From Solirubrobacteraceae bacterium (GTDB taxonomy: Bacteria; Actinomycetota; Thermoleophilia; Solirubrobacterales; Solirubrobacteraceae): a stretch of DNA of 64,000 nucleotides. The stretch covers positions 372,001 through 436,000 of the forward strand of contig JAUJOT010000002.1 of the NCBI GenBank assembly GCA_030447505.1, in the 5' to 3' direction. The translations under genes and the position numbers were made by a program. The notes under the pieces are model-generated. The model worked only from the letters and a program-made list of their open reading frames with translations. It was not told where the DNA came from and ran no database searches. Positions 1-64,000 of this stretch are shown in pieces. The first letter of the stretch is position 1. Each line of letters begins with the position of its first letter.

Positions 1-1
1 C

Positions 2-1093
2 GGCGACGTCGTCGTGATCGGCGACCGTCCGGCGGCGACCGAGCGCGCGCTCTCCAACGGCATCGCGCTGCTCGTGCTCAGCAACGGCGTGCAGCCGACC
101 GAGCGCGTGCTGCAGATCGCCGCCGAGCACGGCACGTGCGTCGTCCGCTCGCCGCTGGACTCCTATGTCACCTCGCGCATGATCACGCTGTCCGAGCCCT
201 GCCGCGCGCTCGCCGAGAGCGACCCGCTGACGGTCCGCCGCGACGACCTCGTGCGCGACATCTCCGACGAGATCAAGAACGTCCACTACCGCGCCGCCGT
301 CGCGGTCGACCGCAACGGCAGGCCGGTCGGCCTCGTGACGCGGTCGGACCTCGTCAACCCGCGGCCGCGCCGCGTGCTGCTCGTCGACCACGGCGAGCGC
401 GCGCAGAGCGTGCCGGGCATCGAGGAGGCCGAGATCGTCGAGATCCTCGACCACCACCACATCGGCTCGATCGAGACGAAGCTGCCCGTGACGGCGATCT
501 TCGATCCCGTCGGCTCGACGTCGACGCTCGTCGTCGAGCGCTTCCGCCAGGCGGGCGCCGAGCCCGCGCCGGCGACGGCGACGATGCTGCTCGGCGCGAT
601 CGTCTCGGACACCGTGCTGCTGACGTCGCCGACGACGACCGAGCGCGATCATCGCGCGACCGCCTACCTCGAGTGGCTGCTGCGCGTCGACGCGCAGCAG
701 TTCGGGCGCGAGATGTTCGAGCACAGCTCGGACGTCGCGGACGTGCCCGCCGCCGACCTCGTCACCCGCGACCTCAAGGAGTACGAGCTCGACAACGGCC
801 GCACGCTGAGCGTCGCGCAGATCGAGACCGTCGGGCGCGCGGTGTTCGACCGCGCCGACGAGCTGCGCGCCGCCGCCGAGACGCATCGCGAGCGGCGCGA
901 CCAGGTCCTGTTCGCGCTGATGCTCACGGACATCCTCGCCCAGCACACGCGCCTGCTCGTGGCCGGTAACGAGGCGCTGGCCGAACGTGCCTTCGAGATG
1001 CCGGTCGTCGACGGAGCGATCGAGCTGCCCGGCGTGATGAGCCGCAAGAAGCAGGTCGCGCCGGGGCTGCTGGCGGCGGCCAGCGCCGGCTGA
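2..1093 (+). CDS. Manganese-dependent inorganic pyrophosphatase, CBS/DRTGG type (5' partial)
   Basis: C-terminal part of a family II (DHH/DHHA2) pyrophosphatase, which hydrolyses PPi to phosphate in the cytoplasm. The reading frame is open to the left edge, so the true start and first DHH segment lie outside. What remains runs from the end of a DRTGG domain, through a CBS domain (about residues 60-110 of the visible part, containing 'AVAVDRNGRPVGLVTRSDL'), to the second half of the DHH domain with 'VDHGE' and the metal-binding 'ILDHHHIG', then a DHHA2 domain with the 'SRKKQVAP' motif. CBS-PPases of this build are regulated by adenine nucleotides in characterised members; that is family knowledge. 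The usual 'DHNE' reads 'DHGE' here. Identity is secure, regulation is inferred. Confidence 0.9.
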   Translation, partial: GDVVVIGDRPAATERALSNGIALLVLSNGVQPTERVLQIAAEHGTCVVRSPLDSYVTSRMITLSEPCRALAESDPLTVRRDDLVRDISDEIKNVHYRAAVAVDRNGRPVGLVTRSDLVNPRPRRVLLVDHGERAQSVPGIEEAEIVEILDHHHIGSIETKLPVTAIFDPVGSTSTLVVERFRQAGAEPAPATATMLLGAIVSDTVLLTSPTTTERDHRATAYLEWLLRVDAQQFGREMFEHSSDVADVPAADLVTRDLKEYELDNGRTLSVAQIETVGRAVFDRADELRAAAETHRERRDQVLFALMLTDILAQHTRLLVAGNEALAERAFEMPVVDGAIELPGVMSRKKQVAPGLLAAASAG

Positions 1094-1154
1094 GGGCGGC
1101 GCACCGGCGCAGTTCTTCGGTCGTCGCAGCGATCCAGGTCCAACCGCCGCTCAG

Positions 1155-1316
1155 TCAGCCGACCCTGATGTCAAGCCCGAGCAGCAGCAGCGGCCAGAGC
1201 GCGACGGCCAGCAGCGCCGAGAGCAGCCGCCCGAACGTGGTCAGGTGGTCCCGGGCAGCCGAAGGCGCGACCCGCGTCTGCGCGGTGGGCTCGCAAGCCG
1301 TCAGACCGCGCGCCAC
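1155..1316 (-). CDS. Small single-span membrane protein (candidate)
   Basis: A 53-codon frame with a GTG start, 16 bases after the zinc-ribbon gene to its right and on the same strand. The C-terminal half reads 'HLTTFGRLLSALLAVALWP' followed by a Leu run and ends 'LGLDIRVG', a convincing transmembrane helix at the very C-terminus. The N-terminal part has no recognisable motif. It is too short for homology to be judged by eye, and the start could be elsewhere. The hydrophobic pattern in an otherwise charged GC-rich background and its position in a row of small genes are the reasons for listing it. Confidence 0.35.
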   Translation of the reverse strand: MARGLTACEPTAQTRVAPSAARDHLTTFGRLLSALLAVALWPLLLLGLDIRVG

Positions 1317-1332
1317 CGACCTTTTCAGAAGC

Positions 1333-1593
1333 TCAACCGCGATCGCGCTCGGCGCGGACCTCGGTGTACCACGCGCCGCAGCTGACGCACTGCGCGACCC
1401 ATTCGCCGCCCGCCCGCGACTTGAACGCCAGCCAGTCGGCCGTCACGACACCGCTCGCGCAGCTCGGACAGGGCACCCGCGCGCCCGGATCGCGCGCCAG
1501 CTCGCGCACCGCCTCCGACCACGTGCGCGGCCGGATCCGCCGGTCGGCCGCGTCGAGGCGGTCGCGGCGCTTGTCCTTCGGGCGCTTCAGCAC
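1333..1593 (-). CDS. Small zinc-ribbon protein
   Basis: About 86 residues, starting at a GTG that overlaps the stop of the small gene to its right (sequence GTGCTGA on the minus strand). The basic N-terminal half ('KRPKDKRRDRLDAADRR') is followed by a four-Cys ribbon: 'CPSC' and, some 23 residues on, 'CVSC', with 'GEWVAQCVSCGAWY' typical of short nucleic-acid or protein-binding zinc ribbons. No enzyme motif is present. The function is unknown; RNA or DNA binding is a guess from the basic region plus ribbon. Confidence 0.55.
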   Translation of the reverse strand: MLKRPKDKRRDRLDAADRRIRPRTWSEAVRELARDPGARVPCPSCASGVVTADWLAFKSRAGGEWVAQCVSCGAWYTEVRAERDRG

Positions 1594-1691
1594 GACAGCA
1601 GCGCGTCTGCGTAGCCGAACACGAGCGCCGGGGCAGCCTCGCCGGGCTCGTCGAGCATCTCGAAGAACGTCGCGCGGGCTCCCGTGCTCAT
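1587..1691 (-). CDS. Very short conserved-looking ORF upstream of zinc-ribbon gene
   Basis: A 34-codon ATG frame, 'MSTGARATFFEMLDEPGEA...LVFGYADALLSC', whose stop overlaps the GTG start of the next gene, so the two could be translationally coupled. It has balanced, non-shadow-like composition (Phe, Met, Tyr, Asp) compared with the Arg/Pro/Ala composition of spurious frames here. It lies 27 bases from the divergent Gfo/Idh/MocA gene. It may be an independent peptide, a leader, or the N-terminus of the zinc-ribbon protein split by a frameshift. Confidence 0.35.
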   Translation of the reverse strand: MSTGARATFFEMLDEPGEAAPALVFGYADALLSC

Positions 1692-1718
1692 GCCAAGACC
1701 GTATCCTGCGCGACGCGC

Positions 1719-2756
1719 ATGCCCAGAGCACCGGTCAAGATCGCCGTTCTCGGCGGCGGCTACGGAGCGAAGGTCCCGCTGCCCGTCCTCGCCGGTCTGG
1801 ACGAGTTCGAGCCGGTCGCCGTCTGGTCGCGGCGGCCCGAGCGGGCAAGCGAGCTCGCCGAGGAGCACGGCCTCGAGCTCGGCAGCGCCGACGTCGACGA
1901 GCTGCTCGCCCACCCGGGCCTCGAGGCCGTCCACATCGCGACGCCCGTCGCCACGCACGCGCAGATCGCGGTCGCGGCGGCGCGCCGCGGCCTGCACGTG
2001 CTCTGCGAGAAGCCGCTTGCGACGGACCTCGCGCAGGCGCGCGAGGTCGCCGCCGCGATCGAGCAGGCCGGCGTCGTCTGCGTCATCAACTACGGGCGGC
2101 GCTTTCAGGAGACGCGGGAGCGGCTGCTGCAGCGAGTCGGCGAAGTCGTCGGCGCGCCGCGGATGGTCTGCATCTCGCTCGTGTTCGACGACCACGCGGA
2201 GCCGGGGTCGCGCCCGTTCACCTGGGTCCAGGACGCGGCGCTCGGGGGCGGGCGGCTGCAGGGCTACGGCGTGCACGACCTCGACCTGCTGATCGAGGCG
2301 TTCGGCGAGGTCGAGTCGGTCGCGGCGGCGACCGAGGTCGGCGTGCGCGAGCGCAGGACGCCCGACGGCACGCCGCGCACCGTCACCGCCGAGGACGCCT
2401 ACGTGATCCTCGTGCGCTTCAGCGGCGGCGGCCTGGGCCAGATCAGCCTGACCGCGACCGCGCGCCACAAGCGCGGCGACGTCGTCGAGGTCTACGGCGC
2501 CGAGGGGACCGTGCGCCTGGATGCCGACAAGCGCCTGCACTGGGGCCGCGCCGGCGAGGAGCTGCAGACCGAGGGGCCGCTGACAGCCGATTCGAAGGCC
2601 GCCTACGCGCGCGTGGCGCGCAACCTCTTCGCGGCGATCCGCGAGGGCGCGGCGCCCGATCCCGGGCTCGTGGAGGCTCTGCGCGTGCAGGCGCTGCTCG
2701 ACGCGGTCCACCGTGCCGATGACGAGCAGCGCTGGGTCCGGCCCGAGAGCATCTGA
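1719..2756 (+). CDS. Gfo/Idh/MocA family NAD(P)-dependent oxidoreductase
   Basis: A 345-residue cytoplasmic oxidoreductase of the family acting on sugars, inositols and related polyols. The N-terminal Rossmann fold has the nucleotide-binding loop 'GGGYGAKVPLP' (residues 12-22). The family hallmark 'EKP' is at 97-99 ('LCEKPLATD'), and the likely catalytic His186 lies in 'GYGVHDLDLL'. The C-terminal alpha/beta domain follows. The ATG start is right before the conserved first strand. The gene ends 4 bases before a histidine phosphatase, so the two are probably co-transcribed. The substrate cannot be deduced. Confidence 0.88.
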   Translation: MPRAPVKIAVLGGGYGAKVPLPVLAGLDEFEPVAVWSRRPERASELAEEHGLELGSADVDELLAHPGLEAVHIATPVATHAQIAVAAARRGLHVLCEKPLATDLAQAREVAAAIEQAGVVCVINYGRRFQETRERLLQRVGEVVGAPRMVCISLVFDDHAEPGSRPFTWVQDAALGGGRLQGYGVHDLDLLIEAFGEVESVAAATEVGVRERRTPDGTPRTVTAEDAYVILVRFSGGGLGQISLTATARHKRGDVVEVYGAEGTVRLDADKRLHWGRAGEELQTEGPLTADSKAAYARVARNLFAAIREGAAPDPGLVEALRVQALLDAVHRADDEQRWVRPESI

Positions 2757-2760
2757 CCGG

Positions 2761-3324
2761 ATGGCCCGCAGAGTCACGCTCGTGCGTCACGGCCAGACCG
2801 AGCGCTCGGCGGTCGGGGTCTACTCGGGCCGCCTCGACATCCCGCTCACGCCGGTCGGCCGCGAGCAGGCCCGGCAGACGGCGCAGCAGCTCGCGACAGC
2901 GGGCGTCGACCGCGTCGTCACGAGCCCGCTCGTGCGCGCGCGCGACACCGCACAGGCGATCGCCGACGCCAGCGGCGCCGGGCTGACGGTGGAGCCGCGG
3001 CTGATCGAGGTCGACTACGGCCCCTTCGAGGGTCTCGACCGCGCGGGCGCGCGGGCGAAGTTCGCAGGCGCGTTCAGCGACTGGCGCGCCGATCCGTTCG
3101 GTTCGCCCGTGCGCGGCATGGAGCCACTGCCCGATGCGCTCGCCCGCGCCCGCGCCGCGATCTCCGACGCGCTCGCAGCGTACGAGCACCCGGTCCTCGT
3201 CGCCCACCAGGGGATCCTGCGAATCGTTCTCGTCGCGCTCGGCGAGATCGAGCCGCGCGACTACTTCCAGACACGCCTGCAGGAGGCCGATCCGATCGTC
3301 GTCGAGGCGCCCGCCGTGCGCTGA
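2761..3324 (+). CDS. Histidine phosphatase (phosphoglycerate mutase-like) family protein
   Basis: A 187-residue member of the histidine phosphatase superfamily, which transfers phosphate through a phospho-histidine. The signature 'LVRHGQTE' gives the nucleophile His10; Arg9, the second Arg pair near 'SPLVRARDTA', the acid Glu83 ('LIEVDYGPFEG') and His149 ('VAHQG') complete the active site. The ATG at 2761 is chosen because it directly precedes the first beta strand. It sits 4 bases behind the Gfo/Idh/MocA gene. It could be a broad phosphatase or a mutase-like sugar-phosphate phosphatase; the cofactor-dependent mutase loop regions are not obvious. Confidence 0.87.
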   Translation: MARRVTLVRHGQTERSAVGVYSGRLDIPLTPVGREQARQTAQQLATAGVDRVVTSPLVRARDTAQAIADASGAGLTVEPRLIEVDYGPFEGLDRAGARAKFAGAFSDWRADPFGSPVRGMEPLPDALARARAAISDALAAYEHPVLVAHQGILRIVLVALGEIEPRDYFQTRLQEADPIVVEAPAVR

Positions 3325-3360
3325 CGCGCTGCAACTGCACGACCGGCAGGCCGATCGTCC

Positions 3361-5211
3361 TTGACGCAGGCCGCGCCGCCCTGTCTGCTAGGCCACGTGA
3401 AGCTCGAGTTCAGGAACCTCGGTCCGTGGATCTTCGGCACGGAGCAGCTCAAGCGCTTCACGCAGGACTCGCCGATCATGCCCGACGTCTGGCTGCAGTA
3501 CGGCCGCGATCCGGGCGACGGGATCGACCTGCTGCTCGAGCCGCACGCCGAGTCGACGACCGCCGAGCTTGCGCAAGCGGTGCTGCACGCCGACCACAGC
3601 GCCACCGACCCGGCGCCGCTCGAGCTCGCCTACAACGGCTCGCACGTCGCGGTGCGGCTGACCTTCGAGGAGCTGCTGCGCAGCGTGCTGCCGCTGTCGG
3701 AGTGGTGGCAGCAGCACCTGTGGCCGCCCGGCACCGGGTCCGTGGCCGACGTCCTGGCCGAGCGCCGCGAGGAGATCGTCGCCGGGCTGAAGGAGCCGAT
3801 GCGCGAGCAGGGCCGCCGCCCGGTCGACGCGCAGGAGCTGTCGGGCGCGCTGGTCTGGTTCGTCGGCTTGAGCGGGCGGATCGCCTGGGAGGCGGCGCAT
3901 CCCGACGACGAGCAGCCCGACGAGGAGCCGCCCCCGGGGCTCACCTACGACGGGCTCGTCGACCTCGCCGCCGACGCGCTCGGCGACCTGCAGCGCCTGC
4001 CGCCGCCCGGCCGGCCGCTGCTGTGGGCCGTCAACCGCAACCGCCCCGCGCGGCCCGCCCTCTGGCGTTCGCGCAACACCGTCAAGGCGGACGCTGCGAC
4101 GCTGCTGTTCGACCTGCGCTGCAACGACATCTGCTGGGCGATCGTCGACTCGGGCGTCGACGCGACGCACCCCGCGTTCAACGTGCGCAGCGCCGACGGC
4201 GTCCTGACCGCAGCGTCGCGGGTGCGCGCGACCTACGACTTCACGCGGCTGCGCAGGATCCTGGCGGGGAGCGACGCGGACCGCGACACGCTCGGCGACG
4301 CCGCCGAGGAGGAGCGCAGGGAGATCGAGAGCCGCCTGCGCAGCGGCCGCGCGATCGACTGGGCATTGCTCGCCGGACAGCTCAGGATCGAGCCGAAGGA
4401 CCACAAGGCCTGCGCGCCCAAGCACGAGCACGGCACGCACGTCGCGGGAATCCTCGCCGCCGACTGGAAGGCGACGGACTCCGCGCCGCCGCGCCGCAAC
4501 GACATCCGCGGCGTCTGCCCCGACATCGGGATCTACGACCTGCGCGTGTTCGACGACAGCGGCGCCGGCGACGAGTTCACGATCCTGGCCGCCCTGCAGT
4601 TCGTGCGCTGGCTCAACGCCGGCTCGCCCGTGCCGGTCATCCACGGCGTCAACCTCAGCCTCTCGCTCGACCACGAGGTCGGCTCGTACGCCTGCGGCCG
4701 CACCCCGGTCTGCGAGGAGTGCGAGCGCCTGATCGGCGCCGGCACCGTGGTCGTCGCCGCCGCCGGCAACGAGGGCCGTGCCTTCGTCTCGATGGCCTCG
4801 GGACCGATCGAGGGCTACCGCCAGATGTCGATCACCGACCCCGGCAACGCGAGCGGCGTCATCACCGTCGGGGCGACGCACCGCCACCAGCCGCACACCT
4901 ACGGCGTCTCGTACTTCTCGAGCCGCGGGCCGACCGGCGACGGGCGCTGCAAGCCCGATCTCGTCGCGCCGGGCGAGAAGATCACGGCGCCGGTGCCCGG
5001 CGGCGGGCTGAAGAGCCTCGACGGGACGAGCATGGCGGCGCCGCACGTCTCCGGCGCCGCCGCCCTGATCCTCGCCCGCCACCCCGAGCTGATCGGCCGG
5101 CCCGGCGAGATCAAGCGGGTGCTCTGCGCCACCGCGACCGACCTCGGCCGCGAGCGCTACTTCCAGGGCAGCGGCGTCGTCGACGCCCTGCGCGCGATCC
5201 AGTCGATCTGA
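3361..5211 (+). CDS. Intracellular subtilisin-like serine protease (S8) with N-terminal extension
   Basis: A 616-residue S8 peptidase. Its catalytic triad is visible: Asp263 in 'IVDSGVDATHP', His360 in 'HEHGTHVAGILA' and Ser557 in 'GTSMAAPHVSG', with the oxyanion Asn470 in 'AAAGNEG'. The first 250 residues form an uncharacterised domain with no signal peptide, lipobox or membrane segment, so the protein is probably cytoplasmic, which is unusual for subtilases. The TTG at 3361 gives the longest frame; a GTG at 3397 (before 'KLEFRNLG') is an equally good start. It is followed 12 bases later by an MBL-fold hydrolase and then a Vps62-like gene, forming a compact operon. Protease identity is firm; the target is unknown. 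Confidence 0.9.
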   Translation: MTQAAPPCLLGHVKLEFRNLGPWIFGTEQLKRFTQDSPIMPDVWLQYGRDPGDGIDLLLEPHAESTTAELAQAVLHADHSATDPAPLELAYNGSHVAVRLTFEELLRSVLPLSEWWQQHLWPPGTGSVADVLAERREEIVAGLKEPMREQGRRPVDAQELSGALVWFVGLSGRIAWEAAHPDDEQPDEEPPPGLTYDGLVDLAADALGDLQRLPPPGRPLLWAVNRNRPARPALWRSRNTVKADAATLLFDLRCNDICWAIVDSGVDATHPAFNVRSADGVLTAASRVRATYDFTRLRRILAGSDADRDTLGDAAEEERREIESRLRSGRAIDWALLAGQLRIEPKDHKACAPKHEHGTHVAGILAADWKATDSAPPRRNDIRGVCPDIGIYDLRVFDDSGAGDEFTILAALQFVRWLNAGSPVPVIHGVNLSLSLDHEVGSYACGRTPVCEECERLIGAGTVVVAAAGNEGRAFVSMASGPIEGYRQMSITDPGNASGVITVGATHRHQPHTYGVSYFSSRGPTGDGRCKPDLVAPGEKITAPVPGGGLKSLDGTSMAAPHVSGAAALILARHPELIGRPGEIKRVLCATATDLGRERYFQGSGVVDALRAIQSI

Positions 5212-5223
5212 GGGGGACGGACG

Positions 5224-6381
5224 ATGATCTTCTCGCTCGAGGCGCTGCAGGCGTTTCACGGCGACTCGCTGCTGCTGCACGCGGGCACGGCCGAAGAGCC
5301 ACTGCTCGTGCTGATCGACGGCGGCCCGTCGGGCACCTGGGAGACGAGCCTGCAGCCACGGCTGGAGGAGCTGCGCGCCGAGCGCGCGAGCGCTGAGGCC
5401 GCGCTGCGGATCGACCTCGCGATGGTCAGCCACATCGACTCCGACCATGTCGCCGGGATGGTCGATCTCGCCAACTCGCTCGTGACCGAGCAGGAGGATC
5501 GAAAGCCGCTGAGCTACGACGTCAGGACGCTCTGGCACAACTCGTTCGACGACGTCCTCGGCAACGATGCCGACGAGCTGCGCACGGCCGCGCTCGACGT
5601 GCTGTCGCAGCCGCTCGGCGACGCCGGCGCCGACGAGATCCGCGCTGCCGGCCTCGCGGTCGTCGCGAGCGTCGCCGAGGGCCGCGAGCTGCGCGACCAG
5701 GCGCACACGCTCGGCTGGGCCATCAACGAGCCCTTCGACGGGCCGGTCCTGCTGCCCGCCGACGGGGTGCGCTCGATCACGCTCGGCGACGTGAAGCTCA
5801 CCGTCGTCTGCCCCCACCAGGCCCAGCTCGACAAGCTGCACACGGCGTGGGACAAGTGGCTCGAGGAGCATCCGAAGGCCGTTGCCGGCGCCGTCCCGGC
5901 AGCGGTGAGCCGCGACAACTCGCCGTACAACCTCTCGAGCATCGTCGTGCTCGCCGAATGCGACGGCAAGAGCATGCTGCTGACCGGCGACGCGCGCGAC
6001 GACCACATCCTGACGGGGCTCGACGAGTCCGCGATCGCCAAGAACGCCAGGACGCACGTCGACATCCTCAAGCTCCCCCACCACGGCTCGATCCGCAACA
6101 TGACGGCGGCGTTCTTCGAGCGCGTCACCGCCGATCACTACGTCATCTCCGCCGACGGGCGCCATGGCAACCCGGAGACCGAGACGCTCGACCTGATCGC
6201 CGACAGCCGCTCGGACGACGACTTCACGATCCACCTGACCAATCGCGTCGGGACCGACACGCTGAAGAAGCGCCTCGACGCGTTCCTCGCCGAGAAGGAG
6301 GAATCGGGCCGGGCGTATGGCGTCAACTTCCGTGACGAGGACAGCCACTCGTTGCGGATCGACCTGCTGGAGGGCGGCTGA
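5224..6381 (+). CDS. ComEC-type metallo-beta-lactamase-fold hydrolase, stand-alone
   Basis: A 385-residue MBL-fold protein with the metal-binding motif 'SHIDSDHVAG' (His70, Asp72, Asp74, His75), a further ligand Asp256 in 'LLTGDARDD', and His286-His287 in 'LKLPHHGS'. The HxDxDH form and 'LPHHGS' are typical of the soluble domain of ComEC/Rec2 competence proteins, but no membrane channel part is present, so this is a free cytoplasmic enzyme. Family members hydrolyse phosphodiesters in nucleic acids or nucleotides, and nuclease activity is inferred. A strong Shine-Dalgarno (GAGGGGGA) precedes the ATG. It lies between the subtilase and the Vps62-like gene, with 12 and 1 bases of spacing. Confidence 0.88.
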   Translation: MIFSLEALQAFHGDSLLLHAGTAEEPLLVLIDGGPSGTWETSLQPRLEELRAERASAEAALRIDLAMVSHIDSDHVAGMVDLANSLVTEQEDRKPLSYDVRTLWHNSFDDVLGNDADELRTAALDVLSQPLGDAGADEIRAAGLAVVASVAEGRELRDQAHTLGWAINEPFDGPVLLPADGVRSITLGDVKLTVVCPHQAQLDKLHTAWDKWLEEHPKAVAGAVPAAVSRDNSPYNLSSIVVLAECDGKSMLLTGDARDDHILTGLDESAIAKNARTHVDILKLPHHGSIRNMTAAFFERVTADHYVISADGRHGNPETETLDLIADSRSDDDFTIHLTNRVGTDTLKKRLDAFLAEKEESGRAYGVNFRDEDSHSLRIDLLEGG

Positions 6382-6382
6382 C

Positions 6383-7633
6383 ATGGGCGAGCACGACGAT
6401 CTCCTGAGGCGCTTTCAGCCGGCGCTGCGCTATGACTCCAACGAGCAGTTCTTCGCCGACAGCGCCGCGCAGTACACCGACGCACCGGGCATCGAGCTGC
6501 GCCGGGCGGCGCAGAACGGCAGGCCCGGCGCCCTGATCGCAAGCGCCGTGCCGGCCGGCGACGAGCCCAGGCTCTCGCTCGCGTTCCTCCGCCCGCAGAC
6601 CTACGGCAGCGGCGAGAAGGTCGACAAGAGCGACGTCATCGGCGTGCGCGGCAGGGACTACCGCGCGCAGTACGTGAAGCTGCGCACGTCGCGGCCGGAC
6701 CTCAACAACCGGATGTACGGGCGCGCCGTCGATGCCAACGGGCGCCTGTGGCTGCAGTACTGGCTGTGGTACTTCTACAACGACTACCAGCTCGCGCTCG
6801 GCTTCGGCACGCACGAGGGCGACTGGGAGTCCATCCAGCTGCGGATGGGGATCGACGGCGACGTGCCCGACGTCGCGGTCTACGCGCAGCACCGCCACGG
6901 CGAGAAGCGCAGCTGGAAGGACGTCGAGAAGCTGCCGGGCAGCCCGGACGTGCCGGTCGCCTACATCGCCCGCGGCTCACACGCCGCGTACTTCGAGGCC
7001 GGCTACCACCAGACCGAGGCCTGGTACGACATCGCCGACGGCAGGCGTCCCGCGCCGAAGCTCGTGCTGGAGATCGTCGAGGACGCGAGCCATCCGTGGA
7101 TGCGCTGGCCCGGACGCTGGGGCGACACGGTGCCGCGCGACCACAGCGCCGACCTCGATCAGTCCGCGCCGAGGGGCCCGGGCACGAAGAAGCACTGGCG
7201 CGATCCCAACAGGCTGCTCGAGAGCGCCAAGCCGCCGATCCTGCGCGACCCGCCGCGCGCGCCCGACGTCGCGCTCACGCGCGACGAGGACGACAAGCTG
7301 CAGATCGCCTATGACTTCTCCGCCCGCAGCGTGCCGGCGCGCGCGCTCGTCGTGACGGTCAACTCGCGCAACGAGAAGGGCGTGCCGCCGACGACGCACA
7401 CCTTCGAGCAGGTTGCCGACGAGACGAAGGGGATGATCAGGACCGACATCCTGCTGCACCGCGAGCGCCACTACGACGTCTACGCGTCGACGGTCGCCGG
7501 CAACCCGCCGCAGCCCTCGGCCTCGCAGCTCACGGAGATCGAGGCGCTGCACGACGAGAAGGACCAGCCCTTCGGGCAGGAGGTCGCGCAGGTCGTCGGC
7601 AGGCTGTTCGCGACGATCCGCGGCGATCGCTGA
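6383..7633 (+). CDS. Vps62-like (DUF946-related) protein
   Basis: About 416 residues, starting at an ATG 1 base after the preceding stop. The middle carries the Vps62-family signatures 'LQYWLWYFYND', 'GTHEGDWESIQL', 'YAQHRHGEK', 'YIARGSHAAYF' and 'WPGRWGDT', shared with eukaryotic vacuolar-sorting-like DUF946 proteins and with bacterial relatives of unknown activity. No signal peptide or membrane helix is seen. The last 130 residues look like a separate beta-rich domain. The conserved acidic and His residues could bind metal, but no reaction is known. Its job here has to be read from the operon with the protease and MBL hydrolase. Confidence 0.75.
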   Translation: MGEHDDLLRRFQPALRYDSNEQFFADSAAQYTDAPGIELRRAAQNGRPGALIASAVPAGDEPRLSLAFLRPQTYGSGEKVDKSDVIGVRGRDYRAQYVKLRTSRPDLNNRMYGRAVDANGRLWLQYWLWYFYNDYQLALGFGTHEGDWESIQLRMGIDGDVPDVAVYAQHRHGEKRSWKDVEKLPGSPDVPVAYIARGSHAAYFEAGYHQTEAWYDIADGRRPAPKLVLEIVEDASHPWMRWPGRWGDTVPRDHSADLDQSAPRGPGTKKHWRDPNRLLESAKPPILRDPPRAPDVALTRDEDDKLQIAYDFSARSVPARALVVTVNSRNEKGVPPTTHTFEQVADETKGMIRTDILLHRERHYDVYASTVAGNPPQPSASQLTEIEALHDEKDQPFGQEVAQVVGRLFATIRGDR

Positions 7634-7660
7634 GGCAGGAGCGGGCCGCGTTGCTGCCGG

Positions 7661-7686
7661 ACGTCGAGACCCCCTGGCGGGGACGT
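7661..7686. terminator. Weak hairpin between convergent genes
   Basis: In the 55-base gap between the Vps62-like gene and the convergent tag gene, CCCC pairs with GGGG around a 5-base loop, flanked by ACGT on both sides with a short bulge. It has no T run. It may act as a two-way terminator, but the evidence is thin. Confidence 0.22.
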
Positions 7687-7688
7687 GC

Positions 7689-8291
7689 TCATGGACCTCT
7701 CGAGGCGACCCTGTCCGCTTCGACGGCGGCGCGAACGATGCACTCTTCGACGTGGTCGTTGACGATCCCCGTCGCCTGCATCAGCGCGTAGGCGGTCGTC
7801 GCCCCGACGAAGCGAAAGCCGCGGCGCTTGAGCTCGCGCGCCAGCGCCTCGGACTCGGGCGTTGCGGCCGGCATCTCGCGCAGCGAGCGCGGCGCCGGCG
7901 GGGGCGCGTCCGGCGCGAAGGACCACAGCAGCGCGTCGAGCGTCTCCCCGGCGTCGTGCAGCGCGACGGTGGCACGCGCATTGGCGATCGTCGCCTCGAT
8001 CTTCGCGCGGTTGCGCACGATCGCCGCGTCGCCCAGCAGCCGCTGCACGTCGGCGTCGCCGAAGCGCGCGACCTGCTCGGGATGAAAGCCGACGAACGCC
8101 GCGCGGAAGCTCTCGCGCTTGCGCAGGATCGTGATCCACGACAGGCCGGACTGAAAGCCCTCGAGGCAGAGGCGCTCGAGCAGGCGATGCTCGTCGCGAA
8201 CGGGCCGTCCCCACTCGTCGTCGTGATAGGCGATGTAGAGCGCGTCGCTCGTCGGCCAGCAGCGGATCGGCGCGTCCGCGGCGGGCGCCAT
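7689..8291 (-). CDS. tag: DNA-3-methyladenine glycosylase I
   Basis: A 200-residue base-excision repair enzyme that removes 3-methyladenine from alkylated DNA. 'LYIAYHDDEWG' near the N-terminus and the 'FQSGLSWITILRKR' segment are diagnostic of Tag. The structural zinc site seen in E. coli Tag is conserved as Cys11 and His23 plus His180 and Cys184 ('HVEEC'). The ATG shares its A with the TGA of the upstream small Cys-rich gene (TGATG), so the two are translationally coupled. Length matches the family. Confidence 0.93.
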   Translation of the reverse strand: MAPAADAPIRCWPTSDALYIAYHDDEWGRPVRDEHRLLERLCLEGFQSGLSWITILRKRESFRAAFVGFHPEQVARFGDADVQRLLGDAAIVRNRAKIEATIANARATVALHDAGETLDALLWSFAPDAPPPAPRSLREMPAATPESEALARELKRRGFRFVGATTAYALMQATGIVNDHVEECIVRAAVEADRVASRGP

Positions 8292-8482
8292 CAGCTCTGC
8301 GCCTCGCCGGCGCGCCGCTCATGGCCAGGGCAGCTGACGACCGGCAGGCGCGGGTAGCGCGGATAGCGCGGGTCTTCGCGCGAGCGCCGGCACAGCGAGA
8401 ACGACGAGCCGCGCGTCGTGCGCACCACCTGCTGGTGGCGACAGCTCTCGCACAGGCCCACCGCGGGCGGCGCTCCCATCAC
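8291..8482 (-). CDS. Small Cys-rich (zinc-binding-like) protein upstream of tag
   Basis: A 63-residue protein with 'CESCRHQQVV', a central 'SFSLCRRS', a Tyr/Pro/Arg-rich stretch and a final 'VSCPGHE', a Cys2...Cys-Cys(His) pattern that suggests one bound zinc. It is translationally coupled to tag by a one-base overlap, suggesting a linked role, but nothing shows a DNA-repair function directly. The start can be the GTG at 8482 or the ATG right after it. Its start faces the promoter of the divergent ABC exporter. Confidence 0.7.
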   Translation of the reverse strand: MMGAPPAVGLCESCRHQQVVRTTRGSSFSLCRRSREDPRYPRYPRLPVVSCPGHERRAGEAQS

Positions 8483-8513
8483 CGCAGCCTATCGCGATGG
8501 TTGACCAAGCAAC

Positions 8514-8519
8514 TACAAT
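8514..8519 (+). promoter_or_regulatory. -10 box of ABC exporter operon (leaderless candidate)
   Basis: TACAAT lies 8 bases before the ATG of the ABC exporter gene, and no Shine-Dalgarno intervenes. That spacing would place the transcription start at or next to the A of the start codon. No clear -35 hexamer is visible 17 bases upstream. Confidence 0.45.
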
Positions 8520-8527
8520 TGGCGGCG

Positions 8528-10303
8528 ATGGCCACCTTCCTCCGCCTGCTCGGGTTCCTGCGCCCCTACAAGCGCGGCGTCTGGTGGTCAGGCATCCTCG
8601 CCGCGCTGGCGATGGGCGCGACGGTCGCGATCCCCGGGCTGACGGGCGCCGCGATCGGCGCCGTGCAGGACGGCGACCGCGACCGCCTGCGGCTGATGGT
8701 GATCCTGATCGCGCTCGCCGGCGTCCTGCGCCTCGCGCTCACGGTCGCGCGCCGGCTGGTCGCGGGACGCGTGTCGCTCGGCGTCGAGCTGGACCTGCGA
8801 AATCGCGTCTACGAGCACCTGCTCGCCCTCGAGGTCGGCTTCTTCGACCAGCAGCAGACGGGCCAGCTCATGTCGCGCGCGACCGTCGACCTGCAGTCCG
8901 TGCGCTTCTTCCTCGGCTACGGCCTCGTGCTGATCTCGCAGGCCGCGCTGACGCTCGTCTTCGCCTCTGTGGCGGTGATCGTCATCGACCCGCTGCTCGC
9001 GCTCATCTCGCTCGCGCCCGTGCCGGTCGTGATCTGGATCGCCCAGCGCTACGGCCGCCAGGCGCGACCGGCGCTGCAGGAGGTCCAGCAGCGCATCGCG
9101 GAGCTGACCGCGGACGTCGAGGAGAGCGTCGGTGGCGTTCGCGTCGTCAAGGCGTTCGCCGCCGAGGAGCGCCGCGAGCGGCGCTTCCGCGCCAGCATCG
9201 CGCGCGTCTTCGAGCAGTCGATGATCTCGACGCGGCTGCGCGCGTTCTACAACCCCTTCATCGCGTTCCTGCCCCAGCTCGGGCTCGCGGCGCTGCTGCT
9301 GATCGGCGGGCGGATGGTCATCAACGACAGCCTGACGCTCGCCGAGTTCACGGCGTTCTACGGCTACCTGCTGGTCCTGCTCGGCCCGATGCGCACGCTC
9401 GGCTGGACGCTCGGCCTGACCCAGCGCGCGACCGCCTCGGGCGCGCGGCTGTTCGAGCTGCTCGACCGCGAGGCGCGCATCACCGCCACTCCCGACGCCG
9501 TGCCGCTGCCGGCCGGCGCCGGGCGGGTCGAGCTGCACAACGTGACGCTCGCCTACGGGGACGACCCCGACCACGAGCCGTCGCTGCGCAACGTCTCGCT
9601 CGACGTCGAGCCTGGTACGACGATCGCCCTCGTCGGCGCGACCGGGGCGGGCAAGACGACGCTCGTGCAGCTCATCCCGCGCCTGTACGACCCGACCTCG
9701 GGGACCGTCCTCGTCGACGGCGCCGACGTGCGGACCGTGGACCCGCACGAGCTGCGCACGCAGATCGCCGTCGTCAACGACGACCCGTTTCTGTTCAGCG
9801 CCACGGTCGCCGAGAACATCGCCTACGCGCACCCCGACGCATCGCGCGACGAGGTCGTCGAGGCCGCCCGCCGAGCCCAGGCGCACGACTTCATCGTCGA
9901 GCTGCCCGAGGGCTACGAGACCGGCGTCGGCGAGCGCGGGCTGACGCTGAGCGGCGGCCAGCGCCAGCGGATCGCGATCGCGCGAGCGCTGCTCGCCGAC
10001 CCGCGCGTGCTCATCCTCGACGACGCCACATCCTCGATCGACGCGTCGACCGAGCGCCAGATCAAGCAGGGGCTGAGCGAGGCGATGGCCGGGCGCACGA
10101 CGTTCGTCATCGCCCACCGCCTGTCGACGATCGCGCTCGCCGACGAGATCGCGGTGCTCGATGCCGGGCGCCTCGTCGACCGCGGCACGCACGCCGAGCT
10201 CGTCGAGCGCTCGCCCTTCTATCAGGAGATCGTCCAGAAGGGCCTGCCCGACCAGGTGTTCCTGACGCGCAAGCCACGCGAGCCGGAGGTGGCGGGCCTG
10301 TGA
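8528..10303 (+). CDS. ABC exporter half-transporter with degenerate ATPase site
   Basis: A 591-residue fused TMD-NBD half transporter of the multidrug/lipid exporter type (six membrane spans, then the ATPase from about residue 330). Walker A is 'GATGAGKT' (370-377), the signature is 'LSGGQRQR', and the H-loop is in 'VIAHRLSTI'. Two catalytic positions are altered: the Q-loop reads 'VVNDDPFLF' with Asp418 for Gln, and Walker B reads 'LILDDATS' with Asp499 for the catalytic Glu. This is the pattern of the non-hydrolysing site in heterodimeric exporters such as TM287/288. Its stop overlaps the GTG of the partner gene by 4 bases (GTGA). The substrate is unknown. Confidence 0.92.
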   Translation: MATFLRLLGFLRPYKRGVWWSGILAALAMGATVAIPGLTGAAIGAVQDGDRDRLRLMVILIALAGVLRLALTVARRLVAGRVSLGVELDLRNRVYEHLLALEVGFFDQQQTGQLMSRATVDLQSVRFFLGYGLVLISQAALTLVFASVAVIVIDPLLALISLAPVPVVIWIAQRYGRQARPALQEVQQRIAELTADVEESVGGVRVVKAFAAEERRERRFRASIARVFEQSMISTRLRAFYNPFIAFLPQLGLAALLLIGGRMVINDSLTLAEFTAFYGYLLVLLGPMRTLGWTLGLTQRATASGARLFELLDREARITATPDAVPLPAGAGRVELHNVTLAYGDDPDHEPSLRNVSLDVEPGTTIALVGATGAGKTTLVQLIPRLYDPTSGTVLVDGADVRTVDPHELRTQIAVVNDDPFLFSATVAENIAYAHPDASRDEVVEAARRAQAHDFIVELPEGYETGVGERGLTLSGGQRQRIAIARALLADPRVLILDDATSSIDASTERQIKQGLSEAMAGRTTFVIAHRLSTIALADEIAVLDAGRLVDRGTHAELVERSPFYQEIVQKGLPDQVFLTRKPREPEVAGL

Positions 10304-12226
10304 GTGCGGCCCGACCTCAGGTCACGGACGCGCGCGACGCGATCGCCGAGCAGTACGCCGAGGGCGGCAGGGCGCTGACGACGGCCGAGCTGCGCCGCCG
10401 CCTGCGCGCGACCGGCGGGCGCGGGCGCAAGCTGCGCGGGCTCGCGGCGCTGCTGCGCCCCTACCGCGGTCGGATCGTGCTCATGTTCCTCGCGCTGATC
10501 GCGGCGACCGCAGCCGCGCTCGCACCGCCGCCACTGGCCAAGCTCGCGATCGACGACGGGATCGTGCCCGGCGACGTCGGCACGCTGAACCTCGTCGTCG
10601 CGGCGTTCGTCGTCAGCGCGCTCGTCTATTGGGGCGCGTCGTACACGCAGACCCAGCTCGTCGGCTGGGTCGGCCAGCGCGCGCTGCAGGATCTGCGCCT
10701 GCGGATCTTCGCTCACCTGCAGTCCCAGCCGGTCGGCTTCTTCGAGCGCCGTCAGGCGGGCCAGCTGATCTCGCGCATGACCAACGACGTGCAGGCGCTC
10801 GACTCGCTCGTGACCGACAGCGTCGTGACGCTGTTTCAGAGCTCGCTGACGCTGCTCGGCACGATGGCGATCCTGCTGTGGCTCGACGTCGAGCTGGCGC
10901 TGCTGACGTTCCTCATCTTCCCGGATCCTGCTGTGGCTCGACGTCGAGCTGGCGCTGCTGACGTTCCTCATCTTCCCGGTGATGGCGCTCGCGTCGCTCG
11001 CGTTTCGAATCGCGTCGGCCGACGCCTACGCGCGCACGCGCACGGCGATCGCGGCGATCACGGCCTACCTGCAGGAGTCGCTGTCGGGGATCCGCGTCGT
11101 GCGCTCCTTCGGTCAGGAGCGGCGCCACACCGATCGCTTCCGCGCGCTCAACGAGCGCAACCGCGAGGTCAACATGACGACCGTCAACCTCAACGCAACC
11201 TACTTCCCGGCGGTCGAGCTGCTCAGCGCGCTGGCGACCGTCGGGATCCTCCTGTACGGCGGGCTGCAGGCGATCGACGGGGAGATCTCCGTCGGCGTGA
11301 TCGTCGCGTTCGTCGCCGCGCTGAACCTCTTCTTCGACCCGATCCAGCAGCTCTCCCAGCTCTACACGACCTACCAGTCGGGGATGGCCGCGCTGGACAA
11401 GATCTTCGAGCTGCTCGACGAGGAGCCCGGCCTCGTCGACGCGCCCGACGCCGTCGAGCTGCACCGCCTGCGCGGCGAGATCGAGCTGCGCGACGTCAGC
11501 TTCGGCTACGGCGGCGGCGCCGACGACGAGGACATGGCCTGGGCGCTGCAGGACCTCTCGCTGAAGGTCCCTCCCGGACAGACGGTCGCGCTCGTCGGCG
11601 CGACCGGCGCGGGCAAGTCGACGATCGCCAAGCTCGTCGCGCGCTTCTACGACCCGACGCGGGGCGCGGTGCTCGTCGACGGCCACGACCTGCGCTCGGT
11701 GACCCAGGCCTCGCTGCGCCGCCAGCTCGGCATCGTCCCGCAGGAGGCGTTCCTGTTCAGCGGCACGATCGGCGAGAACATCGCCTTCGGCCGCCCCGAC
11801 GCGAACGGCGAGGAGATCCGCGCGGCGGCGCGCGCGGTCGGCGCGCACGACTTCATCGCGGCGCTCGAGCACGGCTACGACACGCCGGTCGGCGAGCGCG
11901 GCACGCAGCTCTCGGCCGGCCAGCGCCAGCTCGTCGCCTTTGCCCGCGCGCTGGCGGCCGATCCGCGGATCCTGATCCTCGACGAGGCGACCTCGAACGT
12001 CGACCTGCACACCGAGGGCCGCATCGAGGAGGGCCTGCGCCGCCTGCTCGCCGGCCGCACCGCGATCGTCATCGCGCACCGCCTGAGCACGATCCGCCAG
12101 GCCGGCCGGATCGTCGTCCTGGACGGCGGCCGGATCGTCGAGCAGGGCACGCACGACGAGCTGCTCGACGCCGAGGGCGCCTACTGGCGCCTGTACCGCG
12201 ACTGGATGGAGCAGGCGGCGGCGTAG
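10300..12226 (+). pseudogene. ABC exporter partner subunit, frame broken by a 55-bp tandem duplication
   Basis: The second half of the heterodimeric exporter, starting with GTG at 10300. It encodes a cytoplasmic N-terminus, membrane spans, and an ATPase with intact Walker A 'GATGAGKS', Q-loop 'VPQEAFLF', signature 'LSAGQRQ', Walker B 'LILDEATS' and H-loop 'AHRLSTI', so it would carry the catalytic site its partner lacks. At 10869-10979 a 55-base segment occurs twice in tandem, shifting the frame inside the membrane domain. Without one copy the gene would be 624 in-frame codons. As it stands, translation from 10300 runs on in a wrong frame to 12288, while an ATG-started fragment (10979-12226, 415 residues) keeps the ATPase. 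It could be a true mutation or an assembly error. Confidence 0.85.
10869..10979. repeat. Perfect 55-bp tandem duplication inside ABC exporter gene
   Basis: Two identical copies with a 55-base period: bases 10869-10924 match 10924-10979 exactly. The unit encodes 'LLWLDVELALLTFLIFP'. Because 55 is not a multiple of 3, the duplication shifts the reading frame. Confidence 0.97.
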
Positions 12227-12235
12227 GCGGTCCGC

Positions 12236-12341
12236 CCTTTCGCGCGAGGCCCAGGGCCTCGGCAATCTCGCTCGCGCTCCTACCTTGATCCAGGAGCCGG
12301 CGACACCGTGACGAGTACGCAGCACGAACACATGTTCTCAC
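12236..12341 (-). pseudogene. Remnant of a helix-turn-helix gene (N-terminal fragment)
   Basis: A GTG-started frame gives about 36 residues ('MRTCVRAAYSSRC', then 'LLDQGRSASEIAEALGLAR') that look like the start of a DNA-binding protein with a helix-turn-helix of the 'SxxEIAxxLGxA' kind. After residue 36 the frame turns into Gly/Pro/Arg-rich shadow sequence antisense to the ABC gene. No continuation is found nearby. It lies between the exporter and tRNA-Gln, so it could be the scar of a lost gene or element. Chance similarity cannot be excluded. Confidence 0.35.
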
Positions 12342-12365
12342 GCGGATCGGACGGAAGCCCGGGGC

Positions 12366-12371
12366 TATACT
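12366..12371 (+). promoter_or_regulatory. -10 box of tRNA-Gln
   Basis: TATACT ends 11 bases before the first base of the tRNA gene, a good distance for a start site a few bases upstream of the mature 5' end. The -35 region is not convincing. Confidence 0.5.
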
Positions 12372-12382
12372 CGTCCGCGCGG

Positions 12383-12454
12383 TGCCGGATAGGGTAATTG
12401 GCAGCCCGCCTGGTTCTGGTCCAGGTAGTCTAGGTTCGAGTCCTAGTCCGGCAG
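12383..12454 (+). tRNA. tRNA-Gln (anticodon CTG)
   Basis: A 72-base cloverleaf: acceptor TGCCGGA pairs with TCCGGCA (discriminator G), the D arm is closed by GGGT/GCCC, the anticodon stem CCTGG/CCAGG encloses the loop TTCTGGT with anticodon CTG, and the T arm CTAGG/CCTAG encloses TTCGAGT. All stems pair. CCA is not encoded. The anticodon reads CAG, the dominant Gln codon in this GC-rich genome. Confidence 0.96.
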
Positions 12455-12498
12455 TCTTGACTCCTGGCGCTGACGGACCGATGCCGCGGCGGCGAAGC

Positions 12499-13173
12499 TC
12501 AGTCCCGCCGGCCGTTCGGTGAGAACTGCGCCGTGATGAACGGCTCGAGGCCGGGATCGAGCACCACGAGCACCTCGTCGCCGGGCGCGAGCACGGTGTC
12601 GGGCTTGGGCACGAAGCCGGCCTTGCCGCTCGGCAGGACCGAGATGATCAGGCTCCCGTCCGGCAGCTCGATCTCCGCCACGCTGAGGCCCGCCGCCGGC
12701 GCGCCCTCGCTGACCTCGACCTCGATGATCTCGAGCTTCTCGTCGGGCAGGTCGAGCAGGTGCACGAGGCCGTGGCCGGGGACCTCGTGCTCGATGAGGT
12801 TGAGGATCAGGTCCGTCGCCGAGACCGCGGGCTGGATCCCCAGCAGCTTGAAGTGCTGCAGATTGCGGGGGTTGTTGCAGCGCGCGATGATCCGCTCGCA
12901 GAGGTACTTCTCCTTGGCGACCTGACAGATGAGGATGTTGTCCTCGTCGTCGCCGGTGACCGCCACGACGAGGTCCGCGCGCTGAATGCCCGCCCGCTCG
13001 AGCACCCACAGCTCCGTGCCGTCGCCGTACTGGACGGCGTGCTCGAGCTCCTGCTCGATGCGCAGGTAGGCGCGCCGGTCCTGCTCGACGAGCGTCACCT
13101 CCTGCTGGTTGCGGATCAGCTCACGCGCGAGGTTGAGCCCGACCTTGCCGCCGCCGACGACGATGACGTACAT
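12499..13173 (-). CDS. TrkA family RCK protein (RCK_N + RCK_C)
   Basis: A 224-residue regulator of potassium transport. The N-terminal RCK domain begins with the nucleotide-binding 'VIVVGGGKVGLNLAREL' and has 'VEQD' at the end of strand 2. 'AVTGDDEDNILICQVAKE' and the 'IIARCNNPRN' segment follow, then a C-terminal TrkA-C domain (about residues 135-215). RCK subunits bind NAD(H), ATP or c-di-AMP and gate cation channels. It overlaps the preceding RCK gene by one base (TGATG) and closes an operon of APC permeases. No TrkH/KtrB pore gene is present in the window. Confidence 0.85.
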   Translation of the reverse strand: MYVIVVGGGKVGLNLARELIRNQQEVTLVEQDRRAYLRIEQELEHAVQYGDGTELWVLERAGIQRADLVVAVTGDDEDNILICQVAKEKYLCERIIARCNNPRNLQHFKLLGIQPAVSATDLILNLIEHEVPGHGLVHLLDLPDEKLEIIEVEVSEGAPAAGLSVAEIELPDGSLIISVLPSGKAGFVPKPDTVLAPGDEVLVVLDPGLEPFITAQFSPNGRRD

Positions 13174-13607
13174 CAGACCTCGGCGGCCGCTTCGAGGACG
13201 GCCTGTTCGAACATCGCGATGCCGAGCTTGACCGCGCAGATCGTGTGCAGGCCCTGCCTGGCGTACCAGTCAGAGCGCGCCGGGTCGAGCACGCGCACGA
13301 TCACGCGCGGAACGCCGAAGCGCTTCTGTGCGATCTGCGCGACGAGGATGTTCGTGTTGTCACCGCGCGTGGCGGCGATGAAGATGTCGGCCTCCTCGAT
13401 CCCGGCGGCCAGGAGGGCATCGATCTCGATCGCGGTGCCGACCGTGAAGCGCCCGCCGGCGTCCTCCCACGAGGTCACCTGGCCCGCATCGAGGCGCTCG
13501 TGCGAGAGCGGGTCCGCGTCGAGCACCGACACGGTGTGACCCGCGGCGAGCGAGGACTTGGCGACGGCCGCACCGACTCGGCCGGCCCCGACGACGAGGA
13601 CCATCAT
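13173..13607 (-). CDS. RCK_N (TrkA-N) domain protein
   Basis: A 144-residue protein made only of an RCK N-terminal Rossmann domain: 'MVLVVGAGRVGAAVA' at the start, 'VLDAD' after strand 2, and 'ADIFIAATRGDNTNILVAQ' as in TrkA. It lacks the C-terminal TrkA-C ligand domain carried by the next gene, so the two may form a mixed ring. The stop overlaps the start of that gene. Its own start lies inside the extended reading frame of the upstream permease. Confidence 0.85.
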   Translation of the reverse strand: MMVLVVGAGRVGAAVAKSSLAAGHTVSVLDADPLSHERLDAGQVTSWEDAGGRFTVGTAIEIDALLAAGIEEADIFIAATRGDNTNILVAQIAQKRFGVPRVIVRVLDPARSDWYARQGLHTICAVKLGIAMFEQAVLEAAAEV

Positions 13608-15537
13608 GCTCGGCGGCGGGCGGCGCGGGCGCCGCCGGCGCCGCGGGCGCGGCGGGCGGCGCGGTGAGGATCACGCGACACGGGGCCTTGCGCACGACGA
13701 GCTTCGTGGCGTCGCCGACGAAGTTGTCCAGCGGGCCGCCGACCCCGCCCAGGCGGGCGCCGCCGCCGATCCGCGAGGGCTCCTCGGCCGCGAGCACGAT
13801 CAGCTCGACGCCGCGCCGCTGCGCCTCGGCCACGATCGCCTCGCCCGCGCGCCGGGCACGTATCGTCGCGGTCGCCACCTCGACGCCGTCGTACTCCTCG
13901 CCGACCGCCTTGGCGCGCGCGAGCGCGGCCCGCGCGCGCTTGAGCTGCGCGTCGGGCAGGCGCGCGTCGAGCGGCAGCGAGAGCGGCACCTCGAAGACCC
14001 AGATCGCCTCGATCGTCGCGCCGAGGCCGTCGTCGTGGTTGTCGGCGGCGGCCAGCCGGCCGGCCGTCTGGACGATGTCGTCGTCGAGGGCGGTGCCGAA
14101 GATCGGCACGAGGATCGAGCCGTACTCGGCGCGCAGCGGCTCGGAGCGCAGCGCGGCCTCCGAGACGACGACGCGCGTGCGGATCGGCATCTCCGAAGTG
14201 CGCCGATAGCCGACGTAGAGCGCGAGCCCGCCCAGCATCCAGATACTTCCGATGATGCGCGCGCCGGCGTGAAAGCCGACCAGGCTGACGATTCCGCCGA
14301 GCGCCATCAGCGCGCCCATCACCGCCGGAAGCGGCAGCTCCCCGCCGCCGATCCGCACCGACAACGGGATCCGGTACGGGCGCTCGCGCTCGGCCTCGCG
14401 GTAGCGCAGCACGCAGATCGACACGTGCGCGATCAGAAACGCGAGCATCGCGCCGAACGCGTAGATGCCGACGAGGAACTCGAGGTCGCGCGGGATGACG
14501 AGCGCCGACGCGAGCACGCCTGCCAGCACGATCACGACGTACGGCGTGGCGTGGCGCGGGTGCAGGCGTCCGATCGTGCCCGGGATCTGCCGGTTGGTCG
14601 TCAGCGAGTAGGCCAGCCGCGACAGCCCCCGCATCGCGGCGTGACAGGCCAACACCAGCGCCACGGTCGCCAGCGCCGCGGTCGCGTACACGAAGGCGTC
14701 CGACAGCCAGACCGGCTCGAAGCGCTGCACGATCGCGATCACCGGGGCGTCGAGCGCCTCGCCGCGCAGCGGCCCGGCACCCGGCGTGACCGGAAGCGCC
14801 GCCACGGCCACGAGCGAGATGCCGACGTAGATCACGAGCACCGAAGCCGTCGCGCTCGCGACGAGCCGCTTCAGCCCGCGCCGGCCGACGGAGACCTCGC
14901 CGGCGAGGCCGGCCGCCGATTCCAGGCTCGTGAACGCGACCGTCGAGACGGTCAGCGCGAACAGCACGTCCTCCCAGCGCGGGCTCGTGCCGAGCTCGAT
15001 CGAGCGCAGCAGCCCGTCGAGGTCGACGACGAGCGCGACGCCGAAGATGATGATCAGCAGCTGAAGCGCGATGTCGGCGACCACCAGCGCGGCGGTCCGC
15101 TCGCGCGTGAAGCCGCCGAAGCCGCCGATGTTGCGCCCCGCGACGTAGACGATGATCGCCACGGCGATCGCGAGCTCGGGCACGCCGTCGCCCAGCGGCG
15201 CCCAGAACGCGGCCAGGTAGTTGACCGCGACGAACGCCGTGACCGCGATCAGGATGAGGAAGTCCAGCAGCACCGCCCAGCCGGCGACGAAGCTCACGAG
15301 CTCGTTGAACGCGTAGCGCGCGAACACCGTCGCGCCAGCGCGCTCCTGGTGCAGCGATGCTCCCTCGACATACGTCATCGCCGTCAGCGCGAAGAACACG
15401 GCGGAGCCGAGGAAGACCAGCGGCGTCAGGCCGAGCGCGTTCTCCGCGACGATGCCGAGCGAGAAGTAGATCGCGCTGGCCAGCGACGTCCAGACGATCG
15501 CGAACAGCATCGGCGAGCCGAGTCCGCGGCGAAACAT
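13360..15537 (-). CDS. APC-superfamily permease with C-terminal Usp-like domain (stop apparently displaced)
   Basis: A transporter of the APC superfamily with about 12 membrane spans (residues 1-450; 'YFSLGIVAENALGLTPLVF', 'FNELVSFVAGWAVLLDF'), followed by a cytoplasmic universal-stress-like domain (about 470-630: 'YGSILVPIFGTALDDD' to 'APCRVILT'). The ATG follows the TAG of the preceding small gene directly. The frame does not stop where expected: after an Ala/Pro run near 13612-13665 it continues 248 bases into trkA-like sequence as Arg-rich text and ends only at 13360. The functional end is probably about 13604, where a TGA in another frame overlaps the next ATG. The substrate (amino acid or cation) is unknown. 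Confidence 0.82.
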   Translation of the reverse strand: MFRRGLGSPMLFAIVWTSLASAIYFSLGIVAENALGLTPLVFLGSAVFFALTAMTYVEGASLHQERAGATVFARYAFNELVSFVAGWAVLLDFLILIAVTAFVAVNYLAAFWAPLGDGVPELAIAVAIIVYVAGRNIGGFGGFTRERTAALVVADIALQLLIIIFGVALVVDLDGLLRSIELGTSPRWEDVLFALTVSTVAFTSLESAAGLAGEVSVGRRGLKRLVASATASVLVIYVGISLVAVAALPVTPGAGPLRGEALDAPVIAIVQRFEPVWLSDAFVYATAALATVALVLACHAAMRGLSRLAYSLTTNRQIPGTIGRLHPRHATPYVVIVLAGVLASALVIPRDLEFLVGIYAFGAMLAFLIAHVSICVLRYREAERERPYRIPLSVRIGGGELPLPAVMGALMALGGIVSLVGFHAGARIIGSIWMLGGLALYVGYRRTSEMPIRTRVVVSEAALRSEPLRAEYGSILVPIFGTALDDDIVQTAGRLAAADNHDDGLGATIEAIWVFEVPLSLPLDARLPDAQLKRARAALARAKAVGEEYDGVEVATATIRARRAGEAIVAEAQRRGVELIVLAAEEPSRIGGGARLGGVGGPLDNFVGDATKLVVRKAPCRVILTAPPAAPAAPAAPAPPAAEHDGPRRRGRPSRCGRRQVLARRGSHRVGARRGPALARAPRCGPGDLVGGRRRALHGRHRDRDRCPPGRRDRGGRHLHRRHAR

Positions 15538-15729
15538 CTACAGGCGCCGCCACGTGAAGTAGAGGCGGCCCGCGCCGGCCGCGACGAACAGGATGCCGAG
15601 CACCGTCCCGAGCGCGAGCGGCCCGCCACCCGCGCCGAGCGTCCGCGCGAGCATCGCGAGGCCGACGAGGACCATCGCCGCCGACAGCACGAGCGTGGCG
15701 CCGCGGTGCAGGCCGCGGCCGTCAGGCAT
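15538..15729 (-). CDS. Small membrane protein with two predicted spans
   Basis: A 63-residue hydrophobic protein: a short polar N-terminus, 'ATLVLSAAMVLVGLAMLAR' as the first span, a Gly-rich turn, 'LALGTVLGILFVAAGAGRLYF' as the second, and a basic tail. It overlaps the upstream permease gene by 8 bases and touches the downstream permease (TAG then ATG), so it is an integral part of this operon. It may be a small transporter subunit; no family was recognised. Confidence 0.7.
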   Translation of the reverse strand: MPDGRGLHRGATLVLSAAMVLVGLAMLARTLGAGGGPLALGTVLGILFVAAGAGRLYFTWRRL

Positions 15730-17596
15730 TGACGGGCTCGGACTCGATGATGACCCGGCACGGTCGGTCGGCCAGCACCGTCTCGACGGTCTTGCCGAAG
15801 ATCGTCGTTCCCGTGCGCGGCGGCAGCGGTAGGACGATCGCGTGCGCGCGCATCTCGCGCGCCTCCTCGACGATCAGCCGCCCCGTCTGGCCCGGACGCA
15901 CCCGCTCGACGTGCCCGCTGACGCGCTGGCCGCCCTGGATGCGCGCCTGCTCGATCACGGCGCGTGCGGCGAGCTCCTCGTCGGGCAACGCGGCGTCGAT
16001 CGGCGACGCCTGCGGCACCGTGAGCGTCACGAGCACGTGAATGCCGCGGCGCCTGGGGCCTGCGAGCCGGGCGGCCGTCGCGATCGTCTGCGGCGAGTAG
16101 TGGCGCGCGTCGAGCGCGACGAGGATCGACTCGTACTCCGCCTCGGTCAGCGTGACGGGCTGCGGCACGGCGACCTCGTGGGTGGAGACGAGATCGAGGC
16201 CCTGACGGCGGCGGTAGAGGACGTAGCCGAGCATCCCGAGCGCCATCCAGGTGACGCCGGCGGCACCGACCTGAACGTCGAGCACGCTCACGACGGCGAA
16301 TGACAACGCCGTGCCGCTGAGTCCGATGACGGCCAGCGGAGGCAGCTCGTGGCCGCGCAGGCGCAGGCGCCCGGGGCTGCGGTACGGCCGGCGCGCGTCG
16401 GGTGCGATCACCCGCAGGCGGATCAGCGACAGGTGCGCCATCGAGAACGACAGCATCGCGCCGAAGGCGTAGATCTTGCCGAGGAAGTCCGCCTGCCCGG
16501 GTAGCAGCGCCAAGCACGCGAACGCCGAGAAGACGAGGATCCCGATGTACGGCGTGCGGTAACGCGGGTGCAGCCGGCGCATGCCGTCCGGCAGCTGCCG
16601 GTAGATCCCCATCGAGTACGTCAGCCGCGAGACTCCCAGCACGCCGGCGTTCGTCGCCGCGATCAGGATCGTCACGGCGAGCACCCCGACGTAGATCTCG
16701 ACCGGCCCCTGCAGCGAGCCGAGGTCCATCCCCGAGACGACGCCGACGATCGGGTCGTTGGCGAAGCCGTTGTCCTGCGGGCCGACGCCGAGCAGCGTCC
16801 GGCACTCGCCGCCGACGCACTCGACGGGCAGCGCCGACAGCGCGATCAGCGGCAGCGTGAAGTAGATCGCGAAGACGGCGACCATGACGCGGCGGATCGC
16901 CGCCGGGATCGTCGTGTCCTGGTCGCGCGCCTCGCCGGCCATGTTGGAGATCGTCTCGATCCCCGTGTAGGCGACGGTGCCGATCGGGATCGCCAGCAGG
17001 AACTGGCTCAGCGTCGGCGTCTCGCCGAAGAACCCGAGGTTGTCGATCAGCACGTCGGGGCTGAACACGAGGAAGAAGCCGAGCGCGACGATCCCGAGCT
17101 GGCTGAGGAAGTCGATCACCGCCAGCACGAGGTTGACGCTGACCGCGTCCTTGACGCCGCGCACGTTGACGAGCGCCAGCAGGGCCACCGCGGCGACCGC
17201 GAACGCGATGTCGCCGGGCGACTCGTTGAAGCCGTCCCACGTGAACCGCCCCGCGTAGTGGGCGGCGAAGAACGCCGAGATCGCGATCGTGATGATGTAG
17301 TTGAGCATCTGCGCCCAGGCGGTGAAGAACGACAGCAGCTCGTTGAAGGCGCGCCGCGCGAAGAGCGACGAGCCGCCGGCCTCGGGGTACATCGCCGTCG
17401 CCTCGGCGTAGGTCGTGGCCGTGCAGTAGAAGAGCGCCCCCGTGATCACGAAGACGAGCGGCGTCAGGCCCGCCGCGAGCGCGGCGACGAGCCCGAGCGC
17501 GTAGTAGATCGAGGAGCCGACGTTGCCGTAGGCGGTCGAGGAAAGCGCGTTGACCCCAAGAACGCGCTGCAATCCGTGGAGCCGACGCTCTGCCAT
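15722..17596 (-). CDS. APC-superfamily permease with C-terminal Usp-like domain
   Basis: A 624-residue paralogue of the second permease in this operon. The APC core begins 'NALSSTAYGNVGSSIYYALG', with 'YPEAGGSSLFARRAFNELLSF' and 'NMAGEARDQDTTIPAAI' typical of APC family amino-acid or cation symporters. After the last span (about residue 470) comes a Usp-like cytoplasmic domain with 'YESILVALDARHYSPQTI' and 'ADRPCRVIIESE'. It is the first gene of the operon permease - small membrane protein - permease - RCK - RCK. The tail may sense a nucleotide; this is inferred from the Usp fold and the RCK neighbours. Confidence 0.88.
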   Translation of the reverse strand: MAERRLHGLQRVLGVNALSSTAYGNVGSSIYYALGLVAALAAGLTPLVFVITGALFYCTATTYAEATAMYPEAGGSSLFARRAFNELLSFFTAWAQMLNYIITIAISAFFAAHYAGRFTWDGFNESPGDIAFAVAAVALLALVNVRGVKDAVSVNLVLAVIDFLSQLGIVALGFFLVFSPDVLIDNLGFFGETPTLSQFLLAIPIGTVAYTGIETISNMAGEARDQDTTIPAAIRRVMVAVFAIYFTLPLIALSALPVECVGGECRTLLGVGPQDNGFANDPIVGVVSGMDLGSLQGPVEIYVGVLAVTILIAATNAGVLGVSRLTYSMGIYRQLPDGMRRLHPRYRTPYIGILVFSAFACLALLPGQADFLGKIYAFGAMLSFSMAHLSLIRLRVIAPDARRPYRSPGRLRLRGHELPPLAVIGLSGTALSFAVVSVLDVQVGAAGVTWMALGMLGYVLYRRRQGLDLVSTHEVAVPQPVTLTEAEYESILVALDARHYSPQTIATAARLAGPRRRGIHVLVTLTVPQASPIDAALPDEELAARAVIEQARIQGGQRVSGHVERVRPGQTGRLIVEEAREMRAHAIVLPLPPRTGTTIFGKTVETVLADRPCRVIIESEPVNA

Positions 17597-17657
17597 CCGC
17601 GGCGGGAGTCTACGCAGGCGACGGCGCCGCCCCGCGCGCCCCCGAACGGTCGGCGAG

Positions 17658-18197
17658 CTACTGCTCGACGAACTCCAGCAGCGCCTCGAGCGTGACGTCC
17701 CAGCCGAGCGTGTCGCCGCCGCCGGGCAGCTCCTCCTGCCAGTCGAGGCCGAAGTCGCGGCGGTCGACGGTCGCCGCCAGCTCGATCCCGACGCGGTTCT
17801 CGGGACTCAGCAGGCCCGGCCCCGGCAGGCCGATCCTGCCGCTCGCCGCGACCGTCTGCGTCTGGCCGTGGATCGACAGCTCGCCCGTCGCCGCGAGCGT
17901 CCGGCCGGCGTCGCCGTCGATCTCCGACACGACCCAGCGCACCTCGGGAAACCGCGCGGCGTCGAGGAACTCGGCGGACAGCATGCGCTCCCGGATGACC
18001 GGGTTGTTGAGGTCAAGCGACGCGACCGGCACGCTCGCGACGAGCGTCCCCGCGGCGACGTCGAGCGTCGCGTCGATCTCCCGGAACCCCGCGCGGTAGT
18101 CGCGCGCCCCCAGGTGCCGCACGTTGAAGGTGACCGACGAGAACGGCGGATCGGCGCGCCAGATCCCACCGCCGAGATGATCGCAGAGGAAGGTCAC
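17658..18197 (-). CDS. YceI family protein
   Basis: A 179-residue YceI-like lipocalin-fold protein, a family that binds isoprenoid-type lipids. Typical segments are 'FSSVTFNVRHLG', 'IDATLDVAAG', 'VASLDLNN', 'MLSAEFLDAARFPEV' and 'TGELSIHGQTQTV'. No signal peptide is present, unlike E. coli YceI, so this is probably the cytoplasmic actinobacterial form. It stands alone between the permease operon and the pyrophosphatase. Confidence 0.9.
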   Translation of the reverse strand: MTFLCDHLGGGIWRADPPFSSVTFNVRHLGARDYRAGFREIDATLDVAAGTLVASVPVASLDLNNPVIRERMLSAEFLDAARFPEVRWVVSEIDGDAGRTLAATGELSIHGQTQTVAASGRIGLPGPGLLSPENRVGIELAATVDRRDFGLDWQEELPGGGDTLGWDVTLEALLEFVEQ

Positions 18198-18353
18198 AGC
18201 GGGGACTGTAGACGCGCGCCCCGGCCAACGCCGTGGCGTAGTCAGCTGAGCGAGCCATCGTCGTGGCTGAGCGCGACGGCGGGCTGGGCACAGTGCGCCA
18301 GCACGGGCCCTGCCCGTCGGTGCGCTCAGGCGCGACGAGGGCCGCTCAGATGA

Positions 18354-20432
18354 CTACGCCACCAGGGGGATGATCAGAATCGCCACGATGTTCGCGACCT
18401 TGATCATCGGGTTGATCGCCGGGCCCGAGGTGTCCTTGTACGGATCGCCGACCGTGTCGCCCGTGATCGAGGCCTCGTGCGCGAGCGTGCCCTTGCCGCC
18501 GAAGGCGCCCTCCTCGATGAGCTTCTTGGCGTTGTCCCACGCGCCGCCGCCGGCGGTCATCGAGACCGCGACGAAGAGGCCGACGACGATGACGCCGATC
18601 AGCAGGCCGCCGAGCGCCTGCACGCTGAGCAGCCCGACGATCAGGGTGAAGACGATCGGGATCAGCGATGGGATGATCATCTCGCGCTGCGCGGTCTTCG
18701 TGACGATGTCGACGCAGCGCGCGTAGTCGGGCTTCTCGCTGTAGTCCATGATCCCGGGCTTCTCCCTGAACTGGCGTCGGACCTCCTCCACGACGGCGCC
18801 GCCGGCGCGACCGACGGCCTCCATCGAGAGGGCAGCGAAGAGGTAGACCATCATGCCGCCGACGAGCAGGCCGATCAGGACCTCGGGCGAGTTGATCAGG
18901 AACGAGGTCTCCTCGGCGCCGTTCGCGACGAGCTCCTCGTTGAGCTCGATCTGGAACGCCGCGAAGAGCACGAGTGCGGCGAGCACCGCCGAGCCGATCG
19001 CGTAGCCCTTCGTCACGGCCTTGGTGGTGTTGCCGACGGCGTCGAGCGGGTCCGTCACGTTGCGGACGTCCTCGGGCATGTCCGCCATCTCGGCGATCCC
19101 GCCGGCGTTGTCGGTGATCGGCCCGAACGCGTCGAGCGCGACGATCAGCCCGGCGAGGCCGAGCTGCGCCACGACGGCGACGCCGATCCCGTAGATCCCG
19201 GCTAGCTCGTTGGCCGAGTAGACGGCGAGCGCGAGAACGATTGCCGGCAGCGCCGTCGCCTGCATGCCCTGCGCGAGTCCGGAGATGATGTTCGTGGCGT
19301 GCCCGGTCTGCGAGGCGGATGCCGTCTTCTTGACGGGGCCGAAGCGCGTCGAGGTGTAGAAGTCGGTGATCACGAACAGCAGCGCGGTGACCGCTAGGCC
19401 GATCAGCGAGCAGAGGTAGAGCTCGCCGACGGTCGGGATCGAGATGTTGACGTCGGCGGTACGAGTCGCCAGCCCCTCCATGAGCCACTTCGTGACGGGG
19501 TAGAAGGCAATCGCGGCGATGATGCCGGAGAGGATGAGGCCCTGGTAGAGCGCCCGCTCGACATTGCCGGCGGCTGACTTGACGGCGAACGTGCCGATGA
19601 TCGAGGCGATGATCGCCACGCCACCGAGCACGAGCGGGTAGAGCGCCAGCTGCGTGGCGTTCTCGCCGGCGAACGTCAGGACGCCGAGCAGCATGACCGC
19701 GACGACCGTGACCGCGTACGTCTCGAAGAGGTCGGCGGCCATGCCGGCGCAGTCGCCGACGTTGTCGCCGACGTTGTCGGCGATCACGGCGGGGTTGCGC
19801 GGGTCGTCCTCGGGGATGCCCGCCTCGACCTTGCCGACGAGGTCGGCGCCGACGTCGGCGCCCTTCGTGAAGATGCCGCCGCCCAGGCGCGCGAAGACGG
19901 AGATCAGCGAGCCGCCGAAGCCCAGGCCGATGAGCGCGTCGATGGCCTCCTTCTGGGACTGGTCGAAGAACGCCGTCAGCAGGCCGTAGTAGCCGGCGAC
20001 GCCGAGCAGCGCCAGGCCGACGACGAGCATGCCGGTGATCGCCCCGCCGCGGAACGCGGTGTCGAGGCCGGGCGATACGCCGCCGCGCGCGGCCTCGGCG
20101 ACGCGCGAGTTCGCGCGGACGGAGACGTTCATGCCGATGAAGCCGGCGGCGGCCGACAGCAGGCCGCCGAGCGCGAAGCCGATCGCGACCGAGATCGACT
20201 GCAGCGGGATCAGCACGACGAACAGGACGACGCCGACCGCGGCGATCGTCGTGTACTGGCGGCGCAGATAAGCCGAGGCGCCTTCCTGGACGGCCTTCGA
20301 GATCTCCACCATGCGCTCGTTGCCGGGCGACAGCGCCAGCAGCGAGCGCGTCGTCAGCGCCCCGTAGAGGACTGCCAGGCCGGCGCACAGCAACGCGACG
20401 ACGACACCATGTTCCAGCAGGAAATCACTCAA
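18354..20432 (-). CDS. hppA: Proton-pumping membrane pyrophosphatase, K+-independent type
   Basis: A 692-residue membrane-bound PPase that couples PPi hydrolysis to H+ export; about 16 membrane helices. The substrate site is seen in '[11 protein letters not shown]' and '[21 protein letters not shown]', and a third motif near the C-terminus is '[17 protein letters not shown]'. The sequence '[16 protein letters not shown]' has Lys at the position that is Ala in K+-dependent enzymes, so it should not need K+ (family rule). The start is a TTG with GGAGG 9 bases upstream. A TTGACG and some AT-rich stretches occur in the upstream 140 bases, but no well-spaced promoter is evident. Confidence 0.95.
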
Positions 20433-20576
20433 GGGAAACGGCCTCCGTACAAGGTCTTTTATGCCAAGGATCCAGCCCCACCTGCAGGGCAGGCGTCAAC
20501 AGCCCCGACCGCGAGAAAACGCGCGCCGATACTAACTGCCGGGCTGGACCACACGCCGCCAGCCCGATACCGATGG

Positions 20577-20999
20577 TTACTGACCGGGCACCCAGAGTCG
20601 TCCGCTGGACCCAGCCGGCCCACGCTGGTCGCTCTTCTCGGGCGGTTGCTCGTCGCCTCCGCCAGCGCGCGGCGGCGGTGTCGCCCCCGAGCGGGCGTAT
20701 GCGAGCTGCAGCTGCGAGAGCGCGTCGCGCACCTGCTTGGCGTCCGGGCCGAGCATCGGCTCGACGAGCGGCAGCAGCGCCTGCGTGCCGTCGATCGCCT
20801 GGCGCACCTGCTCGAAGTCCGGCTCCTCGTCGCCGCCGGTCAGCCCGGCCTTGCGCGCGGCCAGGTTCAGCAGCGAGACGACGGTCTGGATCAGGATGTC
20901 CTCGACGCGGATGCGCGCGAGCTCAGCCTCGTAGGCGGCGCGCAGCTCCTCCTCGGTCAGTCCTTCGAGATCGGCTTCGCCGCCGGGATCGGTGCTCAT
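20577..20999 (-). CDS. DUF1844-like protein
   Basis: About 140 residues from the ATG before 'STDPGGEADLEGLTEEELRAA'. The central helices 'DILIQTVVSLLNLAARKAGL' and 'QVRQAIDGTQALLPLVEPMLG' followed by 'VRDALSQLQLAYAR' resemble DUF1844 proteins, whose function is unknown. The last 35 residues are Pro/Gly-rich and disordered. It is on the same strand as, and 55 bases after, the YbdK-like ligase gene. An earlier start at 21014 is possible. Confidence 0.65.
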   Translation of the reverse strand: MSTDPGGEADLEGLTEEELRAAYEAELARIRVEDILIQTVVSLLNLAARKAGLTGGDEEPDFEQVRQAIDGTQALLPLVEPMLGPDAKQVRDALSQLQLAYARSGATPPPRAGGGDEQPPEKSDQRGPAGSSGRLWVPGQ

Positions 21000-21054
21000 C
21001 GCGAGCACCGGCATCGCGGGCCGACGGCAACTCCGGGCGGGCTGTCAGGCGCTG

Positions 21055-22203
21055 TCATGCGGGAACCTCCTGTGCGTAGCTGATCATGGTCTCGCGCACG
21101 GTGTCAGCGTAGACCTCGCGCAGATCGCCGGTCGCAAGCAGCGCCGTGCGCTGACGCTGCGCGCCCGTCTGCCCCTCGAGCGCGACGTCGATCCGTGCCT
21201 CCTCGCGAACCGGGGCCGTCCACTCCCACAGCGCCTCGACCGCCGCGCGCGTCGGGATCTCGACGCCGCGCGCCAGGTCGATCATGTTGCCGTCCATGCC
21301 GTAGCGGATCGCGCGCCACATGTTCTCCTCGAGCAGCCGGTGCGGCAGATGCTCGATCGCCACGCCCTCGTCGATCTCGCGCAGCGCTTGGCCGACGCAC
21401 GCGACGACGAGTGCCGCCAGCCCCTCCGACTCGGCCGCCGTGATCTGCGCGTCGCAGACACGGACCTCGACGGTTCCGAACGACGCGTGCGGCCGGATCG
21501 ACCACCAGACCTGCGTGTACTCGACGATCGAGCCCGTCGCGATCAGCAGCTCGAGGTAGTCGCGAAACGAGCGCCAGGCGCCGAACGCGTCGGGTACGCC
21601 GCAGCGCGGAAAGGACTTCGTGAACGTCTGGCTGCGCACGGAGTGCAGCAGCGTGTCCTTGCCCTCGAGAAACGGTGAGCTCGCGCTGACGGCGAGCAGC
21701 AGCGGCAGCACGGGCCGCAGGCGGTCGCACACCTGTACGGCGCGGTCGGCGTCGCGCACGCCGACGTGGACGTGCAGCGAGAACGTGTTGTTGCGCCGCG
21801 CGACGTAGCCGAGCCCCGCGACGACGCGCCGGTAGTGCTCGGTGTCGATGTTGCGCTGGTCGCGATAGTCGGCCCACGGGTGGGTGCCCGTCGAGCCCAG
21901 CGCGACGCCCTGCTCGGCGGCGAGCGCGAACAGCCGCCGGCGCCGGTCGCGCTGCAGGGCGATCGCGTCGTGCAGGTCCTCGCCGCGGCCCGAGACGATC
22001 TCGATCTCGGAAGAGATGAGCTCGCCGGTGATCCCCTCGAACAGCACCGTGTCGCGCTCGGCCGCGCTGTCGCGCAGCTCCTCGAAGCGCGGCGCGAGGT
22101 CGAGCGTCTGTGGGTCGAGCACCGCGAACTCCTCCTCCAGTCCAACCGTGAGGTCCGTCGACGAGGCGAAGATCTCCTCCGTCTTGTCGAGGTCGATGGG
22201 CAT
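21055..22203 (-). CDS. YbdK-type carboxylate-amine ligase (glutamate-cysteine ligase family 2)
   Basis: A 382-residue GCS2-family ligase that joins a carboxylate to an amine at the cost of ATP. Diagnostic segments are 'TVGLEEEFAVLDP' near the N-terminus, 'ELISSEIEIVSG', 'GTHPWADYRDQR', 'NNTFSLHVHVGV' and 'ASFGTVEVRVCD'. Relatives include E. coli YbdK with weak gamma-glutamylcysteine synthetase activity. In actinobacteria lacking glutathione the real substrate may differ. It begins 24 bases downstream of rex and could belong to that operon. Confidence 0.88.
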   Translation of the reverse strand: MPIDLDKTEEIFASSTDLTVGLEEEFAVLDPQTLDLAPRFEELRDSAAERDTVLFEGITGELISSEIEIVSGRGEDLHDAIALQRDRRRRLFALAAEQGVALGSTGTHPWADYRDQRNIDTEHYRRVVAGLGYVARRNNTFSLHVHVGVRDADRAVQVCDRLRPVLPLLLAVSASSPFLEGKDTLLHSVRSQTFTKSFPRCGVPDAFGAWRSFRDYLELLIATGSIVEYTQVWWSIRPHASFGTVEVRVCDAQITAAESEGLAALVVACVGQALREIDEGVAIEHLPHRLLEENMWRAIRYGMDGNMIDLARGVEIPTRAAVEALWEWTAPVREEARIDVALEGQTGAQRQRTALLATGDLREVYADTVRETMISYAQEVPA

Positions 22204-22227
22204 GGTCTGGCGGGCGGCGCGGACGTT

Positions 22228-22914
22228 CTACGTCAGGTAGAAGTACAGCGCGTAGAGCAGATCGACCGCCGGCGAGGACGTGTGGACGGTCACCTCCGGC
22301 GGCACCTGCAGCAGTGCCTCGGAGTAGTTGAAGATGATCTTCACGCCGGCTTCGACGAGGTCGTCGGCGATCGACTGCGCGGCGGCGGTCGGGACGGCCA
22401 GGACGCCGACGACGATGTCCTCATCCTCCACGACGGCGCGCAGCTCCGACGCGTGGCGCACCTTCGTCGGCCCGACGGTCTGGCCGATCTTGCGCCTGTC
22501 GGTGTCGAAGATCGCGACGACGCGGAAGCCGTGGTCGGCGAAGATGTCCGACGAGGCGATCGCCTGGCCGAGGTGGCCGGCGCCGAAGAGGGCGATGTTG
22601 TGCTGGCCGGAGGTGCGCAGGATCTTGCGGATCTGCGAGACGAGCGCGTCGACGTTGTAGCCGACGCCGCGCTTGCCGAATTTTCCGAAGCCCGAGAAGT
22701 CGCGCCGGATCTGCGTCGGGTTGACGTGCGTGTAGTCGCTCAGCTCGCGCGAGGAGATCGTCTCCTTGCCCATCTTCTTGGCCTGCGTGAGCACCTGCAG
22801 GTAGCGCGACAGCCGCGCCGCGACGCCGAGCGAGAGGCGCTCGCCGCTGCTGATCGAACCATCACGCGACGCAGACGGATCAACCGCCGTGGGAACGCGC
22901 TCGCCGGTCGTCAT
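22228..22914 (-). CDS. rex: Redox-sensing transcriptional repressor Rex
   Basis: A 228-residue NADH/NAD+-sensing repressor of respiratory and fermentative genes. The winged-helix domain contains 'ISSRELSDYTHVNPTQIRRD' and 'GFGKFGKRGVGYNV', followed by a Rossmann domain with 'NIALFGAGHLGQAI' and the C-terminal swapped helix ending 'YALYFYL'. The first 30 residues are a variable extension. The ATG overlaps the stop of the glutaredoxin-like gene by 4 bases (ATGA). No convincing Rex operator (TTGTGA-type palindrome) was spotted in the window. Confidence 0.95.
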   Translation of the reverse strand: MTTGERVPTAVDPSASRDGSISSGERLSLGVAARLSRYLQVLTQAKKMGKETISSRELSDYTHVNPTQIRRDFSGFGKFGKRGVGYNVDALVSQIRKILRTSGQHNIALFGAGHLGQAIASSDIFADHGFRVVAIFDTDRRKIGQTVGPTKVRHASELRAVVEDEDIVVGVLAVPTAAAQSIADDLVEAGVKIIFNYSEALLQVPPEVTVHTSSPAVDLLYALYFYLT

Positions 22915-23144
22915 CGACGGCCCACTTTATCCAGAAGGCCGCGCAGCGCGGCTTCGTCGACGAACAGCTCGAAGCACTCCTCGCCGTTCAATGTCACCAC
23001 GGGGATGCGCTCCAGATATGCGGCGTGCAGCCCGTCGTCTGTGGTGATGTCGATCTCCTCAAACGGAGTGCCGACGCGTTCGATCACGGCGCGCGCGTCA
23101 TCGCAAAGGTGACAGCCGGGCTTCCCGTAGATGACGATCTTCAC
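22911..23144 (-). CDS. Glutaredoxin-like protein
   Basis: A 77-residue thioredoxin-fold protein with redox motif 'CHLC' in 'YGKPGCHLCDDA', cis-Pro in 'ERIPVVTL' and 'FELFVDEAALRGLL' at the end, as in small glutaredoxin-family proteins (DUF836/NrdH-like). The GTG start overlaps the tsaD stop (GTGA) and the stop overlaps the rex start. The pairing with Rex suggests a shared redox theme. The electron donor is unknown. Confidence 0.85.
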   Translation of the reverse strand: MKIVIYGKPGCHLCDDARAVIERVGTPFEEIDITTDDGLHAAYLERIPVVTLNGEECFELFVDEAALRGLLDKVGRR

Positions 23145-24148
23145 GCGAGCGCACGCTCGCCCGATGCGTAGGCGTCGAGCGCGAGGTAGGCGGGAAACGA
23201 CTGCGGGCGTACGTAGCGCGCGGCGGAGGCGATCATCGCGGCGTTGTCGGTGCACAGCTCGCGCGGCGGGATGCCGAGCGTCACGCCGAGCCGCCGCAGG
23301 CGAGCGCGCAGCGCACCGTTGGCGGCGACGCCGCCGCCGATCGCCAGGCGCTCGACGCCGGTCTGCTCGAGCGCCTGCTCGCAGCGCAGCGCGAGCGCCT
23401 CGACGATCGCGTGCTGATAGCTCGCGGCGAGATCGGCGGCCTGCTCGCGCGCCGCGTCGTCACCGAGGTCGCGCACGCGGTACAGCAGCGCCGTCTTCAC
23501 GCCGGCAAAGGAGAAGTCCAGGCCGACGAGACCGCGTGCGACCGGAAACGCGAACGCCTGCGGATCGCCGTCGCGCGCAAGTCGCTCGAGCGCCGGCCCG
23601 CCGGGGAACGGCAGCCCGAGCAGCCGGGCGCCCTTGTCGAATGCCTCCCCCGCCGCGTCGTCGAGGGTGCGTCCGAGGACGCTGAAGCCGTCGTGGTCCT
23701 CGACGCCTGCGAGCAGCGTGTGCCCGCCGCTCGCGAGCAGGCAGACGAACGGCGGCTCGATGATCGGCTCGCCGCCGTCGACGCGCAGGAAGTTCGCCGC
23801 GACGTGGCCCTGCAGGTGATCGACGGGCGCCAGCGGCAGGCCGCGTGCCGCTGCGATCGCCTTCGCGCTCGCGACGCCGACGAGCAGCGCCCCGACGAGC
23901 CCCGGGCCCTGCGTCACGGCGACGAGCCCGACCTCGTCGAGCGTCGCGCCGGCCCGCCGCAGCGCGTCGTCGACGGCCGCGTTCACGAGCTCGAGATGGT
24001 GGCGCGAGGCGATCTCCGGCACGACGCCGCCGTAGGCGTCGTGAATGCCCTGCGACGAGATGACGTTCGAGCGCAGCGTCCCGTCGGCGGTGATGACCGC
24101 GGCGCAGGTGTCGTCGCAGCTCGTCTCGAGCGCGAGGATGAGCGTCAT
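23141..24148 (-). CDS. tsaD: tRNA threonylcarbamoyladenosine transferase subunit TsaD
   Basis: A 335-residue ASKHA-fold enzyme that transfers the threonylcarbamoyl group to A37 of ANN-decoding tRNAs, working with TsaB and TsaE. 'LALETSCDDT' at the start, the metal ligands His111 and His115 ('DHLQGHVAAN'), 'LLASGGHT', 'DDAAGEAFDKGAR' and the late Asp in 'CTDNAAMIA' are all present. Length is normal. The gene lies 67 bases after rimI in the tsaE-tsaB-rimI-tsaD order. Confidence 0.96.
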   Translation of the reverse strand: MTLILALETSCDDTCAAVITADGTLRSNVISSQGIHDAYGGVVPEIASRHHLELVNAAVDDALRRAGATLDEVGLVAVTQGPGLVGALLVGVASAKAIAAARGLPLAPVDHLQGHVAANFLRVDGGEPIIEPPFVCLLASGGHTLLAGVEDHDGFSVLGRTLDDAAGEAFDKGARLLGLPFPGGPALERLARDGDPQAFAFPVARGLVGLDFSFAGVKTALLYRVRDLGDDAAREQAADLAASYQHAIVEALALRCEQALEQTGVERLAIGGGVAANGALRARLRRLGVTLGIPPRELCTDNAAMIASAARYVRPQSFPAYLALDAYASGERALA

Positions 24149-24215
24149 GCCGGTGAGCGGTCGGTCGCGTGGCGAGCGGCCGGAACCGGTGGTCGGCCGC
24201 CGGTTGCGGAGCTGG

Positions 24216-24713
24216 TCACGGGACCGGCCGCGCGGCGTTGGGCACGTCCTCGAACCGGCCCTCGCGCGTCGACTGCGTGCGCCACATCACGACCGCGTCC
24301 TCGCCGTTGTCCTGGTAGTAGCGCCGGCGCCGGCCGGCAGCACGGAAGCCGAAGCGCTCGTAGAGCTCGATCGCGCCGCTGTTGGACTCGCGCACCTCGA
24401 GCGTGAAGCGTGCGCCGCGGCCGTCGATCCGGCGCAGCAGGTCACCGAGCATCTCGGTCGCGATACCGCGGCGCCGGCAGGCGGGGTCGACCGCCACGTT
24501 CATGATGTGCCAGACGGTGTCGTAGCGCGAGCAGATCAGGTAGCCCAGCATCTGGCCGCCGCGCAGCGCGGTCAGGCACACGCCGGCCGGCTTGGACAGC
24601 TCGAGCACGAACATCGCGAGCGACCACGGCGTCGGGAACGCGCGCCGCTCGATCGCGATGACCTGCGGCAGGTCGGCGTAGGTCAGCCGGCGGATCTCGA
24701 GTCCATCGATCAC
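24216..24713 (-). CDS. rimI: Ribosomal protein S18-alanine N-acetyltransferase (RimI-like)
   Basis: A 165-residue GNAT acetyltransferase. The acetyl-CoA loop is 'ACRRRGIATEML', followed by 'FTLEVRESNSGAIELYERFGFRAAGRRRRYY', the RimI-type C-terminal signature. The GTG start overlaps the tsaB stop (GTGA). In bacteria this gene commonly sits in the tsa cluster, as here. The substrate in E. coli is the N-terminus of S18; actinobacterial versions can be broader. Confidence 0.9.
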   Translation of the reverse strand: MIDGLEIRRLTYADLPQVIAIERRAFPTPWSLAMFVLELSKPAGVCLTALRGGQMLGYLICSRYDTVWHIMNVAVDPACRRRGIATEMLGDLLRRIDGRGARFTLEVRESNSGAIELYERFGFRAAGRRRRYYQDNGEDAVVMWRTQSTREGRFEDVPNAARPVP

Positions 24714-25420
24714 GCGGTGGGCTTCTTGCGGGAGGAGGGGGGCACGGCGTCGGGGGGGCGCAGATAGTCGGGGACGACCAGGTCGCGCGCCGTCCCCTCC
24801 GGCGTCTGCAGCGCGAGCCGGCAGACCGCCCGGGCGCTGACGCCGTGCCGCTCGGATCCGTCGCTGGCGACGGAGCAGCCGACGCGTTCCAGGTCCTCGC
24901 GAAATCGTAGCGCGCCGTCGCCGACCGCCAGCCACGCTCCGCCCTCGTCGGCGACGAGCTGCGCGAGCTGCGCGGGCGCCAGCGCGGCCTGGTCCAGCAC
25001 CGGCTCGCCGTCGCGCCAGCCGGCGGCGAACGCCTCGCCGCGGCGCGCGTCGATGACCGCGAGCACGCCGGTGCCCTGCGGCGCGCCGGGCTCGGCCGCG
25101 GCGGCCAGCGCGCGCAGCGTCGACACGCCGACGAGCTCGGCCCCCGTCGACTGCCCGAGCGCGCGGGCCGTCGCGACGCCGATTCGCAGCCCCGTGAACG
25201 TGCCCGGGCCGACGCCGACGCCAATCCGCTCGACATCGCCGAACTGCAGCTCCGCGTCGGTGAGCAGCTCGGCCGCCAGCGCGAGCAGTTGCGCTGCGTG
25301 CCCGGGACGCTCGCCCGGCGCCGGCTCGTGGCGGCGCTCGGCCGCCTGCGCGGGTCGCGCCTCGTCGAGCAGCGCGACCGCGGTCGCGGGCGTCGCCGTG
25401 TCGAAGCCGAGGACGATCAC
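24710..25420 (-). CDS. tsaB: tRNA threonylcarbamoyladenosine biosynthesis protein TsaB
   Basis: A 236-residue ASKHA-fold partner that supports TsaD. It begins with 'VLGFDTATPATAVALL', carries the family motif 'GVGVGPGTFTGLRIGVATARAL' and 'VIDARRGEAFAA'. The GTG start overlaps the tsaE stop (GTGA). The C-terminal third is variable, as usual. Confidence 0.93.
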   Translation of the reverse strand: MIVLGFDTATPATAVALLDEARPAQAAERRHEPAPGERPGHAAQLLALAAELLTDAELQFGDVERIGVGVGPGTFTGLRIGVATARALGQSTGAELVGVSTLRALAAAAEPGAPQGTGVLAVIDARRGEAFAAGWRDGEPVLDQAALAPAQLAQLVADEGGAWLAVGDGALRFREDLERVGCSVASDGSERHGVSARAVCRLALQTPEGTARDLVVPDYLRPPDAVPPSSRKKPTA

Positions 25421-25854
25421 GGCTCGACCCGCACGAGCCGGCGATCACCGCCGCGATGCTCGAGCGACACGCGCGCGACGACGCGACCGGGGTCCAGGCC
25501 CGCGGGAGCGCCGACCTCCGGCCACTCGACGAACGCGACGCGGTCCTCGCCGAGCTCGTCGGCGAGCAGGGCCGGGTCTTCCTCTGCGAGGTCACCAAGG
25601 CGGTAGAGGTCCAGGTGCGAGACCGGCACCGAGCCCTCGTAGCGGCGCGCGATCGTGAACGTCGGGCTCGTCACGGGCGCCCGGACGCCCAGCGCGCGGC
25701 AGGCGCCGCGCACGAACGTCGTCTTGCCCGCGCCGAGCTCGCCCGAGACGAGCACGACGTCACCCGGCCGCAGCCGCCGGGCGAGCTGAGCGGCGAGCGC
25801 CTCGGTCTCGGCGGCTGCGGCGGTCTCGGCCTCGATCGCCTGATCCGCGCTCAG
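25417..25854 (-). CDS. tsaE: tRNA threonylcarbamoyladenosine biosynthesis ATPase TsaE
   Basis: About 145 residues of a P-loop ATPase needed for t6A formation. Walker A is 'GELGAGKTTF', with 'VTSPTFTI' and 'HLDLYRL' as in YjeE/TsaE. No ATG, GTG or TTG is available before the conserved core. The best start is a CTG at 25854-25852 that forms a 4-base CTGA overlap with the stop of the LPXTG gene, the same geometry as the GTGA and ATGA junctions downstream. The start is therefore inferred; the product is not in doubt. Confidence 0.88.
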   Translation of the reverse strand: MSADQAIEAETAAAAETEALAAQLARRLRPGDVVLVSGELGAGKTTFVRGACRALGVRAPVTSPTFTIARRYEGSVPVSHLDLYRLGDLAEEDPALLADELGEDRVAFVEWPEVGAPAGLDPGRVVARVSLEHRGGDRRLVRVEP

Positions 25855-26132
25855 TACTCGTCGGCATCGACGGTCCGCAGCCGCAGGCCGAAGCCGACCA
25901 GCGTCAGCGCGAGGCCTGTGAGGAACAGCATCCGCGGGTCGCTGCCGGTGTTCGGAAGCTCGCCCGCCGACGACGTCTGCGAACCGCCGCCGGCAAGCGG
26001 GACGGGCGGCGTCGTCGACACGTCCGCGCCCTCCTCGGGGATCGTCGAGGTCTGCGCCGCCGCGACGGCGGGCATGCAGAGCGCCGCGGCAGCAAGCAGC
26101 GCAGCGACGACGCGACGAAGGACCGGCGGCAC
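25851..26132 (-). CDS. Tiny secreted LPXTG-anchored protein
   Basis: A 93-residue precursor with a signal peptide ('VLRRVVAALLAAAALCMPAVAAA'), a short Thr/Pro/Gly linker of about 40 residues, and a sorting signal: 'LPNTG' followed by the hydrophobic 'MLFLTGLALTLVGFGL' and basic 'RLR'. This is a classic sortase substrate with almost no mature domain left. It is the first gene of the tsaE-tsaB-rimI-tsaD-grx-rex run and overlaps tsaE by 4 bases. No sortase gene is in the window. It may be a spacer or anchor peptide, or its promoter region may be what matters. Confidence 0.75.
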   Translation of the reverse strand: MPPVLRRVVAALLAAAALCMPAVAAAQTSTIPEEGADVSTTPPVPLAGGGSQTSSAGELPNTGSDPRMLFLTGLALTLVGFGLRLRTVDADEY

Positions 26133-26173
26133 GCCTGCGCACTCTAGTACGCGCGACGGCGGCCACCACGCTC

Positions 26174-26770
26174 GTGCGATCAGAACAGCGTGGCGCGTCC
26201 GGCGCGCGCGTGCTGGGTAGCGTCGCAGCAGTGTTCAGCTCCGCTCAGGGCGACCGCCTGGAGGCCTGCGCGCGCGTGCTCGACCCCCCGGCGCGGGTCG
26301 TCATGACCGGCACCGTCGCGGCCCAGGCGCTGGCGGCGATCCGCCGCGGCGCGCGCCCGGGCGTCGACGTGCTCGTCGTCGGCACGGGCGAGGTCGCGGG
26401 CGTCGAGGGCTCGATCGACCTGCTGTTCATCGGCCCGACCGCGCCCTACAGCGTCGCCGCGGAGCTGTTCGCCCGCTGGACGGGACGGGTCGCGCCGGGC
26501 GGCCTGTTGTTCGTGCACGGCGCGTTCGCCGCGCCGCCGCTGACGGCCGCGCTGCTGCGCGCGATCGGCTCGTCGCGCGCGTGGCGCTACTACGGGCGCG
26601 ACGGCGCGCTGGCGGAGTACGTGCGCGCCGATCTGACGCACGGCGAGCGCGTGCTCGACGCGATCGCCCAGCTCGCCCAGCTGGCGTACTTCTCGCGGCT
26701 GATGGCGCGGCGCAGGCTGAAGCGATCCCGGCTGCGCCAGGCCGCGCGACAAGCGGCCTGCTCGGACTAG
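26174..26770 (+). CDS. Methyltransferase-like protein, catalytic loop degenerate
   Basis: Up to 198 residues from a GTG. The C-terminal half ('IDLLFIGPTAPYSVAAEL', 'WTGRVAPGGLLFVHGAF', then 'LLRAIGSSRAWRYYGRDGALAEY') matches the second half of class I SAM-dependent methyltransferases of the Methyltransf_24 kind, where the usual 'FIDGDHSYEG' is replaced by 'FIGPTAPYSV'. The N-terminal SAM-binding GxGxG is not seen. It may be a non-catalytic relative. The start is uncertain; a GTG before 'LGSVAAVFSS' is an alternative. Confidence 0.6.
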   Translation: MRSEQRGASGARVLGSVAAVFSSAQGDRLEACARVLDPPARVVMTGTVAAQALAAIRRGARPGVDVLVVGTGEVAGVEGSIDLLFIGPTAPYSVAAELFARWTGRVAPGGLLFVHGAFAAPPLTAALLRAIGSSRAWRYYGRDGALAEYVRADLTHGERVLDAIAQLAQLAYFSRLMARRRLKRSRLRQAARQAACSD

Positions 26771-26778
26771 GTCGCCAC

Positions 26779-26784
26779 TAGATT
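26779..26784 (+). promoter_or_regulatory. -10 box of msrB (leaderless candidate)
   Basis: TAGATT is followed by 6 bases and then the msrB ATG, without a Shine-Dalgarno. The spacing is the same as at uvrA and rfbF, so transcription probably begins at the start codon. Confidence 0.4.
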
Positions 26785-26790
26785 GGACGT

Positions 26791-27207
26791 ATGAAGCACA
26801 CACCGATCGACGCCCCCATCAAGAAGACCGACGACGAGTGGCGCTCCGAGCTGACTCCCGAGCAGTACAAGGTGCTGCGGCGGGCGGGCACCGAGCGCCC
26901 CTTCAGCGGCCGTTTCGTCAACGAGAAGACCGACGGCATGTACGCCTGCGCCGGCTGCGACGCCGACCTGTTCTCCTCGCATGCCAAGTTCGACTCCGGT
27001 ACCGGCTGGCCGAGCTTCACCGACCCCGCGGTCGCCGCGGCGGTGACGCTGCGTGACGACAACAGCCTCTTCATGCGCCGCACCGAGGTTCTCTGCAGTC
27101 AGTGCGGCGGCCACCTCGGCCACGTCTTCCCGGACGGCCCGGGGCCGAGCGGCGAGCGCTACTGCATCAACTCCTGCGCACTGCAGCTCAGGCCGGCGGA
27201 CGAGTAG
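26791..27207 (+). CDS. msrB: Peptide-methionine (R)-S-oxide reductase
   Basis: A 138-residue repair enzyme that reduces R-methionine sulfoxide in proteins. The two zinc-binding pairs 'CAGC' and 'CSQC', the motif 'FDSGTGWPSF', 'GGHLGHVFPDGP' and the catalytic Cys in 'RYCINS' are all present. After 'CINS' a second Cys (CAL) replaces the usual Ala/Ser, which might serve as an extra thiol. Length is standard. Confidence 0.95.
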   Translation: MKHTPIDAPIKKTDDEWRSELTPEQYKVLRRAGTERPFSGRFVNEKTDGMYACAGCDADLFSSHAKFDSGTGWPSFTDPAVAAAVTLRDDNSLFMRRTEVLCSQCGGHLGHVFPDGPGPSGERYCINSCALQLRPADE

Positions 27208-27268
27208 GCGCACGCCGCGCCGCTCCTCCGGGTACCCCGGTCGCACCAGGCCCGAAAGGAGCGCCCAG

Positions 27269-28261
27269 ATGCAGTACTGGTTCGCGACCTCGACGGAGGA
27301 GTTCACGCCGTCGGAGATGCTCGAGCAGGCCAAGGCCGCAGAACGCGCAGGCTTCGACGGGCTCGGCACGTCCGACCACTTCGCGCCGTGGTTTCCCGAC
27401 GGCGAGGGGACCCAGGCCTGGGTCTACCTCGGCGCGCTCGGGCAGGTCACCCAGAGCATGATCGGCACGGGCGTGACGCCGATCGTCCACCACTACCACC
27501 CGGGTGTCGTGGCGCAGGCGTTCATGTCGCTCGAGGAGCTCTACCCGGGCCGCGTCTTCCTCGGTGCCGGGTCGGGCGAATCGGTCAATGAGACGCCGCT
27601 GGGCATGGACTGGCCGCCGTACGAGGAGCAGCGCTGGCGTCTGGAGACGGGCCTCGAGGCGATCACGCGGCTGTGGAACGGCGAGACCGTGACCATGGAC
27701 GCAGGTTGGTTCAAGCTCAAGGACGCCAAGCTCTGGACGCGCGCCAAGACGCGCCCGAAGCTCTACGTCTCGGCCTTCGGCCCGCGATCGGCGCAGGTTG
27801 CGGCGCGCTACGGCGACGGGCTCTGGACGCTCGGCGACCCCGAGCAGGCACCGGAGATCGTCGAGGCCTACCGCGAGGCCTGCGACGAGCACGGCCGCGA
27901 GCCGGGCGAGATCATCTTCCACGCCGGCTTCGCCTGGGCGGACGACGAGCGCGCGGCGATCGAGGGCGCTCGGCACTGGAAGCCGACCCAGCTGCCCGAG
28001 GTGTACGTCGAGGACATCGCCGACCAGGATGACATGCAGCGCCGCGCCGACGTGCAGATGAGCGACGAGCAGTTCGCGCGCGAGGGCTTCCTCATCTCGT
28101 CGGAGCCCGAGGCGCACGTCGAGCGCATCCGCGAGATGGAGCGCGCCGGCGCGAGCGTCATCTGCCTGCAGCTGATCGGCCGCGCCGACCCGTTCGGCTC
28201 GATCCGCACGTACGGCGAACGGGTGCTGCCGCCGTTGCGCCGCAGCGCCGTCAGGACCTGA
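27269..28261 (+). CDS. F420-dependent glucose-6-phosphate dehydrogenase-like oxidoreductase (LLM class)
   Basis: A 330-residue luciferase-like TIM-barrel enzyme. 'FDGLGTSDHFAPWFPDGE', 'MIGTGVTPIVHHYHPGVVAQ', 'LYPGRVFLGAGSGESVNE' and 'GLWTLGD' are shared with FGD-type enzymes that use coenzyme F420. The order and the 'GTGVTP.. HYHP' region suggest the TIGR03557 group rather than true Fgd1. A Shine-Dalgarno (AAAGGAG) precedes the ATG at 27269. It implies an F420-making organism, common in actinobacteria. The substrate is uncertain. Confidence 0.88.
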   Translation: MQYWFATSTEEFTPSEMLEQAKAAERAGFDGLGTSDHFAPWFPDGEGTQAWVYLGALGQVTQSMIGTGVTPIVHHYHPGVVAQAFMSLEELYPGRVFLGAGSGESVNETPLGMDWPPYEEQRWRLETGLEAITRLWNGETVTMDAGWFKLKDAKLWTRAKTRPKLYVSAFGPRSAQVAARYGDGLWTLGDPEQAPEIVEAYREACDEHGREPGEIIFHAGFAWADDERAAIEGARHWKPTQLPEVYVEDIADQDDMQRRADVQMSDEQFAREGFLISSEPEAHVERIREMERAGASVICLQLIGRADPFGSIRTYGERVLPPLRRSAVRT

Positions 28262-28298
28262 GCGGGCGGGGATGGTGCGAGTGGTGACGCGGCGCCGG

Positions 28299-29551
28299 CT
28301 AGCGCTGCCCGTCGCTCTCGGGCGCCGGGCCTGGGAGCGGTGCGTGGACGATGATCAGCTCGGTGTCGTCGGGTCGGTCGCGCGCGCTCCAGCGCCCGTC
28401 GTCGGAGGGGTAGTTGTTGTCGTTGCGATCAGGAGTCGATCGTCTGCGAGGACTTCCAGGCTCTCGACGGACTGCAGCGGGAAGGAGAAGCGGCTGCCGA
28501 CGCCGTATTCGCCGGGCCGCGGCGGCGATGAGATCCCGTGCGGGTCGCGGATGGCGAGCAGGTCGACGACGAGTCGCTTGACGAGCTGCCCATCTGTGTT
28601 GCGGCGGCGCAGGTCGATCGCGTAGATCTTCTTCTGTCGTGCGGCGGCGCCCTGCTCGTCGTCGCGCTCGATCAGCACGAAGCGCTGATCGCCCAGCGAC
28701 GTCATGTCGCCGATCACGGCATCGGGAAAGGCGGCGTCGGTGCGGTAAGACCAGGTGCGGCCGGTGAAGCGCTGCTTGCGCAGATCGAACTCCATGATGA
28801 ACCGGCGGTGCCGGTCGTCGTCGTTGCGCCGGGCTCCTTCGAGCATCGGATACAGGCGCGTGCCGTCGATCGAGATCGCCATCGCCTCGAAGCCGCGGCT
28901 GGCGGGGATCGTCCAGCCATCGCGCGTCGCGAGGTACGGGTTTTGCGGCGACCGCTCGCCAGGTAGCGCGAACGGGGCGGCGAGGACCTTCCCGCTCGCG
29001 TCGGCATGCAGCAAGAACGGGCCGAACTCGTCGCCGAGCCAGAAGCTGCCGTCGTTCGCGCGGCGCACCGACTCGGGATCGAGGTCGGCGCCGGTCAGCA
29101 GCCGGTCGGGCCGCGTGAGCGCGAACGGGATGCGGCGGTCGGGGTCGCGCAGCGACACGAAGCCCAGGACGTCGGTCGTGCCGTCGCCGCCGCGCACGGT
29201 GCGAAACCGCGGCCGCACGCGGTAGAGGCGCAGCAGGAAGTCAGCCGAGTTGTCCTTCGCGCCGTAGCCGTTGTCGGGCATCGCCCAGAACTCGCCGGCG
29301 CCGGCGTTCAGGATCGCCGAGAAGCCGACGACAGGTTGATCGGCGAAGGGCGGCGTAACCCCGTTGTCGGCGCTGATCGCTTTCCCCGACATCGGCCCAA
29401 CCTGCGCGGTGCTCGCCGGAAGGATCGCGCGCGCGAGCAACGTTGTCGCAGGCGCGCCAGGATCAGGAGGCACCGCGCCGTCTGTCGGATCGTCGCCGCA
29501 GCCAACCACGACAACCAGCAGGCTGAGCGCTATGGCCGCACGAAGCTGCAT
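28299..29551 (-). pseudogene. Phytase-like (esterase-like activity) lipoprotein with a C-terminal frameshift
   Basis: A phytase-like beta-propeller protein (PF13449 type) exported as a lipoprotein: 'AAIALSLLVVVVGCGD' gives a lipobox ending in Cys. Family segments include 'FWAMPDNGYGAKDNS', 'DPESVRRANDGSFWLGDEFGPFLLH' and 'DPHGISSPPRPGEYG'. Near 28423 the frame goes wrong: it reads 'LLIATTTTTPPTT' and ends at 28355, whereas the next frame reads 'NDNNYPSDDGRWSARDRPDD' then 'TELIIVHAP', the expected family ending, stopping at 28299. One missing A in GCAAACGAC would explain this. With that base the gene is 418 codons. It may be a real mutation or a sequence error. Confidence 0.82.
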
Positions 29552-29780
29552 CTGCTGCGCCACTCTCGCTGGCGCCACGAAAGCAGTCAACGCGTCGCGC
29601 CGCCACGCGAGCGCCGCCCTCGCCCGCGCCACGCGCCGGTCCTACGGCACGCGAGATCGCGACCGGCACTGCCCGCGCGATCTGCCGGCAACTCGCCGTC
29701 CCTGCCCCATCAGGAGCGCGCTGAACGGCCACGGCTGGCGATCGACGCTCCGCACGTTCCGCGCCGTAGCCAGCGGGTCA

Positions 29781-30524
29781 TCAGAAGAGCCCGAGCTGGC
29801 GGTCGGCGGGGTCGTCCGGCTGCGGCGCGGGTAGCGGAGCGAGCCGCAGCTCAGGCACCGCCGGCTCCGCGCCGGCGGCCAGCTGCGGATCCGGGACGGC
29901 GGGCTCGGGCTCGGGCGCACGCTGCGGCTGCTCGGGCGACGGCAGCTCGAGCAGGCCCGGCAGCCGGGCGAAGTCCGCCCGCAGCGTCTCGAGCAGCGAC
30001 CTCGTGTAGAGCGCCGCGGCCGGGTGGAAGAGCGGATACAGGCGCACCGCGCGCTCGCCGATCACGCGGATCTCGGCCTGGCCGTGCAGCCGCGAGATGC
30101 CCGTCGGCTCGCCGCGCAGCAGCTTCGTCGCGAAGTTGCCCAGCGTGCAGATCACGCGCGGCTCGATCAGCTCGACCTGGCGCAGCAGGTAGTCCGAGCA
30201 GCTCTCGATCTCCGCCGGAAGCGGGTCGCGGTTTCCCGGCGGCCTGCACTTGATCGTGTTCACGATGAACACGTCCTCCCGCGCGAGCCCGACCTCCCCC
30301 AGCAGCTCGCCGAGCAGCTTGCCCGCCGCCCCGACGAACGGGACCCCCTGCTCGTCCTCGCGCGCACCCGGCGCCTCGCCGACGAACATCAGGTCGGCGT
30401 CCGCATTGCCGGAGCCGAAGACGACCTGGTTGCGGGTGCTCGCAAGCTGCGGACAGCGTGTGCACGTGCGGGCCTGACGATAGACCGCGGTCAGATCCGC
30501 GCGGCGCTCCTCCTTGGTGGCCAC
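29781..30524 (-). CDS. Uracil-DNA glycosylase, family 4 (Fe-S)
   Basis: A 247-residue repair enzyme that removes uracil from DNA. The catalytic loop is 'FVGEAPGAREDEQG', the second motif is 'LFHPAAALY', and the four Fe-S cluster cysteines are in 'CTRC', 'NTIKCRPPGNRDP', and two later positions ('SCSDYL' and 'ICTLGN' region). The GTG at 30524 is the only good start before 'ATKEERRADL'. The C-terminal 60 residues are a Pro/Glu-rich low-complexity tail ending 'DRQLGLF', which looks like a beta-clamp binding motif (QLxLF). Confidence 0.92.
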   Translation of the reverse strand: MATKEERRADLTAVYRQARTCTRCPQLASTRNQVVFGSGNADADLMFVGEAPGAREDEQGVPFVGAAGKLLGELLGEVGLAREDVFIVNTIKCRPPGNRDPLPAEIESCSDYLLRQVELIEPRVICTLGNFATKLLRGEPTGISRLHGQAEIRVIGERAVRLYPLFHPAAALYTRSLLETLRADFARLPGLLELPSPEQPQRAPEPEPAVPDPQLAAGAEPAVPELRLAPLPAPQPDDPADRQLGLF

Positions 30525-30562
30525 GACGCGATGGTAGAGCCCGCCGCCGTCGGGTACCCTGC

Positions 30563-30580
30563 CTGACGCGACGGCGTCAG
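30563..30580. promoter_or_regulatory. Inverted repeat (operator-like) upstream of the pan operon
   Basis: A perfect 7-base palindrome, CTGACGC-GACG-GCGTCAG, 3 bases after a possible -10 box (TACCCT, 30555-30560) of the rightward operon. A dyad over the expected transcription start would suit a repressor site. It could also form an RNA hairpin. No known regulator motif matched by eye. Confidence 0.35.
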
Positions 30581-30632
30581 CGTCGCGAGTCACAACACCG
30601 CGACCGGTACCTCGCTGGAGGACTGGACCGAC

Positions 30633-31406
30633 ATGATGAAGCCGCAAGTACCGTCCATGCTGCCTGCCCCGGCATGCACCCTCGACGCCGTCGCGCTCGT
30701 CGGCGCCGGACGGATGGGCAGCGCGCTCGCCGCCGCGCTCGCAGACGCCGGAGTCGCCGTCGAAGGCCCGTTGCGACGCGGCGAGGCGCCTGCCGGGGAC
30801 GCCGCCACTGTCCTGCTGTGCGTGCCGGACGCCCAGATCGAGACCGCCGCCGCCGCGCTGCCGGCACGCGCCGGGCGGCTCGTCGGCCACACCTCGGCCG
30901 CGACGACGCTCGCGGCGCTCGGCGCGCACGAGGCGTTCTCGCTGCACCCGCTGATGACCGTCACCGCGGAGGGCGCCGCGTTCGCCGGCGCGACCGCGGC
31001 GATCGCGGGCGCGACCGATCGCGCGCTCACGTACGCCGACGGCCTCGCGCTCGCGCTCGGGATGCGCCCCGTCCACGTCGCCGACGCCGACCGCGCCGCC
31101 TACCACGCCGCGGCCTGCATCGCCTCGAACTTCCTCGTCGCGCTCGAGGGCGTCGCCGAGCGCCTGGCGCAGAGCGCGGGCCTCGACCGCGAGCCGCTCG
31201 TCGGGCTCGTCGAGGCGACCGTCGCCAACTGGGCGCAGCTCGGCGCCCGGCGCGCCCTCACCGGGCCGATCGCGCGCGGCGACGAGGACAGCGTCGCCCG
31301 CCAGCGCGCAGCGGTCGCCGAGCGCCTGCCCGACGAGCTCGAGCTGTTCGACTCCCTTGCCGCGGCCACGCGCCGGCTCGCCGCCACGCGGATGGTCGTC
31401 GCATGA
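30633..31406 (+). CDS. DUF2520 domain NAD(P)-binding protein (ketopantoate reductase-like)
   Basis: A 257-residue protein with an N-terminal Rossmann fold ('AVALVGAGRMGSALAAAL') and a C-terminal helical DUF2520 domain ('RAAYHAAACIASNFLVALE', 'ALTGPIARGDEDSVARQ'). It is immediately followed by panC (ATGA overlap), panD and panB. The classical ketopantoate reductase panE/ilvC is not in the window, so this dehydrogenase-like protein may supply pantoate; that is inference from context. Tandem ATGs leave the exact start open, with GGAGG 10 bases upstream of the first. Confidence 0.8.
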   Translation: MMKPQVPSMLPAPACTLDAVALVGAGRMGSALAAALADAGVAVEGPLRRGEAPAGDAATVLLCVPDAQIETAAAALPARAGRLVGHTSAATTLAALGAHEAFSLHPLMTVTAEGAAFAGATAAIAGATDRALTYADGLALALGMRPVHVADADRAAYHAAACIASNFLVALEGVAERLAQSAGLDREPLVGLVEATVANWAQLGARRALTGPIARGDEDSVARQRAAVAERLPDELELFDSLAAATRRLAATRMVVA

Positions 31407-32257
31407 AGACGCTGCGCAGCGTCGCCGAGCTGCGCGCGGCGCTCAACGGTCCGCGCCGCGCCGGGCGCAGCATCGGCGTCGTGCCGACGATGGGCGCGCT
31501 GCACGAGGGCCACCTGTCGCTGATCCGCCGCGCCCGCACGTCCTGCGACGAGGTCGTCGTGTCGCTGTTCGTCAATCCGACGCAGTTCGACGAGCCCGGC
31601 GACCTGATCGCCTACCCGCGCGACGAGGCCCGCGACGCGGCGCTCGCCGCCGAGGCCGGCGCCGACATCCTGTTCGCGCCGCCGCCCGCCGAGGTCTACC
31701 CGCGCGGCTTCGCGACGACGGTCACCGTCGACGGGCTGTCAGCGCCGCTGGAGGGCGAGCACCGCGGCGCAGCGCACTTCGCGGGCGTCGCGACCGTCGT
31801 GACGAAGCTGCTCAACATGGTCGGGCCCGACGTCGCGTTCTTCGGCCAGAAGGACGCCCAGCAGGTCGCGGTCATCCGCCGGCTCGTGCGCGACCTCGAC
31901 ATCCCCGTGCGGATCGAGGTCGGCGACACCGTCCGCGAGGCCGACGGCCTCGCCCTCTCCAGCCGCAATGCGCGGCTGCGCGTCGAGGACCGTCGCCGCG
32001 CGCTCGCGCTGCGCCGCGGCCTGCAGGCCGTGCGCGCCTGCCACGCCGCCGGCGAGCGCGACGCGACGATCCTCGCGGCGATCGGCCGCGCCGCGATGGC
32101 CGCGCTCGACGTCGAGCCCGAGTACCTCGAGCTCGTCACCCCCGACACCTTCGCCCCGGTCACGAGCGTCGGCGACGAGCAGGTGCTCGTCGCGGTCGCC
32201 GCGCGCGTGGGCGACGTGCGCCTGATCGACAACGACATCCTCAACGGGAGCCGCTAG
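31403..32257 (+). CDS. panC: Pantothenate synthetase
   Basis: A 284-residue ligase that joins pantoate and beta-alanine with ATP. 'VVPTMGALHEGHLSLI' holds the HIGH-like ATP site; 'VSLFVNPTQFDE', 'YPRD', 'FAGVATVVTKLLNMV' and 'FGQKDAQQVAVIRRLVRDL' are all standard. Overlaps the DUF2520 gene by 4 bases and lies 6 bases before panD. Confidence 0.96.
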   Translation: MKTLRSVAELRAALNGPRRAGRSIGVVPTMGALHEGHLSLIRRARTSCDEVVVSLFVNPTQFDEPGDLIAYPRDEARDAALAAEAGADILFAPPPAEVYPRGFATTVTVDGLSAPLEGEHRGAAHFAGVATVVTKLLNMVGPDVAFFGQKDAQQVAVIRRLVRDLDIPVRIEVGDTVREADGLALSSRNARLRVEDRRRALALRRGLQAVRACHAAGERDATILAAIGRAAMAALDVEPEYLELVTPDTFAPVTSVGDEQVLVAVAARVGDVRLIDNDILNGSR

Positions 32258-32263
32258 ATCCTC

Positions 32264-32665
32264 ATGCAGCGAACGATGCTCAAGTCCAAGATCCACCGGG
32301 CGACGGTCACCGACTGCGACCTGCACTACGTCGGCTCGATCACGATCGACGCCGACCTGCTCGCGGCCGCCGACATCCTCGAGCACGAGCAGGTCCACGT
32401 CGTCGACGTCGACAACGGCGCCCGCTTCGAGACCTACACGATCGCCGGCGAGCGCGGCTCGGGCACGATCCAGGTCAACGGCGCCGCCGCCCGTCTCGTG
32501 CACCGCGGCGACACGATCATCGTCATCTCCTACGCGCAGTACGACCGCGTCGAGCTGCGCGACCTCGAGCCCCGCGTCGTGCACGTCGAGCCCGGGACGA
32601 ACCGCGTCCTCGACGTCGACGACGAGGTCGCCGTCCTGCTGACCTCCTCCAAGGAGCCCCGCTGA
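32264..32665 (+). CDS. panD: Aspartate 1-decarboxylase
   Basis: A 133-residue pyruvoyl enzyme that makes beta-alanine from aspartate. The self-cleavage site is Gly24-Ser25 in '[10 protein letters not shown]', with Lys9 and His11 in '[11 protein letters not shown]' as in E. coli PanD. The stop overlaps the panB start (TGATG). The C-terminal tail is typical of actinobacterial forms. Confidence 0.96.
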
Positions 32666-33555
32666 TGTCCACCCACGCCAGCCAGATCTCGGCCAGCGCG
32701 GCGATCGACCGCCTGCCCGTCACCCTCCCCCGCCTGGCCGAGATGAAGCGCCTCGGCGAGCCGATCGTGATGGTCACCGCCTACGACTTCCCGAGCGCGC
32801 GCGCCGCCGAGGAGGCGGGCGTCGACATGGTGCTCGTCGGCGACTCGGGCGCGATGACCGTCCTCGGCTACCCGTCGACGGTGCCCGTCGAGCTCGACGA
32901 GCTGCTCGTCCTCGCGCGCGCCGTGCGGCGCGGCCTGCGCACGCCGTTTCTCGTCGGCGACATGCCGTTCGGCTCCTACGAGATCTCCGACGAGCAGGCG
33001 ATCGCGAACGCCGTGCGCTTCGTCAAGGGGGCCGGCTGCGACGCGATCAAGCTCGAGGGCGGCGGCGGCGCCTCGTGTGCGCGCGCGCGGGCGATCATCG
33101 GCGCCGGCATCCCCGTGATGGGCCACGTCGGGCTGACGCCGCAGACCGCGACCGCGCTCGGCGGCTACCGCGCGCAGGGCCGCACCGCGGCGGCGGCCGC
33201 ACGCGTCGCGGCCGATGCGCTCGCGCTGCAGGAGGCCGGCTGCTTCTCGATCGTCTTCGAGGCGATTCCATCCGACGTCGCCGAGCTGCTGATGCAGCGC
33301 ATCGAGGTCCCCGTGATCGGGATCGGCGCCGGACCGTCGACCGACGGCCAGGTGCTGGTCTTCCACGACCTGCTCGGCATCCGCGACGGGCTCGGCGCGC
33401 GCTTCGTGAAGCGCTACGCGAGACTGCAGGACGAGATGGTCGCCGGCGTGGCCGCGTTCGCCGACGACGTGCGCACGCGCCGCTACCCGGCGGCCGAGCA
33501 TGGCTACGCGATCGACGCGCAGGAGCTTTCTTCGTTGCGTGACCGCCTGACGTAG
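32665..33555 (+). CDS. panB: 3-methyl-2-oxobutanoate hydroxymethyltransferase
   Basis: A 296-residue TIM-barrel enzyme making ketopantoate. 'MVTAYDFPSARAAEEAG', 'LVGDSGAMTVLGY', 'VGDMPFGSYEIS', 'AIKLEGGGG' and 'VMGHVGLTPQ' cover the metal and substrate sites. It is the last gene of the DUF2520-panC-panD-panB operon, which thus covers all of pantothenate synthesis if the DUF2520 protein is the reductase. Confidence 0.96.
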   Translation: MSTHASQISASAAIDRLPVTLPRLAEMKRLGEPIVMVTAYDFPSARAAEEAGVDMVLVGDSGAMTVLGYPSTVPVELDELLVLARAVRRGLRTPFLVGDMPFGSYEISDEQAIANAVRFVKGAGCDAIKLEGGGGASCARARAIIGAGIPVMGHVGLTPQTATALGGYRAQGRTAAAAARVAADALALQEAGCFSIVFEAIPSDVAELLMQRIEVPVIGIGAGPSTDGQVLVFHDLLGIRDGLGARFVKRYARLQDEMVAGVAAFADDVRTRRYPAAEHGYAIDAQELSSLRDRLT

Positions 33556-33566
33556 AGTGCGCGGGC

Positions 33567-34196
33567 ATGCCCCCCCGGCTCTCGAACGTCTTCGCGCCGA
33601 AGGACCGCGTGTTCTTCGACCTCTTCGAGGAGTCGGCCGCGAATGCCCTGCGCGCGGCCGAGCTGCTCGAGGAGATGCTGCGTACGTTTCCTGAGCGCAA
33701 CGACCTTGCGCGGGCGATCCTGCTCTGCGAGCAGGAGGGCGACCGGATCACGTACGACATGATCCAGCGCCTGAATTCGACCTTCGTGACGCCGATCGAC
33801 CGCGAGGACATCCTCGGGCTGGCGTCGGGGCTCGACGACATCGTCGACCTCACGGAGGAGGTCGCCGACTACCTCGGCCTGTACAAGATCGAGGCGCCGA
33901 TGGAGCAGGCCCAGCGCCTGGCGTACATCCTGATGGAGTGCTGTCGCCGAGTCGCCGAAGCGGTGCCGCGGATCCGCGGCTTCAAGAACGTCTCGCATTA
34001 CACGAACGAGATCCACCGGCTGGAGACCGACGGCGACCGCGTGACGCGCGAGGCCGTCGCTTCGCTGTTCGACACCGGCATCGATCCGATGGTCGTGATT
34101 CGCTGGAAGGACATCTTCGAGCGCCTCGAGGAGGCGATCGACGCCACGGAGCACATCGCGAACGTCATCGCGAACATCATCGACAAGAACTCCTGA
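33567..34196 (+). CDS. DUF47 (PhoU-like) protein, Pit partner
   Basis: A 209-residue all-helical PhoU-like protein of the DUF47 family. Two related halves carry 'EQEGDRITYDMIQRL' and 'ETDGDRVTREAVASL', each with the E(x)2-3DR metal-binding pattern. It lies 12 bases before the phosphate transporter gene and probably controls it. A TAGAGT 8 bases before the ATG may be its promoter -10 box. Confidence 0.9.
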   Translation: MPPRLSNVFAPKDRVFFDLFEESAANALRAAELLEEMLRTFPERNDLARAILLCEQEGDRITYDMIQRLNSTFVTPIDREDILGLASGLDDIVDLTEEVADYLGLYKIEAPMEQAQRLAYILMECCRRVAEAVPRIRGFKNVSHYTNEIHRLETDGDRVTREAVASLFDTGIDPMVVIRWKDIFERLEEAIDATEHIANVIANIIDKNS

Positions 34197-34208
34197 CCGC
34201 AGCCCCAG

Positions 34209-35324
34209 GTGGACAGCGACATCATCATCCTGGTGATCGTCGTCGCGACCGCGCTCGCGTTCGACTTCACGAACGGCTTCCATGACGCCGCCAACGCGGT
34301 CGCGACGTCGATCTCGACGCGCGCGCTGGCGCCGAAGACGGCCGTCACCCTGTCGGCGATCCTCAACTTCGCCGGCGCCTTCATCTCGCTCGAGGTCGCC
34401 GCGACGATCGCCGGCGGGATCGTCGACGCCGGACTGATCAGCACGACGGTGATCTTCGCCGGGCTGATCGGCGCGATCTTCTGGAACGTCCTCACCTGGT
34501 ACTACGGGCTGCCGTCGAGCTCGTCGCACGCGCTGATCGGCGGGGTCGTGGGAGCGGCGTTCGCCGCCGCCGGGGCGGAGGCGGTCTTCGGCAGCGGGCT
34601 GCTGGAGAAGGTGATCGTGCCGGCCCTCGTCGCACCGATCGTCGCGTTCTCGGCTGCCGGGGCCTGCATCCTCGTCACATACCAGCTGGTCGGCGGCCTG
34701 CGCCCGGGCGCCGTCAACGGCGGCTACCGCCTCGGTCAGATCGCCAGCGCGAGCCTGCTGTCGCTGTCGCACGGGACCAACGACGCGCAGAAGACGATGG
34801 GCGTGATCACGCTCGCACTCGTCTCGCACGGCTCGCTCCAAGGCACCAACCCGGCCCCGCCGATGTGGGTGATCGTGTCCGCGGCGACAGCGATCGCGCT
34901 GGGCACGTACAGCGGTGGCTGGCGGATCATCCGCACGATGGGCACGCGCATCTACAAGATGGACCCGGCGCAGGGCTTCGCCGCGCAGGGCGGCGGCGCG
35001 GCGGTGCTGCTGACCGCCTCGCACCTCGGCTTTCCGCTGTCGACGACGCACTCGATCACCGGCGCGGTGCTGGGCGCCGGGGCGGCGAAGCGGTTGTCGG
35101 CGGTGCGCTGGGGGCTGGCCGGCAACATCGTCGTCGCCTGGATCCTCACGCTGCCCGCGGCGGCGATCGTCGGCGCGCTGACCTACGGCGTCAGCCGGGT
35201 CTTCGGCGCGAGCGCGCTCGGGCCGATCCTCATCTCGCTCAGCCTGCTGGCGCTCACGGCCGTGATGTTCGCCAAGCGCCTGCGTCGCGGCCCGGCGATC
35301 ACGACGGCGCCCGTGGACGCATGA
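34209..35324 (+). CDS. Low-affinity inorganic phosphate transporter (Pit family)
   Basis: A 371-residue membrane transporter with about 10 spans. The PiT signatures are 'FDFTNGFHDAANAVATSISTR' in the first half and 'SLSHGTNDAQKTMGVI' in the second; 'PLSTTHSITGAVLGAG' is also diagnostic. GTG start 12 bases after the DUF47 gene. It moves phosphate with H+, probably as a neutral metal-phosphate complex (family knowledge). Confidence 0.94.
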   Translation: MDSDIIILVIVVATALAFDFTNGFHDAANAVATSISTRALAPKTAVTLSAILNFAGAFISLEVAATIAGGIVDAGLISTTVIFAGLIGAIFWNVLTWYYGLPSSSSHALIGGVVGAAFAAAGAEAVFGSGLLEKVIVPALVAPIVAFSAAGACILVTYQLVGGLRPGAVNGGYRLGQIASASLLSLSHGTNDAQKTMGVITLALVSHGSLQGTNPAPPMWVIVSAATAIALGTYSGGWRIIRTMGTRIYKMDPAQGFAAQGGGAAVLLTASHLGFPLSTTHSITGAVLGAGAAKRLSAVRWGLAGNIVVAWILTLPAAAIVGALTYGVSRVFGASALGPILISLSLLALTAVMFAKRLRRGPAITTAPVDA

Positions 35325-35560
35325 CCGCGGCGATCGACTCCGACGCGCTGCTCGAGCTCGTCTGGGCCGCGCCACTCGCCGCGCTGACGGTGACGATCGC
35401 CTGGGGGCTCGTCGTGTTCGGCTCCACGAGGGCCGCCGGTGCACGCCGTCAGGGACGCACCGCATCGGCGGTCGTGCACCTCGGCGTGGCTGCGTTCGGC
35501 GCGGCGCTGTTCACCGGCGCCGTCGTGTTCGGGCTGATCATCATGACCGCGAAGGGCTGA
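35321..35560 (+). CDS. Small two-span membrane protein in the Pit operon
   Basis: A 79-residue protein overlapping the pit stop by 4 bases (ATGA). Two hydrophobic helices, 'APLAALTVTIAWGLVVFG' and 'VVHLGVAAFGAALFTGAVVFGLIIM', are joined by an Arg-rich loop. Such small partners follow pit genes in many actinobacteria. The function is unknown; a Pit accessory role is inferred from the overlap. Confidence 0.78.
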   Translation: MTAAIDSDALLELVWAAPLAALTVTIAWGLVVFGSTRAAGARRQGRTASAVVHLGVAAFGAALFTGAVVFGLIIMTAKG

Positions 35561-35692
35561 CCCAGCTACGCCCGATCGCGGTGCACAACGGCGCTGCAGG
35601 GCTGGTTGCAGGATGACGTAACCACGCGCGCCGACGTGAAAAGCGCGCGCCCGCGCGGCAAGGTGACCTCGATCCCGAAGGAGAGGAAGCCC

Positions 35693-36634
35693 ATGCGCCC
35701 CCTGCCAATCAGCATCCTCGCGGCAGCCGTCGCACTGCTGGCAGCCCCCGCCGCGAACGCCCACGTCGTGCATACCGTCTCCGCTGGCGACACGCTCTGG
35801 TCGATTGCCGCCAGCGCCAACATGACGACGCGCACCGTCGCGCTCTTCAACGGGCTCAACGAGAACTCGCACGTCGTCATCGGCACCCCGATCAAGGTCC
35901 CGTCGGTCGCCGAGGGGCAGGCGGCGCTGCGCGCCGCCGGGATCGTGCCCGCCGGCGCCGGCTCGACCGCGAAGCTGATGCCGGCCGCGCCGCCCTCCGG
36001 CGCGCCGCGCCCGCTCGGCGCCTACGTCGTGCGCGCAGGCGACACACTGACGGGACTGGCGGCGCAGACGGGCGTGCCGATGGCACAGATGGCCTACATG
36101 AACGGCTTGAGCCCGAGCGCGCACCTGCTCGTCGGAACGGTCATCAAGCTGCCGACCGGCGCACCCGCCCCGGCGCAGGCAGCCGCACCGAAGCCCGCGA
36201 CCCGCGTCGTCCCCGCGGCCGACCCCGTCCCCACCGCCGGCCGCCTGAGCGCCGCCGACATCAAGGCAATCGCGGCGCAGCACGGCGCACCGGCCTCGCT
36301 CGCCGCGGCGATCGCCTGGCAGGAGAGCGGCTTCAACAACGCGATGGTCTCGTCGGCCAACGCGCGCGGGATCATGCAGGTCATGCCCGGCACGTGGGAC
36401 TGGGTCAACAGGAACCTCGCCTCGACGTCGCTGAACCCGCAGTCGGCGGCCGACAACGTGCGCGCGGGCTCGCTGTACCTCGCGCAGCTGATGCGCCAGA
36501 CCGGCGGCGATCGCCGGCTCGCGGCGGCCGGCTACTACCAGGGCCTGTCGTCGGTCCGGGCGCGCGGGATGTTCGACGACACGAAGCAGTACGTCGACAA
36601 CGTGCTCGCGCTGTCGGCCCGCTTCGGGGGTTAG
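35693..36634 (+). CDS. Secreted lytic transglycosylase with two LysM domains
   Basis: A 313-residue cell-wall enzyme. A signal peptide ('ISILAAAVALLAAPAANA') is followed by two LysM repeats (about 25-70 and 105-155; 'TVSAGDTLWSIAASAN', 'VVRAGDTLTGLAAQTG'), a Pro/Ala linker, and an SLT domain with catalytic Glu in 'AWQESGFNNAMVS', plus 'ARGIMQVMPGTW'. Strong Shine-Dalgarno (AAGGAGAGG) before the ATG. The stop overlaps the convergent acetyltransferase stop. Confidence 0.92.
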   Translation: MRPLPISILAAAVALLAAPAANAHVVHTVSAGDTLWSIAASANMTTRTVALFNGLNENSHVVIGTPIKVPSVAEGQAALRAAGIVPAGAGSTAKLMPAAPPSGAPRPLGAYVVRAGDTLTGLAAQTGVPMAQMAYMNGLSPSAHLLVGTVIKLPTGAPAPAQAAAPKPATRVVPAADPVPTAGRLSAADIKAIAAQHGAPASLAAAIAWQESGFNNAMVSSANARGIMQVMPGTWDWVNRNLASTSLNPQSAADNVRAGSLYLAQLMRQTGGDRRLAAAGYYQGLSSVRARGMFDDTKQYVDNVLALSARFGG

Positions 36635-37236
36635 GAGCTGCTTCGCGCGCCGTCGTAGGTGACGGCGCGCAGCACCTTGGCGGGGACGCCGGCGGCGATC
36701 GAGAACGGCGCGATGTCCTGCGTGACGACGCTGTTGGCGCCGATCACGCAGCGCTCGCCGATCGTCACGCCGGTCGTCACGACGACGTTGGCGCCCATCC
36801 AGACGTTGTCGCCGATCCGCGTCGGTCCCTTGGACTGGAAGCCCTGCCACGGGACCGGCTTGTCGGGATCGTCGAAGCGGTGGTTGCTGTCGGTCACGAA
36901 GCAGCCGTTGGCGAGCATGCAGTGCGAGCCGATCTCGACGGACTGCAGCGCGGCGACCATGACGGCGATGTTGAGAAACGTCCCCTCGCCGATGCGGACC
37001 TTCGCATCGTCGCCGACGGTGATCCACACGTTGGGCTCGAAGAGCGTGTTCGGGCCGACCTCGAGGCGCCCGTCCCGAAGCGCCTCGAGGACGTTTCCGT
37101 GCAGCGGCCAGCGCGCAAAGGCGTCGCGGCGCATGAGCTCCCAGTGCACGCGGGCGCGGTTCCACGGCAGCGTGCTGCGCTCATACCAGCGCCACTTCTG
37201 CAGCCAGAGCTTCGCCTGGCGGGCGAGATCGTCCAT
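36631..37236 (-). CDS. Hexapeptide-repeat acyltransferase (left-handed beta-helix)
   Basis: A 201-residue LbH-type transferase of the CysE/LacA/NodL group. Repeating [LIV]Gxxxx units are seen ('IGEGTFLNIAVMV', 'IGDNVWMGANVVVTTGVTIGERCVIGANSVV', 'SIAAGVPAKVL'). The active-site His lies in 'VTDSNHRFDDP'. The N-terminal 50 residues are helical. It probably O-acetylates a sugar, perhaps of the wall or the glycan encoded further right. Confidence 0.87.
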   Translation of the reverse strand: MDDLARQAKLWLQKWRWYERSTLPWNRARVHWELMRRDAFARWPLHGNVLEALRDGRLEVGPNTLFEPNVWITVGDDAKVRIGEGTFLNIAVMVAALQSVEIGSHCMLANGCFVTDSNHRFDDPDKPVPWQGFQSKGPTRIGDNVWMGANVVVTTGVTIGERCVIGANSVVTQDIAPFSIAAGVPAKVLRAVTYDGARSSS

Positions 37237-37278
37237 CGCTTCGTAGGCTATCCGCGGTATCCGGGCTCCACCGTCTGC

Positions 37279-37299
37279 CGCCGGCTGGCGCCGCCGGCG
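37279..37299 (-). terminator. Hairpin downstream of uvrA
   Basis: CGCCGGC pairs with GCCGGCG around a 7-base loop, about 30 bases beyond the uvrA stop. No T tract. It is a possible intrinsic-type terminator of the GC-rich kind. Confidence 0.33.
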
Positions 37300-37329
37300 A
37301 CAGGCGCCGGAAGCCGCGGCGCGACGAGC

Positions 37330-40227
<2,898 letters not shown>

Positions 40228-40233
40228 CGCGCC

Positions 40234-40239
40234 ATTGTA
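40234..40239 (-). promoter_or_regulatory. uvrA -10 box (leaderless candidate)
   Basis: TACAAT on the minus strand lies 6 bases before the uvrA GTG with no ribosome-binding site between. The LexA box sits directly upstream, in the spacer and next to the -35 position. Confidence 0.6.
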
Positions 40240-40245
40240 GGGAGA

Positions 40246-40259
40246 CGAACAGTTGTTCG
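40246..40259. promoter_or_regulatory. LexA-binding SOS box of uvrA
   Basis: CGAACAGTTGTTCG is a dyad with GAAC-N4-GTTC arms, the LexA site of actinobacteria and Bacillus. It overlaps the uvrA promoter spacer, so bound LexA would block RNA polymerase. uvrA is a classical SOS gene, which supports the call. Confidence 0.85.
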
Positions 40260-40399
40260 CCCGGTCGGTGAACCTTCCCCGGTCGCTGTAGCCTCGACGC
40301 CGTGGCCGATGGTGTCATGACCGCCACCGGCCTGCCTCGCCGGCGGATCAGGGGCGAGCGGCGCGGCCGCGTGCAGGGCGCTTCTGGCTGAGCTCGAGC

Positions 40400-41278
40400 A
40401 TGCGGATCGCCTACGTCATCCTCGCGCACCAGCTGCCGGAGCAGCTCGTCCGTCTCGTCCGGCGGCTGAACACGCCGAACGCGCTGTTTCTCATCCACGT
40501 CAACCGTCGCTCGGACGACGCGGTCTATCGCGCGGCCCGGGCAGGGCTCGCAGAGCTCGACAGCGTCGTGTTCCTGCGCCGCCACAAGCTCTACTGGGGC
40601 GGCTTCGGCCATGTTCGCGCGACGATCGAGGGCCTGGACGAGCTGCACCGGCGCTCGGCGCAGTTCGATTACGTCGCGCTGCTGACCGGTCAGGACTACC
40701 CGATCAAGCCGGTCTCGGTGATCGAGCGCACCTTGGCCGAGAGCAGCGGAAGGTCGTTCATGGCCTACGACCGGCTGCCGGGAGGTTGGGAGGACGGGAT
40801 GAAGCGCATCACCGACTGGCACTCGCGCCGGATCGGGGTGCCGCGCGGCTGGCACCTGCAGCTGCCGATCCGGCGGCGGTTCCCGCTAGGGCTGGTGCCC
40901 TACGGCGGCTCGTCGTACTGGTGGCTGTCTCGCGAGGCGGTCGACTACGTCCGCCGATTCGTCGTCGAGCAGCCCGGCTTCTACCGCTTCTTCAAGCACG
41001 TCGACGTCCCCGACGAGATCTTCTTCCACACGGTCCTGATGAACTCGCCGCTGCGCGACTCGGTCGTCAACGACGAGCTCAGGCACGTCGACTGGACGCG
41101 CGATCCGCTTCCCGCGATCTTCGCCGCGGGCGACCTCGAGACGCTCCGGCGATCCCCGAAGCTCTTGGCACGGAAGTTCGACTCCACGTTCGACGCGGAG
41201 ATCCTCGACCTGATCGACAGCGAGCTTCTCGTCGAAGCACGCCCGTCGCCAGCGGCGGTCGAGGAGCGCGAGGACTGA
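40400..41278 (+). CDS. GT14-type (core-2/I-branching) beta-glycosyltransferase
   Basis: A 292-residue glycosyltransferase resembling the beta-1,6-N-acetylglucosaminyltransferase family. 'MRIAYVILAHQLPEQLVRLVRRL', 'HKLYWGGFGHVRATI', 'YVALLTGQDYPIKP' and 'GSSYWWLSREAVDY' with 'VPDEIFFHTVLMNS' are the family marks. It opens the polysaccharide region. The acceptor is unknown. Confidence 0.85.
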   Translation: MRIAYVILAHQLPEQLVRLVRRLNTPNALFLIHVNRRSDDAVYRAARAGLAELDSVVFLRRHKLYWGGFGHVRATIEGLDELHRRSAQFDYVALLTGQDYPIKPVSVIERTLAESSGRSFMAYDRLPGGWEDGMKRITDWHSRRIGVPRGWHLQLPIRRRFPLGLVPYGGSSYWWLSREAVDYVRRFVVEQPGFYRFFKHVDVPDEIFFHTVLMNSPLRDSVVNDELRHVDWTRDPLPAIFAAGDLETLRRSPKLLARKFDSTFDAEILDLIDSELLVEARPSPAAVEERED

Positions 41279-41334
41279 CGCTGCCCCGGCGGCGCGGAGA
41301 CGACGCCAGACGCGAACCAGCTGCTGCTGTGCTC

Positions 41335-43323
41335 CTATCTGAAGACGTAGCGGAAGCGGGTGCCGTTGCAGAATCGGTTGAGCTTGGCTTTCAGCGTCGC
41401 GTCGTGTGACCGCTTCTCCCTCGATGGGACATACGCGACGTCAGCGCGCCAGCCGGTTGGACTGGTCCCGCGAGTGAGGCCGCGCCCGCCGCGCCCGCGG
41501 CCGACAGCGGGTGGATAGGCGACGGCTTCACGGCCGCTCCCGGCGGAGATCTTCTTCAGCAGCCTGTCGCTTCGCCGCTGCGCTCCCGCGCGGTTGAGGA
41601 CGAGGATGCGCGGCCAGCCCTTCCGCACGGCGCGCACGTACTGCGCACGGATGTTGGCATGCCTCGCCTTGCTGAACGTGATGCGCGCGACGGCCTTCGG
41701 GCGCGTGCACGTCTTCGGACGCGTCGACGGCGAGGAGTTGGCGCTGGCGTCTGAGGCAGAATCGACGGCCGCAGCGTACCGTTCAGGCGGCTTCTGCGAG
41801 ACCGAGCGCGCAGGCGCGACCGAAGGCAGCGGCGCGACCGGAGATGCAGGCGCGACCGGGGGCAGCGGCGCGACCGAAGGTGCAGGCGCAACCGCGGGCG
41901 TGATCTTGATCAGCCGCACGGCGTCGGGCGCGACGGTGCTGACGATCTGATTGCCGGACGTGTCCGTGCTCCGTGGTGCGATCCCTGTGTTCGGATCGAA
42001 TATCTCGACCTTCGCAGGCGTCTGATGCAGGTGCAGGCGGAAGCTCTGAGCCGGCTTCGGCGTATCGGTTCGGGCAGCCGCATCCCAGACCTGCGACTCC
42101 GACCACACGGCCAGGAAGTACGCGCCCGTCGAGTGCTTGAGCAGGACGTGGCGGATCGGGCCGTCCTGCGTCGGATAGGCGTCAGGATCGCCGTACCGGC
42201 AGTTCTCGGTGCAGACGATCCCGAACCCCAGTCGCCCCGAGGCGGGCGCCGAGTCCTTCACGATCGCAAGCAGGTTGCGCAGCGCCGTGAACGCGGGCTT
42301 GCGCGTACCGTCGCTGCGCAGCAACCCGTAGTTGTCGATGACCTGCTCGGAGCCCGTGTCGAGGTCGATCAGCTCGTAGGCCTGCGTGCGCTCGATCCCG
42401 CGCCGGAAGTTCTCCATCAGGGCGCGCGGGATGTAGGTGCCGGCGGCAGCCTCCGACACGCCGCTGGAGTGGGTCGTGTTCCAGTAGCCGGACTCCGTCG
42501 CCCACAGCGGCTTGTCGCCGTAGACGGTCCGCGCCCAGCTCATCGCGACCGACAGATCCCTGCTGAGGCGCCGATGCGGCGGGTCAGAGCCGGCGTACGG
42601 ATGCAGGTTGCCCTTGTCGAGGCAGGCGCTCAGGTCACCGATCTCGTCGTACCAGATGTCATCCGAGTAGAAGTTGCCGGAGCTCGGCCCGACGACGGTC
42701 TTCGACGCCAGCACGGGGTCCGCCTTGACGCTCCTGTAGATGTCGCACTGCATCGCCCGAAGCGACGCGATGCGGTCAGCGTCGCCGCCCTGCGTGTCGA
42801 ACTCGTTGCTGCCCTCGATCGAGGTCGTGAAGTTCGCGACGTTGTCCCTGACCCAGCTCAGGCGCTCTGCCAGCGTCGTGGCTGTCATCGCCTGCTCGTG
42901 TCCGACGAGCAGGCTTCCCTTGATCCCCTCGGCGTTCAACTCGTTGTAGCGAGCAGCGACGGTCGGCGCGATGACCTCCGGATAGCTGACCGCGAACGTC
43001 CCGTCGCGCACGTGCGACACGCCGAGCTCGAGCAGCCGATCGCGCACCATCGGCCATCTCTGCCAGTAGACGCTCTGGCTGTAGCCGAGGTGCGTGTTGA
43101 CGCCGACGCTGGCCGTGAAGTCCTCGGCGCTGCGGGCGTCCTCCGTGCAGCCGTCGGCGGAGTAGCAGTTGCCGGTCGAGGCAATCGCCGTGCCGCCCCC
43201 GAGCGCCAGCATCGACGCTGCCACGAGCGCGATGACGCGTGGCACGGCGCGCGCGCCTTCGCCGAGCAGACAGGTCCGCGCGAGCGCGCGAGTCCCCCGC
43301 GCGCGGATCGAGATGGCACCCAT
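41335..43323 (-). CDS. Secreted glycosidase-like TIM-barrel protein with degenerate NucA/NucB-like C-terminus
   Basis: A 662-residue exported protein: Arg-rich N-region plus 'VIALVAASMLALGGGTAIAS' as signal peptide. Residues 60-370 look like a clan-A glycoside hydrolase barrel, with the acid/base pair expected at 'IEGSNEFDTQ' and nucleophile at 'LWATESGYW'. A beta-sandwich and a Val-Ala-Pro repeat linker (about 470-510) follow. The last 120 residues ('ITFSKARHANIRAQYVRAVRKGWPR' split over two helices, 'VLNRAGAQRRSDRLL', 'YPPAV', 'GTRFRYVF') align with NucA/NucB extracellular DNases, but the DRDE(W/Y)P catalytic motif reads 'EAVAYP'. The glycosidase part may trim the local polysaccharide. Confidence 0.72.
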   Translation of the reverse strand: MGAISIRARGTRALARTCLLGEGARAVPRVIALVAASMLALGGGTAIASTGNCYSADGCTEDARSAEDFTASVGVNTHLGYSQSVYWQRWPMVRDRLLELGVSHVRDGTFAVSYPEVIAPTVAARYNELNAEGIKGSLLVGHEQAMTATTLAERLSWVRDNVANFTTSIEGSNEFDTQGGDADRIASLRAMQCDIYRSVKADPVLASKTVVGPSSGNFYSDDIWYDEIGDLSACLDKGNLHPYAGSDPPHRRLSRDLSVAMSWARTVYGDKPLWATESGYWNTTHSSGVSEAAAGTYIPRALMENFRRGIERTQAYELIDLDTGSEQVIDNYGLLRSDGTRKPAFTALRNLLAIVKDSAPASGRLGFGIVCTENCRYGDPDAYPTQDGPIRHVLLKHSTGAYFLAVWSESQVWDAAARTDTPKPAQSFRLHLHQTPAKVEIFDPNTGIAPRSTDTSGNQIVSTVAPDAVRLIKITPAVAPAPSVAPLPPVAPASPVAPLPSVAPARSVSQKPPERYAAAVDSASDASANSSPSTRPKTCTRPKAVARITFSKARHANIRAQYVRAVRKGWPRILVLNRAGAQRRSDRLLKKISAGSGREAVAYPPAVGRGRGGRGLTRGTSPTGWRADVAYVPSREKRSHDATLKAKLNRFCNGTRFRYVFR

Positions 43324-43403
43324 TGCGGGCCCATCGGGGCAGCGCCGTCGTCTGCTTTAGCGGCGCGACGCTGCGCCGGACGTACGGCTGAGTCGGGGGT
43401 GCG

Positions 43404-44567
43404 CTACGAGGACGACACGGCCTCGTCTGCCGCCGCAGCGTGCTGGCTGTCGTCGTTGCGCCGGCTGGCAGCCTCGAACGCCTCGATCTGCCCGAGCGTC
43501 ACCGCGCGCATGTCCTCGCCGTCGCGCAGCGCGAGGTACCACGCGACGATCCTCGCCAGCGCCTCGTCGAGGCCCCAGGTCGGTGCCCACCCCAGCCGCT
43601 CGCGGGCCTTGGTCGAATCCAGCGACAGGAAGTGCGCCTCGTGCGGATGCGGGCCCTCGTCGAGCTCCCAGCGGATCTCGTCCGGCCACAGCTCCGTCAG
43701 GCGGTCGGCGATCCAGCGCACCGGACGCGCGTCGTCCTGGGGCGGTCCGAAGTTCCAGCCACCCTGAAGCTCGGGAGCGTCGTGCAACGCCTCCGCGAGG
43801 CGCAGGTAGCCGGCCAGCGGGCTGAGGACGTGCTGCCACGGCCGGATCGCCTCCGGGTTGCGCACCGCGATCGGGTCGCCCGCCAGCGCGCCGCGCATGA
43901 TGTCGGGGATCAGCCGGTCCTCGCCCCAGTCGCCACCGCCGATGACGTTGCCCGCGCGTCCCGATCCCAGCCGCGGTCCGGCGGGCGCCGGCTCGAAGAA
44001 CGAGCGCAGGTATGCGTCCACGACGAGCTCGGCGCAGGCCTTGGAGCTCGAATAGGGATCGTGGCCGCCCATCGGATCGGTCTCGACGAACGGCCGCGGC
44101 ATCGGATCGTCTTCGCCGAGGCGGGGATGCCTGGGTCGCGAGCGATTCTCGTAGCACTTGTCCGACGTGACGTTGACGATCACGCGCACGGACGGCGTCG
44201 CGCGCACCGCCTCGAGCACGTTGACCGTGCCCATGACGTTCGTCTCGTACGTTCCGCGCGGGTCGACGAACGAGCGGCGCACGAGCGGCTGGGCGGCCAG
44301 ATGGATGACGACCTCGGGCTCGTGGCGCGCGAACGCCGCACGTATGGCAGCGAGGTCACGGATGTCGGCGGACTCCTCGCTGACGCTGGCGCCGACGCGC
44401 GCCAGCTCATACAGCGAGGGCGAAGACGGCACGCCGCGCGCCAGCCCGACGACGCGCGCCCCGAGCGCCTGCAGCCAGAGCGACAGCCAGGCGCCCTTGA
44501 AGCCGGTGTGGCCCGTCACGAGCACCGTGCGGTCGCGCCAGAACGTCGGATCCACCAGCGGCGCCAT
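43404..44567 (-). CDS. rfbG: CDP-glucose 4,6-dehydratase
   Basis: A 387-residue extended SDR enzyme converting CDP-glucose to CDP-4-keto-6-deoxyglucose. 'VLVTGHTGFKGAWLSLWLQ' is the NAD site, 'VTSDKCYEN' and 'DPYSSSKACAEL' (Tyr-x3-Lys) the catalytic site, and 'RAGNVIGGGDWGEDRLIPD' the family motif. An insertion of about a dozen residues follows 'CYENR'. Start set at the ATG before 'APLVDPTFW'. It diverges from rfbF, with which it normally forms one pathway. Confidence 0.94.
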   Translation of the reverse strand: MAPLVDPTFWRDRTVLVTGHTGFKGAWLSLWLQALGARVVGLARGVPSSPSLYELARVGASVSEESADIRDLAAIRAAFARHEPEVVIHLAAQPLVRRSFVDPRGTYETNVMGTVNVLEAVRATPSVRVIVNVTSDKCYENRSRPRHPRLGEDDPMPRPFVETDPMGGHDPYSSSKACAELVVDAYLRSFFEPAPAGPRLGSGRAGNVIGGGDWGEDRLIPDIMRGALAGDPIAVRNPEAIRPWQHVLSPLAGYLRLAEALHDAPELQGGWNFGPPQDDARPVRWIADRLTELWPDEIRWELDEGPHPHEAHFLSLDSTKARERLGWAPTWGLDEALARIVAWYLALRDGEDMRAVTLGQIEAFEAASRRNDDSQHAAAADEAVSSS

Positions 44568-44688
44568 GAAGCGACGGATGCTAGACGCTCCCCAGCGCCG
44601 GACTCGAAGCACGCCGGCCGGGAACTCCGCCGCCGGTCGCGGAGCCGGAGGCGCCGGCAGCGCCGCGTCGAGCCGCAGGTCGATTGAC

Positions 44689-44694
44689 TAGGGT
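44689..44694 (+). promoter_or_regulatory. Possible -10 box of rfbF (leaderless candidate)
   Basis: TAGGGT followed by 6 bases and the rfbF ATG, in the 133-base divergent region between rfbG and rfbF. The hexamer is imperfect; the spacing matches uvrA and msrB. Confidence 0.3.
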
Positions 44695-44700
44695 CGTCGG

Positions 44701-45465
44701 ATGCGGACGGTCATCCTGGCTGGGGGCATGGGAACCCGCTTCGCCGAGGAGACCGACCTGCGGCCGAAGCCGATGATCGAGATCGGCGGCCGGCCCCTTC
44801 TGTGGCACATCATGAAGCGCTACGAGCAGTACGGCTTCAGCGAGTTCATCGTCGCGCTCGGCTACAAGGGCGACGCGATCAAGAGCTACTTCCGGACCTA
44901 CCACGATCTGCGCGGCAGCATGATCGTCGACCTCGCGTCGGGCAGGGTCGAAGCCGAGGAGCCGGAGGCCGAGCACTGGCTCGTCCAGCTCAGGGACACA
45001 GGAGAGTTCACGAACACCGGCGGCCGCGTCAAGCGCCTGGAGCCGTGGCTCTCCGAGGGGACGTTCATGCTCACCTACGGCGACGGCCTCGCCGACGTCG
45101 ATCTCGACGCACTGCTGCGATTTCACCGCGACAGCGGCCGCATCGCGACGATTACCGCGGTGCGCCCGCCGGCGCGCTTCGGCGCGCTCGTCTTCGACGG
45201 CGACGAGATAACGCGCTTCCGCGAGAAGGCGCCGACCGGGGAGGAATGGATCAACGGCGGCTTCATGGTCTTCGAGCCCGCCCTCTTCGACTACCTGGAC
45301 GCGGACAGCACGAGCCTCGAGGTCGACGCGCTCGAGCGGCTGGCCTCCGACGGGCAGCTCGTCGGCTACCGCCACGAAGGCTTCTGGCGCTGCATGGACA
45401 CGCTCAACGACAAGCGCGTGCTCGAGCGGCTCTGGCAGGACGGGGAGCGCCCGTGGCTGGGATGA
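44701..45465 (+). CDS. rfbF: Glucose-1-phosphate cytidylyltransferase
   Basis: A 254-residue nucleotidyltransferase making CDP-glucose from CTP and Glc-1-P. 'VILAGGMGTRFAEETDLRPKPMIEIG' is the nucleotide-binding and catalytic loop; 'YGDGLADVD' holds the metal Asp; 'EEWINGGFMVFEP' and 'FWRCMDTLNDK' are typical of RfbF. Together with rfbG it supplies CDP-4-keto-6-deoxyglucose for a deoxysugar. No rfbH-like (3-dehydratase) gene was recognised in the window. Confidence 0.95.
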   Translation: MRTVILAGGMGTRFAEETDLRPKPMIEIGGRPLLWHIMKRYEQYGFSEFIVALGYKGDAIKSYFRTYHDLRGSMIVDLASGRVEAEEPEAEHWLVQLRDTGEFTNTGGRVKRLEPWLSEGTFMLTYGDGLADVDLDALLRFHRDSGRIATITAVRPPARFGALVFDGDEITRFREKAPTGEEWINGGFMVFEPALFDYLDADSTSLEVDALERLASDGQLVGYRHEGFWRCMDTLNDKRVLERLWQDGERPWLG

Positions 45466-45487
45466 CGAACCGTCGCGCGTCGTAGAT

Positions 45488-45514
45488 CCTCCCCGCCGCG
45501 ATCGGCGGCGGAGG
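45488..45514. terminator. GC-rich hairpin between convergent rfbF and fkbM-like genes
   Basis: CCTCC and CCGCCG on the left pair with CGGCGG and GGAGG on the right around a CGAT loop with a single bulged C: an 11-bp stem in the 59-base gap where two genes converge. No T run. It is a good candidate for a two-way terminator. Confidence 0.45.
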
Positions 45515-45524
45515 GCGCCGGGAG

Positions 45525-46520
45525 TCAGCGCGGCCGGCGCGCCGGCTGCGCCAGGATGTCGACGTGGGGGTCGAGGGAGTCGTTGCGCTCGAGCCGGAAG
45601 CTGAGGGGATCGAACGGGTGCGTTCCGCGGTCGTCGACCAGCGAGAACGAGTAGTCGCCGAGCGAGCGCAGAAGCTCGGCGAGCTGCGCCAGCGTCCAGC
45701 CGGCCACGCGCGCGGCGCGCTCGTTGAACTCGAACACGATCAGCGGCGACGCCTCGGCGATCGTGTTGCGAGCACCGCGCAGGACGTCGAGCTCGTGCCC
45801 CTCGACGTCCACCTTGACGAGGTCGGGCGCCGGTTGCACCTCGCCCGTCGAGATCAGCGTGTCCAGCGTGCGCAGCTCTACTCGCTGCGCGTCTCCTGCG
45901 ACGTGCTCGGGGTGCATCGTGGCGATCCCCGAGTGCCTCCTGTCATACGTGATCTCGATCGAGCCGTTCGCCGCCCCGAGCGCAACCCTGAGCGGCGTCA
46001 CGTGCGCGTAGTCGTTGAGGGACTTGCACAGCGTCAGCAGCTCGTACGTCTCGGGCACCGGCTCGAAGGCCCAGACCCGCCCGCTCGGCCCGACGCACTG
46101 CGCCATCACGGCGGTGAAATAGCCGAGGTTCGCGCCGACGTCGATCGCAGACTGCCCCGGGAGCAGGATCTTGCGGATGCACGCTTCGACATGCGGGTCC
46201 CACACGCGCCTGGTGAAGCACGTCCAGCCGACGGTCTCTGAGACCAGCAGCCCCTCCTCCGGGCGGATCGCCAGCCAAGCTCCGTTCGCCATCGTGCAGG
46301 CGAAGGGCATATGCGCGCGAAGGCCGACCTCGTGCAGGAGGCGCAGCAGCCTGTGCTTACCGCGATGGTCGGGGATCGAGTCGGAGTATTCGCGGTAGGC
46401 CCGCGCCCACAGCGGCGCCACGGCGACGCGCGAGGCCGACGGTGCACGCGACGAACGCGCGAGCAGGCCTCGACGCAGCCCGGGCCTGACCTTTGCGGCG
46501 CTGCGCGGCGCGTCCTTCAA
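45525..46520 (-). CDS. FkbM family methyltransferase
   Basis: About 331 residues. The SAM-binding core is 'AIDVGANLGYFTAVMAQCVG', followed by 'VWAFEPVPETYELL', 'LVKVDVEGHELDVLRGA' and 'LIVFEFNE', the full FkbM set. The family O-methylates sugars and polyketides. The start is uncertain: a TTG at 46520, just after the stop of the upstream methyltransferase gene, is chosen over a longer frame that overlaps it. It probably methylates the glycan made by this locus. Confidence 0.86.
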   Translation of the reverse strand: MKDAPRSAAKVRPGLRRGLLARSSRAPSASRVAVAPLWARAYREYSDSIPDHRGKHRLLRLLHEVGLRAHMPFACTMANGAWLAIRPEEGLLVSETVGWTCFTRRVWDPHVEACIRKILLPGQSAIDVGANLGYFTAVMAQCVGPSGRVWAFEPVPETYELLTLCKSLNDYAHVTPLRVALGAANGSIEITYDRRHSGIATMHPEHVAGDAQRVELRTLDTLISTGEVQPAPDLVKVDVEGHELDVLRGARNTIAEASPLIVFEFNERAARVAGWTLAQLAELLRSLGDYSFSLVDDRGTHPFDPLSFRLERNDSLDPHVDILAQPARRPR

Positions 46521-46528
46521 CGCGCCGC

Positions 46529-47368
46529 TCAGGGCTCGGGCGACCGGAGCACGGTGATCACGTCGTCGTTCGTGCGGACGCCGAAGCGTCCGTTGCTCCA
46601 CGAGTCGAACTGGCGCGCGACCTCCAGGCCGCGCTCGCGTGCGAGCCGCGCGAACAGCAGCGCCGTCATCGGGCTCCGCCAGCCCGGGAAGCGCTGCAAG
46701 CGGCCGGAGTGGTGGATCACGGCGGTGCCCCCGGGGCGCAGCACGCGCGCGACCTCGGCGATGTACGAGGCCACGTCCACGGGGGCGATATGCACGAACA
46801 CGTCGAATGACCAGACGAAGTCGATCGAGGCGTCCTCGACGCCGGGAATCCCCCCACCCTCGCTCAGAACGTAATCGACGTTCTCGGCGTCCCCGAGCCG
46901 CTCCCTGCAGAGCTCGAGCGCGCGCTGCGTGACGTCCACGAGCACCAAGCGTTCGGCCAGCGGTTGGAGAACCTCACTCCACCTCCCGCCTCCCGGACCG
47001 ATCTCGAGGATCGCGCGCGCGTCGCCGATGTTCGACAGCAAGACCTCGTCGACGAGGGTCGCCTTCCATTGCTCGGGCTCGTCGGTGTCATTCCATTCGT
47101 CGCCTCTCTGCGACCAGTCCCAAGCGCTCCAGATGGCGCGGTTCTCGCCGGGCGAATGGCCCGAGTACGCGCGGTGTGCGGGGCCGAGGACACCCTGGGC
47201 GCCCTCGATCTTCAGCAGCTGAGCCTCGATGCTGTCCGATGTCTCGTCCAATCGCCGCGCAGCGACGGTCGCCAGATACCGCATCGGGGCGAGCGCGCTA
47301 TACAGCAGTCCGAACTGCTCGTAGCGCGACCGATACTTCCGTGTGCGTTCGGCGATCGCTGCACGCAT
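46529..47368 (-). CDS. Class I SAM-dependent methyltransferase
   Basis: A 279-residue methyltransferase with motif I 'ILEIGPGGGRWSEVLQPL', acidic loop 'LVLVDVT', motif II/III 'VEDASIDFVWSFDVFVHI' and 'VARVLRPGGTAVIHHSG'. The first 90 residues are helical. It precedes the FkbM gene on the same strand, likely as a two-gene operon. The target is unknown; sugar methylation is inferred from location. Confidence 0.88.
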   Translation of the reverse strand: MRAAIAERTRKYRSRYEQFGLLYSALAPMRYLATVAARRLDETSDSIEAQLLKIEGAQGVLGPAHRAYSGHSPGENRAIWSAWDWSQRGDEWNDTDEPEQWKATLVDEVLLSNIGDARAILEIGPGGGRWSEVLQPLAERLVLVDVTQRALELCRERLGDAENVDYVLSEGGGIPGVEDASIDFVWSFDVFVHIAPVDVASYIAEVARVLRPGGTAVIHHSGRLQRFPGWRSPMTALLFARLARERGLEVARQFDSWSNGRFGVRTNDDVITVLRSPEP

Positions 47369-47490
47369 CGGCGGGAGTATCGCAGCGCCCGCGCGGGCGC
47401 TGGCTCCCCCGACGGTCTAGTGGACAACGCGCGGCCGGTTCGCCAGACTCGTGCGCCGATGGTCGAGCCGGATATCACGCGCGGGATGGC

Positions 47491-48438
47491 ATGGACGGCT
47501 CGTGGCGGCGCCGAGTCGTGCTCAAAGGGCCTTCCGAACTGAACAGCGCCAAGACGGCAAAGAGAGCCCGGGCCGGGGAGCTACGTCTGGGACTCGAGGC
47601 TTCGTCTGCGGGCGCGGCCGATGTCCCGGCGCTGACCGTCATCGAGCCGCCGCGCGGCTGGGGCTTCTTTCCGATCCGTGAGATATGGGCGTACCGGGAG
47701 CTCTTGTACTTCCTCGTATGGCGCGACCTGAAGCTGCGCTACAAGCAGACCGCCCTGGGCGTGATCTGGGTCGCGTTGCAACCGATCGCTCTCGCCGCCA
47801 TGTTCACGATCGTGTTCAGTCGCTTTCTCTCGGCTCCATCGCAGGGACTGCCGTACCCCGTGTTCGTGCTCGCCGCTCTCGTGCCCTGGCAGCTCTTCGC
47901 GGGCGCGATCGTGCGCTCGAGCCTGAGCCTCGTGGCCAACGAGCACCTGCTCACGAAGATCTACTTCCCCCGCATCCTCATCCCGCTGGCGGCGGTGCTG
48001 ACGGCCTCGGTCGACATGATCTTCACGCTGCTCGTGCTGACCGGCGTCCTCATCTACTACGGCGTCGGCGTTTCGACGACCGCGCTGTTCCTGCCGCTGC
48101 TCGTGGTGCTCGTACTTCTCGCGGCGATCTCGACCGGTGTGCTGCTCTCGGCGCTCAACGTGCGCTATCGCGACATCCAGGCGATCGTTCCGTTTCTCAC
48201 GCAGATCTGGCTGTTCGCAACGCCGATCGCATACGCGACGACGCTCGTCCCCGACGACTGGCGCTGGCTCTACGACCTCAACCCGATGGTGGGGGTCGTC
48301 CAGGGATTCCGCTGGGCGATCGCCGGCGGCGACTTCCCGCAGTCGCTGTTCGTCTCGGCCGCCGTCATCGCGGTGCTCGGCATTGTCGCGATCGTCTACT
48401 TCCGGCGTGCAGAGCGGCACTTCGCCGACGTTGTTTAG
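47491..48438 (+). CDS. ABC-2 polysaccharide export permease (Wzm type)
   Basis: About 315 residues with six spans. 'LYFLVWRDLKLRYKQTALGVIWVALQP' is the classic N-terminal signature of Wzm/TagG permeases, with 'LLVANEHLLTKIYFPRILIPLA'-like central residues and 'NPMVGVVQGFRWAI' near the end. The first 60 residues are a soluble extension, and the start may instead be a GTG at 47518. The ATPase partner follows 2 bases after the stop. Confidence 0.9.
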   Translation: MDGSWRRRVVLKGPSELNSAKTAKRARAGELRLGLEASSAGAADVPALTVIEPPRGWGFFPIREIWAYRELLYFLVWRDLKLRYKQTALGVIWVALQPIALAAMFTIVFSRFLSAPSQGLPYPVFVLAALVPWQLFAGAIVRSSLSLVANEHLLTKIYFPRILIPLAAVLTASVDMIFTLLVLTGVLIYYGVGVSTTALFLPLLVVLVLLAAISTGVLLSALNVRYRDIQAIVPFLTQIWLFATPIAYATTLVPDDWRWLYDLNPMVGVVQGFRWAIAGGDFPQSLFVSAAVIAVLGIVAIVYFRRAERHFADVV

Positions 48439-48440
48439 GG

Positions 48441-49679
48441 ATGTCGGTCAGCGTCATCCGCGCGTCGGGCCTCGGCAAGCGCTACCAACTCGGCGAGCGC
48501 CGGGGAGGCCAGTCGGTCAAGGACGCGGTTGGGCGGGTGCTGCGGCGCTCCGATGAACCGCTCCGCTCGACCTTCTGGGCGCTGCGCGACGTGTCGTTCG
48601 ACGTGCACGAGGGTGAGGTCGTCGGCATCATCGGCCGCAACGGCGCCGGCAAGTCGACGTTGCTGAAGGTGCTCTCGCGGATCACCTACCCGACTGAGGG
48701 ACGTGTCGAGATCCGTGGCCGCGTGGGAAGCCTGCTCGAGGTCGGGACCGGCTTTCATCCGGAGCTGACCGGACGCGAGAACGTCTACCTCAACGGGGCG
48801 ATCCTCGGGATGCGAAGTCGCGAGCTGCAGCGCAAGTTCACCGAGATCGTCGAGTTCGCAGAGATCGAGACGTTTATTGACACGCCTGTCAAGCGCTACT
48901 CCAGTGGCATGTACGTGCGGCTGGCGTTCGCCGTCGCCGCCCACCTCGAGCCGGAGGTGCTGCTCGTCGACGAGGTGCTCTCGGTCGGCGACATCGCCTT
49001 TCAGCGAAAGTGCCTGGGCAAGATCGAGGAGGTGGCGCATCAGCAGCGAACGGTCCTGTTCGTCAGCCATCAGATCGACTCGATTCAGCAGCTGTGCCAG
49101 CGCGTCCTGCTGCTCGCGTCCGGCCAGGTCCAGGCGTTCGGGCCCACGCAGGACGTCATCGGCGCGTATCTGAGCGACGCCGCCTCTTCCTCCGACGGCG
49201 ACTTCGATCTTTCGGCCCATCCCACGCGCGCCGTCCACCACACGCCGGTGATCCGCCGATTGCGGCTCTACGCCGACGACGGAACCATGACCACCAGGTA
49301 TGCGCCCCACGATCCGATGGTCGCCGAGATCCTCGTAGAGCCTCCTCACCTGCTCCGTGAGCCGATCGTCGGGATCGGAGTGTCGGACCATTTCGGGCGA
49401 CGTATCTTCACGGTCGCATCGTTCTTCGAGCCGGAGGGACTCGAACCGATCAAGGACCTCTCCCTGATCCGCTGCCGGATCCCCGAGCTGCGGCTCGGCA
49501 GCGGGCGCTACCTGCTCAGCGTCAGCGTGCAGGACCGTTACCACGGGGAACTCGACGGGCTCGAGAACATCGCGGAGTTCGAGGTCTACTGGCAGAACAG
49601 CTACGGGACGGGCGAGCCGTATCGGCCCGTATTCGGGCCTGTCTTGAGCAGCTCGCAGTGGGAGCGTATGGACCCGTGA
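48441..49679 (+). CDS. Polysaccharide ABC exporter ATPase with C-terminal domain (Wzt type)
   Basis: A 412-residue ATPase. Walker A 'GRNGAGKST' is at 65-73, the TagH/Wzt motif 'EVGTGFHPELTGREN' follows, the signature is 'YSSGMYVRLAFAVA' and Walker B 'VLLVDEVLSVGD'. Residues 250-412 form a beta-sandwich like the O-antigen binding domain of Wzt, which would recognise the capped glycan. The stop overlaps the first glycosyltransferase gene by 4 bases (GTGA). Confidence 0.93.
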   Translation: MSVSVIRASGLGKRYQLGERRGGQSVKDAVGRVLRRSDEPLRSTFWALRDVSFDVHEGEVVGIIGRNGAGKSTLLKVLSRITYPTEGRVEIRGRVGSLLEVGTGFHPELTGRENVYLNGAILGMRSRELQRKFTEIVEFAEIETFIDTPVKRYSSGMYVRLAFAVAAHLEPEVLLVDEVLSVGDIAFQRKCLGKIEEVAHQQRTVLFVSHQIDSIQQLCQRVLLLASGQVQAFGPTQDVIGAYLSDAASSSDGDFDLSAHPTRAVHHTPVIRRLRLYADDGTMTTRYAPHDPMVAEILVEPPHLLREPIVGIGVSDHFGRRIFTVASFFEPEGLEPIKDLSLIRCRIPELRLGSGRYLLSVSVQDRYHGELDGLENIAEFEVYWQNSYGTGEPYRPVFGPVLSSSQWERMDP

Positions 49680-50890
49680 TCCTTCGCGGGCCGCTGCAGG
49701 CCGGCGTGCGCACGAACATGGCGCGCGCGGAGACGCGCCTGAGGCAGGGGTGGGCGCGTAACCGGATGCGCCGCACGTCCGCCCCGCGCGTGCTGGTCGT
49801 CGACGTCGTCATACCCGCCCACGATCGCGGCGCCGGCCATCTGAGGCTCACGTGGATCCTGCGCCTGCTGCGCTCGCTGGGTTGCCACGTGACGCTGTTC
49901 ACGACGCACCAGCGCGTTCGGCGCGACCCATACACCAAGCAGCTCGAGCGGCTCGGGATCGAGGTGGAGCTGAGCGCCGCTTCGTTCGAGGCGTTCGCGG
50001 CGACGCGTCGCGGGATCTACGACCTCGTCCTCCTGAGCGGCGCCGACGCGGCGGCTTCCGTGATCGACGATGCGCGCCGCGCCTTCCCCCAGGCCAGCAT
50101 CGTCTACGACAGCATCGACCTACACTTCGTGCGCCAGGGACGCAGGGCCGAGGTCGTGGGCGGCCCGAGCGAGCGCGACTACTGGCACGCGAAGGAGCTC
50201 GAGTGCATCCAGCGCAGCGACGTGACCGCAACCGTCACAGAGACAGAGGCGGAGATCGTGCGCTCGCTCGTGCCCACGGCACGAACGGTCGTCCTTCCGG
50301 TCGCCTACGAGCCGGACCCGGCACCGCGGCTGCCCTTCGACGCCACGAGCGACCTGCTGTTCATCGGCGGTTTCCTGCACGACCCGAACATAGACGCGGT
50401 GCAGTACTTCGCGCGCGAGGTGCTCCCCCTGGTAACCGACGAGGTCGACGCTCGCCTCTGGGTGATCGGCCAGCATCCCCCGGAGGAGATCCGCGCGCTG
50501 GAGTCGGGGTCGATCGTGGTGACCGGGCACGTGCCGGATGTCGAACAGCATCTGCGGCGAGCGCGCGTCTTCGTATCGCCGGTCCGCTACGGCGCCGGGA
50601 TGAAGGGCAAGAACGTGCACGCGATGGCCCACGGGCTTCCGCTCGTCACGACGACGATCGGCGCCGAGGGCATGGACCTGGTGGACGGGCAGCACGCCCT
50701 GATCCGCGATGGACTCGAGGCGTTCGCCGCCGCAGTCGTCGCGCTGTACCGCGACCCGGCGCTGTGGGCGCACCTCTCGGCGAGCTCTCGGGAACTCGTG
50801 CGAACGCGCTGGACCCCCGCGGCGATGCGCGCGAGACTCGCCGACCTGCTCGCCGCGACGGCCCGGTCGCGAGGCGCGCGCCGGCCGTGA
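49676..50890 (+). CDS. GT4-type glycosyltransferase 1
   Basis: A 404-residue GT-B enzyme starting at a GTG that overlaps the wzt stop. 'VLVVDVVIPAHDRGAGHLRL' marks the N-terminal domain; 'LLFIGGFLHDPNIDAVQYF', 'GHVPDVEQHLRRARVFVSPVRYGAGMKGKNVHAMAHG' (the acceptor/donor loop; split here over several helices) and 'TTTIGAEGMDL' mark the C-terminal GT1/GT4 domain. Donor and linkage unknown. Confidence 0.85.
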   Translation: MILRGPLQAGVRTNMARAETRLRQGWARNRMRRTSAPRVLVVDVVIPAHDRGAGHLRLTWILRLLRSLGCHVTLFTTHQRVRRDPYTKQLERLGIEVELSAASFEAFAATRRGIYDLVLLSGADAAASVIDDARRAFPQASIVYDSIDLHFVRQGRRAEVVGGPSERDYWHAKELECIQRSDVTATVTETEAEIVRSLVPTARTVVLPVAYEPDPAPRLPFDATSDLLFIGGFLHDPNIDAVQYFAREVLPLVTDEVDARLWVIGQHPPEEIRALESGSIVVTGHVPDVEQHLRRARVFVSPVRYGAGMKGKNVHAMAHGLPLVTTTIGAEGMDLVDGQHALIRDGLEAFAAAVVALYRDPALWAHLSASSRELVRTRWTPAAMRARLADLLAATARSRGARRP

Positions 50891-52116
50891 GCGCGCTCGG
50901 CTCGAAGCCGCCCCCGCCCGTCGAGTTCGCGCTCGTCTCCGAGGTCGTGCCGCCGTCGTGGTCCGGGCAGGCGGTCCTGATCCGGCGTCTGCTCACCGGC
51001 CTGGACCCGCGCGCGTACTGCCTGCTCACCTCCGATCAGGGCATCTACGCCGGCGAGCACATCCAAGGGCTCGATGCGGCGTGCTACCGCTTGCCGGGGG
51101 TGCGGACCCGCTACCTACATCGCAACAAGTGGCTGTTCGCTGCATCCGCGCTCGCCGGCGCGACCATCGGCATCGCCCGCCGCGCGCTTCACATCGTGCG
51201 CGTGGTGCGGCGCGCCCGGTGTCGCGCGATCGTGGCGTTCACCGGCGACTTCCACGACCTCCCCGCCGCCTACCTCGCTTGCCGGATCATGCGGCTTCCG
51301 CTGTATGTCTACATGTGCGACTACTACTCGCACCGCGAGCTCCACGAGCCGGCGCGGCGAAGGCTGTCGCCGCACCTCGAGCGGATCGTGGTGTCGGCGG
51401 CGACCCGCGTGATCTGCGGTACCGACACGCTGGCCGATGCACTGGCGCAGCGATACGGCATCACCCCATCCGTGATCCACCACCCCGCCGATCTCTCGCT
51501 GTACGCCCTCGATGACGGTTCGCGCCCCGCGCCGTCACGTCAGGGGCGGATCGTCTATACCGGGACGATCTACGAGGCCCAGCTCGACGCGGTCCAGAAC
51601 CTGCTCGCGGCGCTCGACCAGCTTCCCGCTCGATCGGCCGCGCTGCACGTCTACGGCGGTCAGCCGGAGGAGGAGCTGCGAACCCGCGGCCTGGAGGGCC
51701 GGCTGGTCCTCCATGGGCACGCCTCCGCACAGGAGATCGCCGCGGTCCAGGAGGGCGCCGACATCCTGTTCCTCCCGCTCGCGTTCCGCTCGCACTACCC
51801 CGAGGTCATTCGCACGTCGGCGCCGATGAAGTTCGGTGAATACCTCGCGGCGGGCGGCCCGATACTCGTCCACGCTCCCGCTGATTGCTTCGTGTCGGAG
51901 TACTGCCGCCGCCACGCCTGCGCTGCCGTTGTCGACGATGCCGACCCGCAACGCCTGGTGGAGGCGATCGAGGCGCTCTGCGACGACCCGGCGTTGCGTG
52001 CGCGACTGATCCGCAACGCCCAGGAGCGGGCCCGCACCGACTTCAGCATCGACGTCGCGGCTATGAGATTCGGCGAGCTGCTGAGCCTCGAAGGGGTGCA
52101 CCGGTGCGGCCCATGA
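50887..52116 (+). CDS. GT4-type glycosyltransferase 2
   Basis: A 409-residue GT-B enzyme, GTG start overlapping the previous stop. N-terminal 'FALVSEVVPPSWSGQAVLI', central 'RIVYTGTIYEAQLDAVQNLL' and C-terminal 'LFLPLAFRSHYPEVIRTS' followed by 'MKFGEYLAAGGPILVHAP'. It is clearly paralogous to the fourth glycosyltransferase of this run. Probably acts on a lipid- or undecaprenyl-linked glycan at the inner membrane face. Confidence 0.85.
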   Translation: MSALGSKPPPPVEFALVSEVVPPSWSGQAVLIRRLLTGLDPRAYCLLTSDQGIYAGEHIQGLDAACYRLPGVRTRYLHRNKWLFAASALAGATIGIARRALHIVRVVRRARCRAIVAFTGDFHDLPAAYLACRIMRLPLYVYMCDYYSHRELHEPARRRLSPHLERIVVSAATRVICGTDTLADALAQRYGITPSVIHHPADLSLYALDDGSRPAPSRQGRIVYTGTIYEAQLDAVQNLLAALDQLPARSAALHVYGGQPEEELRTRGLEGRLVLHGHASAQEIAAVQEGADILFLPLAFRSHYPEVIRTSAPMKFGEYLAAGGPILVHAPADCFVSEYCRRHACAAVVDDADPQRLVEAIEALCDDPALRARLIRNAQERARTDFSIDVAAMRFGELLSLEGVHRCGP

Positions 52117-53462
52117 GACCCCGCACTGGGCCGCGGCGCATCCTGCTCGTCGCGATGGCCGAGAGCGTCCACACCGCGCGGTGGATCAGCCAGCTCGGCC
52201 AGGAGGGGTGGGACGTTCACCTCTTCCCCGTCTCCGCGCGCCCCGCGCATGTCGATCTGCGTCAGGTCACCGTCCATTCGGCAGCACGCCGCTGGCGACC
52301 GGATCTCGACCGCAGTGTGCGCCAGCGAGGCGTCCCCTGGCCGCTGCCGAGGGGCTGGGCGCGATTTGAGCGGATGCTGGAACAGCTGCCGCAGACGAAT
52401 CGGGCGGCGAGGCTGGCACGCGCCATCTCCTCGCTTCGCCCCGACCTCGTCCACTCGCTCGAGATGCAGCACGCGGGCTACCTGACGCTCGAGAGCCGCC
52501 GTCTGCTCACCGACGATTGCTTCCCGCCGTGGATGTACTCGTGCTGGGGCAGCGACCTGTTCTACTTCGCCCGACTGCCTGACCACGTCGAGCGCATCCA
52601 GGCGGTGCTGGCCTCGTGCGACTACCTCATCACCGACTGCGAGCGCGACCGGCGCCTCGCCTCCGGGCTTGGCTTCCGCGGCACCTTCCTCGGGATCTTC
52701 CCCGGGCCCGGCGGCTTCCACGTCGAGCGGATGCGACAGCTGCGAAGCCCGGGGCCGGCGTCCGCACGGCGCGTCATCGCACTCAAGGGCTACCACGACG
52801 AGCAGTGGGTGGGGCGCGCGCTCGTCGCCCTGGAGGCGATCCGCCGTCTCAGCGCGAAGCTCGCTGAGTACGAGGTCGTCATCTACTCGGCCGAGGAGAA
52901 CGTCCGCCACGCCGCCAAGCACATCGCGAGGACGACGGGCCTGCGGCTGTCCATCCTTCCCGAGAGCGCGCCCGGCGAGATCGTGGCGCTGATGGGCCGC
53001 GCGCGGATCGCCGTCGCCGTGAATATCAGCGACGGGACACCGAACACCATGCTCGAGGCGATGGTCATGGGCGCGCTGCCGATCCAGTCCGACACGATCT
53101 CGACCCGGGAATGGGTCACAGACGGCGAGAACGGCCTGCTCGTCGATCCCGAGGACGCCGACGACGTCGAGCGCGCGCTGCGCCGCGCCCTGGCCGACGA
53201 CGAGCTCGTCGATCGGGCCGACCGCCTCAACGAGCGGCTGACCGACGAGCGCATCGCCTACCCCGTCGTCGCGCCGCGGGTGGTCGAGGCCTACCGGCTG
53301 GTGCTCCGCGAGGCCGGCGAGAAGCAGATCCTCGCGCCCACCGGCGCGAGCGCACGCGGGCGCGCCGCCGACGGCGTTCCCGCGGGTTCGACTTCGACGC
53401 CGATGCGCCGCGCGATGACCACGGACAATGGACCGCGACACCCGGGAGAGGGTGCGCCGTGA
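52113..53462 (+). CDS. GT4-type glycosyltransferase 3
   Basis: A 449-residue GT-B enzyme with an ATG overlapping the previous stop. 'ILLVAMAESVHTARWISQLGQEGWDVHLFP' starts the N-terminal domain (shown in two conserved blocks), and the donor domain has 'YEVVIYSAEENV', 'SILPESAPGEIVALMGRARI' and 'ISDGTPNTMLEAMVMGALPI', with the E-x7-E motif typical of GT4. The last 40 residues are disordered and differ from relatives, so the true stop region may be an extension. Confidence 0.85.
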   Translation: MRPRTGPRRILLVAMAESVHTARWISQLGQEGWDVHLFPVSARPAHVDLRQVTVHSAARRWRPDLDRSVRQRGVPWPLPRGWARFERMLEQLPQTNRAARLARAISSLRPDLVHSLEMQHAGYLTLESRRLLTDDCFPPWMYSCWGSDLFYFARLPDHVERIQAVLASCDYLITDCERDRRLASGLGFRGTFLGIFPGPGGFHVERMRQLRSPGPASARRVIALKGYHDEQWVGRALVALEAIRRLSAKLAEYEVVIYSAEENVRHAAKHIARTTGLRLSILPESAPGEIVALMGRARIAVAVNISDGTPNTMLEAMVMGALPIQSDTISTREWVTDGENGLLVDPEDADDVERALRRALADDELVDRADRLNERLTDERIAYPVVAPRVVEAYRLVLREAGEKQILAPTGASARGRAADGVPAGSTSTPMRRAMTTDNGPRHPGEGAP

Positions 53463-53535
53463 CGGCTTCGCGCGCCCTCGTGCTCTGCGGCGCGGGGATG
53501 CTCGTCGACCCGTCGGCGAGGGTGGTCGCCGAGCG

Positions 53536-54741
53536 ATGAAGTTCGCGGTCGTCTCCGAGAACCTGCCGCCCTCGACGCGGAGCCCCGGTCAGGCGGGCAT
53601 GATGTACCGCCTGCTCGCGCCGCTGGACCCGGCGTCGTACTGCCTGATCTCGCGCGTCGACTACGACTCCGATCGCTTCGCGCAGGCGCCGCAGCGGCTG
53701 CCCGCGAGGTATCACTGCCTGTCGGCTGGGGCGTTGCCGGCGCCGGACGCCGCGGCGCCGCCCGCGCAGCCCGGGGCGCTCGCCCTGCGCCACCGCCTTG
53801 AGAACGTGTTCGGTCGGGCCCGGGAGATCGCCGCGATCGTCAAGCGCGAGGGCTGCGGCGCGATTGTCGCCTGCCCCGACCGGGTGGGCGACCTGCCGAC
53901 GGCGTTCGCGGCCAGCCGGCTGTCGCGGGCGGCCTTCTTTCCGTACTTCTTCGACTACTACTCGGCGTGGTTCAACAGCGGGCACAGTGGGCTTGCCGCG
54001 CGCCGCGTCGAGCCGTTCATCCTCAAGCGCGCCGCGCGCGTGATCGTCCCCAACGAGGGCCTGCGCGACACGCTCGCGCAGCGCTACGACGTGGATCCGG
54101 CGGTGATCCACAACGCATGCGACCTGTCGGCCTACCGCGGTCCTGCCGCTGGCGAGGCGTCGGCGAGCAACGGCGCGCTGCAGATCATGTTCACGGGCGC
54201 CATCTACGACGCGCATTACGACGGCTTTCGGGCGCTGCTCGACGCCTTCGATTGCGACCGGCGCCCGTCGCGGCTGAACGTCTATACGCCGATGGCCAAG
54301 GCCCGGCTCGGCGACCGCGCGCGCGACGAGCGGATCGTCTACCACGGCTACCAGACGCCGGCCGAGATTCCGCGCATCCAGCAGTCCGCGGACGTGCTGT
54401 TCTTGCCGCTCGCCTTCCGATCGCCGTTCCCCGAGGTGATCCGGACCTCGGCCCCCGCAAAGATGGGCGAGTACCTCGCCGCGGCTCGGCCGATCCTCGT
54501 CCACGCCCCGCCGGAGTCGTTCGTCGCGCAGTACTTTCGCCGTCACGACTGCGGCCTGGTCGTCTCCACACAGGACCCGGCCGACGTGGCGCACGCGCTC
54601 GACCGCCTGCGGACGGACGTGGGCCTGCGCGGTCGCTTGGCCCGCAACGCCTGGCAGCGAGCGCGCGAGGACTTCGACCTGAGCAAAGCCCGCGCCGACT
54701 TCGCGGGGCTACTCGGCGCCTCGCTGCGGTGCGACCGATGA
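53536..54741 (+). CDS. GT4-type glycosyltransferase 4
   Basis: A 401-residue GT-B enzyme sharing with glycosyltransferase 2 the blocks 'VVSENLPPSTRSPGQAG', 'LFLPLAFRSPFPEVIRTSAP' and 'GEYLAAARPILVHAPPESFV'. It starts 73 bases after the previous gene and its stop overlaps the reductase gene (ATGA). Likely the product of an intralocus duplication with a changed specificity. Confidence 0.85.
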   Translation: MKFAVVSENLPPSTRSPGQAGMMYRLLAPLDPASYCLISRVDYDSDRFAQAPQRLPARYHCLSAGALPAPDAAAPPAQPGALALRHRLENVFGRAREIAAIVKREGCGAIVACPDRVGDLPTAFAASRLSRAAFFPYFFDYYSAWFNSGHSGLAARRVEPFILKRAARVIVPNEGLRDTLAQRYDVDPAVIHNACDLSAYRGPAAGEASASNGALQIMFTGAIYDAHYDGFRALLDAFDCDRRPSRLNVYTPMAKARLGDRARDERIVYHGYQTPAEIPRIQQSADVLFLPLAFRSPFPEVIRTSAPAKMGEYLAAARPILVHAPPESFVAQYFRRHDCGLVVSTQDPADVAHALDRLRTDVGLRGRLARNAWQRAREDFDLSKARADFAGLLGASLRCDR

Positions 54742-55658
54742 CCGAGATCAGCCGCGCGCAACCGCGCGAAGGCGGCCGCCGGCCGCGCGTCCTGGTTCTC
54801 GGCGCCACGGGGATGCTGGGCCACAAGCTGTGGCAGGTGTTCAGCACGCGCCTGGACACGCACGTGACGGTCCGCGCAAGCGCAGAGGCGGTGCGACGGA
54901 TGGAGCTCTTGGACCCGGCGCGCACCGTCGCCGACGTCTCCGCCGAGCGCTTCGACACGGTCGAGCGCGCCGTCGCGGGGGTGCGCCCGGACGTCGTCGT
55001 CAACTGCATCGGGATCGTCAAGCAGCTGCGCGCGGCGCACGACCCGATCGCGAGCATCTCGATCAACTCGCTGTTCGCGCACCGCGTCGCCCGGCTCTGC
55101 GCGGCCGAGGGCGCGCGCCTGATCCAGATCAGCACCGACTGCGTCTTCAGCGGGAGGACCGGCGGCTACAGCGAGCGCGACATCCCCGATCCCGTCGACC
55201 TGTACGGCCGCAGCAAGCTGCTGGGCGAGGTTCCCGACGCAGGCTGCCTCACGGTCCGCACGTCGATCATCGGTCGCGAGCTGTCCGGTGCGAGCGGACT
55301 GCTCGAGTGGTTTCTCACGCAGGAGCGAGTCGTTCGGGGCTTCCGCCGTGCGATCTTCAGCGGTCTGACGACGGAGGCGCTCGCCGGCGTCCTCGCCTCG
55401 ATCGTCTGCGACCATCGCGAGCTGAGCGGAATCCGGCATGTGGCATCCGAGCCGATCTCCAAGCACGACTTGCTATGGATGCTCAAGGATGCATACCGTT
55501 CGAGCGTGGAGATCGTTCCCGACGACGAGGTCGTCTGCGACCGCAGCCTCGACGGTTCGAGATTCGAGCAGGAGACCGGGCTGCGCACGCCCTCATGGAC
55601 CGAGATGGTCGCGCGGCTCGCGGCCGACAAGACGCCGTACGAACGACTGAGGAGCTGA
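54738..55658 (+). CDS. RmlD-like nucleotide-sugar reductase (SDR)
   Basis: A 306-residue NAD(P)-dependent reductase. 'VLVLGATGMLGHKLWQVF' binds the cofactor; 'VVNCIGIVKQL', 'LIQISTDCVFSG' and 'DLYGRSKLLGE' (Tyr-x3-Lys) form the active site. Similar to RmlD but placed with a CapE-type dehydratase/epimerase and a WecB-type 2-epimerase, so it probably reduces a 4-keto UDP-L-HexNAc (as WbvR-like enzymes do) rather than dTDP-4-keto-rhamnose. It lacks the cupin domain of CapF. Confidence 0.85.
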   Translation: MTEISRAQPREGGRRPRVLVLGATGMLGHKLWQVFSTRLDTHVTVRASAEAVRRMELLDPARTVADVSAERFDTVERAVAGVRPDVVVNCIGIVKQLRAAHDPIASISINSLFAHRVARLCAAEGARLIQISTDCVFSGRTGGYSERDIPDPVDLYGRSKLLGEVPDAGCLTVRTSIIGRELSGASGLLEWFLTQERVVRGFRRAIFSGLTTEALAGVLASIVCDHRELSGIRHVASEPISKHDLLWMLKDAYRSSVEIVPDDEVVCDRSLDGSRFEQETGLRTPSWTEMVARLAADKTPYERLRS

Positions 55659-55666
55659 ACTGACGC

Positions 55667-56725
55667 ATGCTGACCGGCAAGCGCATCGTGATCACCGGCG
55701 GCACCGGCTCGCTCGGAAGCGTGCTCGTCCGCCGGCTGCTGTCGGGAGCGCTCGGCACTCCGGAGGCGATCACCGTCTTCTCGCGCGACGAGGCCAAGCA
55801 GCACGCGATGCGCCTGTCCTACGGACGCCTGGAGACGGCGACCGACGAGGTCATCTACCACAACTTCGAGCGCCTGCTGCGCTTCCGGATCGGCGACGTG
55901 CGCGACCCCGCGAGCGTCAGCTCCGTGCTGCGCGACGCCGACATCGTCTTCAACGCGGCCGCCCTCAAGCAGGTGCCGACCTGCGAGTACTTCCCGTCCG
56001 AGGCGGTGAAGACGAACATCGGTGGCCCCGAGAACATCGTCCGGGCGATCCGCGACGGCAAGCTGCCGGTGGAGACGGTGATCGGCATCTCGACCGACAA
56101 GGCCGTCAAGCCGGTCAACGTCATGGGGATGACGAAGGCGATCCAGGAGCGGATCTTCATCGAGGGCAACCTCGAGTGTCCGGACACGCGCTTCGTCTGC
56201 GCGCGATATGGAAACGTGCTCGCCTCTCGCGGCTCGGTGATCCCGCTCTTTCACCACCAGATCCGGCTCGGCGGACCGGTCACGATCACCGATGTCGAGA
56301 TGACCCGCTTCCTGCTCAGCCTCGAGGAGGCGGTCGACACGGTGCTGGCAGCGCTGGCCGACGGCGAGCCGGGCGAGACGTACATCCCGCGCGTCCCGTC
56401 GGCGCGCGTCGTCGACGTCGCGCGGGCGCTGATCGGCGAGCGTCCGATCGAGACGATCGTCACCGGAATCCGGCCCGGCGAGAAGGTGCACGAGATCCTC
56501 GTCTCCGAGGAGGAGTCGCACCTGACGGTGGCCAAGGGCAAGTACTACGCGATCCTCCCGCGGCTGCCCGAGCTGCGCCCGGTCGAGCCCGCCGCGCCGA
56601 CCCTGGAGCGCGAATACAGCTCGCGCGACGACCTCATGTCGACCGAAGAGGTGGCCGCCTTCCTCGCCAGGCACAAGCTCCTGCCGGATCACGAGCTCGT
56701 GCTCGAGGAAGACATGCTTCGTTGA
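55667..56725 (+). CDS. UDP-N-acetylglucosamine 4,6-dehydratase / 5-epimerase (CapE/WbjB type)
   Basis: A 352-residue SDR enzyme. 'RIVITGGTGSLGSVLVRRLL', 'VFNAAALKQVPTCEYFPSEA' and 'IGISTDKAVKPVNVMGMTK' (here Met-x3-Lys in place of the usual Tyr-x3-Lys, as in this family) and 'ARYGNVLASRGSVIPLF' are diagnostic of short CapD/CapE-like dehydratases. It would make UDP-2-acetamido-2,6-dideoxy-4-keto-hexose from UDP-GlcNAc. Starts 8 bases after the reductase gene. Confidence 0.9.
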   Translation: MLTGKRIVITGGTGSLGSVLVRRLLSGALGTPEAITVFSRDEAKQHAMRLSYGRLETATDEVIYHNFERLLRFRIGDVRDPASVSSVLRDADIVFNAAALKQVPTCEYFPSEAVKTNIGGPENIVRAIRDGKLPVETVIGISTDKAVKPVNVMGMTKAIQERIFIEGNLECPDTRFVCARYGNVLASRGSVIPLFHHQIRLGGPVTITDVEMTRFLLSLEEAVDTVLAALADGEPGETYIPRVPSARVVDVARALIGERPIETIVTGIRPGEKVHEILVSEEESHLTVAKGKYYAILPRLPELRPVEPAAPTLEREYSSRDDLMSTEEVAAFLARHKLLPDHELVLEEDMLR

Positions 56726-56735
56726 GCAGCCTGCC

Positions 56736-57845
56736 ATGAAGGTGATGACGATCCTCGGGACGCGGCCCGAGATCATCCGGCTCAGCCGCGTGATCGAGAA
56801 GCTCGACGCGGTCTGCGACCACGTCCTCGTCCACACCGGCCAGAACTACGACCACAGCCTCACCGGCGTCTTCATCGAGGAGCTCGGAGTGCGCGCGCCC
56901 GACCAGGTGCTCAGCGTTCGCAGCGCCACGCCCGGAGCGCAGATCGCGAAGATCCTCGTCGAGAGCGAGAAGGTCCTCGCGGCCCATCGTCCGGATCGCC
57001 TGCTCCTGCTCGGGGACACGAACAGCTCGCTGTCGGCGATCGTCGCCAAGCGCATGGGGATCCCGGTCTTCCACATGGAGGCAGGCAACCGCTGTTACGA
57101 CGAGCGTGTCCCCGAGGAGGTCAATCGGCGGGTCATCGACCACTCCAGCGACGTGCTGATGCCGTACACGGAGCGCAGCCGCGCGAACCTGCTGCGCGAG
57201 GGGATCGCCGGCGATCGGATCTTCGTCGTCGGCAACCCGATCCTCGAGGTCATCCGCCACCACGACGATGCGATCGCGCGGTCCGACGTGCTGTCGCGCC
57301 TTGGCCTGCAAGCGCAGCGCTACTTCCTCGTCACGATGCACCGCGAGGAGAACGTCGACGTGGAGCAACGCCTGCGGGCGCTCGTCGACGCCCTGGCGCT
57401 GCTCGAGCGCGAGCACGGGCTTCCGATCGTCGTCAGCACGCACCCGCGCACCCGCGATCGGCTGGCCCGCTTCGGGCTGGACCCCGAAAGCGGGCTGCTG
57501 CGGTTCCCCGAGCCGTTCGGGCTGTTCGACTTCATCGCTCTCGAGCGCTCGGCCGCCTGCGTCCTGAGCGACAGCGGAACCGTTCAGGAGGAGTGCTGCA
57601 TCTTCCGGATCCCGAACGTCACGCTGCGAGACGTGACCGAGCGGCCCGAGACGCTCGAGTGCGGCAGCAACATCCTCAGCGGCGCCGATCCCGAGGCGAT
57701 CGCCCGCTGCGTGCGCGTCGTACTCGCGCGCAGACCGGACTGGCGCGTGCCGTCCGAGTACCTGCTCGAGGACGTCAGCGCCGCGGCGACGAAGATCGTG
57801 ATCGGCCACCACGAGCCGCTGCGGGCTCTGAGCGCCTCTCGATGA
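56736..57845 (+). CDS. UDP-HexNAc 2-epimerase (WecB/WbjD type)
   Basis: A 369-residue non-hydrolysing 2-epimerase. 'MTILGTRPEIIRLSRVI', 'LVHTGQNYDHSLTGVF', 'LLLGDTNSSLSA', 'VFHMEAGNRCYDERVPEE' and 'VLSDSGTVQEECCIF' cover the active site. In the order reductase - dehydratase - 2-epimerase it most likely acts last, on a UDP-L-6-deoxy-HexNAc, giving UDP-L-FucNAc or UDP-L-QuiNAc-type sugars. UDP-GlcNAc to UDP-ManNAc is the alternative. Confidence 0.9.
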   Translation: MKVMTILGTRPEIIRLSRVIEKLDAVCDHVLVHTGQNYDHSLTGVFIEELGVRAPDQVLSVRSATPGAQIAKILVESEKVLAAHRPDRLLLLGDTNSSLSAIVAKRMGIPVFHMEAGNRCYDERVPEEVNRRVIDHSSDVLMPYTERSRANLLREGIAGDRIFVVGNPILEVIRHHDDAIARSDVLSRLGLQAQRYFLVTMHREENVDVEQRLRALVDALALLEREHGLPIVVSTHPRTRDRLARFGLDPESGLLRFPEPFGLFDFIALERSAACVLSDSGTVQEECCIFRIPNVTLRDVTERPETLECGSNILSGADPEAIARCVRVVLARRPDWRVPSEYLLEDVSAAATKIVIGHHEPLRALSASR

Positions 57846-57855
57846 GCTTGCGCCG

Positions 57856-58863
57856 TTGCGCTCGGGGGCGCTCGAGGTGATCGAGCTCAGCGTCGTCATC
57901 CCGACGCGCAACCGCGTCGACGTTCTCACCGAAACGCTCGGGCGCCTGATCGAGCAGCAGACCGAGATCCCGTTCGAGGTGGTCGTCGTCGACGACGGCT
58001 CGACCGATGCGACGGTCGCGGTCGCACGATCGCTGGCCGAGCGCGCGCCGCTGCCGATCACCGTGCTGCAGCAGGGCTCGCGCGGTCCGGCAGCTGCCAG
58101 GAACAGGGGCATCGCAGCCGCGCGCGGGTCCGCGTGCCTGTTCATCGGCGATGACACGTGGCCGAGACCCGACCTCGTCGATCGCCACGGGCGCCTGCAC
58201 AGGCGCCGGCCCGAGCGCGAGGCGGCGCTGCTGGGTCACGTGCGATGGGCCGCCGCGAGCAGGCCGACCGCGTTCATGGACTGGCTCAACTCGGGGATAC
58301 AGTTCGACTTCGACCAGATCACCGACCCCGAGAACGTCCGCGGCTCCTGCTTCTACACCGCGAACGTCTCCGTCAAGACGTCCCTGCTGACGGCGAACGG
58401 GGGCTTCGACGAGCGCTTCGCCGACGCTGCCTTCGAGGACATCGAGCTCGGCCTGCGGCTCGAGCGTGCCGGCATGCGCCTCGTCTACGACGCCGACGCC
58501 GTTGTCGAGCACTTCCATCCGTATGACCTCCCCGCCTCGCTGCGGCGGATGCGGACGCTCGGAAGGTCGGCGCTGATCCTCCACGACCGCAATCCCGACT
58601 GGCCGTTGCCGCGCCCGTCCGGCGCCCGGCACCGCGTCAAGGCCGTGATCCTCACGGCGCTGAACATGATCCCGCGCGTGCGCCCGTTGCGCGTGCGCCA
58701 CGCGACCTGGCACTTCCTCTGCCACCAGGCATTCCGCGAGGGATGCTGGAACGTCCAGCCGCGCGGCAACCGGCCGCTTCGGACCGGCCCGGCGCTCGCG
58801 CGGCTCGCCGCTCGCGATCCCGCGACGCGTTCCTCGACAGATGACGGGCTGCCGCTGCGTTGA
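57856..58863 (+). CDS. GT2-type glycosyltransferase A
   Basis: Up to 335 residues; TTG at 57856 or GTG at 57877 (before 'IELSVVIPTRNR') may start it. GT-A fold with 'VVVVDDGSTDATVAVA', 'GPAAARNRGIAAARG', the DxD-like 'FIGDD' and 'GGFDERFADAAFEDIELGLRL' holding the ED catalytic motif. Last gene of the rightward operon. Adds one sugar to the glycan; donor unknown. Confidence 0.86.
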   Translation: MRSGALEVIELSVVIPTRNRVDVLTETLGRLIEQQTEIPFEVVVVDDGSTDATVAVARSLAERAPLPITVLQQGSRGPAAARNRGIAAARGSACLFIGDDTWPRPDLVDRHGRLHRRRPEREAALLGHVRWAAASRPTAFMDWLNSGIQFDFDQITDPENVRGSCFYTANVSVKTSLLTANGGFDERFADAAFEDIELGLRLERAGMRLVYDADAVVEHFHPYDLPASLRRMRTLGRSALILHDRNPDWPLPRPSGARHRVKAVILTALNMIPRVRPLRVRHATWHFLCHQAFREGCWNVQPRGNRPLRTGPALARLAARDPATRSSTDDGLPLR

Positions 58864-58880
58864 GCGCCGACAGCGCGTTG

Positions 58881-59906
58881 TCAGCGCGCGCCGCGGCTGC
58901 TCGCCTCGCCGCTGCCGGCCCGCCGACTGCGGACGAGTCGACGCAGCAGAGGGATCGGAGGAGCCGTCCGGAGAAGGAGCCTCAGGCGCCGCTTGTCGCC
59001 TGCGCCGCGATGAATCGGCAGCTGAAGTCCGCGTGCCCGCAGGCTTTCGCGTAGGCATCGACGCGCCGCTGCGTACTCTCCGATCTGCTCATGCTCGAGC
59101 CCCCGCTCGGTCCAGGTCTTGGCGAGCGCCTGCCGTCGCCGCGCTTCGTGCTCGGGCGGCAGGTGCCCCTTCATGCGCTCGTAGAACTCGGTCATCACTC
59201 GTAGTGCCTCCAGTTCTGAGAGGCCGCGGAACATGCCGCCCGAGTGGATGCGGTAGACGCCCATCACGTCGGGCAGGTACCGGATGCGCCCGTGCCGCGC
59301 CGCAAGGAAGTAGAGCGGCCAGTCGCCCCAGGGCAGGTCGAAGTACCAGGCCGGCAGCGGGTCGATCGTCTCGCGCCGAAGCAGCGGCGAGCAGGATGCC
59401 ACCGGGCAGTTGTCGAGCAGGGCGCCCACGTCCAGCTCGGACGCCTGCTGGGGGTCGTTGTAGGGGGCGTCCGGCGCCGAGCCGTCCTCGTAGCGGCAGA
59501 GGACGTTGTGAAAGCACATCGAGCAGTCGGGGTGCTCGTCGAGGAAGGCCACCTGCCGCCGGAGCTTGTCGGGCGACGTCCAGTAGTCATCGCCGTCGAG
59601 CATCGCGATGTAGGCCCCGCGCGAGCGCCTGATCAGCTCCTCGAGGATGACCTTGCCGCCGCCGCCGAGATTGTGCTCGGGGAAGTAGGTACGCACGAGG
59701 TCGGGGTGCTCGCCGGCGCAGCGGGCGATCAGGGCACGGCTGCCGTCGGTCGACGCGTCGTCGCCGACGAGGATCTCGAAGGAGAAGTGGGTGCGCTGCC
59801 GCACCACGCTGTCGAGCGCCTCGGCGATGAAGCGCTCGTGCTGGTAGCTGGTGACGAGCACGCTCACACGCACGGAGCCGTCTGCTGGGCGCTCGATCGA
59901 GTTCAA
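58881..59906 (-). CDS. GT2-type glycosyltransferase B
   Basis: A 341-residue GT-A enzyme, 'VSVLVTSYQHERFIAEALDS', 'EILVGDDASTDGSRALI' and 'AYIAMLDGDDYWTSPDKL' giving the DxD motif. The TTG start overlaps the aminotransferase stop (TTGA). It closes the leftward operon wzt2 - femAB-like - degT - GT2. The C-terminal 60 residues are basic and may contact the membrane. Confidence 0.87.
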   Translation of the reverse strand: MNSIERPADGSVRVSVLVTSYQHERFIAEALDSVVRQRTHFSFEILVGDDASTDGSRALIARCAGEHPDLVRTYFPEHNLGGGGKVILEELIRRSRGAYIAMLDGDDYWTSPDKLRRQVAFLDEHPDCSMCFHNVLCRYEDGSAPDAPYNDPQQASELDVGALLDNCPVASCSPLLRRETIDPLPAWYFDLPWGDWPLYFLAARHGRIRYLPDVMGVYRIHSGGMFRGLSELEALRVMTEFYERMKGHLPPEHEARRRQALAKTWTERGLEHEQIGEYAAARRCLRESLRARGLQLPIHRGAGDKRRLRLLLRTAPPIPLLRRLVRSRRAGSGEASSRGAR

Positions 59907-61180
59907 GACGCGGCCGAGAGGGGCCAGGGCGCGGACAGGTCTGCATCCGCCTTGCCCGCGGTCCGCATCTCGCGGCGCAGCTGGGGCCCGATCGCGAGGG
60001 CCTGCCGGATGAGCTCGGTCACGACGACGATCGCTTCGGGGTCCGCCGCCGATCCCGTCGGGAGGCTGAGAACCCGGCCGGCAAGCCGCTCGGCCTCAGG
60101 CAGCACGAGCCCGGCATGCGGAAAGAAGGAGCGGTAGGGCTCCATCCGGTGGCAGCCGGGGAAGAAGTACCGGCGCGCGAGGACGCCCTCCGCCCAGAGC
60201 ACGCGCTGGAGATCGTCGCGGCTCAACCCGGCGGCCTCGTCGACCTCGATGACGACGTACTGCAGGTTGACGAGATCCTCGTCGTCATGGACGATCAACT
60301 CGATGCCGTCGACGCCCGCGAGGCCCGCTCGGTAGGCCTCGTAGTTGCGCCGGTTCGCTTCCAAGAACTCGTGTCGGGATTCGAGCGAGGTCAATCCCAT
60401 GGCGGCCGCCACCTCCGGCATCTTACCGTTCGTCCCCACGTAGCTGACCTCGTCGTAGTCGGCGAAGCCGAAGTTCCGCATCAGCCTGGCCTTGTCTGCG
60501 AGGACGGGATCGTTCGTGACGATCGCACCGCCTTCGAAGCTGTTGACGAACTTGGTGGCATGGAAGCTCAGGACCTCGGCGCTCCCGAACCCCCCGATCA
60601 TGCGCCCCTTGTAGGAGCAGCCAAAGGCATGGGCGGCGTCGAAGAGCAGCCCCAGGCCGCGGCGGTCCGCTATCTCGGTCAGCTCGTCGATCGCACACGG
60701 CCGGCCCCAGAGGTGCACTCCGACGATGCCCGTCGTTCGTGGAGTGATCATGTCCTCGACGCGGTTGGGATCGAGGTTGTGGGTGCGCGGATCGATGTCG
60801 CAGAACACCGGTGTGATCTGCTGCCATTGCAGAGCGTGCGCCGTGGCGACGAAGGTGAACGGCGAGACGATCACCTCGCCCCGGAGGTTCGCCGCGCGGA
60901 TGGCGATCTCGAGCGCGACCGTCCCGTTGCACATCGCCACGCAGTGCGGCACGTCGAGGATCCGGGCCACGCTCTCCTCGAACTCGCGCACGAGCGGACC
61001 CCCGTTCGTCAGCCAGGCGCGATCGAGCATCCCGTCGATGCGGGCCATCAGCCGGTCGCGATCTCCGATGTTCGGCCGTCCCACGTGCAGCGGCTCGGCG
61101 AACGCCGGGGTACCGCCGAGGATCGCGAAAGCGCTCGTGCTGTCGCGCTGAAGGCTGCCGCTCGCAGCGTCGCGGCTCAC
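59903..61180 (-). CDS. DegT/DnrJ/EryC1 family PLP aminotransferase
   Basis: A 425-residue sugar aminotransferase from a GTG placed 4 bases after the upstream stop with GAGG before it. 'AWLTNGGPLVREFEESVA', 'CNGTVALEIAIRA', 'VSPFTFVATAHAL', 'LLFDAAHAFGCSYKG' and the PLP lysine in 'SFHATKFVNSFEGGAI' are typical. It aminates a keto-sugar nucleotide, perhaps the CDP- or UDP-4-keto-6-deoxy sugars made in this locus (inference). A longer upstream frame is rejected because it overlaps the FemAB-like gene. Confidence 0.91.
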   Translation of the reverse strand: MSRDAASGSLQRDSTSAFAILGGTPAFAEPLHVGRPNIGDRDRLMARIDGMLDRAWLTNGGPLVREFEESVARILDVPHCVAMCNGTVALEIAIRAANLRGEVIVSPFTFVATAHALQWQQITPVFCDIDPRTHNLDPNRVEDMITPRTTGIVGVHLWGRPCAIDELTEIADRRGLGLLFDAAHAFGCSYKGRMIGGFGSAEVLSFHATKFVNSFEGGAIVTNDPVLADKARLMRNFGFADYDEVSYVGTNGKMPEVAAAMGLTSLESRHEFLEANRRNYEAYRAGLAGVDGIELIVHDDEDLVNLQYVVIEVDEAAGLSRDDLQRVLWAEGVLARRYFFPGCHRMEPYRSFFPHAGLVLPEAERLAGRVLSLPTGSAADPEAIVVVTELIRQALAIGPQLRREMRTAGKADADLSAPWPLSAAS

Positions 61181-61184
61181 GGCC

Positions 61185-62117
61185 TCACGCGCGAGTCCCG
61201 CAAGCACTCGCGGCCGCGGCCAGGTCGCGATCGTCGGCGCGGTAGGCCGGAAACCACGTGCTCGCGGATCCGTCGGCCAGTCGCTCATAGACGGGGCGGT
61301 TCAAGATATGACCGCAGAGGTGCGCGATCCGGTCGCCGGTGGCCCATCCACTCTTGAAGCGCACCAGCCCGTCGTTCGCTGACTCGGTGCCGGCAGCGCC
61401 CCCCAGGTCCACCCACCGGACCCCCCGCTCGCGAAGCCGTTCGAGGATGACCGCAAACAGCGCATATGAGGCGCTGACCTCGTAGCCCTCACGGGAATAG
61501 GCACCGAGGTGATAATAGGCGTTGGGGGCGTCCTCGAACCAGAGCGTCATGCCGACCGTCACGCCGTGCCGCTCGGCGCGCGCGGCGATCATGCCGGGCA
61601 GCGCGAGCTGGCGGCGGAAGGCCTCTCGCGAGAATGCCCTCACCCCGGTCAGCCCGTGTCGACGGACCAGCCCCCCGTAGAGGCGCATCCAATCGTCGAG
61701 CTGCTCGAGGGGCTCGGCGCAGACCTCGACCTCGACGGCGTCGGCGGCGCGCCGGATGTGGCGGCGGTGGTGGGCCGGCGGTCTTGCCGGCTCGTCGAGA
61801 TCGCGGATCAGATGGCGCTTGAGCGCGACGACGTGGTGCGGGAACGTCCGCACGAGCTCTGACTGCGCGATCCCGGCCAGCGGGTCGACCACGAGGACGA
61901 GGCTCACGATCGCGTCGTCGATCTGCTGGAGGTCTGCGGGGATCCCAGACCAGTCCGCGCACCCGAAGAGCGGATATGGGCCCATCAGGTCTCGCGCCGG
62001 GCCGTCAGCGATCTCTCGTTCGAGGACCCAGCCACCGCAGCGCGGCAGCGCGCGGGGACGACCGAACTGCGAGAGCGAGGCTGCGTAGCCGGGATGGGAG
62101 TACCCGCGTCCCGTCAT
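61185..62117 (-). CDS. FemAB/GNAT-like aminoacyl- or acyltransferase
   Basis: A 310-residue protein with two GNAT-like halves. The C-terminal half has 'GVTVGMTLWFEDAPNAYYHLGAYS', 'YALFAVILERLRERGVRWVDLGG' and 'LVRFKSGWATG', as in FemAB-like and BioF2-like transferases. It lies between wzt and degT, so it may N-acylate an aminosugar made by the neighbouring aminotransferase, or modify the wall. No signal peptide. Confidence 0.78.
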   Translation of the reverse strand: MTGRGYSHPGYAASLSQFGRPRALPRCGGWVLEREIADGPARDLMGPYPLFGCADWSGIPADLQQIDDAIVSLVLVVDPLAGIAQSELVRTFPHHVVALKRHLIRDLDEPARPPAHHRRHIRRAADAVEVEVCAEPLEQLDDWMRLYGGLVRRHGLTGVRAFSREAFRRQLALPGMIAARAERHGVTVGMTLWFEDAPNAYYHLGAYSREGYEVSASYALFAVILERLRERGVRWVDLGGAAGTESANDGLVRFKSGWATGDRIAHLCGHILNRPVYERLADGSASTWFPAYRADDRDLAAAASACGTRA

Positions 62118-62124
62118 CGCAGGT

Positions 62125-63441
62125 CTATCGGATCGCCTGTGCCTCGGCGGCGACGGGCCCGTGGTACGTGGTCTCCCACTCCAGTCGCGGCCGTACCGCG
62201 CCCTCCCACTCGCCGTACCAGCCCTCGCGCGTCTCCCCGACGTCGCGCACCTCGAACATCAGAACGTCCTCCATCTGGTGGATCAGGTGGGCAGAGTCCT
62301 CCACGACCATGATCTCGATGCGATGAAGCCCGTCGTTGAGCAGGTTGCCCGGCACGTGGCAGGCGTCCCGGAACAGCCCGCGCGGGAAGGGCCGGCCCTG
62401 CCATACGCGCTCCTCCATCGGCAGCGCGTTGAAGACCTTGACTCCCTGCTCGTTGTAGACGTGAAGACTCAGGTTGAGGCGCGCGCCGGCGCGCAGGTTC
62501 CAGTACTCGAACTCGACGACGAAGTCCGTCGTTACGTAGACCGGATCCTGCGCGCTGCCCCCTTCCGGGCGCACGCGCGCGCTTCGGATCCGTACGCGAT
62601 CGTTGCCGGGAGCATCGTCCGGATCGGGCCAGAGCCGCTCCGTCAGCGCGGAGAACGACGTCGCCAGGTAGCGCGAGATGACCTCGCCGGGGGCGCCGTC
62701 GGCCACGCAGCGCCCGCCCTCGAGCCAGATCGCGCGACTGCACAGGCTCTCGATCGCCGCCATGTTGTGGCTGACGAACAGCACCGTTCGCCCGCTCGAG
62801 GCGGCGTGGCCCATCTTGCCCATGCACCGTTTCTGGAACTCCGCGTCGCCCACCGCGAGGACCTCGTCGACGATCAGGATGTCGGGCTCGACGTGTGCCG
62901 CCACCGCGAACGCGAGCCGTGCATGCATGCCGGTCGAATAGCGCTTGACGGGAGTGTCGATGAAACGCTCGACGCCCGCGAAGGCGACGATCTCGTCGAA
63001 CTTCCTGTCGATCTCGGCGCGCCGCATCCCGAGGATGGCGCCGTTGAGCGCGACGTTCTCGCGGCCGGTCAGCTCGGGGTGAAAGCCGGTTCCGACCTCG
63101 AGCAGCGCTCCGATACGGCCGGCGATGTCCGCGTGGCCCTTCGTGGGCTCCGTGATGCGCGCGAGAATCTTCAGCAGCGTGCTCTTGCCCGCTCCGTTTC
63201 GCCCGATGATGCCGACGACCTCGCCTTCGGCGAGCTCGAAGGAGACGCCGTCCAGGGCCCAGATCCACTCGTCGTCGGTCGACGGCTCGACTGCCGGGGC
63301 GGCGCGGCGCAGCTGGCTCAGTCGACGCAGCCGGGTCCGCGTCGCCGCCGCGATGACGTCGCGAATCGTTCCGTAGGACTGGCGTTCGCCGATTCTGTAG
63401 ATCTTGCCGAGTTCAACCGCGCGGATCGCGACATTCGTCAT
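62125..63441 (-). CDS. Polysaccharide ABC exporter ATPase with carbohydrate-binding tail (second Wzt)
   Basis: A 438-residue Wzt-like ATPase: Walker A 'GRNGAGKST', 'EVGTGFHPELTGREN', signature 'YSTGMHARLAFAVAAHV', Walker B 'ILIVDEVLAVGD'. The C-terminal 170 residues form the Wzt O-antigen recognition sandwich. Its ATPase part is very like the first Wzt, but the tail differs, so it should recognise another glycan end. No permease gene adjoins it inside the window. Confidence 0.92.
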   Translation of the reverse strand: MTNVAIRAVELGKIYRIGERQSYGTIRDVIAAATRTRLRRLSQLRRAAPAVEPSTDDEWIWALDGVSFELAEGEVVGIIGRNGAGKSTLLKILARITEPTKGHADIAGRIGALLEVGTGFHPELTGRENVALNGAILGMRRAEIDRKFDEIVAFAGVERFIDTPVKRYSTGMHARLAFAVAAHVEPDILIVDEVLAVGDAEFQKRCMGKMGHAASSGRTVLFVSHNMAAIESLCSRAIWLEGGRCVADGAPGEVISRYLATSFSALTERLWPDPDDAPGNDRVRIRSARVRPEGGSAQDPVYVTTDFVVEFEYWNLRAGARLNLSLHVYNEQGVKVFNALPMEERVWQGRPFPRGLFRDACHVPGNLLNDGLHRIEIMVVEDSAHLIHQMEDVLMFEVRDVGETREGWYGEWEGAVRPRLEWETTYHGPVAAEAQAIR

Positions 63442-63482
63442 CGCTCACACCACATCCGCGAACGATCGCTGCATGCGGCGAA

Positions 63483-63488
63483 AGTATA
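63483..63488 (-). promoter_or_regulatory. Possible -10 box of the leftward wzt2 operon
   Basis: TATACT on the minus strand lies about 40 bases before the wzt2 ATG, inside the 160-base divergent intergenic region. TTGCGG at 63511-63516 could be the -35 box but its 22-base spacing is long. Nothing else is recognised in this gap. Confidence 0.33.
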
Positions 63489-63601
63489 AGAGCGCTGCTG
63501 GCGGCCGGTGCCGCAAGGGCGCGCGAAGGCCGGCAGGACGTCGGCTCGGCATGGCGTAGATAGACTTCGCGGCGGGGGACTCACGACGCTGCACGCGACA
63601 G

Positions 63602-64000
63602 ATGGCGGCCGGGCGGATCATCTCTCTGCAGGCGCGTTCGGAGTGGGAGCGCGCGCTCGATGCGGTGCCGCACATGTTCGGTCACACGTGGGGCTTCGCG
63701 CACGCACAGAGCCTGACGCGGGGCGATCGCAGCTTCCTCTACGAGATGCGCGGGGACGGCGTGCGAGCGGTCTGCCCGCTCGTCGAGCGCCCAGTCGACG
63801 ATCGCCGCGACATCGCGACGCCCTACGGCTTCTCGGGGCTCGCCGGTACGGCTGCCTGGCCCGGCCTCGAGGGCCTGCTGGCGGAGCTTGCCAGCAGGCG
63901 CCGCTACGTCGCCGGCTACATCACCGTCAACCCGCTCTTCGGCGACGAATCCTACGGCGCGCCGAAGGAGCGCCATCTCACGAACCACACCTACACGCTC
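63602..64000 (+). CDS. FemAB/GNAT-like transferase (3' partial)
   Basis: An ATG frame of 133 codons open to the right edge. 'HMFGHTWGFAHAQSLTRGD', 'AVCPLVERPVDD' and 'IATPYGFSGLAG' are typical of the N-terminal half of FemAB-like/GNAT proteins found in surface-glycan loci (the binding pocket 'TPYGxxG'). It is probably related in function to the FemAB-like gene at 61.2-62.1 kb, reading away from it. The start lacks a clear Shine-Dalgarno, and the end is outside the window. Confidence 0.75.
   Translation, partial: MAAGRIISLQARSEWERALDAVPHMFGHTWGFAHAQSLTRGDRSFLYEMRGDGVRAVCPLVERPVDDRRDIATPYGFSGLAGTAAWPGLEGLLAELASRRRYVAGYITVNPLFGDESYGAPKERHLTNHTYTL

Follow-up and report, generated by a model that had tools for sequence, protein, structure and literature searches.

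MBL nucleases that carry two disordered insertions have been described as proenzymes that are switched on by a partner protease (Tuck et al. 2025, PMC12799240). Gated pro-nucleases of this kind are known from AVAST, Hachiman and Canu defence, with trypsin-like proteases or caspases as activators (PMC12799240). HamM is cut by its trypsin-like partner after Ile118 and Ile218, and the caspase-partnered nuclease of Canu needs two conserved Gly sites for activation (PMC12799240). The same source reports that relatives also pair with 'other diverse families' of protease, and that relatives with an equal loop layout are DNases by experiment. Its main text nowhere uses the words 'subtilisin', 'subtilase' or 'patatin', and we found no literature on a defence system made up of S8 and MBL, or of S8, MBL and patatin. 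On our analysis, the S8-MBL pair described below is best read as a subtilisin-based variant of the known protease-gated MBL nuclease pairs, the subtilisin version being new.

The pair lies in a 64,000-nucleotide stretch of a Solirubrobacteraceae genome, the whole of which is referred to here as the window. Three intact open reading frames on the same (+) strand encode an S8 protease, an MBL hydrolase and a Vps62-like protein, with intergenic gaps of 12 and 1 bases, just as a preliminary description of this DNA had it (Table 1). That description began the S8 gene at TTG 3361. We reject this codon, because the TTG is part of a 'TTGAC' conserved in five species within a promoter-like element; the gene starts at GTG 3397, and the three S8 orthologues, of 604-605 residues, begin at the equivalent GTG. 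In the alignment of five related species CTTGACG is invariant and a GT.TgCTtg block is conserved; a sigma-70 consensus scan of the element called no promoter, and a terminator scan was likewise empty. The single promoter-like element and the short spacings together suggest one transcript, and the S8-MBL cassette and the Vps62-like gene are probably co-transcribed in the window's genus. No hydrophobic export or membrane segment was seen in any of the three proteins by Kyte-Doolittle analysis with a 19-residue window (highest mean only 1.09). Over the N-terminal 40 residues of S8 the maximum is -0.35, in agreement with the earlier claim that this protease has no export signal.

Table 1. Features of the S8-MBL locus and the adjoining Vps62-like gene (positions in the window).
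Feature	Position	Strand	Remarks
Promoter-like element CTTGACG - ~17 nt - GTCTGCTAGG	3360..3391	+	directly ahead of S8; five-species alignment
S8 subtilisin-type protease	3397..5211	+	604 aa, GTG start; PF00082 1.1e-40; triad invariant in 42 relatives
S8 N-terminal prodomain-like region, residues 1 to ~223	3397..4065	+	AF2 model resembles unprocessed pro-subtilisins
S8 catalytic Asp251	4147..4149	+	invariant column; codon GAC
S8 catalytic His345 (HGTHVAG)	4429..4431	+	invariant column; codon CAC
S8 catalytic Ser545 (GTSMA)	5029..5031	+	invariant column; codon AGC
ComEC-like MBL hydrolase, proposed gated pro-nuclease	5224..6381	+	385 aa; AF2 pLDDT 88; best structure 9ic4
MBL HIDSDH metal-binding motif, residues 70-75	5431..5448	+	H70, D72, D74, H75 invariant in 54 relatives
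MBL candidate gating loop 1, residues 111-150	5554..5673	+	pLDDT 55-70; extra vs ComEC
MBL candidate gating loop 2, residues 211-240	5854..5943	+	pLDDT <50 at 220-232; family A-A-[FY] motif
MBL Asp256 (TGDA), presumed metal ligand	5989..5991	+	invariant in 54 relatives
MBL PHHGS motif, residues 285-289	6076..6090	+	H286, H287, G288, S289 invariant; P285 nearly invariant (54 relatives)
Vps62-like protein, resident gene, co-oriented with the cassette, outside the conserved unit	6383..7633	+	416 aa

The S8 triad Asp251/His345/Ser545 is intact. An AF2 model, folded from an alignment without plasmid rows (pLDDT 76.9, pTM 0.84), was used to search the solved structures, and its top matches were unprocessed pro-subtilisins: 3afg (ProN-Tk-SP; Z 31.3, 363 residues aligned over model residues 15-604), the pro-Tk-subtilisins (Z ~30, ~332 residues, model 41-604) and, also among the best, 3whi. 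Mature subtilisins align over ~250 residues, from ~228 onward. The '250-residue unknown N-terminal domain' of the preliminary description is indeed present, but it is no longer without a likely identity, since the predicted structure reads as a subtilisin-type inhibitory prodomain placed ahead of the catalytic domain, the arrangement of subtilisin zymogens. Because the region folds like a pro-subtilisin prodomain, S8 looks like a zymogen, and probably a cytoplasmic one. DSSP secondary structure of the model places a helical insertion within the prodomain at ~105-205; the list of structural matches consists mostly of subtilases and is thus weak on other folds for this insertion. Across 296 genomes of the phylum and the plasmid records, the N-terminal region was found only beside this MBL: its profile matched in 2 of the 296 genomes, each of which also carries the MBL, while a search with the region as it stands in the window matched five plasmid records, again with the MBL in 5/5.

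The MBL matches Pfam PF00753 at 5e-5, and its AF2 model (pLDDT 88.1) has the ComEC MBL domain 9ic4 as best structure (E 7e-13, Z 24.3), with the phosphorylcholine esterase Pce nearly tied (Z 23.6). Sequence profiles gave 6e-11 for ComEC vs 4.6e-4 for Pce, and the protein also matches PADLOC LmuA (1.6e-51) and NCBIfam Avs1a (2.1e-43; 148.5 bits, under the cut-off of 420). The fold and the motifs, with H70, D72, D74, H75, D256 and HHGS invariant and P285 nearly so, confirm the earlier call of a stand-alone ComEC-like MBL with HIDSDH and PHHGS, and with the invariant catalytic residues of S8 they uphold the view that the active sites are intact. Confidence in the model is low in exactly two stretches, 111-150 and 211-240, and both fall between HxHxDH and PHHGS. 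The segment from the HxHxDH block to the conserved strand that follows measures ~156 residues in the family vs ~67 in ComEC 9ic4. The insertions have the layout of the nucleases in PMC12799240, at nearly the same positions, and we propose that the MBL is a ComEC-like pro-nuclease that would be gated by two disordered loops and would have DNase activity once opened.

Conserved cut residues, either Ile as for trypsin-type or Gly as for caspase-type activators, were not seen in either loop across the family. Such an absence is expected with a different protease, and equally with loops that are not cut. Within the A-A-[FY] motif of loop 2, A227 is kept in 47 of 54 family members. A broader pattern, A-[AS]-[LFY], occurs in loop 1 in 25/43 sequences (11.1 in shuffled loops) and in loop 2 in 21/43 (6.0 in shuffled loops), counts that 0 of 1000 shuffles reached; since the pattern was picked after viewing the sequences, and the shuffles ignore relatedness, this enrichment is a lead only.

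We scanned the MBL alignment against one genome per species for 84,980 bacterial and archaeal species. The 87 loci considered are the best 80 of 398 candidates together with seven others (plasmid loci and the window itself). At 77 of the 87 loci, S8 is the gene immediately upstream of the MBL and has the same orientation. As the query alignment was built from S8-adjacent loci and the candidates were cut to the best 80, this figure describes the present clade and not the wider MBL family. The pair of the preliminary description recurs widely; its three-gene neighbourhood was seen in one genus only. The loci span at least nine phyla (Actinomycetota, Acidobacteriota, Gemmatimonadota, Verrucomicrobiota, Hydrogenedentota, Pseudomonadota, Planctomycetota, Myxococcota and Chloroflexota); the pair is also found on plasmids, and the MBL clade on conjugative plasmids. 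In a quick tree the S8-linked MBLs form a single clade (82 rows, 75 with this S8; SH-aLRT 95), and S8 and MBL distances are correlated (r 0.81 over 54 pairs), shared species history contributing to this value. The MBL clade is patchily distributed: among 299 genomes from the class, 4 carry it. Within the genus, identities are 81-82% for S8 and 72-77% for the MBL, comparable to neighbouring genes. S8 and MBL are a strongly conserved unit, a mobile two-gene cassette.

The third gene behaves differently. The Vps62-like protein scores 18.9 bits against Vps62 (PF06101), below the Pfam cut-off of 22.1, and 11 of 14 members of its family match PF06101 (best 3.7e-8). A profile of its homologues found no match among solved structures at E 10. 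This lent no support to a resemblance between its HEGDWE motif and the GHRHDWE motif of the NPP1 family, and we do not claim it.

In the sister species G003 and G006 the site holds an oxidoreductase, a histidine phosphatase and the Vps62-like gene in this order, and S8-MBL is absent. The phosphatase and the Vps62-like gene are 68 or 53 bases apart in G003/G006, and the promoter-like element that precedes S8 in the window here heads the Vps62-like gene. A 3-methyladenine glycosylase follows the Vps62-like gene at once in G006 and ~5 kb on in G003. One additional gene separates the oxidoreductase from the phosphatase in G003. The window, G001 and G005 have S8-MBL placed exactly between the element and the Vps62-like gene, so that three of the five genomes compared within the genus carry the trio. 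Elsewhere in the class, homologues of the Vps62-like gene stand next to unrelated genes, and at the 84 other related loci, outside the genus, no Vps62-like gene adjoins S8-MBL. In contrast to the genes around it, the Vps62-like copy of G001 is of the G006 type, with 71% identity to G006 and 54% to the window. The Vps62-like gene is resident at the site and stands outside the conserved unit, and the trio arose locally, by insertion or loss at this one place; a gain in the genus with a single later loss accounts for the site as well as two losses do. We therefore reject the trio as a functional unit, and with it the earlier suggestion of a Vps62-like sensor: the gene occurs without the pair in sister genomes, and the S8-MBL loci of relatives outside the genus lack it.

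Elsewhere the usual third partner is a lipase. A patatin-like phospholipase adjoins the pair or lies one gene from it, on either side, in at least 36 of the 87 loci, and a Tle1-like gene is nearby in at least six, which brings loci with a phospholipase-type gene to at least 42/87. A tblastn look added three further patatins (uncalled genes or on the opposite strand) and two further Tle1-like genes. The presumed catalytic dyad of the patatins is conserved, with Ser (SVSGGS) in 31/32 and Asp (DGG) in 32/32 sequences. No same-strand neighbour within limits was found at 24 of the 87 loci, a few of which overlap with the extra tblastn lipases; the remainder indicate that the S8-MBL pair is able to stand alone.

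Several related loci have defence-type neighbours, each at single loci: TIR, cyclase, SIR2, FRG/pYEATS, caspase, TPR-S and CHAT genes. PADLOC models at 1e-10 matched ~12 per 100 flanking proteins vs ~4 per 100 controls, a modest enrichment in a comparison that is not taxonomy-matched, the controls being drawn from one class. Clustering with defence genes, raised in the preliminary description, is thus modest at related loci and not evident in the window, where the surroundings gave generic defence-model matches only, no defence island was evident, and the surrounding genes look housekeeping-like; the neighbours of the pair are phosphatase, Vps62-like, glycosylase and ABC transporter genes. Its idea that an intracellular protease works together with a likely conflict-type nuclease gains from the conservation of the pair and the LmuA and Avs1a matches. 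No dedicated sensor or NTPase was seen beside the pair, and viral contigs and phage records gave weak partial MBL matches only.

What the computations show directly is the linkage of the genes, their predicted folds, the intactness of the active sites, the two loops, the patchiness of the spread and the presence or absence of the pair in sister species; zymogen behaviour, loop cleavage, DNase activity and a part in defence are what we infer. We consider it reasonably probable that S8-MBL is a mobile immune cassette in which an S8 zymogen would activate a DNA-destroying, abortive-infection MBL. S8 would be made as a cytoplasmic zymogen held by its inhibitory prodomain, and the active site of the MBL pro-nuclease would be closed by the two disordered loops. 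Infection would most likely be sensed through the S8 prodomain, which bears the helical insertion, or through an accessory gene. S8 would then be released or concentrated and would cut both loops, and the freed nuclease would destroy DNA, killing the infected cell or halting its growth. Where a phospholipase-type gene is present, it would presumably provide a second, membrane-attacking arm. A bolder version, in which the S8 zymogen is the initiator for two executioners (the gated DNase and a patatin/Tle1-like phospholipase) across at least nine phyla and the prodomain itself is the infection sensor, seems to us rather unlikely.

Other readings of the locus were weighed against this one. The pair may have nothing to do with immunity: the protease and a phosphodiesterase would then be regulated partners inside the cell, serving in stress or in the turnover of DNA, and would have spread by ordinary horizontal transfer. 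The genus cassette does sit at a stable site among housekeeping genes, and its identities resemble those of its neighbours; yet the patchy distribution in the class, the absence from two sister species, the conjugative plasmids, the kinship with defence nucleases and the TIR, cyclase, SIR2, FRG, caspase and CHAT neighbours at several loci make this explanation unlikely. We also regard it as quite unlikely that the MBL is a Pce-like phosphodiesterase acting on lipid head groups, with S8, MBL and lipase mounting a membrane attack. The near tie of Pce with ComEC in the structural search, and the fact that lipases are the commonest extra partner, would suit such an activity, but by sequence profile the protein is closer to defence nucleases (Avs1a 2e-43, LmuA 1.6e-51) and to ComEC, and relatives of like loop layout have been shown by experiment to be DNases (PMC12799240).

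A true three-component system, with the Vps62-like protein as a sensor or as a membrane-acting effector that S8 activates by cleavage and that replaces the lipase, appears very unlikely to us. It would account for the apparent single transcript and the retention of the trio in three of five comparable genomes, and a membrane-acting third protein would fit a place that lipases fill elsewhere. Nevertheless, in G003 and G006 the Vps62-like gene directly follows the shared promoter-like element at this site and S8-MBL is absent, its homologues in the class neighbour other genes, the 84 other loci lack it, and the G001 copy differs in type from the genes around it.

Bacterial nucleases that trypsin-like proteases or caspases activate were demonstrated in 2025 (PMC12799240). 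If the immune-cassette reading is true, a large, phylum-spanning subtilisin version with a zymogen protease, and often a lipase, would add a third, independently evolved wiring to this switch, for which the S8-MBL loci supply candidate cut-site motifs and active-site mutants for testing. The locus also illustrates that a local 'trio' can mislead, as the two mobile genes and the third, resident one come apart in the sister genomes.

With regard to other known systems, IetAS (PADLOC IetS; NCBIfam NF042956) likewise has an S8 protease in anti-phage defence, as proposed here, but our S8 scores 16.6 bits against the IetS model (cut-off 900) and has no adjacent AAA ATPase gene. The pro-forms of Tk-SP, Tk-subtilisin and subtilisin E combine prodomain and catalytic domain in one fold, as does the S8 model, which differs in having no secretion signal, a helical insertion in the prodomain and a partner nuclease. 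AVAST type 1 is set apart by the missed Avs1a cut-off and by the lack of a STAND NTPase in the window operon. HamM-HamA (Hachiman), Avs1a-Avs1b (AVAST type 1) and the Lamassu and DRT versions (PMC12799240) have a ComEC-like MBL with two insertions between HxHxDH and PHHGS, as here, and these pairs share with S8-MBL an adjacent co-evolving protease and a patchy spread. Here, however, the protease is a subtilisin with its own prodomain, encoded upstream and unfused to a defence enzyme, there is no helicase, STAND or SMC partner, and conserved Ile cut sites were not seen. Canu (CanABC) differs in that a caspase (CanA) takes the place of S8, and at our loci no CanB-like subunit was recognised and the conserved Gly sites were not seen, but there too the protease gene stands alone and lies upstream of the one for the gated MBL nuclease. 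The S8-MBL pair has three features of a gated pair, namely a ComEC fold with an intact metal site, two insertions predicted to be disordered, and an adjacent, co-evolving protease.

A separate second pairing of S8 and MBL genes was found at four loci (L005, L006, L007 and L036), where the two genes overlap by 4 bases and the S8 proteases lack a prodomain match. In the quick MBL tree, the MBLs of these loci form their own clade, distinct from the main one (SH-aLRT 100), and the second pairing possibly represents an independent origin of the same gene partnership. Additional protease families also neighbour predicted nucleases of this type, namely a C11 peptidase (PF03415) and a CHAT protease (PF12770), each adjoining an MBL relative outside the main clade. 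One Rhizobium plasmid carries S8 as two overlapping ORFs, one for the prodomain and the other for the catalytic domain; this is a frameshift or else a naturally split gene.

Coordinates of the features discussed, within the window or within each locus
Feature	Locus	Position
Second-type S8-MBL pairing	L005	1-2010
Second-type S8-MBL pairing	L006	1-1935
Second-type S8-MBL pairing	L007	1333-3300
Second-type S8-MBL pairing	L036	5854-9353
C11 peptidase beside MBL relative	L113	10001-12446 and downstream
CHAT protease beside MBL relative	L100	3455-6515
Two-ORF S8	L035	6036-7989
Vps62-like gene	window	6383-7633
Vps62-like gene	L042	7378-8619
Vps62-like gene	L159	7383-8636
Vps62-like and 'DLHAHYPMH'-type genes	L160	1002-3388
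Vps62-like and 'DLHAHYPMH'-type genes	L161	7623-10033
Vps62-like and 'DLHAHYPMH'-type genes	L168	6904-9260
Polysaccharide-type gene run	window	41335-63441

The window also holds a long gene run, probably a surface-polysaccharide cluster, whose products resemble glycosyltransferases, enzymes of sugar-nucleotide metabolism and ABC transporters for polysaccharides, judged by their opening residues.

Within the genus, the Vps62-like gene occurs as two types, one in the window, G003 and G005 and the other in G001 and G006, with 54-57% identity between the types and 71% between G001 and G006. This grouping conflicts with that of the adjacent genes at the same site, which suggests that alleles have been replaced there. 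At other loci of the class, Vps62-like homologues form a recurrent pair with a gene whose product starts 'DLHAHYPMH' or similar, in either gene order.
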